Assembly: GCA_948329525.1 (NCBI GenBank)
Contig: CAOJBM010000011.1
Span: forward strand, 1-34,757
Direction of reading: 5' to 3'
DNA length: 34,757 nt
Source: an uncultured Mycoplasmatota bacterium
GTDB lineage: Bacteria; Bacillota_I; Bacilli_A; RF39; UBA660
The position numbers and the translations under genes were made by a program. Below are positions 1-34,757 of the stretch, in pieces. Each line of letters opens with the position of its first letter. Position 1 is the stretch's first letter. Below the pieces are notes generated by a model, which was not told where the DNA came from, did not search any database, and saw only the letters and a program-made list of their open reading frames with translations.

Positions 1-35
1 AAAATGATTGCCTTTTCGCGTGTTACTTGAATCAT
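1..35 (-). CDS. 5' end of the gene after gatB (partial)
   Basis: An ATG at 35-33 opens a frame that runs off the window after about 11 codons (MIQVTREKAII). An AAAGGTAA sequence overlapping the gatB stop could serve as ribosome binding site, about 10 bases upstream. The frame is too short to identify. It would be the ninth gene of the T-box operon. Confidence 0.3.
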   Translation of the reverse strand, partial: MIQVTREKAII

Positions 36-47
36 AGGTGTGAATAG

Positions 48-1481
48 TTACCTTTTATCTAATTCTTTCTGTAAAATTTCTTTTGTCATTACAGGATTTG
101 CTTTACCTTTAGTATTCTTCATAACTTGTCCAACAAAGTAATCAAATAGATTATCTTTACCACTCTTGTATTGTTCTATTTGAGTTCCATTATTATCTAG
201 TATTTCCACGATAATCTTAGAAAGTTCTTCTTCATTAGATATCTGAGCCATATCACTAGTTATAAAAGTATTTGGTTCTTTTTTAGTTTCTAAAGATTTA
301 ATAAATATTTCTTTGGCTTGTTTGGAAGAAATCGTCCCTTTGACTAATGGTTCAATAATTTGTTTTAATAATTTGGGAGTAATAAAGAAATCTTTTAATT
401 CAATTTCTTCTCTATTTAATTCTCCAACAATATTAACTGTTACCCAGTTAGCTGCTGTTTTAGCATCAATCGAAAGCGCTAAACATTCTTCAAAATAGTC
501 AGATATTTCTTTTTCTTTGACAATTACCGTTGCATCATATTCTGATAAGCCATAATTTTCTATATAATTTTTCTTTCGTTCGATAGCAAGAACAGGTATT
601 TCACTCTTTATTTCTTCTAACCATTCATTAGTAATCTTATATTTAGGAATATTAGGTTCCACAAAATATTTATAGTCAATAGCATCTTCTTTACTACGCA
701 TTCTAATCGTACTCATGGAATCTTCATCCCATCGTCTAGTTTCTTGAACAACTTCTTCGTATTTACCTTCATCTTTTAATTTTGATTGTCTTTTAATTTC
801 ATAAAGAATTGAGTCCCTTACTCCGCCAAAAGAGTTGACGTTTTTAATTTCGACACGAGTTCCAAGTTCAGTAGAATCTTCATCCATTATAGAAACATTA
901 ACATCACATCTAAATTGACCTTTTTTGGTATCCGCTTCTGATATATCACAATAACGATAAATACTTCGCATATGTTCTAGAAAAGCTACTGCTTCACTTG
1001 CACTAGATAAACATGGTTCTGTAACAAGTTCTAATAGAGCTACTCCAGCACGATTATAATCAATTAAAGAAGTATCAGTTAAATGCTCTAAACTTGCTGC
1101 ATCTTCTTCTAAGTGAATATCGTGAACTAATGCTCTTACCATTTTACCTTCACACTCAAAATCAATATAACCATCTACTCCAACTGGAGCATCCATCTGG
1201 GTAATTTGATAACCTTTTGGTAAATCAGGATAGTAATAATTTTTCCTGTCAAAATACATATATTCTGGCTGCTTACAATGTAAGATTATAGAAGCCATTA
1301 TGGCTTGTTTTATATTATATATATTGGCTATAGGTAAAGTCCCTGGAAAAGCCATATCAACAGCTTGGACATTTTCATTAGGAATTTTACTATAAGAGTT
1401 TTTAGCACTAGAGAAGACTTTCGAGTTACTCTTAAGTTCAAAGTGCATTTCAAGACCGATAACTGCTTTATATTTACCCAT
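48..1481 (-). CDS. gatB: Asp/Glu-tRNA amidotransferase subunit B
   Basis: This is the tRNA-binding and kinase subunit of GatCAB, which activates the side chain of Asp-tRNA(Asn) or Glu-tRNA(Gln) with ATP and receives ammonia from GatA. The 477-aa length is normal. The N-terminal cradle shows IGLEMHFELKSNSK, FDRKNYYYPDLPKGYQI (about residues 79-95) and HLEEDAASLEH. The C-terminal 150 residues are the YqeY-like helical tail ending in KANPVMTKEILQKEL. The wording (EMHFELKSNSKVF instead of EVHVQL.T.SK) puts it in the divergent GatB type known from Erysipelotrichia and Mollicutes relatives. The gatA stop TAA abuts its ATG, and the SD AAAGGAGAGG lies inside the end of gatA, so translation is probably coupled. 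Confidence 0.97.
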   Translation of the reverse strand: MGKYKAVIGLEMHFELKSNSKVFSSAKNSYSKIPNENVQAVDMAFPGTLPIANIYNIKQAIMASIILHCKQPEYMYFDRKNYYYPDLPKGYQITQMDAPVGVDGYIDFECEGKMVRALVHDIHLEEDAASLEHLTDTSLIDYNRAGVALLELVTEPCLSSASEAVAFLEHMRSIYRYCDISEADTKKGQFRCDVNVSIMDEDSTELGTRVEIKNVNSFGGVRDSILYEIKRQSKLKDEGKYEEVVQETRRWDEDSMSTIRMRSKEDAIDYKYFVEPNIPKYKITNEWLEEIKSEIPVLAIERKKNYIENYGLSEYDATVIVKEKEISDYFEECLALSIDAKTAANWVTVNIVGELNREEIELKDFFITPKLLKQIIEPLVKGTISSKQAKEIFIKSLETKKEPNTFITSDMAQISNEEELSKIIVEILDNNGTQIEQYKSGKDNLFDYFVGQVMKNTKGKANPVMTKEILQKELDKR

Positions 1482-2939
1482 TTATATCCTCTCCTTTGCT
1501 ATTTGGTTTTTATAGTTCATTGTGCCTTCAATAGCATAAGCGATATTTAAGACATTTGCATCGTCATAACAATTGCCTGTAATATTAAGAGCAACTGGAA
1601 GACCATCTATAAATCCATCAGGTATCGTAATTGAAGGAAATCCACCAAAATTACCTATTTGTAAATGTTCATCTAATACTTTAGTATCTTTTGATAGAAT
1701 GTCTTTTTTACTATCTAAGTGTTTTGCAGGCCCTATCCCAACAGGAAGAATAACACCATCATATTTTTTAAATAAATTTTTCCACGTATCAACTAGGAGT
1801 CTTCTTACACGCATAGCATTTTTTAAATATCTTTCTTGATTTTCTTTTTGTAAAACATAAGAACCAATAACAAATCTTCTTTTAATTAAAGGAGAAAAAC
1901 CTTTAGTACGATAGTCTTTTATCATTTCCATCCAGTTATCTTTGTCACTTCTTGGTCCAAAGTTAATACCTGTTAAGTTAGACATATTGGAAGTAGCTTC
2001 AGCACAAGCAATAATCACATAAACTGAAGGTTCAGCATCAAGTAATGTTTTATCAACAGATACTTCTTCAACTTCTATTCCTAGTTTTTTAACACTCTCT
2101 AAAACTTGGTAAAAATTTTCTAAATGAGTTTTTAACTCATCATTAGCATTAGGGTAATTACTTAAATCACATATTTCTTTAATATAACACAACTTTTTAC
2201 CTTGAACATCTCCAGTTAAGGATTTATATAAATCTATTTTACTAGAATCCCAAGTAGTCATATCGTTTTTATCGATACCTTTCATGTTATCGACAACGAT
2301 AGCACAATCCGTAACACTTCGGGCTAAAACGCCACAATGGTCTAAAGATGAAGCATAAGCAAATAAACCATATCTTGATATCATCCCATAAGTAGGTTTA
2401 TAGCCGACAATTCCACAATATGCAGCAGGTTTACGGATAGAGTCGCCTGAATCAGAACCTAAAGCATATGGGTATACTCCACTTGCGACAGCACAAGCAG
2501 ACCCTGAACTAGAACCAGCACACATTCTTTTTTTATCCCAAGGATTTAAAGTAGTTCCTGTTCTAGCAGTAGTTCCTGTTCCACCCATTCCAAACTCATC
2601 CATAGCTGTTTTATTTACCATAACAGCATTAGCTTTATTTAAGTTTTTAATAGCTGTAGCATCAAAGAAAGGGACATAATCTTTTAATGTATTAGATGAA
2701 CCAGTTGATAAGACATCTTTCGTTGAATAGTTAGCTTTTACTCCATAAGGAATACCTGATAAAATATTATCAGTCACTTCTTTTTCGGCTGCTTCGTCTA
2801 TTATTAAATCAAAAGCATTATATTTTTCTTCGACTTCACGACTTTTCTCTAAAGACTCTTTAATTAATTCTTTACTTGTTACTTGCCCACTTTTTAAAAG
2901 TTCATGTAATTCTAAAAGTCCTTTTTCCATATATTTCAT
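1482..2939 (-). CDS. gatA: Asp/Glu-tRNA amidotransferase subunit A
   Basis: This is the glutaminase subunit of GatCAB, an amidase-signature enzyme that frees ammonia from glutamine and channels it to GatB. The catalytic set is complete: Lys68 (GVKANYS), cis-Ser143 (AGSSSGSA) and nucleophile Ser167 (GSDSGDSIRKP). Their spacings of 75 and 24 match those of characterised GatA. The Gly before the nucleophile is replaced by Asp166 (GDS instead of GGS). The start at 2939 (MKYMEKGLL, 485 aa) is chosen because AAAGGTGG lies 8 bases upstream; the frame stays open to 2990, but that extension reads through gatC and has no family support. One base separates it from the gatC stop. Confidence 0.97.
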   Translation of the reverse strand: MKYMEKGLLELHELLKSGQVTSKELIKESLEKSREVEEKYNAFDLIIDEAAEKEVTDNILSGIPYGVKANYSTKDVLSTGSSNTLKDYVPFFDATAIKNLNKANAVMVNKTAMDEFGMGGTGTTARTGTTLNPWDKKRMCAGSSSGSACAVASGVYPYALGSDSGDSIRKPAAYCGIVGYKPTYGMISRYGLFAYASSLDHCGVLARSVTDCAIVVDNMKGIDKNDMTTWDSSKIDLYKSLTGDVQGKKLCYIKEICDLSNYPNANDELKTHLENFYQVLESVKKLGIEVEEVSVDKTLLDAEPSVYVIIACAEATSNMSNLTGINFGPRSDKDNWMEMIKDYRTKGFSPLIKRRFVIGSYVLQKENQERYLKNAMRVRRLLVDTWKNLFKKYDGVILPVGIGPAKHLDSKKDILSKDTKVLDEHLQIGNFGGFPSITIPDGFIDGLPVALNITGNCYDDANVLNIAYAIEGTMNYKNQIAKERI

Positions 2940-2940
2940 T

Positions 2941-3237
2941 TTAACCCACCACCTTTGGTACTTGTGTTTCTCTACCTTCAGTGTCATCACAATTGTTTTG
3001 CAAATCTCTTAACGGAACAGAAGGTTCAGAAACATCTTCTCGTAAAGAGAAAGAAAAATCATCTAAACAATGAGTCATTGGTTCTACTTCTTCTATATTA
3101 GGGACTTTTGCTACAGCACTAACTGTTTCATCAATGATTTCCATCTCATCTAATACCATTTTATTTTCATCTCTTGTCAAGCCAATTAAGAGGTTATTTG
3201 CTAAGTCATCTACTATTTCTTCTGTAAACTTATTCAT
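2941..3237 (-). CDS. gatC: Asp/Glu-tRNA amidotransferase subunit C
   Basis: This small subunit wraps around the GatA/GatB interface and stabilises the complex. At 98 aa it fits the family. The helical N-terminus (FTEEIVDDLANNLLIGLTRDE) and the C-terminal belt (LREDVSEPSVPLRDLQNN, then VPKVVG) correspond to the usual LREDxxxPSLxRExxLxNAP and VPKVI segments. The start is taken at the second ATG (3237) because AAAGGA sits 9 bases upstream of it and would touch the first ATG at 3246. The gene order C-A-B is the canonical one. Confidence 0.93.
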   Translation of the reverse strand: MNKFTEEIVDDLANNLLIGLTRDENKMVLDEMEIIDETVSAVAKVPNIEEVEPMTHCLDDFSFSLREDVSEPSVPLRDLQNNCDDTEGRETQVPKVVG

Positions 3238-3254
3238 TTTTATCATTCCTTTAT

Positions 3255-3665
3255 CTATATTTTATTTCTAATTTCTGGTTCATCAAAAAATGTTATTTCA
3301 TTATTCATCGTTGCTAAAGATATATTATCTGTTGCTTTTTCTAATTCTTTTTTTATTTTTTTAAACTTTTCTTCTTTATCATATATAATTACTGAATTTA
3401 AGAGTTTTAATAATACTAAGTCATTTGTTTCTCGAAACAACAAATCTTTTTTAGTTAGTAAAGTACTTACTATTTGAAAATTATCACTACAAAAAATATT
3501 TTCTAAACAAATAGGACTTAAATTTTTAGAAGAACTTATCATAAAGAGTTCAACTTTTTTAAGCTCTTTATCAAAATATGTTGTAAGAAACATTCCTTCT
3601 ATATCTTCTTTTTCTTTATAAAAGGTAATTAATTCCTTTAATTTAGTTAAAATTTCATTATTCAT
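3255..3665 (-). CDS. small nucleotidyltransferase-fold-like protein, function unknown
   Basis: The product is a 136-aa soluble protein with no signal peptide or membrane segment. The segment after residue 85 (LLLKLLNSVIIYDKEEKFKKIKKEL) resembles the end of minimal nucleotidyltransferases, where a leucine-rich helix leads into vIYD and a charged helix. The expected acidic pair is not clear: only VELF is visible around residues 37-40, so catalysis is doubtful. The gene overlaps the end of aspS by 8 bases, with AGGTGG 6 bases before its ATG, and lies 18 bases from gatC, so it is a co-translated member of the tRNA-charging operon. Fold assignment is an inference from a short stretch; it could equally be an unrelated hypothetical. 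Confidence 0.7.
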   Translation of the reverse strand: MNNEILTKLKELITFYKEKEDIEGMFLTTYFDKELKKVELFMISSSKNLSPICLENIFCSDNFQIVSTLLTKKDLLFRETNDLVLLKLLNSVIIYDKEEKFKKIKKELEKATDNISLATMNNEITFFDEPEIRNKI

Positions 3666-5406
3666 CTACATCCACCTGAATTCCCAATTCTTCTAATTGA
3701 TCACTCGTTAAATCTGATGGTGAACCCATCATTAAGTCAGCTCCACTAGCACTTGTTGGGAAGACCTGCACTTCTCTTAAATTAGGTTCATCTAAAATAA
3801 GCATTAGTAATCTATCAATTCCTGGTGCCATTCCACCATGAGGAGGACAGCCATATTTAAATGCCGTAAAGATTGACTTAAATCTTTCTTCTGTTTCTTC
3901 TCTACTATAGCCAACTATTTCAAAACCTTTAGCTAAAGAATCTAAGTCGTGATTTCTTATGGCTCCACTAGCCATTTCATTACCATTACAAACAAAATCA
4001 TATTGATAAGCTAGTATTTCACTAGGTTCTTTTTCTAGATAATCTTTAATTCCTCCATGAGGTAGTGAAAATGGATTATGACAGAACTCATATTTTTTCT
4101 TCACTTCATCATACTCAAACATTGGAAAATCATTAATAATACATAATTCTAATTTATTTTTATCGATTAAATTGCATCTTCTTCCTAACTCATCACGAAT
4201 AAGCCCTGCAAACTTCTCGGCTGTTTTTTTCTTTTTATTAGCAATAAAGAACATTACAGAATTTGTTTTCATAGCAAACTTTTCGATTAAGTTTTTTCTT
4301 TCATCATCTGTTAAAAACTTATCTATTGGACCTTTTAAACTCTCATCTTCCATTAAAGTTACATAACCAATGCCAGGCATACCAATACTTGTAGCATAAT
4401 CAACTATTTCATTAAACCAAGAGTTAGAGTTCACTCCAATATCATCGACAACTATAACTTTAATGGTACTATTTTTAAAAGGATTAAAACTAGTATTTTG
4501 AAGTATTTCTGTGGCATCACAAATAATTAAGGGATTACGTAAATCAGGTTTATCAGTTCCATACATTTCCATAGCATCTTTGTAACTAATTCTTTTAAAT
4601 GGCCGAGGTGATACTTCCTTATCACTAAACTTAGTAAAAGTATCATAAAATATTTCTTCCCCAATATTTAAGACTTCTTCTTCTTTAGCAAAATTCATTT
4701 CTAAATCTAATTGGTAAAATTCGAGTGTTCTATCTGCTCTTGCATCTTCATCACGAAAACAAGGAGCAATTTGAAAGTATTTATCTAATCCTCCTACCAT
4801 TAATAGTTCTTTGTAAATTTGAGGGGCTTGTGGTAGGGCATAAAACTTACCTTTGAAAGATCTTGATGGCACAACAAAATCTCTTGCTCCTTCAGGGCTT
4901 GATGCTGTTAAAATAGGTGTTTGTACTTCCGTAAATCCTAAATCATACATTTTATTTCGTAAATAATGTAAAACTTCACTACGAAGATGTAAAGTTTCTT
5001 TCATCTTTTCATTTCTTAAATCTAAATAACGATACTTAAGTCTTACATCTTCTTTTGTTTTTCTTGAACTCATTATTTCAAAAGGTAGTTCATGTAAAGA
5101 TGCACTTAACACTTCTAAATCCTCAACTAAAAGTTCAATTTTACCAGTTAAAAGACGCTCGTTAATCGTATCTAGACTTCTTTTTCGGATAGTTCCAATT
5201 AGCTTAACAACAGATTCCTTGGCTAGGCCTTTAAACATATTATCATCATTAGATATCGTTTGAATAGTCTCTGTTGTATCTCGTAAATCTAAAAATAATA
5301 CTCCGCCATGGTCCCTTATATTTTCAACCCATCCCGAAATAGTTACTTTTTCGCCGATATTTTTTTCATCCAAGTCTTTTACAAGGACTGTATAATATTT
5401 ATTCAT
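3658..5406 (-). CDS. aspS: aspartate-tRNA ligase, bacterial type
   Basis: This class IIb synthetase joins Asp to tRNA. Visible parts, in order, are an N-terminal OB fold (TISGWVENIRDHGGVLFLDLRD), motif 1 (LGFTEVQTPILTASSPEGARDFVVPSR), motif 2 (CFRDEDARADRTLEFYQLDLEM), the bacteria-specific GAD insertion between about 285 and 415, and motif 3 (PHGGMAPGIDRLLMLI). The 582-aa length and the GAD domain mark the bacterial form, normally discriminating for tRNA(Asp) when AsnRS is present. Motif 2 reads ARADRTLEFYQ where most bacteria have LRADRQPEFTQ. This is one of two AspRS genes in the operon; the archaeal-type one lies at 6802-8091. Confidence 0.96.
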   Translation of the reverse strand: MNKYYTVLVKDLDEKNIGEKVTISGWVENIRDHGGVLFLDLRDTTETIQTISNDDNMFKGLAKESVVKLIGTIRKRSLDTINERLLTGKIELLVEDLEVLSASLHELPFEIMSSRKTKEDVRLKYRYLDLRNEKMKETLHLRSEVLHYLRNKMYDLGFTEVQTPILTASSPEGARDFVVPSRSFKGKFYALPQAPQIYKELLMVGGLDKYFQIAPCFRDEDARADRTLEFYQLDLEMNFAKEEEVLNIGEEIFYDTFTKFSDKEVSPRPFKRISYKDAMEMYGTDKPDLRNPLIICDATEILQNTSFNPFKNSTIKVIVVDDIGVNSNSWFNEIVDYATSIGMPGIGYVTLMEDESLKGPIDKFLTDDERKNLIEKFAMKTNSVMFFIANKKKKTAEKFAGLIRDELGRRCNLIDKNKLELCIINDFPMFEYDEVKKKYEFCHNPFSLPHGGIKDYLEKEPSEILAYQYDFVCNGNEMASGAIRNHDLDSLAKGFEIVGYSREETEERFKSIFTAFKYGCPPHGGMAPGIDRLLMLILDEPNLREVQVFPTSASGADLMMGSPSDLTSDQLEELGIQVDVDE

Positions 5407-5421
5407 TTTTTATTTTCCTTC

Positions 5422-6789
5422 CTAGTATTCGCAATTACCTGGAGTTCTAGGGTATGGTATAACATCTCTTATATTTTCAACGCCTGTTAGATAGATTAGG
5501 AGTCTTTCAAAGCCCATACCAAAGCCGGAATGAACACAACCACCAAATTTTCTTAAATTTAAGTACCATTCCATCGAATCTTTTTCCATACCTAGTTCTT
5601 CCATCCTTGAAACTAACTTATCATAATCTTCTTCTCTTTGGCTACCTCCCATTAACTCCCCAGCACCTGGTACTTCTAAATCGACAGCAGCTACTGTTAA
5701 ATTATCACTATTCTGTTTCATATAGAAAGCCTTAATATCTTTTGGCCAATTCATAATGAATACTGGACCATCAAAATATTCTGTAATATATTTTTCATGT
5801 TCTTTTTGAATATCTTCGCCATATTCTGGTTCAAACTCCCATTTGACATTAGCTTCTTTTAAGATTCTAATTACTTCTTCGTGAGTAATGCGAACAAACT
5901 TTGATTTAACTAATCTATTTAATTTTTCTTTTAATCCTTTCTCAACAAAACTATCAAAGAAATCTATTTCATCACTAGCATTTTCTAAAACGTAAGTTAC
6001 AACATATTTAAGCATATCTTCCATTATGTCCATATCGCCTTCTAAATCACAAAAAGCCATTTCTGGTTCAATCATCCAAAATTCACTAGCATGCGTTTTA
6101 GTATTCGAGTTTTCTGCTCTAAATGTTGGACCAAAAGTATAGACATTTCTATAAGCAAGAGCAAAAGTTTCGGCTTCTAGTTGTCCTGATACTGTTAAAG
6201 CTGTAAATTTATTAAAGAAGTCTTTGGAGTAATCAACTTTTCCACTTTGAGCAACTTTCTCTAAATCAAGAGTTGTTACTTGAAACATTTCTCCTGCTCC
6301 TTCGCAATCACTTGAGGTAATTAAAGGGGCATGGAAATAAACAAATCCTTTTTCCCCGAAATATTTATGAATTGCATATGCTGCAATACTACGAACACGA
6401 AAAACAGCTCCAAAAAGATTAGTTCGTGGACGAAGATAAGCTACTTCTCGTAAAAACTCTCTTGTTGGTCTTCCTTTGGCTTGTAATGGGTAAGTAGAAG
6501 GACAGTCACCTAGTAATTTTATTTCTTTAGCTTTTAACTCAATCTTTTGTTTTCCGCTACTTGCAACTAACTCACCTTTTACTTCGATGGCACAACCTAA
6601 TAAAAAGTGCGTAACTTCGGAAAAATTTACTAAATCTTTATCATAAACAATTTGTAAATGCTTAAAACATGTTCCATCAGAAAAATCAATAAAACCAAAC
6701 TCTTTTTGTGGTCGGTGACTTCTAATCCAACCTTCAACTACTACTTCATCACCTATTTTTTTATCTTTAAACAATTTTATTAATTCCAT
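5422..6789 (-). CDS. asnS: asparagine-tRNA ligase
   Basis: AsnRS charges tRNA(Asn) directly with Asn. The 455-aa protein has an OB fold (VVVEGWIRSHRPQKEFGFIDFSDGTCF), the AsnRS motif 2 (FGPTFRAENSNTKTHASEFWMIEPEMAF) and motif 3 (GFGMGFERLLIYLTGVENIRDVIPYPRTPG). HASEFWMIEPE is diagnostic for AsnRS rather than AspRS. The gene lies 12 bases downstream of the archaeal-type aspS and 15 bases upstream of the bacterial aspS. With GatCAB in the same operon, the cell appears able to make Asn-tRNA(Asn) by either route, or uses GatCAB mainly for Gln-tRNA(Gln). Confidence 0.97.
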   Translation of the reverse strand: MELIKLFKDKKIGDEVVVEGWIRSHRPQKEFGFIDFSDGTCFKHLQIVYDKDLVNFSEVTHFLLGCAIEVKGELVASSGKQKIELKAKEIKLLGDCPSTYPLQAKGRPTREFLREVAYLRPRTNLFGAVFRVRSIAAYAIHKYFGEKGFVYFHAPLITSSDCEGAGEMFQVTTLDLEKVAQSGKVDYSKDFFNKFTALTVSGQLEAETFALAYRNVYTFGPTFRAENSNTKTHASEFWMIEPEMAFCDLEGDMDIMEDMLKYVVTYVLENASDEIDFFDSFVEKGLKEKLNRLVKSKFVRITHEEVIRILKEANVKWEFEPEYGEDIQKEHEKYITEYFDGPVFIMNWPKDIKAFYMKQNSDNLTVAAVDLEVPGAGELMGGSQREEDYDKLVSRMEELGMEKDSMEWYLNLRKFGGCVHSGFGMGFERLLIYLTGVENIRDVIPYPRTPGNCEY

Positions 6790-6801
6790 ATCTATTCTCC
6801 T

Positions 6802-8091
6802 TTATGGTGTAAGTCTTGATGGCCCTCTAAATAGGAACATCTCTTCTTTTAAACTTGGAATACCAAGTAAAAGCATTGTTAAACGGTCAACTCCAATAGC
6901 AAAACCACCATGTGGAGGACAACCATATTTAAAGAATTCTAGATAAAATTCTACATCTTTACCTAATCCTTTTTCTTCGGCTTGTTTCTTTAATATATCA
7001 TAACGATGTTCTCTTTGAGCACCTGTTGTTATTTCTGTCCCACGCCATATTAAATCATAACCTTCGGGAATATCATTTTTTCTCATATGATAGAAAGCTC
7101 TCTTAGTTTTAGCAAACCCAGTCACAAAAATAAATTCATGACCATACTCTTCCATTGCATAGCGAGCCGTTAATTTTTCAGCTTCAGCATTCATATCTCC
7201 AACATCAAATTCTGGTATTTGATAATTATATCTTTTTTCTAGTTCTTTATATAATGTATTTAAATCAATTCTTGGAAATGGTTTAGTTGGCACTATAACA
7301 TCTTTAGAAAATACTTCTTTGATTTCTTTTTCATAGCATTCCTTAACTTTTGTTAAACCAGCAATTAAAATATCTTCTTCAAGCGACATAACATCTTCAT
7401 ATGAATCAATATAAGCAAATTCGATATCAAACGATGTAAACTCAGTGGTATGACGATTAGTATTCGAGTTTTCAGCCCGAAAAGCAGGTGCTACTTCAAA
7501 CATTCTTTCAATACCAGAAGCCATGGCCATTTGTTTATAAAATTGAGGACTTTGAGCAAGATATGCTGTACGATCAAAATACTTTACTTCAAAGACATCA
7601 GACCCAGATTCTGATGCAGCTCCAATAAGTTTTGGAGTATGAATTTCTGTAAAATCAATACTGATTAGATATTCTCTCATAGCATTTACAAAACAAGACT
7701 GTATCTTTAACATCAAATTATTTTTTTCACTTCTTAAATCAATCCAACGATAATCTAATCTTGTATCAATATCTGCATTTTCTTCTAAAGGTAATTTTTC
7801 CGCCTTGGAAAGTACTTCTAAAGAATCGGGTATAAACTCTTTTCCATCAAGTTTCACATATTCACTTTTAACCATTTTACCAGTAAATTTTAAAACACTA
7901 TTTGCTAGTATCCCATTCATTTTGTTTACTAAATCTTCATTATTTGCTTTATCAATCGATACTTGAATCATTCCACTACGGTCTTGTAAAATGATAAAAA
8001 GCATATATTTAGTATCTCTTATTTTAGTTGCCCAACCACTTATAGTAGTTAGAGTATCTTCTTTTAAATATTTTATTAAAGTTCTTTGCAT
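6802..8091 (-). CDS. aspartate-tRNA ligase, archaeal type (possibly non-discriminating)
   Basis: This second AspRS has 429 aa, lacks the GAD domain and has archaeal/eukaryotic architecture. It shows an OB fold (TTISGWATKIRDTKYMLFIILQDRSG), motif 2 (FEVAPAFRAENSNTNRHTTEFTSFDIEF) and motif 3 (PHGGFAIGVDRLTMLLLGIPSLKEEM), and ends RGPSRLTP, the archaeal AspRS ending. NTNRHTTEFTSFD argues for Asp, not Asn, specificity. Archaeal-type AspRS in bacteria, such as AspRS2 of Thermus and Deinococcus, is usually non-discriminating and makes Asp-tRNA(Asn) for GatCAB. Here the two OB-fold positions used to tell the forms apart appear to be Thr and Tyr, matching neither published pattern, so tRNA specificity is an open inference. 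Confidence 0.93.
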   Translation of the reverse strand: MQRTLIKYLKEDTLTTISGWATKIRDTKYMLFIILQDRSGMIQVSIDKANNEDLVNKMNGILANSVLKFTGKMVKSEYVKLDGKEFIPDSLEVLSKAEKLPLEENADIDTRLDYRWIDLRSEKNNLMLKIQSCFVNAMREYLISIDFTEIHTPKLIGAASESGSDVFEVKYFDRTAYLAQSPQFYKQMAMASGIERMFEVAPAFRAENSNTNRHTTEFTSFDIEFAYIDSYEDVMSLEEDILIAGLTKVKECYEKEIKEVFSKDVIVPTKPFPRIDLNTLYKELEKRYNYQIPEFDVGDMNAEAEKLTARYAMEEYGHEFIFVTGFAKTKRAFYHMRKNDIPEGYDLIWRGTEITTGAQREHRYDILKKQAEEKGLGKDVEFYLEFFKYGCPPHGGFAIGVDRLTMLLLGIPSLKEEMFLFRGPSRLTP

Positions 8092-8103
8092 AACATTCTC
8101 TCC

Positions 8104-9354
8104 TTACATATGCATATTTAGATAATCAATTAAATTATTGATATCTATTGTTTCTTCTTCTTTTGTTTTATTATCTTTAATCGTTATCTCATTATTTGTT
8201 AATTTCTCGTCATTTAAAATAATTAAGTATTTTGAGTTATAACGATCAACACTTTTAAATTGGGCCTTTAAACTTCTATTTAGCAAGTCATTTTCTACAA
8301 TATAACCATTTAATCTTAAGTCTTGAGCAAGATATGCTGCTGTTTCTTTTTCAGACTCTGAAACATAAAGTAGATAAACATCAATGGAGTCATTAATAGG
8401 AATATTGATATTGTTTTCTTCCATAGCAAGTATTGTTCTATCATATCCCATCGCAAATCCAACTGCAGGAATGCTAGGTCCACCTAATGTTTCCACTAAA
8501 CCATTATAGCGTCCTCCGCCTCCTAAGGCATAAGAATTATCTAACACTACTTCAAAAACTGTGTGATTATAGTAGTCTAGTCCTCTTACTAACATCGTAT
8601 CGATTTCATAGTTAATATCCATTAAGTCTAATAATTCTTGTAGTTTAGCAAATCTTTCACTACTTTCTTTATTTAAGTAATCGATTGTTTTAGGAGCATT
8701 TTTAATAATTTCGCTATCTCCATCAACTTTACAATCTAATATTCTTAAGGGATTTTTTTCTAATCTATTTTTACAATCTTCACATAACTCGTTAATATGT
8801 GGTTTAAAATAGTTTACTAATTCTTCTTTGTATTTTAATCTTGATTCATTATCACCTAAGGAATTTAATTTAATGGTAATATTTTCTAAACCAAGTAATT
8901 TATATGCGTTATAGGCAAGGCTTATACATTCAGCGTCAGATAAAACATCGTTAGATCCAAAACACTCAAATCCCCATTGCGTAAATTCCCTATTTCTCCC
9001 CGTTTGTGGTCGTTCATAACGATACATTTTCTCGTTATAGAAAACTTTAACTGGTTCTGACATATTACCATACAACTTATTTTCGATAAACAATCTAACT
9101 ACTCCTGCTGTGCCTTCTGGTCTTAAAGTTAAGTTTCTATCCCCTCTGTCTTTAAAATCATAGGTTTCTTTTTGAACCATGTCAGTTGCTTCGCCAACAC
9201 CACGATGAAATAATTCTGACGACTCAAATACTGGTGTTTCAATATAAGTATAGTTATATTTTTCGCATAAAGTAGCAAGTATTTCATTAACATATTGTCT
9301 TTTTTTGGCATTATCACCATAAATATCATAAGTTCCTTTTTGTTTTGTTATCAT
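8104..9354 (-). CDS. hisS: histidine-tRNA ligase
   Basis: HisRS charges tRNA(His) and is the first gene behind the T-box leader. The 416-aa product has motif 2 MYRYERPQTGRNREFTQ, the histidine-A motif LVRGLDYYNHTVFE, the glycine-rich GGGGRYNGLVE, motif 3 GFAMGYDR and the C-terminal anticodon-binding domain. The start at 9354 (MITKQKGTYDIYG) has AAAGGAG 10 bases upstream. The frame extends upstream through the T-box terminator to 9450, which cannot be coding. It lies 12 bases before the archaeal-type aspS; hisS next to an aspS is a common Bacilli pairing. Confidence 0.97.
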   Translation of the reverse strand: MITKQKGTYDIYGDNAKKRQYVNEILATLCEKYNYTYIETPVFESSELFHRGVGEATDMVQKETYDFKDRGDRNLTLRPEGTAGVVRLFIENKLYGNMSEPVKVFYNEKMYRYERPQTGRNREFTQWGFECFGSNDVLSDAECISLAYNAYKLLGLENITIKLNSLGDNESRLKYKEELVNYFKPHINELCEDCKNRLEKNPLRILDCKVDGDSEIIKNAPKTIDYLNKESSERFAKLQELLDLMDINYEIDTMLVRGLDYYNHTVFEVVLDNSYALGGGGRYNGLVETLGGPSIPAVGFAMGYDRTILAMEENNINIPINDSIDVYLLYVSESEKETAAYLAQDLRLNGYIVENDLLNRSLKAQFKSVDRYNSKYLIILNDEKLTNNEITIKDNKTKEEETIDINNLIDYLNMHM

Positions 9355-9372
9355 TTTTCTTATCTCCTTTAC

Positions 9373-9436
9373 AAAAAAAGACCTAATAATGTAAGGACGA
9401 ACAATTAGTCCGCGGTGCCACCTTACTTTACTAGGT
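9373..9436 (-). terminator. T-box intrinsic terminator
   Basis: The segment ACCUAGUAA (9436-9428) pairs with UUAUUAGGU (9389-9381), with one G-U pair, followed by a U7 tract (9379-9373). The pairing encloses the antiterminator helix GUAAGG/CCUUAC rather than competing for its strands. Confidence 0.7.
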
Positions 9437-9585
9437 ACTCTCAAGTTCACATTTTAACGCTTTTATGTCTGCGTTTCTAATAAATGAAAGTTGTTTTTCA
9501 TATATTCTCTTATTAGGTCTTTTCAGCTATTAACCCTCTCTTATAAATATTTAAATATATTACTCGTCTTTCAAATAGAAAATCT
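9373..9585 (-). promoter_or_regulatory. T-box riboswitch leader, probably tRNA(Asn)-sensing
   Basis: The leader carries the T-box core AGGTGGCACCGCGG (9423-9410), the stem I motifs GACGAGTA (9568-9561) and AGAGAG, and the GCTG loop (9527-9524). The antiterminator folds as GUAAGG (9426-9421), bulge UGGCACC, helix GCGGAC/GUUCGU, and CCUUAC (9396-9391). The specifier-side strand between stem I helices is GAAAAACAA (9499-9491). Counting from the conserved GAA gives AAC (Asn) at 9495-9493. The acceptor bulge UGGC requires a tRNA with discriminator G73. That fits Asn and excludes His (C73). It should raise operon expression when uncharged tRNA(Asn) accumulates. Counting from the lower helix would give ACA (Thr), which the bulge disfavours. 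Confidence 0.88.
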
Positions 9586-9591
9586 ACTTGT

Positions 9592-9620
9592 ATTTTACTC
9601 ATTTTTTGCTAGTTAGTCAA
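9592..9620 (-). promoter_or_regulatory. sigma-A promoter of the tRNA-charging operon
   Basis: The -35 box TTGACT (9620-9615) and -10 box TAAAAT (9597-9592) are separated by 17 bases. Transcription should begin near 9585, immediately before stem I of the T-box. Confidence 0.85.
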
Positions 9621-9754
9621 CCCACTATCACTCATTTTACACATTTTGTATAAATATTGTTAGATATATCCTATAATTTAATATCATTCAAGGAAAAAGA
9701 CCATAATAAAAGAGCTTAATCTAATTATGCCTTTTAACTGTAAACTAGTAAATA

Positions 9755-10480
9755 TTATACTATTTGTTCTAAAAAATCTTTACTCTTCAAATACAATCCA
9801 GTATATCTTTCATAATACTTTGTTAAAAAGTAATTAACTTGCTCAATATTTTCAACTTTTATATTAAGACTAGTAATAGTTTTAATATCAACTAAATAAT
9901 ACATTCTAAGAAGTTTAATTATTGTTAGTGGTACTATCCTTTCACCTCGATAACAATTTTTACAAACATATCCACCTTGATCAGGATCAACTGTCACAAT
10001 ATCTTTTTTATTACCACAATTAATACAAGAATTTAAATTAAGGGATATGCCTAAATAATCTAAATATTTAATTTCTAAGATATTGGATAATACTATTGGC
10101 TCTAATCCTTCATTTAGTTTCTTTACTATTTCTATATACAAAGCAAAAATATTATCTTCAGAATTTTGCTTAAACACCTGCGTTGATAATTCCGTAACAT
10201 AACTCATATATCCAATAAGTTTTAAATCCTTTTTAATATTAGAAAGCGAATTAATTATATCAACTTCTTTTAAAAGTGATAACTTATCTTTTTTATAATA
10301 CACATGAAAATAAGCATAAGTAAATTTAGTAGTAACAGCACGTAAGCGACTTTTCATACTTTTAGCACCCTTTGCTATTACTCCAATAATCCCATGCTCT
10401 TTCGTAAAAATATTAATAATTTTGGAAGTATCCCCATAAGCTACTTCACTTATAATAATTCCTTCTACTTTCTCAATCAT
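9755..10480 (-). CDS. recO: DNA repair protein RecO
   Basis: RecO helps load RecA by displacing SSB in the RecFOR pathway and anneals single strands. The 241-aa protein has the N-terminal OB fold (VEGIIISEVAYGDTSKIINIFTKEHG) and a four-cysteine zinc module of the CxxC...CxxC type (CINCGN, then YVCKNC) near residues 150-172. It is the last gene of the rpsU-recO block and follows the yqzL-like gene by 7 bases, as in Bacillus. About 130 bases separate it from the next promoter. A weak TAAAAG/CTTTTA hairpin there is not a convincing terminator. Confidence 0.95.
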   Translation of the reverse strand: MIEKVEGIIISEVAYGDTSKIINIFTKEHGIIGVIAKGAKSMKSRLRAVTTKFTYAYFHVYYKKDKLSLLKEVDIINSLSNIKKDLKLIGYMSYVTELSTQVFKQNSEDNIFALYIEIVKKLNEGLEPIVLSNILEIKYLDYLGISLNLNSCINCGNKKDIVTVDPDQGGYVCKNCYRGERIVPLTIIKLLRMYYLVDIKTITSLNIKVENIEQVNYFLTKYYERYTGLYLKSKDFLEQIV

Positions 10481-10487
10481 ACTTCTA

Positions 10488-10568
10488 CTACTTTCTTTTT
10501 TTATATTCTAAATAGTATTCTATTTTACCTGTTTTTTTAAACATTTCCCAAGCTGTTTTTTTATCCAT
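10488..10568 (-). CDS. yqzL: YqzL-like micro-protein (26 aa)
   Basis: The 26-aa frame MDKKTAWEMFKKTGKIEYY, followed by LEYKKRK, lies between era and recO, exactly where Bacillus subtilis has yqzL. AWxxFxxTGxxxYYLxY is the recognisable YqzL pattern (AWE.F..TG.I..YL.Y). It is shorter than the 47-aa Bacillus protein and ends just after the conserved part. AGAGGA lies 13 bases before the ATG, which is a long spacing. Its function is unknown in any organism, as far as I know. Confidence 0.8.
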   Translation of the reverse strand: MDKKTAWEMFKKTGKIEYYLEYKKRK

Positions 10569-10619
10569 AATTTTAACCCATTCCTCTCTTAATATTATAA
10601 TGGGCTAAAAAATTATTTT

Positions 10620-11504
10620 TTATTCAAAATCCTTAAAACCTAATTCACTAATATATTTTTCTTTATCTCGCCAATTCTTAATAGTCTTAACATAAAGTTC
10701 TAAAAAAACTTTCTTTCCTAATAATTTTTCAATATCTTTTCTGGCTTCTGTTCCTACCTCTTTTAATAAATCACCATTTTTCCCAATAACTATTTTTTTT
10801 ATTGGGTCTCTATCAACAATAATTTCAACAACAATTTCAATAATACTTCCTTTATCTTCATAAGAAGTTGTTAAACAAGTTATACTATGTGGTACTTCTT
10901 CTTTCGTTTTACGTAAAAGTTTTTCTCTTACAAATTCACTTATCATAAAATATTTACTACTACTTGTTTTCGTTTCTTCATCAAAATATCTTATATCATC
11001 AGTTAAATACTTTTTAACTACTTCTAGTAAATGTTCTGTGTTATCTTCTAACATTGCTGATATTGGAATAATCTCCGCAAAAGGAAAGATATCCTTATAT
11101 TCTGTAATTCTTTTTAAAATTTCTTCATTAGTTAATTTATCTATCTTATTTAAAACAAGCATTACTGGTACTTCCGAGTTTTTTAAAGAATCTAGGATAA
11201 ATTTATCTCCTTTGCCATAACCTTCATAGGCATCAGCTAAAAACAAAATTACATCAATATCTTTTGTTAAACTATGAGCTTGTTTATTTAAAACTTTTCC
11301 TAATTTATTAATTGGCTTATGTATTCCTGGAGTATCAATAAAAACTATTTGAGTATCTATATCATTATAAATTCCTTGAATAATATTTCTTGTTGTCCCT
11401 GCTTTATCCGAAGTTATTGCTATATGGTCATTTACAATCTTATTTAAAAGGGTACTTTTTCCAACATTAGGACGCCCTATTATACTTACAAAACCGCTTC
11501 GCAT
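10620..11504 (-). CDS. era: GTPase Era
   Basis: Era is the essential GTPase that binds the 3' end of 16S rRNA during 30S maturation. The 294-aa product shows G1 GRPNVGKS, G2 TTR, G3 DTPG, G4 NKID and G5 ISA, followed by a KH domain (IVIGKNGDLLKEVG) and the usual ending KNWRDKEKYISELGF. The start at 11504 (MRSGFVSIIG) overlaps the dgkA stop as TAATG, with AGGA shortly upstream. A longer frame to 11600 only reads dgkA out of frame. YbeY and Era in the same operon are both 16S-maturation factors. Confidence 0.96.
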   Translation of the reverse strand: MRSGFVSIIGRPNVGKSTLLNKIVNDHIAITSDKAGTTRNIIQGIYNDIDTQIVFIDTPGIHKPINKLGKVLNKQAHSLTKDIDVILFLADAYEGYGKGDKFILDSLKNSEVPVMLVLNKIDKLTNEEILKRITEYKDIFPFAEIIPISAMLEDNTEHLLEVVKKYLTDDIRYFDEETKTSSSKYFMISEFVREKLLRKTKEEVPHSITCLTTSYEDKGSIIEIVVEIIVDRDPIKKIVIGKNGDLLKEVGTEARKDIEKLLGKKVFLELYVKTIKNWRDKEKYISELGFKDFE

Positions 11505-11905
11505 TATAATCCTAAAAACTCCATTATATAAGGAACGTAAACAATAAGACCAATAACTGCTGCCATCATAGCAAGGACAAATGTTGCAGCGCTTCCACAA
11601 TCTTTAGCAATTTTAGCTAAAGGATTAATTTCCAGTGTTACTAAATCAACTACGGCCTCAATAGCAGTATTAATAAGTTCTGCAGCTAGTACCATGCCAA
11701 TTGCTAAAAAAGTAATTAACCATTCAAAAGCCGTAACATTAAAAATTATATTAATAATAATAACTAAAGTAGTAACTATCAAATGAATAAACATACTCTG
11801 CTCATATTTATAAGCATATTTTAAGCCTTCAATTGAATAACCAAAACTTTTTTTAAATCTTTCTATTCCTCTTGTTTTTATTTTATCTCTTGATATTTTC
11901 TCCAT
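11504..11905 (-). CDS. dgkA: undecaprenol/diacylglycerol kinase family protein
   Basis: This is a small integral membrane kinase of the DgkA family. In Gram-positive bacteria it phosphorylates undecaprenol for cell-wall lipid carrier recycling. The 133-aa protein has three hydrophobic helices and the signature AAELINTAIEAVVDL, containing the ENTAIE/VD-type catalytic and metal-binding core, plus KDCGSAATFVL. It overlaps the end of ybeY by 23 bases. AGGAG lies 10 bases before its ATG inside ybeY, supporting this start. Confidence 0.92.
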   Translation of the reverse strand: MEKISRDKIKTRGIERFKKSFGYSIEGLKYAYKYEQSMFIHLIVTTLVIIINIIFNVTAFEWLITFLAIGMVLAAELINTAIEAVVDLVTLEINPLAKIAKDCGSAATFVLAMMAAVIGLIVYVPYIMEFLGL

Positions 11906-12323
11906 CTAAAATCAACTCCTGTAATGCAAACATCTTTTCTTCATCGGCCTTTTCCATATGGTCATATCCTAATAAATGTAATAGTCCATGAACTGTTAAA
12001 AAAGATAATTCTCTTTTTTCACTATGACCATACTCTATGGCTTGCTCAAGCATTCTGGGGATACATATATATATATCACCCAAAACTCTTATATTATTAT
12101 ACAAAATTTCTTCATTATCTTCAAATGCAAATGATATAACATCTGTTACTTTATCAATATTACGACATTCTCTATTAATTTTCTTAATTTCTTCTTCAGA
12201 AACAAATATTATTGAAAAAAGAGCATTTTCGACCTTTTCATGTTTTAATGTTGCTTCTATAACACCATTTAAGTAGTCATAATCCTTAAAAAGTTCATTA
12301 TCATTAATCTCATAGCTATTCAT
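11883..12323 (-). CDS. ybeY: endoribonuclease YbeY
   Basis: YbeY is a zinc endoribonuclease acting in 16S rRNA 3' processing and ribosome quality control. The 146-aa protein contains the metal site HGLLHLLGYDH (three His) and the conserved INRECRNIDKVTDVISFAF, matching the family N-R-x-x-D-x-x-T-D-V-L-S-F-P segment. The start at 12323 (MNSYEINDN) overlaps the VanZ-like stop as TGATG and has GGTGG upstream; the frame extends further to 12389 without family support. Confidence 0.94.
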   Translation of the reverse strand: MNSYEINDNELFKDYDYLNGVIEATLKHEKVENALFSIIFVSEEEIKKINRECRNIDKVTDVISFAFEDNEEILYNNIRVLGDIYICIPRMLEQAIEYGHSEKRELSFLTVHGLLHLLGYDHMEKADEEKMFALQELILDGENIKR

Positions 12324-12937
12324 CAAATAACCACCCAACCTAAGATTCTTGCAAGATAAAAGATGATAATAATTGTTAAAATAAGACAAATAGTATTATA
12401 AAAAGCATCTCGTTTTAAAAATTTTGGTAAATGATTTTTTATAGCTGACAAGGCAATAAATAAAAGAAAACCTATTATGGACCCAACAACATTTAATAAA
12501 ACATCATCAATATCAAAAGCCCTTCCAATTTTATACTGGACTACTTCAATAGTAAAACTAATAATTGCTGTGGCTATTAAAATATGACTAGCTTTTTTAG
12601 CATTAACATAACGTGAAACAAAGAACCCAAAAGGAATAAATAAAACAATATTACCAATTACGTTATAATAAAACAATTCCGATTGCAAGTTATATCTTAA
12701 AATTTCTCTAAAAGGCATTAAATTAATTCCTGAAGAAGCACCTTCTGTATTAGTTAGCAAACGATATAAAATCAAGGCATAGACTAAAAACAAAAGATTT
12801 AAAAATTCTTCATAGAAAACTATTTTCTCATGATTATCAATCAAATGTAATATTCTAACACTTGCTAAAACTACTACAAAAATAGTTAACATTGGCCATG
12901 AATCATACAAAACATTAGTTATCGCTCTTACTATCAT
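12323..12937 (-). CDS. VanZ-family membrane protein
   Basis: The 204-aa protein has about five hydrophobic helices and the VanZ-family pattern: INLMPFREI, then NVIGNIVLFIPFGFFVSRY, EVVQYKIGRAFDIDDVLLNVVGSIIGF. The family is named for a teicoplanin-resistance accessory gene, but most members have no known function and sit in the membrane. In Bacillus this slot holds phoH (and pgpH); here the VanZ-like gene is directly joined to ybeY by a one-base overlap. Function in envelope stress or cell-wall-drug tolerance would be a guess. Confidence 0.85.
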   Translation of the reverse strand: MIVRAITNVLYDSWPMLTIFVVVLASVRILHLIDNHEKIVFYEEFLNLLFLVYALILYRLLTNTEGASSGINLMPFREILRYNLQSELFYYNVIGNIVLFIPFGFFVSRYVNAKKASHILIATAIISFTIEVVQYKIGRAFDIDDVLLNVVGSIIGFLLFIALSAIKNHLPKFLKRDAFYNTICLILTIIIIFYLARILGWVVI

Positions 12938-12958
12938 TTAAAAACCTTCTTACTCTAT

Positions 12959-14131
12959 TTATTCTGTTATCTCTTCTTCTATTTGTTCAATAGTGTACTC
13001 TTGAACTTCAGCAATGTTTTCAAGAGCAACGACAAATACATCTATATCTATAATACTATCATTTTGACTCTTTTTCAAAACTTTTTTTGTAACTATTTCA
13101 TAATCACTTTTTAATAACGTTTTCATTTTACTGTTTACTTCATCTTCAACTAACTTATTTAATTCATCTTCTGTGTATTCTTTTGTTTCTGTTTTTACTT
13201 CATAATCTGTTGTAAAATATAGCGAATTACCTAAAATACTTAATATTTTTTTCTCCTCACTAACATAATTATTTAGTCTTGGTTTAAAAATAAGATAACT
13301 ATCATCTTTCCTTTTGAAAGACATATTAAACCTTTTCGCACCTGTTTTAATATTTTCTTTATAAGTAGAAGGAACCTTAATATTAACAGTATACCAAGTA
13401 TTGGCGATTACTTTACCTTCAGCACAAACATTATTTTTTACTTCTTCATTAAATTTAATTGCTCCGCTTACTAAAATATCACCTTTTTTTACGTTCATAT
13501 TGTTAGAGATCAAAGCATCTCCCTTACTTATATTAAAACTTTTTACTAAACCATCCTTTGTTGCTACTAAGTTACAATACTTGTTATTTTCTTGCTTTTC
13601 ATTGATAATTCGTTCTTCAACTCGAATAATGTATTTCATACCTACATTTTCAATACTCAACCACTCTATTTGGTCTTTGTTATTTAAAACTATCTCATTT
13701 TTAATTTTTTCTAAAGTATTAAAATCTTTTTTTATGGTATACTTTTTTATATTATAATCTTTTAAATCACGAAGAATTAATTCTCTTATTAATGGATTAG
13801 TATGAATCACTTTTACTTCTAAGATAATTCTTGATAAAAGAAAACTAAGAACTATAAAAATAATAATGGTTAAATAATAAATTTTCATTTTTTTAAATTT
13901 ATCTTTGTAACCATAAATATTGTAATGTTTAATTATGTTACATTTATAGTACTTTTTTATTTTTTTATAATCAGCATAAGTTATTTTTATAAGAATTTTT
14001 GTCTTTTCATAATCTATTTCATAGATATTTATATTCATCCTATTTAAGCTTTGTATTAGAGATATATTGTTGTTTGTTTTAATTGCTACTTTAACAAAAT
14101 GGGTATATACTTCTTTTAAAGAATCATTCAT
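12959..14131 (-). CDS. yqfD: sporulation protein YqfD
   Basis: YqfD-family proteins are made in the mother cell of endospore formers under sigma-E. The 390-aa protein starts with a cytoplasmic part, has one strong membrane helix near residues 80-102 (MKIYYLTIIIFIVLSFLLSR) and a large outer domain with the family segment KDGLVKSFNISKGDALI...KKGDILVSGAI. It ends with an acidic, lysine-rich tail. It overlaps yqfC by 8 bases, as the pair does elsewhere. Its presence says the lineage sporulates or recently did. Confidence 0.88.
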   Translation of the reverse strand: MNDSLKEVYTHFVKVAIKTNNNISLIQSLNRMNINIYEIDYEKTKILIKITYADYKKIKKYYKCNIIKHYNIYGYKDKFKKMKIYYLTIIIFIVLSFLLSRIILEVKVIHTNPLIRELILRDLKDYNIKKYTIKKDFNTLEKIKNEIVLNNKDQIEWLSIENVGMKYIIRVEERIINEKQENNKYCNLVATKDGLVKSFNISKGDALISNNMNVKKGDILVSGAIKFNEEVKNNVCAEGKVIANTWYTVNIKVPSTYKENIKTGAKRFNMSFKRKDDSYLIFKPRLNNYVSEEKKILSILGNSLYFTTDYEVKTETKEYTEDELNKLVEDEVNSKMKTLLKSDYEIVTKKVLKKSQNDSIIDIDVFVVALENIAEVQEYTIEQIEEEITE

Positions 14132-14369
14132 ATTCTTTTAGAATTATACTGTTAACTTTGCCACTAATTAAGATTTCTTCTTTGAGCATTTTTTTTATTT
14201 TGAAGTTAGTTCCTTTAATATTTATAATTTTATCTCTTAGTGATAACTCAACTTCGTTTTCATCTAAAACAAATATTTTTTTATAGTTATAGACGTATAA
14301 ACCTTTTTCAAAAATATTAATGGTAAAATTATTTTCTTTCTTTAAGATTCTATTAATATTATCAAACAA
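14124..14369 (-). CDS. yqfC: sporulation protein YqfC (YabP family)
   Basis: The 81-aa protein is of the YabP/YqfC spore family: a short beta-rich sequence with NYKKIFVLDENEVELSLRDKIINIKGTNFKI and a C-terminal GKVNSIILKE. The start is a TTG at 14369 (encoding MFDNIN) with AGGTGA 6 bases upstream. It is followed directly by yqfD. A terminator separates it from yqeY, so it should have its own promoter in 14370-14411, where I see no convincing sigma-A boxes. Sigma-E control would be expected from the family. Confidence 0.85.
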   Translation of the reverse strand: MFDNINRILKKENNFTINIFEKGLYVYNYKKIFVLDENEVELSLRDKIINIKGTNFKIKKMLKEEILISGKVNSIILKEYE

Positions 14370-14411
14370 AATATATCACCTATAAAAGTATATTCGTGGA
14401 TACTGCTTATT

Positions 14412-14439
14412 AAAACAAAAAATTAAGCCTTAGCTTAAT
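14412..14439 (-). terminator. intrinsic terminator after yqeY
   Basis: ATTAAGC (14439-14433) pairs with GCTTAAT (14428-14422) followed by T-rich sequence. The yqeY stop codon lies at the end of the stem and start of the loop, so the hairpin begins inside the coding sequence. Confidence 0.8.
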
Positions 14440-14873
14440 CTTTCTCTAATTTTACTACTTACTAGTTTCATATCTGCCTTTGTCCCTAATTTAGCACTAG
14501 CTGTTTTCATAACTACCCCTAAGTCTTTTACAGATTCAGGTTTTAGTTCTGCAAATATTATATCTAATTCCTTATTTATTTCATCTTCAGTCAATTCTTC
14601 TGGTAAATAAACACTTAAAATAGCAATTTCTTGATTTAAGTTTTCTACTAAATCATCTTTACCATAACGCACATACTCTTCTATACTTTCTTTTCTTGTT
14701 TTGACTTGTTTTTTCGTAACTTGAATTACTTCTTCATCAGATAAATCGTGTTTCTTAGTAATTTTTTCCATTTGCAAAGCACTTTTTAGCATACGAAGAG
14801 TATCAAGTCTAATTTTATCCTTATTTTTCATTGCTGTTATTACATCAGAATTAACTTTTTCAACTAAACTCAT
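14430..14873 (-). CDS. yqeY: GatB/YqeY domain protein
   Basis: This stand-alone YqeY protein is homologous to the tRNA-binding tail of GatB. It is 147 aa long, helical, and shows the family core LRMLKSALQMEKI, EVIQVTKKQVKTRKESIEEY, LPEELTEDEI and DLGVVMKTASAKLGTKADMKLVSSKIRERL. Its precise role is unknown; a tRNA-related one is assumed. It is co-transcribed with rpsU (11-base gap), the usual arrangement, and has AGGTGA before its ATG. Confidence 0.93.
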   Translation of the reverse strand: MSLVEKVNSDVITAMKNKDKIRLDTLRMLKSALQMEKITKKHDLSDEEVIQVTKKQVKTRKESIEEYVRYGKDDLVENLNQEIAILSVYLPEELTEDEINKELDIIFAELKPESVKDLGVVMKTASAKLGTKADMKLVSSKIRERLS

Positions 14874-14884
14874 TTTATCACCTA

Positions 14885-15070
14885 TTAATCTCTATGACGT
14901 TTCTTCGAATTTCTAATCATTTCTTTTTTAGCTTCTCTTCTTTTTACCCCTGGTTTTTCATAGTGTTTTCTCTTTTTTAATTCTGAAGGGACACCACTTC
15001 TTGCAACTTTTACTTTAAACTTCCTTAAAGCACCATCGACATTTCCATTAGTTACAACTACTTTTGTCAT
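14885..15070 (-). CDS. rpsU: 30S ribosomal protein S21
   Basis: S21 is a small basic protein of the 30S subunit near the anti-Shine-Dalgarno region. The 61-aa sequence has GALRKFKVKVARSGVPSELKKRKHYEKPGVKRREAK, which is fully characteristic. GGGAGG lies upstream of the ATG, and a strong sigma-A promoter at 15101-15129 drives it with yqeY. Confidence 0.97.
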   Translation of the reverse strand: MTKVVVTNGNVDGALRKFKVKVARSGVPSELKKRKHYEKPGVKRREAKKEMIRNSKKRHRD

Positions 15071-15100
15071 TTTATATCCCTCCCTTCGTTACTACTAGTA

Positions 15101-15129
15101 ATTATAGCACCTAGTACTTTCTTTGACAA
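15101..15129 (-). promoter_or_regulatory. sigma-A promoter of rpsU-yqeY
   Basis: TTGTCA (15129-15124) and TATAAT (15106-15101) are 17 bases apart, with a TGC just before the -10. This is one of the best promoters in the window. Confidence 0.88.
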
Positions 15130-15142
15130 GTAAAGATTAACA

Positions 15143-15171
15143 AAAGAAAAAGTATAAATTATTACACTTTT
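15143..15171 (-). terminator. intrinsic terminator after the pentapeptide-like gene
   Basis: A 10-bp stem with one G-U pair (15171-15162 with 15157-15148) and a 4-base loop is followed by a T run. It overlaps the stop codon of the preceding gene. Confidence 0.8.
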
Positions 15172-16102
15172 AACTACTTCTTGTTTGCTTACCAATATCA
15201 TCTAATGTTAATTTAGTAAGTTTTAATTTAAATTCATTATATTCTTCTTGTTTTTCTCGTCTAATATCTTCTGTTTCAGTAGAACTAAGAATTTTTATCC
15301 CATTAACATAACAACCTTCAAGACGTCCTTCTTTTATTTGTTGTCCTAAATAAGCACGTAATTCTTTTTGCCTTTCAAAGTCATCAAATATTTTCTGTAT
15401 TAAAGATGGTATTTTCTTTTCATCTGTATAATCGAAACGTGATAATTCAGATAAATCTCTTATTTCATTTAATAATGGTGTTGTTTTTATACTTAAACCT
15501 GTTCTAGACAAAATACTATTTCCAATAAAATGAATGTTAGAATTTTCAGCAAAAATTTCTTCACTAACTTCTGTATGCGATAAATCAACACCAATTAAAG
15601 AACTATAATTAATAGAAATTCTACAATCATCTCTAAAACTAAACTTTATTCCTGTGTTATCAAATGCACAATGATGAATAAGACAATCATAATTAATAAA
15701 ATTGTTAGATAAATCTGTGTCTTCAAAATAGAAATTCTTTATTCTTAAAGGTTGACCCCATTTAACATCAAAAGACTTGAAAAAATCTATTTGAGCATTA
15801 GTTCCTCTTAAATCAATATTAGTATCACTTTCATTTTCCCAAACAACATCTTCAAAAGAAATTTCACTTAAATCTATATTATCTAAACGTTTTTCTGTCC
15901 ATATAATTCTCTTCTTCAAAACTTTTTTACCACTATTAACACCATAAGAAATCCCTAAAGTTACAATTTTTCTTTCAAACATTAATTCTTCCAATAACTC
16001 TTTATCTAAATGAATTTTAACACCATAATCTAAATCTAATTTATTTAGTTTTTCTACAATCTTTCTTCTTAAAATCGATTTATCTAAAGCATTTAGCCTC
16101 AT
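15170..16102 (-). CDS. pentapeptide-repeat-like protein, function unknown
   Basis: The product is a 310-aa soluble protein with no signal or membrane segment. The middle (about 75-200) has degenerate A(D/N)LxF-like periodicity: NIDLSEISFEDVVWEN, TNIDLRGTNAQIDFF, NFYFEDTDLSNNFINYDC, GVDLSHTEVSEEIFAENSNIHFIGN, suggesting a right-handed beta-helix of the pentapeptide type. The ends are helical and charged. It is a single-gene unit with its own promoter and terminator. No specific role can be read; pentapeptide proteins in Firmicutes range from gyrase protection to scaffold roles. Confidence 0.75.
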   Translation of the reverse strand: MRLNALDKSILRRKIVEKLNKLDLDYGVKIHLDKELLEELMFERKIVTLGISYGVNSGKKVLKKRIIWTEKRLDNIDLSEISFEDVVWENESDTNIDLRGTNAQIDFFKSFDVKWGQPLRIKNFYFEDTDLSNNFINYDCLIHHCAFDNTGIKFSFRDDCRISINYSSLIGVDLSHTEVSEEIFAENSNIHFIGNSILSRTGLSIKTTPLLNEIRDLSELSRFDYTDEKKIPSLIQKIFDDFERQKELRAYLGQQIKEGRLEGCYVNGIKILSSTETEDIRREKQEEYNEFKLKLTKLTLDDIGKQTRSS

Positions 16103-16125
16103 AATTCCACCTCTTATAAGTTTGT

Positions 16126-16154
16126 ATTATAAAATATAAATAAAATAAAAGCAA
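16126..16154 (-). promoter_or_regulatory. sigma-A promoter of the pentapeptide-like gene
   Basis: TTGCTT (16154-16149) and TATAAT (16131-16126) are 17 bases apart; AGAGGTGG follows before the ATG at 16102. Confidence 0.75.
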
Positions 16155-16162
16155 ACATTTTA

Positions 16163-17035
16163 TTATAAAGAACTATAGTAAGATTTGATATTATTATCGT
16201 TTCGTGAATCACTTTTATTAATAATATATTTATTGTCAATAAATGAGGTTATATTAATACTTCTATTCAACCAAGCAATACTAGGTAAGTCATCGATATT
16301 ATCTCCATATACTTGGGTTAAATCAATTAAAATAAAGCTATCAAAATAGATAGGAATATTCCCACTATAATTATATTCCATGACGAAATCCCATATTTTA
16401 GCAGTACTATTTACTTTAACAATAGAACCTAATACACCCCAGTTAAAGGTTCCATCTATGGAAACAGTATTCAAATTACTAAATAAAGATTGTTCTATTA
16501 ATAAATTTGGATTATCTACATTATTATAATCTAACGTCTTAAAAGCATATACATTAGTAGTTCCATTATCATTAGTACCTTGTAAATAAACATTAGCATT
16601 ACTAAAAGATACAGTTTGACCAAATGTATAATATCTTCTTTGTAAATAATAAATATGACCATTTTGAAGACCATTATATTTTAATTTTTTAAAATATTCC
16701 AAATCTAATCTTTGAGTTATACTACCTACTCCATTATCAAGTTTTATACTAAAAGAACCATTATAATGTTGATTTATAACTTTAGAAGCACTACCCGCTG
16801 TTTTAAAATAAGTATCTGCTCCTGATTCAAAATCCGAATCTTGTAATAGATTTTTTAAATTAGCTAATTTATTGTTCCCTCTTGCATTTAAATCATTTTT
16901 TATTTCCATATTAAAATCTCTTACTAATAAACGATTATGAGCATAATTAGAAAGTAAAATTGCAGATATGAGAGCAAAAACTAAAAAGAAGGAATAAATT
17001 ATAGATGTTGCAAAAAAGCCATTTTTTTCTTTCAA
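16163..17035 (-). CDS. pilin-like anchored protein with a beta-sandwich ectodomain
   Basis: The product is a 290-aa exported protein. The N-terminus is a short basic stretch, then NGFFATSIIYSFFLVFALIS, one long hydrophobic helix, and NYAHNRLLVRDFNME. This resembles the lollipop stem of type IV pilin-like proteins (cleavage possible after G), although the usual Glu5 is missing. From about residue 65 on, DSDFESGADTYF and repeated aromatic strands suggest a carbohydrate-binding-module-like sandwich, a weak inference. The TTG at 17035 is preferred because AGGAG is 8 bases upstream; the GTG at 17044 touches it. It lies immediately after the bacteriocin terminator and is probably independent. Confidence 0.7.
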   Translation of the reverse strand: MKEKNGFFATSIIYSFFLVFALISAILLSNYAHNRLLVRDFNMEIKNDLNARGNNKLANLKNLLQDSDFESGADTYFKTAGSASKVINQHYNGSFSIKLDNGVGSITQRLDLEYFKKLKYNGLQNGHIYYLQRRYYTFGQTVSFSNANVYLQGTNDNGTTNVYAFKTLDYNNVDNPNLLIEQSLFSNLNTVSIDGTFNWGVLGSIVKVNSTAKIWDFVMEYNYSGNIPIYFDSFILIDLTQVYGDNIDDLPSIAWLNRSINITSFIDNKYIINKSDSRNDNNIKSYYSSL

Positions 17036-17079
17036 TATGCCCACTCCTATTCTTTAGATATTATAACGTAAAAGAAGAC

Positions 17080-17105
17080 AAAAAAAAAGAGGTTTATCCT
17101 CTTTT
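17080..17105 (-). terminator. intrinsic terminator of the bacteriocin operon
   Basis: AAAAGAGG (17105-17098) pairs with CCTCTTTT (17092-17085), with loop ATAAA, followed by a run of T. It lies 5 bases after the stop of the second peptide gene. Confidence 0.92.
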
Positions 17106-17109
17106 CGGC

Positions 17110-17271
17110 TTAAATTCTACAAGCTTGGCCAGTTCTACCACGTCTTATAGCAGTACCAACAGTTCTACCAAAATCAAGTAGTTTATTAAAACCATTAATT
17201 ATTGAGTTAATTAAAGCTGCAGAGATTGCACCACCTGTTATATTAACTAATTCTTTATTATTTAATGTCAT
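17110..17271 (-). CDS. double-glycine bacteriocin precursor, peptide A (53 aa)
   Basis: This short secreted-peptide precursor has a textbook C39 leader: Leu-12, Glu-8, Leu-7, Ile-4, Gly-2, Gly-1 (LNNKELVNITGG). Cleavage after Gly14 would release 39 residues. The mature part is amphipathic (AISAALINSIINGFNKLLDF), then has a GRTVG (GxxxG) motif, a basic cluster IRRGR, and one Cys three residues from the C-terminus. AGGAG lies 9 bases before the ATG. It is the last gene of the unit headed by the C39 exporter. The GxxxG motif here and in peptide B suggests a two-peptide (class IIb) bacteriocin; a pheromone is the alternative. Confidence 0.88.
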   Translation of the reverse strand: MTLNNKELVNITGGAISAALINSIINGFNKLLDFGRTVGTAIRRGRTGQACRI

Positions 17272-17288
17272 GCTAAATTTCTCCTCTC

Positions 17289-17426
17289 TTAATTACATTT
17301 TTTTGGTCTTAAATAACCATCAATTACACCAATAGTAAATACTACAATTCCAGCTGCTATAAAAGCAAATGTCTTCCAACTACCGCCAATAGTATTAACT
17401 AGTTCTTCATTACTTAAACTTTTCAT
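17289..17426 (-). CDS. double-glycine bacteriocin precursor, peptide B (45 aa)
   Basis: The 45-aa precursor has leader LSNEELVNTIGG, cleaved after Gly15. The 30-residue mature peptide is hydrophobic (WKTFAFIAAGIVVFTIG), contains GVIDG (GxxxG) and ends GYLRPKKCN with a single Cys. One membrane-spanning helix is predicted by eye. AAAGGG precedes the ATG, and 17 bases separate its stop from the start of peptide A. The two precursors share leader wording (E/K-ELVN, GG) but not mature sequence, as expected of complementary peptides. Activity is inferred, not shown. Confidence 0.88.
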   Translation of the reverse strand: MKSLSNEELVNTIGGSWKTFAFIAAGIVVFTIGVIDGYLRPKKCN

Positions 17427-17446
17427 CTAAAACACCCTTTCTAATT

Positions 17447-17872
17447 CTAATTTAAGATCCTTTTTATTCTTTCTTTGATACTTTGTTTTTCTTTTAACAC
17501 TTTAACTTTTTGCATAACTGAAGTTTTAAAACAATCATTTTTTTCAATCACAAACTCAATATTGTTATATCCTTGTCCCATAGATTCATCAATAAAAGGA
17601 GTAATTTTTATATCTTGCAAATCATAACTTTTATCATCACAAACAACTTGTTTAATTTGTGATATTTTTTCGCTTTGTTCTAAAGGTAAGACTGATGATA
17701 AGACAACTTTATCAGGAAATTCTTCTGGTATAACATACATATATTCAAAATTTTGTAAGGTAAGGGGTAATAGTTTTATGAATAATAAAATTAAAAGAAT
17801 GGTCGTCAAAAAAATCAATTTATTAACTTTAATTTTTTCATTAAATGGGAATAATATATTAGTATGTTTCAA
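17447..17872 (-). CDS. very short HlyD-like accessory protein of the exporter
   Basis: The 141-aa protein has a cytoplasmic tail, one membrane helix at about 19-39, and an outer domain. The final part (YNNIEFVIEKNDCFKTSVM, then QKVKVLKEKQSIKERIKRIL) reads like the end of HlyD/ComB/MesE adaptors, where a beta-barrel is followed by GMxgxVkIxxgkqslxxxil. The coiled-coil hairpin and lipoyl halves of a normal 450-aa adaptor are missing. Its ATG overlaps the exporter stop by 4 bases (ATGA), so the two are translationally coupled. An immunity role is the main alternative, since no other immunity candidate is in the operon. Confidence 0.65.
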   Translation of the reverse strand: MKHTNILFPFNEKIKVNKLIFLTTILLILLFIKLLPLTLQNFEYMYVIPEEFPDKVVLSSVLPLEQSEKISQIKQVVCDDKSYDLQDIKITPFIDESMGQGYNNIEFVIEKNDCFKTSVMQKVKVLKEKQSIKERIKRILN

Positions 17873-19926
17873 GACATATCACTTCCTAAAGTTATTCTTG
17901 CATCAAAGCAATTTTTAAGTTTTCTATGAGATACATAAATAATTGTCTTATCTTGATATTTCTTTTTCAAATTAGAAATAATCAACTTCTCTAGTTCTTC
18001 ACTAACTTCACTTAAAACTTCATCTAAAATTAAAATATTTTTATTTTGAAGTAAAGCTCTAGCTAGAATCAATCTTTGCTTTTCTCCACCAGATAAATTT
18101 GCTCCCTCATCTATTAACATTGTATCAAGTCTTAAAGGTTTTTTTTCTAAAATATCTTCTAAAGAACATGTTGTTATAACTTCTTTTAAATCTTGCTCAC
18201 TTATTTCTTTAGACAGAGTTAGATTATTATAGATCGTATCGGTAAACAATTTTTCATCTTGTGAAACATATGTGATACTATTTCTTATCGAACTAGTATC
18301 AATATCTTTAATATTTATACCATCTATTAAGATTTTACCTTTATAATCTTCATCATATTTCATTAAAAGTTTACAAATTGTACTTTTACCAACTCCACTC
18401 TTCCCATCAATAAATACTTTAGTACCTTTTATGATTTTAGAAGAAAAATTTTTAATGACATCTTGATATCCGTTGTAAGAGTAAGATAAATTTTTAATAT
18501 CAATGTCCCCATCTACAGAAAGAGTTTCTTGAAGAAGTTTTTCTTCTTTTAAATCAATAAATTCATTAATTTTGGCAAAAGATACTTTAAGAATATTATA
18601 TTTAGGGATGATATCAGCCAGTTCTTTTACTGGAGAAAGAAAATAACTTACTAATGAATTAAAAGTTACTAAATTTATTAATGATAATTGATTTTTAAGA
18701 ATTAAGTAAATTCCAAGACAGTTAATTAGAGTTAAACCAACTTCATTAATAAAATTTAAAATACTTCTTTCATTATTGATTAAATTATTAAAGTTATAAG
18801 TGCCTTTAATAAAAGCTAGATTAGCAAATTCTAACTTTGAACAAACATTTTCAACTATATTTAGATTCTTTATTGATTCAATATTACCAATATTTTCTAC
18901 TAATTTAGAGTTGAAATCTGTTTCAAGTTCAATATTATCATTAAGTTTTCTATAAATTATTGGGCTATAAATTAAACTAACTAGTACATATAGCAAAACT
19001 ATTAAACAAAGTATCAAAAATAGTTTTTTACTAATAATATAGAGAATAAAAACAGTTGAAAGAGCAAGTACTGAGTCAAGTAAAAATGATAATAAAAGAC
19101 TAGTAAACATTTCTTTAATTGAAGAATAATCATTTACCCTTGTCATTATTTCTCCTTCACTTCTATTCTTAATGATATTTGAAGGTAGATAAAATAAGTG
19201 ATTAATAAAAGGTATAATCATTCGCCCATCAAGATTTTTATTTAAATAAATTTCATATTTCGTCTTTTCACGATCTAAGAACACTTTCAAAATTGTCATA
19301 ATTAAGTAAGTTAGTAATATAGCAAGTATAAACGTAACAGAATTGTATTCTAATAAGTCAATTGAAATCTTTAAATAAAACGAAAGAATTATATTAAGAA
19401 ATAAGGAACAAATACTAAATATTATTATAAAATTCAATATTTTTTTATCTTTGGAAACAGCTTTTAAAAAAGTTGCTAAAACTGATTTGTCTTGATGCAT
19501 TTTTAGAATTTTAGTTCTAGGCTTAAGGATTATACATACTCCTGTCCATAACTCATTAAATTCTTTTTTTGAAAACTTAACATAACCTTTGGCTGGGTCC
19601 ATTATTGTAACTCTATTTTTATCGATTTTATAAATAACTACAAAGTGGAACATATTATTTTTCAGTTTTAGATGCGCAATTATTGGTAGGATTTGAGCAC
19701 TATTTAATAATTCATTATAATTAGTCTTAATTCCTTTTCCATCTAAGCCATAAGTATTACTTGCTTTAATAATATTTAAGGCAGTTGTTCCTTCAATATT
19801 TGTATGAGTATCAAGTCTAATTTTTTCAATAGGTATGTAACCACCATAATATTTAATAATCGATAACAAACAGCACGCCCCACAATCTCTTGCATCTCGT
19901 TGTTTGATGACATACTCTTTTTTCAT
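17869..19926 (-). CDS. peptidase-containing ABC exporter for double-glycine peptides
   Basis: The 685-aa protein fuses an N-terminal C39 cysteine protease, a membrane domain and an ATPase. The protease triad is Cys15 (ARDCGACCL), His94 (MFHFVVIY) and Asp110 (MDPAKG). Membrane helices occupy about 150-460. The ATPase has Walker A GKSGVGKST (from 508), signature LSGGEKQ (from 611), Walker B ILILDE (from 631) and the switch His667; the D-loop reads SEVS instead of SALD. It should cleave leaders after the double Gly and export the peptides at 17110-17426. The start at 19926 is chosen for GGGAGG 10 bases upstream; the frame opens at 19974. Confidence 0.95.
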   Translation of the reverse strand: MKKEYVIKQRDARDCGACCLLSIIKYYGGYIPIEKIRLDTHTNIEGTTALNIIKASNTYGLDGKGIKTNYNELLNSAQILPIIAHLKLKNNMFHFVVIYKIDKNRVTIMDPAKGYVKFSKKEFNELWTGVCIILKPRTKILKMHQDKSVLATFLKAVSKDKKILNFIIIFSICSLFLNIILSFYLKISIDLLEYNSVTFILAILLTYLIMTILKVFLDREKTKYEIYLNKNLDGRMIIPFINHLFYLPSNIIKNRSEGEIMTRVNDYSSIKEMFTSLLLSFLLDSVLALSTVFILYIISKKLFLILCLIVLLYVLVSLIYSPIIYRKLNDNIELETDFNSKLVENIGNIESIKNLNIVENVCSKLEFANLAFIKGTYNFNNLINNERSILNFINEVGLTLINCLGIYLILKNQLSLINLVTFNSLVSYFLSPVKELADIIPKYNILKVSFAKINEFIDLKEEKLLQETLSVDGDIDIKNLSYSYNGYQDVIKNFSSKIIKGTKVFIDGKSGVGKSTICKLLMKYDEDYKGKILIDGINIKDIDTSSIRNSITYVSQDEKLFTDTIYNNLTLSKEISEQDLKEVITTCSLEDILEKKPLRLDTMLIDEGANLSGGEKQRLILARALLQNKNILILDEVLSEVSEELEKLIISNLKKKYQDKTIIYVSHRKLKNCFDARITLGSDMS

Positions 19927-20026
19927 CTCTTGTTTTCCTCCCTTCACCCTTACTATTACACTATCGAAGTCCAAATTCCTCTTTTATTTTTAAAATTTCT
20001 TTATTTTTTGAACATTTTTGAAGCTT

Positions 20027-20078
20027 TTTTTGCAAAAATCGAATTATTGCATGCAAAAAAGCTATTTTTGCAATAGCT
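20027..20078. repeat. three tandem palindromes upstream of the exporter
   Basis: TTTTTGCAAAAA (20027-20038), TTGCATGCAA (20047-20056) and AGCTATT-tttgc-AATAGCT (20060-20078) lie about 100-150 bases before the exporter start and share a TTGC/GCAA core. Such clustering suggests a regulator-binding site. No convincing -35/-10 pair is visible between them and the start. Confidence 0.4.
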
Positions 20079-20111
20079 ATGTAAGTAAGGTTTCTAATTA
20101 CTTATTTTTAT

Positions 20112-20735
20112 TTAAATATCTTTAGACTTAATTAAATTAGAAAACAATTCATCAATAAAGGGTTTTTCTAAGTTCTTCACTTATATTAGAATTTTCAAGA
20201 TAAAGAGTTAAATTATCAAAAGGTAAAGCTATATCGTTATCTATAGAATTTGTAATATTTTTTAATAATGTAAAAATTTTATAAATCTCTATTTCGTTTT
20301 AGTCACTATTGTTTTTAATTGCAAGTTTGTTATTTTTAAAAAATTTACTTACAGAAATAAAGCAAGTATTTTTTATAAAATTAGCTACAGATAATTTGTA
20401 ACTCCATAATTCATAATAATGAAAGTTATTTTCTGCACTAACAGATTTAACATTCATTAAATATTTAAGAAAAAAATTTTCATTTCTTCTAACTATGTTT
20501 TGAAGCACATAACAAAAAATGGGACACAAATTTTTAAAATTAATTTTAAAAAAATGAACAAAATTATTTAATAGCATTATTATGTTTATTTAATTCATAG
20601 TATTTAAGCTATGTTCTTTTAAAGAATTATTTCCACTACAGAATCAAGAACTCCTGAATCCAGTAATCGGTAAATTTTTATATCATAAAAGTTATTAGTT
20701 AAAATAATCTTTTTCAACTTTTTTATTCTTTTCAT
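20112..20735 (-). pseudogene. degraded gene of unknown function upstream of the exporter
   Basis: Pieces of coding sequence lie in different frames. An ATG at 20735 with AGGTGA upstream opens 38 codons (MKRIKKLKKIILTNNFYDIK) and stops at 20619. A second piece spans 20577-20299. A third reads NEIEIYKIFTLLKNITNSID and, after a one-base shift in a run of A/C near 20172, KPFIDELFSNLIKSKDI with a stop at 20112. The pieces may come from one protein or from two; the 38-codon ORF could be intact by itself. The family is not recognised. Position suggests a former regulator or immunity gene of the bacteriocin locus, a guess. Confidence 0.45.
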
Positions 20736-20840
20736 TAAGTCACCTGCTAATAAAATTATAACATTTTTTGTCCCTATATAATTAACAAATATACGTTTTT
20801 ATTTTTTTATGAGAGAATTTTTATATTGGAAGTGACACAA

Positions 20841-21051
20841 ATGGAAGACAATAGGTTAATCGATTTAAGAGAAAAAGAAGATTTTAAAGCTATCACAATA
20901 GCCAATAAACTCAATGTTTCTAAAGTAACTTATTCTTTATGGTAAAATAATAAAACTCCTATAGCAACAAAAAGAATCATTGAACTAGCTGATTAATATA
21001 GTTAACATTGACTATTTATTAAAATTATCTAATAGGAAAAAAGAACACTAA
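20841..21051 (+). pseudogene. broken XRE-type helix-turn-helix repressor
   Basis: The reading frame gives MEDNRLIDLREKEDFKAITI, then ANKLNVSKVTYSLW, then a stop (20943-20945) where Glu is expected. It continues NNKTPIATKRIIELAD, meets a second stop (20994-20996) where Tyr is expected, and after a 2-base deletion near 21003 reads NIDYLLKLSNRKKEH and ends at 21051. This is the typical HTH_3 layout of a 65-aa Cro/CI-like protein. Three independent lesions make it nonfunctional. It is one of the few plus-strand genes. Confidence 0.85.
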
Positions 21052-21053
21052 TT

Positions 21054-21182
21054 TGTTCTGCTTTATGTAGATATGAACAAAGCAATTGTCTTATTAAAAG
21101 CGAGCCTTTAATCATATTATGCAAAATGAGTAATTATTCTATTGATTGGGTATTAAATATAAATCTAACAAAAAATTTATAA
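21054..21182 (+). pseudogene. C-terminal remnant of a second XRE-type regulator
   Basis: Without a start codon, the frame reads CSALCRYEQSNCLIKSEPLI, then ILCKMSNYSIDWVLNINLTK and a stop at 21180-21182. It matches the second half of an HTH_3 domain (SxLxRYExGxxxPxxxxLxxLxxxxxxSxDWLL). The first half is missing. It begins 2 bases after the previous relic, which suggests two formerly adjacent regulators or a partial duplication. Confidence 0.65.
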
Positions 21183-21327
21183 AATAAACAAGGCAGTTAC
21201 TTTTTTCCAGGTTTTTGTATAAATTTCCTCTAAAAAAAGAAGAAATAGAAGATTAACAGTGTATATATAAGGTTGAAAGGATAAATGACTTACTCTTTTA
21301 ATTTGAAATAAAATCGAGGCGATGAAA

Positions 21328-22134
21328 ATGACCAAAAATGATGTATTTCCTTCTTTAAAAGAAAGAAGAAATGAGATTACTACTTTATATTCCCTACCTC
21401 CTAGAAGTGATAATATTTGGATCCTTAAACCACGTAATCAAATTGATAAAATATCCATTGTTAGTGATAATATGTTTCACACAATATTTAATCACCCTAA
21501 AGGTAAAAAAATATATTGCTTATGAAACTATTAATACAATGGAAATGAACAATAATTCTAGTATCGAAGTATTACATCGTAATAACAGGCAATTTAGTGC
21601 AATGGTCAAAAAAAGTAAAAATTATGATAAATATCGTCAAAGTATCTTAATTAATTTCAATAATTTTGCTTTTCTTGGAAAAGATGAAACTTATTATATA
21701 AATTACATCAAAGATGAAGAAGGAATAGTCCTAACAGATGCTATCATGATTATTAATATCTATATTCCCAATTTACTAAAAAATGCTATAATCTAGGTAT
21801 TGAAGGCTTAGATGAAGTAGAAAAATATATCTATGCCTTAATAGAAAAAGATGTAAGTAAGTTAGATAGACTAATGAGGGAGATGGAAATTGTGCAAGAA
21901 TATGTAAGTGATGCTAAGAATTTCTTAATAGAAGAAGATGATTTAAAGTTCAACTATGATCGTAAACAAGCAATGGCTGAAGAAATGCGAAAAATTGGAT
22001 CTCAAGAAGGCGAATAGAAAAAGATGACTGAGATAGTTAAATCATTATTTAAGAATAATGTAAGTATCGAAATTATTGCCAAAAGTACTAATCTATCCAT
22101 TATAGAAATCGAAAATATTTTAGGAACTAAATAA
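21328..22134 (+). pseudogene. Rpn / PD-(D/E)XK transposase-family relic
   Basis: Pieces in shifting frames recall the Rpn (PDDEXK transposase) family: MFHTIFNHPKGKKI, INFNNFAFLGKDETYYINYI, IINIYIPNLL, then after a shift near 21780 CYNLGIEGLDEVEKYIYALI and EKDVSKLDRLM, a stop at 22016-22018, and finally KSLFKNNVSIEIIAKSTNLS with stop at 22132. The segment holding the catalytic acids, usually after about residue 60, seems to be deleted. At least two frameshifts and one stop are present. GAGGCG precedes the ATG. The family makes recombination-promoting nucleases and is often found as decayed copies. Confidence 0.8.
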
Positions 22135-22184
22135 GCGTTGTAGAGAAATCTTCAACTTTTTATTTTAGCATTATCATTTTGAAT

Positions 22185-22213
22185 AAATAAAGCATTCCAA
22201 AGTTAGAATGCTT
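22185..22213 (-). terminator. intrinsic terminator after the 330-aa anchored protein
   Basis: AAGCATTC and GAATGCTT (arms 22213-22206 and 22197-22190) form a perfect 8-bp stem with AT-rich flanks, starting within the stop codon. It could also stop transcription coming from the plus-strand relics. Confidence 0.75.
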
Positions 22214-23204
22214 ATTTAATTGTTTCTAGGATATTATCGCCTTTATATAAATTTATTGTCCCATCTTCATTAAAATCATATTTTATATCATCAATATTTT
22301 CAATATCAACAGTTTTACTAGATACTACTTCATTAGTATTATAATTGATTACTTCATATTTGCCAAAAGAATTTAAAGTAAAAACATACTTTCCAATTAT
22401 TTTCATACCATCATAAGAAGCACTATTTAATAACATATTTCCATAATAATTATATAACGAATATTTATTATTAAGTACACCTATTATTATATCACTATCA
22501 TACTCATAAATCCCTGCTGCAAGAGGAGAACTTAAAACTATCCCATTATTACCTATAAGATACCAAAAACGATTTTTATATCCAACAAAAAGTTCTGTAT
22601 CTAAAGTCTCTTTCGCATTCGCAAGTTGATTTTGAACACCAATATATTCATATTCAAAAGGAATTACTTGGGTAATACCTTCTTCTAATTTTATTACTCC
22701 CCATAAATCATTTAAATCTTTGACAATAAAATAATCCCCATTAAGCCCAATAGTATAGTTTTTAACAGCTCTATATGTTCCAATAATTTTATCTTGCTCA
22801 ATATCATATAAAAACACTTCTTTATTCTCAGTATTATTTTGATCATACGTTGCATCTGTGTCTATTAAAAAAGTATATTTACTATTTATTATTCCTAATT
22901 CATCTAAGTAAGTATCTTCGTAATAATCTAGTACATAATTATCATCATCTATCGTCTCATAAGCATAGCCACAAAAACCTGCTTCATTTGTATTATTACA
23001 ATTATAAGTGCCTAAAAGGCTATTGTATTCAACAAAATTAAGATTTCCATTTTCATAAAATTCTGGTAGAGATGGTGCTTCAGTTTTCTTTTCTTTTTCT
23101 TTATTTTCTTTAAATTTATAAGTAGTAGTTAAAAATGCTAAAGGAACAAAAACAATCAAAAGAAGAACTATTATTATCAGTGCTCCTTTATTTCCATTCT
23201 CCAT
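22212..23204 (-). CDS. membrane-anchored protein with one Cys module, paralog of the next gene
   Basis: The 330-aa protein has a membrane helix at about 8-28 (ALIIIVLLLIVFVPLAFLTT), then an outer domain rich in Asp, Asn and Tyr. It contains the module GTYNCNNTNEAGFCGYAYETI at about 64-84, shared with the 757-aa protein upstream. Later segments (DLWGVIKLEEGITQVIPFEY, KYSLYNYYGNMLL) look like WG-type beta repeats, as in propeller-like surface proteins. It lies 10 bases after that paralog, so the two are co-transcribed. Function unknown; outside-facing topology is inferred from the single helix and the paired cysteines. Confidence 0.75.
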   Translation of the reverse strand: MENGNKGALIIIVLLLIVFVPLAFLTTTYKFKENKEKEKKTEAPSLPEFYENGNLNFVEYNSLLGTYNCNNTNEAGFCGYAYETIDDDNYVLDYYEDTYLDELGIINSKYTFLIDTDATYDQNNTENKEVFLYDIEQDKIIGTYRAVKNYTIGLNGDYFIVKDLNDLWGVIKLEEGITQVIPFEYEYIGVQNQLANAKETLDTELFVGYKNRFWYLIGNNGIVLSSPLAAGIYEYDSDIIIGVLNNKYSLYNYYGNMLLNSASYDGMKIIGKYVFTLNSFGKYEVINYNTNEVVSSKTVDIENIDDIKYDFNEDGTINLYKGDNILETIK

Positions 23205-23214
23205 ATAACCTCTC

Positions 23215-25488
23215 CTATTCTTCGTTTTCTATTCTATCACCAGGTTCTTCTGTTTCTTCTTTCTTTGATGCTTCTACTTCTTCCTTCTTAGTTCTTGTAA
23301 CTGTATTATAAGTATCGCCACTTAAAACTTGAATATTATATGTCGTACCTGAAACAGCTATAATAAATGCTTTGGATTCATTACCATAATAGTTTGTACT
23401 TTTAAGTTCAACAGCTTCATCAATTATTGCCTTGCCTTCATAATCATAAAGCATTAATTTATTCGAACTATCTACACCAGCATAGAAATCATTATATAAT
23501 TCAACATAAGTATGAACTATTTTATTTATTTTCTCGCCACCTGTAGTTTTATAAACGTTATACCCACTATCAGACTTGGTTTTTAGATAATTAGTTCCTA
23601 TAAAGCCTCTAATCTTATCATCAAATAAAGCACTAGTATTATCTTTGCCATATATGATTAACCATTTATTATCTTTGTTTTTAGCTAATACTTTATCGCC
23701 AATCATTTCCATATAATTATAATCTAAAGGATAAACTGGAGATGGTTTATCATTTCCAATACTTACCATGCCATATTTGCCATTTTTATTTTTTACTATA
23801 ACATTTGTAGTACTTACCGAAACTAATGCAAGTTCTCCCTTATTAGCAGTTGTATACGTATTAACATCTTCATAAGAACTTAATATAGTATTATCATTTA
23901 AGTCATATAAATTTATAGTTTTCGTATTATTAGAACTATCTTCAATAAAAATGTATCTTTTATTATATATTGGAGTCATACTAACTCGACCTTTATCGTT
24001 AGTTATATCATTATCCTCAAAAATAGTATCAAATGCTGGATGACAATTTGTTAATGAGTCGCCATCAAACTTTTCATTTGTATTATTACATTTATAAGAA
24101 CCAATTAATTTATCTTTTTCTTCATCTTCATAAAAATACAATTTCCCATCTAAATAACTATAATATTTTAGTTTTTGATTAAATTTTGCTTCTTCTAAAT
24201 TTAAATAAACATATGAGAAACTTTTGTTATCATCTGTACTTAAAGTAAGAGTTATTTTATCTTCTCCATAATTAACCATAAAAGCAAAGATACTTTTTGT
24301 TTTTACACCTTCTTTCGAGTATTCATTTTTAACTTGAAATTCTTCAGAAGCAAGTTTTATTCCTTCTTCATTTAATTTATTAAAATCTTTATCTTTAACA
24401 AACAAAGCATTACTGCTATCGATAGAATAAATATAATCTTTTTCAAGCATCATATACTTTGAACCAGTAATTTTCTCTTTATTATCATAAGTATATAAAC
24501 TATAAACACCTTTATCTAAAGTAACAACATAATCATCACTATAATCAACTATTCTTTGTGGTATTAATTTTGTAAGTTCTTTTCCTTCATAATCTAATAA
24601 ATAATTAGCAGTACCAGTAGAAGCAATTACATGATTATTTTCTTTTGATTCAATAATACCTAAATATTGATATTCCCCTTCTATTTTTTTTACTAAACCA
24701 TCACTACCCATTTCATAAAGAGCATAATTATCTTTTTTGTCTTTAACAACTATATAACTAATATCATTTACTTTATAAGCTTTTACTACTTTAAATTCTT
24801 CGACTTTTTCTTTTTCTTTAAAATCATAAAAAGTAATTACATCTTCATCTTTATCGCTATCAAAGACAAAAGCATATCTCTCATTATAAATATCTAATCT
24901 TTTTTCAATAGCACTACCATCTTCATAAACATTGATAGTACCATTTAAATTGTCTTCTGTAACCCCATTATAAGCCACATAACATTTGTTTTCGTCTTTA
25001 TTTTGACACTCATATTCCCCGATTTCTTCGTCATCATCACTCAAAAAGAATAAACTACCATTACGATAAATGTAATTATCTTTTATAACTATAACATCTT
25101 CTTTTTTATCAATAATTGGTTCTTCTTTCTTGTCCTTCGTAACAAAGAAAACGATTAAACCCACTATCAAAATTACAAGAAGTATTGCTATGATAATAGC
25201 AATTATTTTTTGTTTTTTGCTCATATTATGCCATTTGTTTTTTATTTTAGCTATTAATTTTTCTTTTTTTGGTTTTTCTTCTCCTAGTTCTACTTCATTT
25301 TTGTTAGAAGGTTCTAAATCTAATGTTTCATATTCTTTAGAATCTTCTTCTATAACTTGAGAAACATTACTATATTTTTCTTCGCGAAGTATTTTTTTAT
25401 ACTCTTCGTAAATATCTTCTTTCTCTTCTTTCAATTCCGCTAAATCCTCATCTAAACACTTTGTCTTTTCAAGCTCATCATTTTGCAC
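23215..25488 (-). CDS. large membrane-anchored WG-repeat-like protein with two Cys modules
   Basis: The 757-aa protein has an acidic cytoplasmic N-terminus (1-90), a basic stretch, a membrane helix at about 95-117 (IIAIIIAILLVILIVGLIVF) and a long outer region. The region holds two copies of the module seen in the 330-aa paralog: GEYECQNKDENKCYVAYNGV and GSYKCNNTNEKFDGD... CHPAFDT, each followed by repeated beta segments (YALYEMGSDG, KYGMVSIGNDK, KLMLYDYEGK). The tail is Glu-rich. The GTG at 25488 is chosen because GAGGTGG stands 5 bases upstream; the GTG at 25497 overlaps that SD. Extended -10 TGCTATAAT lies near 25520. Function unknown. Confidence 0.8.
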   Translation of the reverse strand: MQNDELEKTKCLDEDLAELKEEKEDIYEEYKKILREEKYSNVSQVIEEDSKEYETLDLEPSNKNEVELGEEKPKKEKLIAKIKNKWHNMSKKQKIIAIIIAILLVILIVGLIVFFVTKDKKEEPIIDKKEDVIVIKDNYIYRNGSLFFLSDDDEEIGEYECQNKDENKCYVAYNGVTEDNLNGTINVYEDGSAIEKRLDIYNERYAFVFDSDKDEDVITFYDFKEKEKVEEFKVVKAYKVNDISYIVVKDKKDNYALYEMGSDGLVKKIEGEYQYLGIIESKENNHVIASTGTANYLLDYEGKELTKLIPQRIVDYSDDYVVTLDKGVYSLYTYDNKEKITGSKYMMLEKDYIYSIDSSNALFVKDKDFNKLNEEGIKLASEEFQVKNEYSKEGVKTKSIFAFMVNYGEDKITLTLSTDDNKSFSYVYLNLEEAKFNQKLKYYSYLDGKLYFYEDEEKDKLIGSYKCNNTNEKFDGDSLTNCHPAFDTIFEDNDITNDKGRVSMTPIYNKRYIFIEDSSNNTKTINLYDLNDNTILSSYEDVNTYTTANKGELALVSVSTTNVIVKNKNGKYGMVSIGNDKPSPVYPLDYNYMEMIGDKVLAKNKDNKWLIIYGKDNTSALFDDKIRGFIGTNYLKTKSDSGYNVYKTTGGEKINKIVHTYVELYNDFYAGVDSSNKLMLYDYEGKAIIDEAVELKSTNYYGNESKAFIIAVSGTTYNIQVLSGDTYNTVTRTKKEEVEASKKEETEEPGDRIENEE

Positions 25489-25514
25489 TTTTGCCACCTC
25501 TTTACTATAAAATT

Positions 25515-25523
25515 ATTATAGCA
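25515..25523 (-). promoter_or_regulatory. extended -10 promoter of the WG-repeat-like operon
   Basis: TGCTATAAT precedes the 757-aa gene by about 27 bases. No good -35 box is seen at 16-18 bases, as is usual for extended -10 promoters. Confidence 0.55.
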
Positions 25524-25543
25524 CAAAGATGTAAATAGCGCAT

Positions 25544-25577
25544 TAAAAAAATAAGTAGTTAAGTTTTCTACTTATTT
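25544..25577 (-). terminator. intrinsic terminator
   Basis: AAATAAGTAG (25577-25568) pairs perfectly with CTACTTATTT (25558-25549) and is followed by T. It overlaps the stop codon of the preceding broken gene. Confidence 0.88.
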
Positions 25578-26290
25578 ATTATGTATGGTTTATAAAAATG
25601 AACAGTTAATTTTTTGATTTTGTCATTATCTATTTCACCTTTGTATCCACACCCATTTCTAAAGAATGGACTATTTACATCATTTAGATAATCAATTCTA
25701 ACTTCCTCTTCTATTCGGGTAAAACTTTCTGGAGTTACCATAATCTTTATAAATGATTGAAATTCTTGTTGTTCTATAGAAGTAAGTTCTTCTTTTGGGG
25801 CAGTAATTCGTTTAATTAGTTCTTCTTTAACGTTTTTAGCAGGCACTTTTCCTTTAACAATCGGTTCATAAACTTTAACATAATCACCTTTTCTACACAA
25901 AATAACTAAACAAGAGTCAAGCACATACTCTTCCCCATTAAATTTAAAACAAATCCATGAATGATAGTACTCTGACAACTCTTCATCGAGATTTATATAT
26001 CCTCTTTCAATGTAATCATCATCATTAAAAAATACTATGGCCGATTCAGTTGTCTGCTAGCACCAACCTTCAAGTTTTTCTTCTTGCATTAATTCAAATA
26101 AAAAAAACTTTATGTTTTCTTAAAATTTCAATATATAAATTTTCTAATCTTTTTTGGACATATATTAAAACTTCTTTATCAATAATTTTTGAACGTAAAA
26201 AATTAATTTTCTTTGAAGAATCTTTTTCTATTCCCTTAACAAGTTTTAGGTATAATAATTCTTCGCAGTTAAATTATTTCTCATTTAAGC
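25568..26290 (-). pseudogene. broken gene of unknown function
   Basis: The last 136 codons (from an ATG at 25978) are open, but good coding sequence continues upstream. Reading back gives FFNDDDYIERGYINLDEELS, then a TAG (26059-26057), GWC and FELMQEEKLE, then an extra base in a run of 8 T (26107-26100). Before that come YLKLVKGIEKDSSKK and RLENLYIEILRKHKV, with another stop (TAA) near 26270. The 3' part (SWICFKFNGEEYVLDSCLVI) suggests a beta-rich domain that I do not recognise. Three lesions argue against a sequencing slip alone. It follows the 289-aa gene directly. Confidence 0.75.
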
Positions 26291-26292
26291 CT

Positions 26293-27162
26293 CTATATTG
26301 TACTAGGATTCTTCTTTTGTAATGAAGAATTTTTAGTACTAAAGATACTATCTATTAAATTTGTTTCATTTACTTTTTTAGTCTTTTCAAGACCTTCTAG
26401 AACAAATAAGTAAATATCTAATTCTTCTCTTTCAAATTTATTTGTTAAAATAGCAAAATTATTATTTTTATCAAAAGCTAATTTACCTAAAATTTCTTTA
26501 AATTCATCTTCATAATTTTTTAAAGTTGCAAGTAAACCTTCTTTACCATTAACAAAAGATAATTTACTTAAAATATCTTCACAGCCTAAGCCATTTAAAA
26601 TATAATCTACAAGCATTAAAATATCTTCAGTGATAATTGAAACATCAGCGTCAAAACCATAGTCTTTAACTATCTTGCTAAAATAGTCTTGAAGTGATTT
26701 TTTAAATCGATAAATATTCTGCGCCTCAGTTAATTTCAATTCATCTTTAACTTGGTATGTAGTAGTAAAAACTCCTTTAATATCAGAAGCTGATTTTATA
26801 TTAGCCCTAATATTTTCAATCATTTTTTTATATATAATAGCATAATAGCGAGCATCATCTAAATTATTTTCTTTTAACAAATCAGAGATTTTTTGATAAC
26901 AACTATGATAAAATGTATCATAATCAAATCTTCTTTCGCTATGAAGACTCTCTTTTTCTATAAACCAGTTTAATACATGTTCTGTCATAAACAAATTTAC
27001 AGAAATAAGTTTTAAAAAAGAATCTAAATCTTCATCACTCATACTATTAATAGTATCTAAGATATCTTTATTACGAAATTCTGTAAGAATTTCTCTTCCT
27101 TCAGTTCCATACCTCATTACAACTTGAAGTAGAAAAGTATCAATTGATTGTTCAAACATCAT
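26293..27162 (-). CDS. hypothetical protein, helical
   Basis: I do not recognise this 289-aa protein. It is soluble and mostly helical by eye, acidic, without signal peptide, membrane helix or Cys clusters. Stretches such as NSMSDEDLDSFLKLISVNLF, RFKKSLQDYFSKIVKDYGFD and VDYILNGLGCEDILSKLSFV look like packed helices. AGGTGG lies just before ATGATG, and either Met may start it. It has a good promoter (27185-27212) and is followed without a gap by a broken gene. Confidence 0.65.
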   Translation of the reverse strand: MMFEQSIDTFLLQVVMRYGTEGREILTEFRNKDILDTINSMSDEDLDSFLKLISVNLFMTEHVLNWFIEKESLHSERRFDYDTFYHSCYQKISDLLKENNLDDARYYAIIYKKMIENIRANIKSASDIKGVFTTTYQVKDELKLTEAQNIYRFKKSLQDYFSKIVKDYGFDADVSIITEDILMLVDYILNGLGCEDILSKLSFVNGKEGLLATLKNYEDEFKEILGKLAFDKNNNFAILTNKFEREELDIYLFVLEGLEKTKKVNETNLIDSIFSTKNSSLQKKNPSTI

Positions 27163-27184
27163 ATAACCACCTAACTTGCAAAAT

Positions 27185-27212
27185 ATTATAGCATTTCTTG
27201 TTAAGTAGTCAA
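27185..27212 (-). promoter_or_regulatory. sigma-A promoter of the 289-aa gene
   Basis: TTGACT (27212-27207) and TATAAT (27190-27185) are 16 bases apart with TGC before the -10. The -35 overlaps the stop codon of the phosphodiesterase gene. Confidence 0.82.
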
Positions 27213-27829
27213 TACTTTTTTAATTTTGTCACATATTCATCATCTGCTATGACCGAAACGTTATAATCCTTTATTTTCAAGTGACTAGGAAGTCCATATA
27301 AAATAACTTCAATATCTTGTTCTTCAAAAGTTTTAATTGTCTTTTCATTGATACCTAAATAAAGCAGACAAATAAAATCTAAATAGCGATAATTATCATC
27401 ACTATTAAGATAATAATTTAAAATTCCTACTTTGAACTTTCGCTTATAAGTGCTAACTTTTTTAATAATATTATTATCAAAACTCATTAAGTAAATATTT
27501 AATTTAGTTTTAGATAAAAGCCTCGTAAGTTCTCCTAAATCAATACCAAAATCTTTGATTTCAATAAAGATTTTTTTATCTGTCTTTAATCTTAAAACAT
27601 CTTTTAATCTTACAACTCCTAATTCTTTTAATTCTTTATAATCCAGATTTTTTAATAACTTACCATTAATAAAAGAATTATGATGAATAACAAATTCTTT
27701 ATCTTTACTAACTCTTACATCAAGCTCAAAACCTTCATAATTAGAATTCTTTATTGCTTCAAGAAAAGCTTCCATTGTATTTTCTTTAAGTCCTTCTTTT
27801 ACTACTCCTCTATGAGCTATAAATTTCAA
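27209..27829 (-). CDS. glycerophosphodiester phosphodiesterase family protein
   Basis: This enzyme family hydrolyses glycerophosphodiesters to glycerol-3-phosphate and an alcohol. The 206-aa protein shows the active-site set KFIAHRG (first His), ENTMEAFLEAI, GFELDVRVSKDKEFVIHHNS (metal Glu and Asp, second His) and KIFIEIKDFG. It is shorter than the usual 240-260 aa but keeps all metal and acid-base positions. No signal peptide is present, so it acts in the cytoplasm. The start is a TTG at 27829, 5 bases after AGGTGA; the in-frame GTG at 27838 lies inside that SD. It follows the phosphatidyltransferase gene, fitting phospholipid turnover. Confidence 0.88.
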   Translation of the reverse strand: MKFIAHRGVVKEGLKENTMEAFLEAIKNSNYEGFELDVRVSKDKEFVIHHNSFINGKLLKNLDYKELKELGVVRLKDVLRLKTDKKIFIEIKDFGIDLGELTRLLSKTKLNIYLMSFDNNIIKKVSTYKRKFKVGILNYYLNSDDNYRYLDFICLLYLGINEKTIKTFEEQDIEVILYGLPSHLKIKDYNVSVIADDEYVTKLKKY

Positions 27830-27877
27830 AAAAATCACCTAATAAATTTTATTAAGCAATTTCAAGATTATTACTTA

Positions 27878-28537
27878 TTATTTAACTATATAGAATAATT
27901 TTGTTATACTATCATTACGATATTTTAAATAAAAATCGGTATCAAATAAATCATGCCATAATTCTTTATTTGTTTTTTTGCGAAGAACATTAAGATGTTC
28001 CTTTTTATGTAAAGAAGTATTTTTACGAGCTTTTATAAAATAATCAACAATAACAATTAGTTCACTTATAATTAAAGGAATTAAAATAATATTTAAAATC
28101 ATATTATCAAAAGAATTAGCAATTACAAATAAACTAATAACTAAAACAATGTCTAATATATTGGTTTTAATTTTTCCTTTAAAACTAGTCTTGGTATTAT
28201 TTCCCATTTTAAAACTAACTGTATTAACTATTAAAATGCCTAATTCTAATAAAATTGGTAAGATATAAAGATAGTTAATAAGAGCAAGAACAATTAATAT
28301 AGAAATTCCTAGTAGTTTATCAGAAACCGCATCAATAATACTCCCAAAGAAAGACTGAACATGAAAACTTCTTGCTAAAAGACCATCTAAAAAATCAGTT
28401 ATAAATAAAAGCCCTGAAGTAATAGATGCAACTATTCCACCCCATTTAAAATAAATAGGAATAATAATTAAAGCTCCTAAAACTCTTGCACTTGTTAAAA
28501 TATTAACAAATACTTTCATAAAATTACTTCTTTTCAC
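27878..28537 (-). CDS. CDP-alcohol phosphatidyltransferase
   Basis: This integral membrane enzyme moves a phosphatidyl group from CDP-diacylglycerol to an alcohol. The motif is complete: DG-LL-AR-8-G-3-D-3-D (DGLLARSFHVQSFFGSIIDA, then VSD). The 219-aa length and about five helices fit PgsA-like phosphatidylglycerophosphate synthases, but the substrate cannot be fixed from sequence. The C-terminus carries an unusual soluble tail of about 50 residues (KARKNTSLHKKEHLNVLRKK). The start may be this GTG (GAGGGTGG 5 bases upstream) or an ATG six codons later. A promoter lies at 28564-28592. Confidence 0.88.
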   Translation of the reverse strand: MKRSNFMKVFVNILTSARVLGALIIIPIYFKWGGIVASITSGLLFITDFLDGLLARSFHVQSFFGSIIDAVSDKLLGISILIVLALINYLYILPILLELGILIVNTVSFKMGNNTKTSFKGKIKTNILDIVLVISLFVIANSFDNMILNIILIPLIISELIVIVDYFIKARKNTSLHKKEHLNVLRKKTNKELWHDLFDTDFYLKYRNDSITKLFYIVK

Positions 28538-28563
28538 TCATGCCACCCTCTTTGTAATTGCTT

Positions 28564-28592
28564 ATCCTACCATTTCTTTTTCTATATGTCAA
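28564..28592 (-). promoter_or_regulatory. sigma-A promoter of the phosphatidyltransferase gene
   Basis: TTGACA (28592-28587) and TAGGAT (28569-28564) are 17 bases apart; the -35 overlaps the stop of the previous gene. Confidence 0.72.
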
Positions 28593-29128
28593 TCTATAGT
28601 TGTAAAACCAATATTTTTATAATTTAATATATATTGTTCTTTAATATTTGTTATCGTAATTTTTGTAATACTTGTATAATCAGTATAAATAGCGATTTCA
28701 GTTTCTAGATTATCTATTTTTGTTTCATAATTAAAAACTCTAACATTATCATATTTATCTTTATTATATTCTAAATTCTTAATTAAGTTATAAATATATG
28801 ATGGATTGATAAAATTCTTATTAATAAAATCATTGATATTATTATATGATTGAGTCTCATCTTTACTTGTAAAAGTTCCTTTTTCTCTATTTCCATCCTT
28901 TTTACCTTCATATAAATACTTTTCTGTACCAATTAAAACATTATATGTGTACTCATAATTTTCTTTTAAGAGCATTGTAAACATATCTTCTAAAGTTCCA
29001 TATACTTGTTCTTGGCTAACATTACTTTTTTCTAAGTTTTCGTCTTTTTTTATTGGCATAAAAAACATTATATAACTTAAAACCACTAATATTAGTATAA
29101 CATAAATAACCCATAATTTATTTTTCAT
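28589..29128 (-). CDS. membrane-anchored hypothetical protein
   Basis: The 179-aa protein has an uncleaved N-terminal helix (LWVIYVILILVVLSYIMFFM) and an outer domain of about 150 residues rich in Asn, Tyr and Lys. It contains YEYTYNVLIGTEKYLYEGKK and ends in beta segments (SITKITITNIKEQYILNYKN). The family is not recognised. Its ATG overlaps the fmt stop by 4 bases (ATGA), so it is coupled to fmt, although no functional link is obvious. Confidence 0.7.
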   Translation of the reverse strand: MKNKLWVIYVILILVVLSYIMFFMPIKKDENLEKSNVSQEQVYGTLEDMFTMLLKENYEYTYNVLIGTEKYLYEGKKDGNREKGTFTSKDETQSYNNINDFINKNFINPSYIYNLIKNLEYNKDKYDNVRVFNYETKIDNLETEIAIYTDYTSITKITITNIKEQYILNYKNIGFTTID

Positions 29129-30066
29129 TGAACTATGGAATTGATTACTTTTTCTTTATCTAAACCATTAATGTAATCAACTATATCCATTTCTTTTTTT
29201 CCAAATGGCTTAACTCTATCTATTAAAACTATACCATCTTTTGTTTTAATTCCTAATTCTTTTTTATTTAAAATAGCAATAGTTCCAGGTGATAAATTAC
29301 GACTATCATCTAAAATATGACACTTTAATATTTTAATTTCTGTATCATTAATGATTGTATTAGCTAAAGGCCAAGGATAAAGACCTCGAACTTTATTAAA
29401 AACTTCCCTACTTGTTTTATTAAAATCTAGTCTTTCATCTTCTCTTGTAACATTATAGGCATATGTCGCCATCTCATTATCTTGTGGGATATCAAAATTT
29501 GTGCCATCAATTATTTTTGGCAAAGTTCGAAGTAAAAGGCTCGCTCCCATTGCACTTAATTTTTCGTGAAGAGTCAACACGTTGTCATCATCTTCAATCA
29601 TACACTCTTCGCTATTAATGATATTACCTGTATCCATACTTTTATCCATATACATTATGGTAACACCAGTTTTTTCTGCCCCATCAATTATAGCATGATG
29701 AATTGGTGCGCCACCACGATACTCTGGAAGAAGTGAAGCATGAACATTAATACAACCATATAAAGGCCTTATAAGAAGTTCTTCTGGTAATATTTGACCA
29801 TAAGCACAAGTAATTATAATATCAGGTTTCTTAGCAATAATTCGTTCAATATTTTCTCTCAATTTTTTAGGCTGATAAACTTCTATGTTATGTTCTTGTG
29901 CTAACTTCTTAACAGGAGTCATTGTTAACTCTTTTTTTCTACCTACTAAAGCATCTGGTTGACTTACGACCATTACTACATTAGTATTTTCTATTAAAGT
30001 TTCTAATATTGGAACTGCAAAATCAGGAGTACCCATAAACACTACTTTTAAATCTTTCATATTCAT
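29125..30066 (-). CDS. fmt: methionyl-tRNA formyltransferase
   Basis: Fmt formylates Met-tRNA(fMet) with 10-formyl-tetrahydrofolate for initiation. The 313-aa length is usual. Visible are KVVFMGTPDFAVPIL, the catalytic NVHASLLPEYRGGAPIHHAI (Asn, His) with the later Asp in DKSMDTGNII, and the C-terminal tRNA-binding domain (VRGLYPWPLA). The start at 30066 (MNMKDLKVVF) has GGTGA 5 bases upstream; the frame opens at 30105 without an SD. TATAAT lies shortly upstream. No def gene, its usual partner, is nearby. Confidence 0.95.
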   Translation of the reverse strand: MNMKDLKVVFMGTPDFAVPILETLIENTNVVMVVSQPDALVGRKKELTMTPVKKLAQEHNIEVYQPKKLRENIERIIAKKPDIIITCAYGQILPEELLIRPLYGCINVHASLLPEYRGGAPIHHAIIDGAEKTGVTIMYMDKSMDTGNIINSEECMIEDDDNVLTLHEKLSAMGASLLLRTLPKIIDGTNFDIPQDNEMATYAYNVTREDERLDFNKTSREVFNKVRGLYPWPLANTIINDTEIKILKCHILDDSRNLSPGTIAILNKKELGIKTKDGIVLIDRVKPFGKKEMDIVDYINGLDKEKVINSIVQ

Positions 30067-30087
30067 ATATATCACCGATTTTATTAT

Positions 30088-30119
30088 ACCAAAAAAACTC
30101 TCCAAAAAGATAGAGTTTT
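30088..30119 (-). terminator. intrinsic terminator of the MacB/FtsX operon
   Basis: AAAACTCT (30119-30112) pairs with AGAGTTTT (30101-30094), followed by T. It lies 13 bases past the last permease gene. Confidence 0.85.
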
Positions 30120-30132
30120 CTTAATTATCAGC

Positions 30133-30963
30133 TTACATAAATATTTTAAATAAATTTATAAATATAAAAGAAATTCCTAAAGATACAATTAAGGGAAGAA
30201 TTAGCAATGTTATTACTTTACTTATTAAAATCAAAAAGATTCGAACTTTATTATAACCAATAACATAATATAGCTTATTAGTCTTCTGTTCATCAACTAC
30301 TATATTTATTAAAGTTATAACAAAAACAATACTAAAGAAAATAACACATATTATAACAAAAAGATTAATCATATTTATTCTGCCAAGATAATCTCTTCTT
30401 CCTTGAGCATTATTTTTAAAACCTAGGATAATATTAAATTTATCTTGAAGAAAATCTTCTGTAACTTTTTGATTTTCGGGAAGATAACTCTTTAAAGTAA
30501 CAATATAAATTTTCTCCATATTACTATTATTTAACTTTTCAAAATTATTTTCACTTATATAATATAAATCATCAAACTCATTTTTTTCTATAATTCTTAA
30601 ATTCAAATTATACTCTTCCAAAGAAAAGTTATCATTTATATGGTATATTTCTTCAGCAGTCGGAAAAGTTTTTTCACTAGGAACTATTATTTCGTCACCT
30701 GATAACTGACTACTTTTGACAAAAGTATATCTGTCTAACCAAAGACCTACTACTACATCTTTAATATTTTCATGTTTTATTTCTTTTATATTTATATCAT
30801 TAGTATAAAACCAGATATAAGACGTTTTATATAATTCGTTTTGCTTATCAATATAAAATCTTTTAAGAAAACAAGAAGTAAAAATCAAAGTAAATGTTAG
30901 TAAAAAAATGATAAAGTAATTTTTAATCGTTCTTTTTCTAAAGAAACTTTTAAGTAACATCAT
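30133..30963 (-). CDS. ABC transporter permease, FtsX-like, second subunit
   Basis: The 276-aa protein has the MacB/FtsX outline: an N-terminal helix at about 14-33, an outer domain of about 160 residues, and hydrophobic helices at about 197-223 and 240-275. The outer domain shows no recognisable sub-family. It overlaps the first permease by 4 bases (ATGA). Together with the ATPase it probably forms a transporter with two different half-permeases, as in peptide-sensing or antimicrobial-peptide-resistance modules. No two-component system is nearby. Confidence 0.8.
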   Translation of the reverse strand: MMLLKSFFRKRTIKNYFIIFLLTFTLIFTSCFLKRFYIDKQNELYKTSYIWFYTNDINIKEIKHENIKDVVVGLWLDRYTFVKSSQLSGDEIIVPSEKTFPTAEEIYHINDNFSLEEYNLNLRIIEKNEFDDLYYISENNFEKLNNSNMEKIYIVTLKSYLPENQKVTEDFLQDKFNIILGFKNNAQGRRDYLGRINMINLFVIICVIFFSIVFVITLINIVVDEQKTNKLYYVIGYNKVRIFLILISKVITLLILPLIVSLGISFIFINLFKIFM

Positions 30964-32273
30964 ATTTCATTCCTCATCATTTCTAAAACACTTCGTTTTA
31001 TTTTCTTAGCTACTAGTTTATTATTAATAATTATTAAAAGGCATAAGACAATTATAAAAATAGATATTATAGCAAGTATTGGAATATTTATTAGATATCC
31101 TAATACAACATAACTTGCTATAAAATTAGTTTTAATATATATAAAACAAATAATAAAAATAATTAAAGATAAAATAAAACTTATTAAATAACAAATTACA
31201 TTTTCTAATATCTCATTAATTGTAATCGTCTTATTATCATACCCTATTGACTTAAGTAGTACATAATTACTAACTCGTCCTTTTATTTTCTTACTATTAA
31301 AATTATAAATTATGTTTATAGCTATTAATACTATAATAATTGTAATAAACATTGGAGCATAGGTAAAAAATAGTTTATCTGCTTTATCAACTTCTTGATG
31401 ATCTTCATAGACATAATTTAATTTATTTAATTCTTGATGAACAGAACTCATATTTTTATAATCATCTATTAAAACCATAATTCCACTATATTCCTTATTT
31501 ATCTCTTGTTCTTTCTTCTTTTGATTTTGAAAAGACGCCATCTCGAAGAAATCTTCTTTAGTTACATAACAGGTATTAAAAGAATCCATTGTATAACTCT
31601 CTTTATATGCTCCAACTATTTTAAAATCTTTGGTATTGTACTCTTCTTTATAAGTTTCATAATCGATACGATAATCATAATTCGAATATTTTCCAGCTAT
31701 AGTTTTGCCTATAAAATCTTTGGAATTTAAAAGAGCACTTTTAATTATCTTTTTCTTCATTTCAAAAACTTCATCAGTTTCCTCACTATCCTCATCTTTT
31801 TTATCATCAAAATAATAAACTTCATAAGGATAAAAGTTTACTGGACATATCATTTCACCATTATTAATATTTCCACTTCCTTTAACCATTTTAGGCTCAA
31901 CACTATCTAATAATGGAGTTACATTTATTGAAGCTTCAGAAAAAGGTTTGTTTAATTCATCTATATAAAGTTCTATGCTACCAGAAAATATTTTTCCACC
32001 AACATAATCTATATGGTCAATATTTTTTATTATATCTAAATCTTCTATTGTTAAAACTTCTTTTTTTAACGGAGGATAAACATATATTTCTCTACTAGAC
32101 AACTTTCTATTTAAAGAAGATAATTCATTTGTAACAAAAAGAGACATTATTGTTAAAGATGCAAACATCGCTAATAATAAAATCATCATAACTACTATGA
32201 AAATAATATTATTTTTCTTAAAAATTCTTCTTTTTAATAGAAAGAAATGTTCACTTATCTTCATTTTTACCAA
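30960..32273 (-). CDS. ABC transporter permease, FtsX-like, first subunit
   Basis: The 437-aa protein has helix 1 at about 24-48, an outer domain of about 240 residues and three helices near the C-terminus (starting around 307, 355 and 393), the standard FtsX/MacB layout. The TTG at 32273 has AAAGGA 7 bases upstream; the ATG at 32264 (MKISEHFF) is an alternative. Either overlaps the end of the ATPase gene (by 23 or 14 bases). MacB-type systems do not move substrate through the membrane but transmit force to the outer side. Confidence 0.82.
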
Positions 32274-32937
32274 CTTTCTTTCCTTTAGATATTTTTATTA
32301 TTTCATCTGCATATTTATTTATCTCATCACTATGTGATACAACAATGACACATTTTCCATCTTTACTTAATTTCTTTAATTGTTCAAATATTATCTTCTC
32401 ATTTTCTTCATCTAAGTTTCCTGTTGGTTCATCTGCTAAAATTATTTTAGGTTCATTAGCTAGGGCTCTTGCTATTGCAACTCTTTGCTTTTCTCCACCT
32501 GATAACTCTTTAGGAAAGTGTTTTATTCTATTATCAAGCCCTACTTCATTTAGTAACTTCTTTGCTTTTTTAACTTTCTCATTAAAATTCAAACTCTTAT
32601 TTATTAAAAGCGGTAACATAATATTTTCTAAAGCTGTCATATTTTCATCTAAGTAAAAATCTTGAAAAACAAAACCGATTGTATTTAGTCTTAAATTAGC
32701 AAGTTCACTACTATTCAATTTTGAAACATCTTTTTTATCTAATATATAAGTCCCACTTGTTGGTATTTCAAGTAAGCTAAGAATATTTATTAATGTTGAT
32801 TTACCACTACCTGAATGCCCCATTATCCCGTATAATTTTCCAGATTCAAATTTATAAGAAAAATCTTTTAAAGCTACTATTTCTTCTCCTTTTAATTTAT
32901 AAATTTTGCTAACATTTTTTAATTCCATAACACTCAC
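32251..32937 (-). CDS. ABC transporter ATPase, MacB/LolD type
   Basis: The 228-aa ATPase shows Walker [11 protein letters not shown]-loop [20 protein letters not shown] (typical of MacB/LolD, with the ENI/V-PL stretch), signature LSGGEKQR, Walker [13 protein letters not shown] and switch His in [15 protein letters not shown] places it in the MacB/LolD/FtsE group. It is first in a three-gene operon with two FtsX-like permeases. The next operon upstream encodes a secreted metalloprotease; a link is possible but not shown. Confidence 0.93.
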
Positions 32938-33163
32938 CTACTACTATCTCATTTTATCATAGATACATATTTAATTTCATTATATTTTAGTAATAATTAA
33001 TTCTTATCATCTATTGTTTTTATATAATATTCTTATTAATACATCACTTACTTCTTAATCAAATAACAAAGCTTTAATTATTTTTGATAAGAAAAAATTG
33101 TTAACTTATTGGTTTAGTTAAAAATTTTTGTTTAAATTATATTTATCTTTTAACTTTCTTTCA

Positions 33164-33200
33164 AAAAAAGCAATATAATACCAAAAAAATATTGCTTTTC
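33164..33200 (-). terminator. intrinsic terminator of the metalloprotease operon
   Basis: AAAAGCAATAT (33200-33190) pairs with ATATTGCTTTT (33177-33167), an 11-bp stem followed by T. It ends the unit of 33213-34552. Confidence 0.88.
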
Positions 33201-33212
33201 TATTATAAAATA

Positions 33213-33956
33213 TTATTCTTTTATTTCATCTACAAATTGTTTTGAAATTTCTTTACTTACAGCTTTATCTATACTTTCATACTCATTTGTTTTATTGTTT
33301 TTTATTAAAATTTCATTTGAATTTATATTTAAACTTCTTGTATTAGTATTTAAATTTACTTCTCTTAAACCATATTCAAAAGCTTCAATAGTATATTCAT
33401 TCTCATTATGAAATTCATTATCTCTATTCATATAAACTAAATACGTTTTTCCGTCTTCAATATCTATATCATCTTTAGATTTATCTTCAACAAATGTTGT
33501 GGTCTTATCTCCTTGAAATAATTCATTTAATTTTTCTCTTGCAGAAGGATAAAGAGATTTTTCATAATCAGTATAAGAAACTATACCTCCAAGTCTTAAA
33601 AATGTTATTTCAGAACTATTAAAATTACCTTTTAAAGTTTTTAAAATGGTTGCTTTACCTGATGTATAGGGCTTTATATATTCATCAGTTTTTTCTCTAT
33701 ATGTTGTAGCAGGATTTAATCTATCAATATGGACAATTGCAATAAATTCATGATTATCGTACATTTCATCAAGATTTTTTAAATCAAATGAATAGCTTGT
33801 TTGATACTCAGTATGATATATGTTTTTTTCTTCTAATTTCTCATTTGTGCTAATTACTGAATTTTTTTCATTTTGATTTAAGTTTTTATAAACAACAGAA
33901 AAACCTCCTACAGTTGCAATTATAGCTATAATAGTAGTTAAGATTATTTTTTTCAT
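33213..33956 (-). CDS. exported hypothetical protein
   Basis: The 247-aa protein has a signal peptide or anchor (IILTTIIAIIATVGGFSVVY, no lipobox Cys) and an outer domain with no family I recognise. The part from about 55 to 180 (EFIAIVHIDRLNPATTYREK ... ATILKTLKGNFNSSEITFLR ... DGKTYLVYMNRDNEFHNENE) looks like an OB/beta-barrel fold seen in small Gram-positive exported proteins. It lies 26 bases after the metalloprotease gene and shares its terminator, so the two likely act together outside the cell. Confidence 0.7.
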   Translation of the reverse strand: MKKIILTTIIAIIATVGGFSVVYKNLNQNEKNSVISTNEKLEEKNIYHTEYQTSYSFDLKNLDEMYDNHEFIAIVHIDRLNPATTYREKTDEYIKPYTSGKATILKTLKGNFNSSEITFLRLGGIVSYTDYEKSLYPSAREKLNELFQGDKTTTFVEDKSKDDIDIEDGKTYLVYMNRDNEFHNENEYTIEAFEYGLREVNLNTNTRSLNINSNEILIKNNKTNEYESIDKAVSKEISKQFVDEIKE

Positions 33957-33982
33957 ATGTTACTCCTTTCTTTAAATAAATT

Positions 33983-34552
33983 TTAATATAACCTATTTAC
34001 CGTATTTGTATCAATTTTTTGAACTTTTAAAGCTCTTTTAGTAGCTTCACCATACATTATACTATTTGTTGTCGCATCATTATGGTCTAATCCAAATGCA
34101 TGCCCCATTTCATGGGCAAAAACAGCTGTTCTTACATTTATTGCCAAAGTATTTAAGGAATCTGTATTTCCTACTATTTTTGCATATCTATAAGTTCCAG
34201 AACGAGGCCAAGGTATCATTTTTCCATTTATATCATACCAAGTTGTTTCAGCATTTGCTCTCATATTACCACCAAAATAACTTTTTGAATAGCAATATAT
34301 ATCAAGCATAGTTCCTTTACTATTAGGAGCATAAGCAAATCCTACATCACTAGCCCATCCAGGACTTGTCCAATTATCAGCTGCTCTAACAATTAACGTT
34401 TGAAAACTTGTTGCTCCTTCCCCTATATATGTTGAAACTCTACTTACACCTCTATCCATCTTTCCACCTATAGCTGGCGTATCTGCTGCATGTACTTTTA
34501 TTGGGATAGTCATTAACAGAAATCCTACAAACAATATTCCTATTTTTTTCAT
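33983..34552 (-). CDS. secreted matrixin-like zinc metalloprotease
   Basis: The 189-aa protein has a cleavable signal peptide (MKKIGILFVGFLLMTIPIKVHA, cut before ADT) and a zinc site HEMGHAFGLDHND: HExxHxxGxxH, with Glu as base and three His ligands. A Met-turn follows (NSIMYGEA). This is the metzincin signature of the M10/M12-like families. The catalytic domain is compact and there is no propeptide with a cysteine switch. The start at 34552 has AGGAGGAGGTGA 8 bases upstream; the GTG at 34564 lies in that SD. Substrate unknown; bacterial matrixin-like enzymes act on peptides or host and surface proteins. Confidence 0.88.
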   Translation of the reverse strand: MKKIGILFVGFLLMTIPIKVHAADTPAIGGKMDRGVSRVSTYIGEGATSFQTLIVRAADNWTSPGWASDVGFAYAPNSKGTMLDIYCYSKSYFGGNMRANAETTWYDINGKMIPWPRSGTYRYAKIVGNTDSLNTLAINVRTAVFAHEMGHAFGLDHNDATTNSIMYGEATKRALKVQKIDTNTVNRLY

Positions 34553-34581
34553 TTCTTTTTTCACCTCCTCCTTTTTTATGT

Positions 34582-34604
34582 TTGAAAGATTTTACTTCTT
34601 TCAA
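34582..34604 (-). repeat. hairpin in the metalloprotease leader
   Basis: TTGAAAGA and TCTTTCAA form a perfect 8-bp stem with a 7-base loop, 12 bases upstream of the polypurine SD. It may shield or space the ribosome binding site. Confidence 0.5.
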
Positions 34605-34637
34605 CCTCATCATAAAATGTACTAATCTTAACAGCAA

Positions 34638-34682
34638 GCAACCATTAGTTGCATACACAAAAAGCAACTGTTGGTTGCTTTT
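34638..34682 (-). terminator. paired GCAAC hairpins; the first resembles an intrinsic terminator
   Basis: AAAAGCAAC (34682-34674) pairs with GTTGCTTTT (34668-34660) and is followed by T, so it may end a transcript entering from upstream. A second stem, GCAAC/GTTGC (34652-34638), repeats the arm sequence directly after. Confidence 0.6.
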
Positions 34683-34721
34683 AAAAACTTACTAAATGCT
34701 CTTTTCAACTCCTCGTATAAT

Positions 34722-34745
34722 GTAGTTAAGATATTTTTTAACTAC
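34722..34745. repeat. inverted repeat at the window edge
   Basis: GTAGTTAA (34722-34729) and TTAACTAC (34738-34745) form a perfect 8-bp inverted repeat. No gene is visible from here to 34757; it may belong to an upstream gene outside the window. Confidence 0.4.
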
Positions 34746-34757
34746 ATTTCTTATTTA

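What the first reader, a model, noticed from the sequence alone, without database searches (positions are those of the whole stretch)
17110..19926. Compact two-peptide bacteriocin locus with unannotated short precursors
Two ORFs of 53 and 45 codons carry double-glycine leaders (ELVNITGG, ELVNTIGG) beside a C39-peptidase exporter with complete triad and ATPase. Each mature part has a GxxxG motif, the hallmark of class IIb pairs. The mature sequences are not ones I recognise. The unit has its own strong terminator. It may make a new narrow-spectrum antimicrobial or signal.
Basis: partly seen in the sequence, partly recalled or inferred. Interest (0 to 1): 0.75.

Follow-up and report, generated by a model that had tools for sequence, protein, structure and literature searches.

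The report
Family-wide competence-linked two-peptide secretion system
Two small secreted peptides with their own exporter, which looked like a one-off bacteriocin, are carried by almost every member of a large family of uncultured Bacilli and share a stationary-phase (sigma-H) promoter with a DNA-uptake gene, so they probably kill or permeabilise neighbouring cells when the bacteria become able to take up DNA.

Summary
In detail: a C39 peptidase exporter, a 141-aa accessory protein and two short precursors with double-glycine leaders and GxxxG motifs lie on the minus strand at 17110-19926, with a terminator. Reading it as a compact new bacteriocin misses what is unusual. Homologues of both peptides occur in over 90% of sampled genomes of the source family (66 of 68 genera for peptide 1; 136 of 148 for peptide 2); outside it only leader-level matches appear. 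Gene order is fixed, often beside rpsU-yqeY, and divergence follows a housekeeping gene. Genomes without the peptides also lack the exporter. The peptides are more conserved than their exporter, and each keeps an invariant C-terminal cysteine. About half of the loci carry a recognisable sigma-H-type promoter about 51 nt before the exporter. The same element precedes comEA (18 of 27 genomes, including the window's own) and dnaG, and its presence at exporter and comEA covaries (18/2/0/7, Fisher p = 4e-5). SigH is encoded at its classical locus in this genome. Best explanation: a class IIb-like membrane-active pair in the SigH competence/transition regulon, functionally comparable to pneumococcal CibAB. 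Killing is inferred. Sequence, Cys signature and distribution make it a new variant.

The parts
19953..19982 (-). SigH-type promoter AGAGGAATT-N12-GTGTAATAG, -35 block beginning 56 nt before the exporter ATG
   Evidence: 13.1 bits with the matrix built from 87 family loci; 0.5% of 661 control ORFs reach 12 bits. A weaker match than the 18.1 bits at comEA of the same genome.
17869..19926 (-). C39 peptidase-containing ABC exporter, 685 aa; peptidase domain about 19513-19917
   Evidence: Pfam PF03412, PF00664, PF00005; TIGR01193 E 1.8e-118 but below its cut-off; only PF03412 match in this genome; catalytic residues conserved.
17447..17872 (-). Accessory protein, 141 aa, TTG start overlapping the exporter stop; N-terminal transmembrane helix plus about 100 residues
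   Evidence: No Pfam or NCBIfam match; homologous-looking gene in the same place in 64 of 96 loci; AlphaFold model poor, pLDDT 58.
17289..17426 (-). Peptide 2 precursor, 45 aa; 15-residue GG leader, 30-residue mature part with one transmembrane-like helix, GVIDG, RP and one Cys
   Evidence: C 100/100, GxxxG 100/100 in relatives.
17110..17271 (-). Peptide 1 precursor, 53 aa; 14-residue GG leader, 39-residue cationic mature part with GRTVG and one Cys
   Evidence: present after peptide 2 in 100 of 101 loci, Cys in 100/100; dN/dS 0.04 against sister species.
17084..17106 (-). Intrinsic terminator ending the operon
   Evidence: 9-pair stem followed by a T run; the only such site in the region, 0.4 expected.
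14885..15070 (-). rpsU, conserved downstream neighbour (context, not part of the operon)
   Evidence: On the same strand downstream of the peptides in 63 of 101 loci.
14430..14873 (-). yqeY, conserved downstream neighbour (context)
   Evidence: Clustered in 52 loci; used as housekeeping yardstick.

Best explanation
This is a family-wide, vertically inherited two-peptide system of the class IIb bacteriocin type, switched on by the transition-phase/competence sigma factor SigH. When SigH is active the operon is transcribed; the C39 exporter removes the GG leaders and secretes both peptides. The two helices pair through their invariant GxxxG motifs, possibly locked by a disulfide between the single Cys of each peptide, and insert into the membrane of nearby cells. 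The likely role is to permeabilise or lyse sibling or neighbouring cells at the time the producer makes its DNA-uptake machinery, as pneumococcal CibAB does. Shown here: gene content, conservation, distribution, co-loss with the exporter, and a promoter shared with comEA. Inferred: cleavage, pairing, disulfide, membrane action, killing and self-protection.
For: Two adjacent GG precursors with invariant GxxxG behind a dedicated, complete C39 exporter. Peptides and exporter present or absent together. Strong purifying selection on the peptides. SigH-type promoter at a fixed distance, matching the published consensus RNAGGAWWW/RNNGAATWW (PMC8510167). The same element at comEA in 18 of 27 genomes, including the window's genome, and at dnaG and near a SpoIIAA-like gene. 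Presence at exporter and comEA covaries, 18/2/0/7, p 4e-5. SigH in its classical locus and comEA-comEC present in this genome. Sigma-H-like factors drive competence genes in L. sakei (PMC3364868) and the two-peptide bacteriocin CibAB is a late-competence product in pneumococcus (PMC13059744).
Against: No activity data. No recognised immunity protein, and 23 of 96 loci have neither candidate. About 40% of exporter loci show no SigH element. Nine of 12 peptide-lacking genomes keep comEA. The covariation test is not corrected for relatedness. Genomes are mostly draft assemblies.
Confidence: 0.5

Rival explanations
1. An ordinary class IIb bacteriocin for interference competition against other gut bacteria. 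The family happens to have kept it; the SigH promoter only marks stationary-phase expression and has no link to DNA uptake.
For: Class IIb anatomy; SigH also drives dnaG and sporulation-type genes; some lineages lack the element at both genes but keep the peptides.
Against: Near-universal and slowly evolving across 130+ genera, unlike typical variable bacteriocin loci; promoter tracks that of comEA.
Confidence: 0.22
2. A secreted signal: one or both peptides are a competence or density pheromone exported by the C39 transporter, like ComC exported by ComA.
For: GG leaders and C39 export are shared with ComC-type pheromones; link to the competence regulon; high conservation.
Against: Two co-conserved peptides with GxxxG and a transmembrane-like helix in peptide 2 fit membrane insertion better; no histidine kinase or response regulator among conserved neighbours; pheromones usually diverge between species.
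Confidence: 0.14
3. A self-acting envelope device: the peptides stay at or return to the producer's own membrane, for example to help DNA uptake or envelope change during the transition to competence or sporulation, and are not weapons.
For: No in-locus immunity candidate in 23/96 loci; invariant Cys and strong purifying selection; shared SigH element with competence and sporulation-type genes; a leaderless peptide-1-like membrane protein is co-encoded in half of the loci.
Against: comEA persists in most genomes without the peptides. I know of no precedent in studied competence machines.
Confidence: 0.12

Closest known systems
Pneumococcal CibAB/CibC and S. mitis CabAB, competence-associated two-peptide bacteriocins (PMC13059744)
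   Same: Two GG-leader peptides acting as a pair; expression in the competent state under an alternative sigma factor of the SigH/ComX kind; nearly fixed in its clade (cibAB is described there as universal in S. pneumoniae).
   Different: Own C39 exporter in the operon (Cib/Cab are exported by ComAB, as described for cab in that paper and for cib from general knowledge); SigH at its ancestral locus, not ComX; invariant Cys in each peptide; no CibC-like immunity recognised. Sequences of CibA/CibB were not compared directly.
Lactobin A/cerein 7B class IIb family (TIGR03949)
   Same: Leader and part of the hydrophobic helix match; 27 of 38 peptide-2 relatives match at E up to 0.01.
   Different: Window peptides score just below the curated cut-off; peptide 1 matches mainly through the leader; C-terminal FxxGxxDGxxRPxxC and GRxxGxAIRR...C signatures are outside it.
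C39 peptidase-containing ABC transporters (TIGR01193)
   Same: Full-length match with C39, membrane and ATPase domains and conserved catalytic residues.
   Different: Scores below the model cut-off (397 against 523.85 bits); partner is a short 141-aa protein of no known family, not a full-length HlyD/LcnD-type accessory protein.
Sigma-H competence regulon of Lactobacillus sakei (PMC3364868)
   Same: A sigma-H-like factor activates late competence genes in a Bacilli member.
   Different: The word bacteriocin does not occur in that paper; here a two-peptide operon is part of the predicted regulon.

Membership tests
Class IIb (two-peptide) bacteriocin | Two short GG-leader precursors encoded side by side | tested here: met
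   Window; 100 of 101 loci
Class IIb (two-peptide) bacteriocin | GxxxG motif in each mature peptide | tested here: met
   95/97 and 100/100 against 29% and 49% in shuffles
Class IIb (two-peptide) bacteriocin | Dedicated C39 exporter and accessory protein | tested here: met
   Exporter met; accessory protein in 64 of 96 loci and of unknown family
Class IIb (two-peptide) bacteriocin | Cognate immunity protein in the operon | tested here: inconclusive
   Only candidates: accessory protein, or the third small membrane protein; neither in 23 of 96 loci
Class IIb (two-peptide) bacteriocin | Antimicrobial activity that needs both peptides | not testable with these tools
   Needs synthetic peptides and indicator strains
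Lactobin A/cerein 7B family (TIGR03949) | Score above the curated cut-off of 21.5 bits | tested here: not met
   18.8 and 21.2 bits for the window peptides
Sigma-H regulon member | SigH-type promoter upstream | tested here: met
   Family level; window's own site 13.1 bits, with one mismatch to GAAT in the -10 region
Sigma-H regulon member | SigH encoded in the genome | tested here: met
   202-aa SigH-like factor in mrnC-rlmB-sigH-secE-nusG order; below the TIGR02859 cut-off, as in all family genomes examined
Sigma-H regulon member | Transcription depends on SigH | not testable with these tools
   Needs reporter fusions or transcript mapping
Competence-induced bacteriocin (CibAB-like) | Promoter shared with late competence genes | tested here: met
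   comEA in 18 of 27 genomes, including the window's own genome; covariation. Other com operons not tested
Competence-induced bacteriocin (CibAB-like) | Sequence homology to CibA/CibB | not tested
   Streptococcal sequences were not at hand; no library model matched the mature parts
Competence-induced bacteriocin (CibAB-like) | Lyses non-competent siblings and raises gene transfer | not testable with these tools
   No cultured member known to me

The most novel reading that the evidence does not exclude
A core, ancestral two-peptide fratricide (or self-acting) system of an entire family of uncultured Bacilli: a disulfide-linked heterodimer made only in the SigH competence/transition state, with a leaderless, membrane-anchored mimic of peptide 1 serving as immunity or as a third subunit in half of the lineages.
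Probability: 0.3. Interest if true: 0.85.

Novelty: new variant of a known kind. Interest (0 to 1): 0.7.

Why it matters
Competence-coupled predation by two-peptide bacteriocins is known from streptococci. A peptide system under a competence-linked SigH promoter, fixed across more than 130 genera of small-genome, mostly uncultured Bacilli, would mean such coupling is old and general, and would suggest that these bacteria are naturally transformable. It gives a concrete experiment: the peptides are short enough to synthesise, and the paired invariant cysteines predict a specific covalent heterodimer. The locus could also serve as a marker for this family.

Tried and rejected
1) SigA promoter upstream of the exporter: not enriched (6% of loci with at least 10 of 12 matches against 19% of shuffles). 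2) Homologues outside the family: profile searches of 395 class and 392 phylum genomes gave only leader-level hits; two such loci inspected (L159, L160) showed a Mycoplasma-like 130-aa protein and an unrelated 55-aa peptide. 3) Plasmid origin: no peptide match; only 3-5% of the operon DNA matched any plasmid. 4) Viral contigs: the alignment gave no searchable stretch; not pursued. 5) Solved structures: leader or chance matches only. 6) Fold of the accessory protein: model too poor, so no fold search was run. 7) Co-loss of competence with the peptides: not seen, 9 of 12 peptide-lacking genomes keep comEA-like genes (one of the 9 matches is weak). 8) First comEA promoter scans mishandled minus-strand loci and were replaced. 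10) Rfam: nothing in the window. 11) My first peptide 1 collection selected on a C-terminal Cys, which would make its conservation circular; it was redone without that condition.

Full report
What is there. On the minus strand, 19926 down to 17110, lie a 685-aa C39-peptidase ABC exporter, a 141-aa protein with one transmembrane helix, a 45-codon precursor (peptide 2) and a 53-codon precursor (peptide 1), followed by an intrinsic terminator at 17084-17106. The two precursors reach 18.8 (peptide 1) and 21.2 (peptide 2) bits against the class IIb model TIGR03949 (cut-off 21.5); for peptide 1 the match is mostly the leader.

How widespread. A single-sequence search with peptide 2 found homologues in 177 of 193 genomes of the same family (136 of 148 genera) at E up to 1, nearly always one place per genome. 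A peptide 1 profile found 110 of 117 genomes and 66 of 68 genera in the order at E up to 0.001; all genomes drawn belonged to this one family. Outside the family, 341 genomes of the class and the non-family genomes among 392 of the phylum gave only a few weak matches, confined mainly to the leader.

Anatomy across the family. I fetched 100 loci and compared them with the window. Peptide 1 is directly downstream of peptide 2 in 100 of 101 and the exporter lies upstream in 99. rpsU follows on the same strand in 63 loci, usually with yqeY, as in the window (rpsU 14885-15070, yqeY 14430-14873), where two extra genes intervene. Distances of peptides and exporter track those of yqeY (Mantel r 0.54 and 0.46, p 0.001). 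This is a vertically inherited, fixed locus. The sister genome's contig (L022) is labelled uncultured Erysipelotrichaceae at NCBI. Small genomes and sporulation genes such as yqfD in the window would fit GTDB order RF39 as described in PMC10868615, but I did not test that.

All or none. Each surveyed genome with the locus has one strong C39 exporter match, the one in this operon. Twelve genomes without the peptides also lack it; one of them has only a weak match in a 1073-aa frame. Three more that seemed to lack the peptides have the exporter running into a contig end. Peptides and exporter are kept or lost together.

What is conserved. Median identity between loci is 41% for peptide 1, 43% for peptide 2, 34% for the exporter and 18% for the accessory protein. 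Between the window and its sister species dN/dS is 0.04 for peptide 1, 0.10 for peptide 2, 0.11 for the exporter and 0.26 for the accessory protein (few sites in the peptides). Peptide 2 ends in FxxGxxDGxxRPxxC: first Gly 99/100, second Gly 100/100, Pro 97/100, Cys 100/100. Peptide 1 ends in GRxxG[ST]AIRR...C; its Cys is present in 100/100 loci when found with a model that omits it. More than 90% of mature peptides have exactly one Cys. One invariant Cys in each of two co-secreted peptides suggests a disulfide between them; this is inference.

Extra parts. About half of the loci (48 of 96) have a third small gene whose start usually overlaps the stop of peptide 1. Its product has no leader, a transmembrane-like helix, and a C-terminus like that of peptide 1: GxxxG in 49/49, Arg in 42/49, often a C-terminal Cys. 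It may be an immunity protein or a membrane-bound partner. The accessory protein is present in 64 of 96; 23 loci have neither. The window has only the accessory protein.

Control. A sigma-A promoter is not enriched upstream of the exporter. De novo word counts found AAGGAAAT in 24 of 87 loci against 3.3 expected, and TGTGAATA in 11 against 0.7. These assemble into AAAGGAAAT-N11/12-nTnG[AT]ATAT, starting about 51 nt before the start codon. This matches the sigma-H consensus RNAGGAWWW / RNNGAATWW quoted in PMC8510167. With the resulting matrix 48% of exporter loci reach 12 bits, against 0.5% of 661 other ORFs in the same loci. The exporter is the training set, so an independent gene was needed. 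An exact-pattern search of 25 genomes gave 49 matches against 18 for the reversed pattern. Genes 20-24 nt downstream included dnaG in six genomes and comEA in one; a SpoIIAA-like gene lies further downstream of another match. From general knowledge, the dnaG-rpoD and spoIIA operons are sigma-H targets in B. subtilis. comEA was then tested in 27 genomes: 18 reach 12 bits, nearly all at the same spacing, including the window genome's own comEA at 18.1 bits. Presence at exporter and comEA (10-bit threshold) covaries: 18 both, 2 exporter only, 0 comEA only, 7 neither (Fisher p 4e-5; relatedness not corrected). A SigH-like factor is encoded in most of these genomes. In the window's genome it sits in the order mrnC-rlmB-sigH-secE-nusG, the classical place, and comEA is followed by comEC.

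Interpretation. A two-peptide system with GxxxG pairs, exported by its own C39 transporter and carrying the promoter of the DNA-uptake gene comEA, is best explained as competence- or transition-phase membrane attack, functionally like CibAB of S. pneumoniae (PMC13059744). A sigma-H-like factor activating competence genes is established in L. sakei (PMC3364868). The attack itself is inferred. Against it, no immunity gene is recognised, about 40% of loci lack a visible SigH element, and most peptide-lacking genomes keep comEA. An ordinary stationary-phase bacteriocin, a pheromone pair and a self-acting envelope device remain possible.

Novelty. The anatomy is class IIb and competence-linked bacteriocins are known, so this is not a new category. 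New, as far as the libraries here show, are the peptide family itself, the invariant Cys pair, the peptide-1-like third protein, SigH in place of ComX, and fixation across a whole family. A genome-mining atlas of class II bacteriocins in gut genomes exists (IIBacFinder, preview PMC12648078); I could not check whether it lists these peptides, so first detection is not claimed.

Noticed in passing
Loci L029, L032, L036, L038-L040 and about 40 others, directly after peptide 1: A leaderless 42-70 aa membrane protein whose C-terminus (GRxxGTxxR...C) resembles mature peptide 1; its start usually overlaps the stop of peptide 1. Possible immunity protein or third subunit; absent from the window.
   Followed up: partly
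L235 (G136:C9, about 2993-3020): Another short frame with a GG leader (MQLKDTELQSISGGCLMVIRNMVNLIRCVIKSFKII) lies 45 nt after the same SigH-type element, suggesting more secreted peptides in the regulon.
   Followed up: no
window 16163-17044 (-); similar proteins in L041 and L045: 293-aa protein with a pilin-like N-terminus (KNGFFATSIIYSFFLVF), no NCBIfam match and a sub-threshold CBM_4_9 match; inserted between the peptides and rpsU.
   Followed up: no
Loci L046, L076 and about 20 others, upstream of the exporter: A 68-aa LuxR-type regulator and a protein resembling SpoIIIAH recur upstream, often on the opposite strand; the SpoIIIAH reading is by eye.
   Followed up: partly
L224, L225: Large surface-type proteins with repeated domains start 24-27 nt after the SigH-type element.
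   Followed up: no
L159 5039-5431 (-), genome G195: Mycoplasma-like genome (frames read with TGA as Trp) with a 130-aa GG-leader protein next to ribosomal protein genes; a lead for GG peptides in wall-less relatives.
   Followed up: partly
window 12959-14131 (-): Sporulation protein YqfD (TIGR02876, E 2.5e-50, below cut-off), consistent with a spore-forming ancestry.
   Followed up: no
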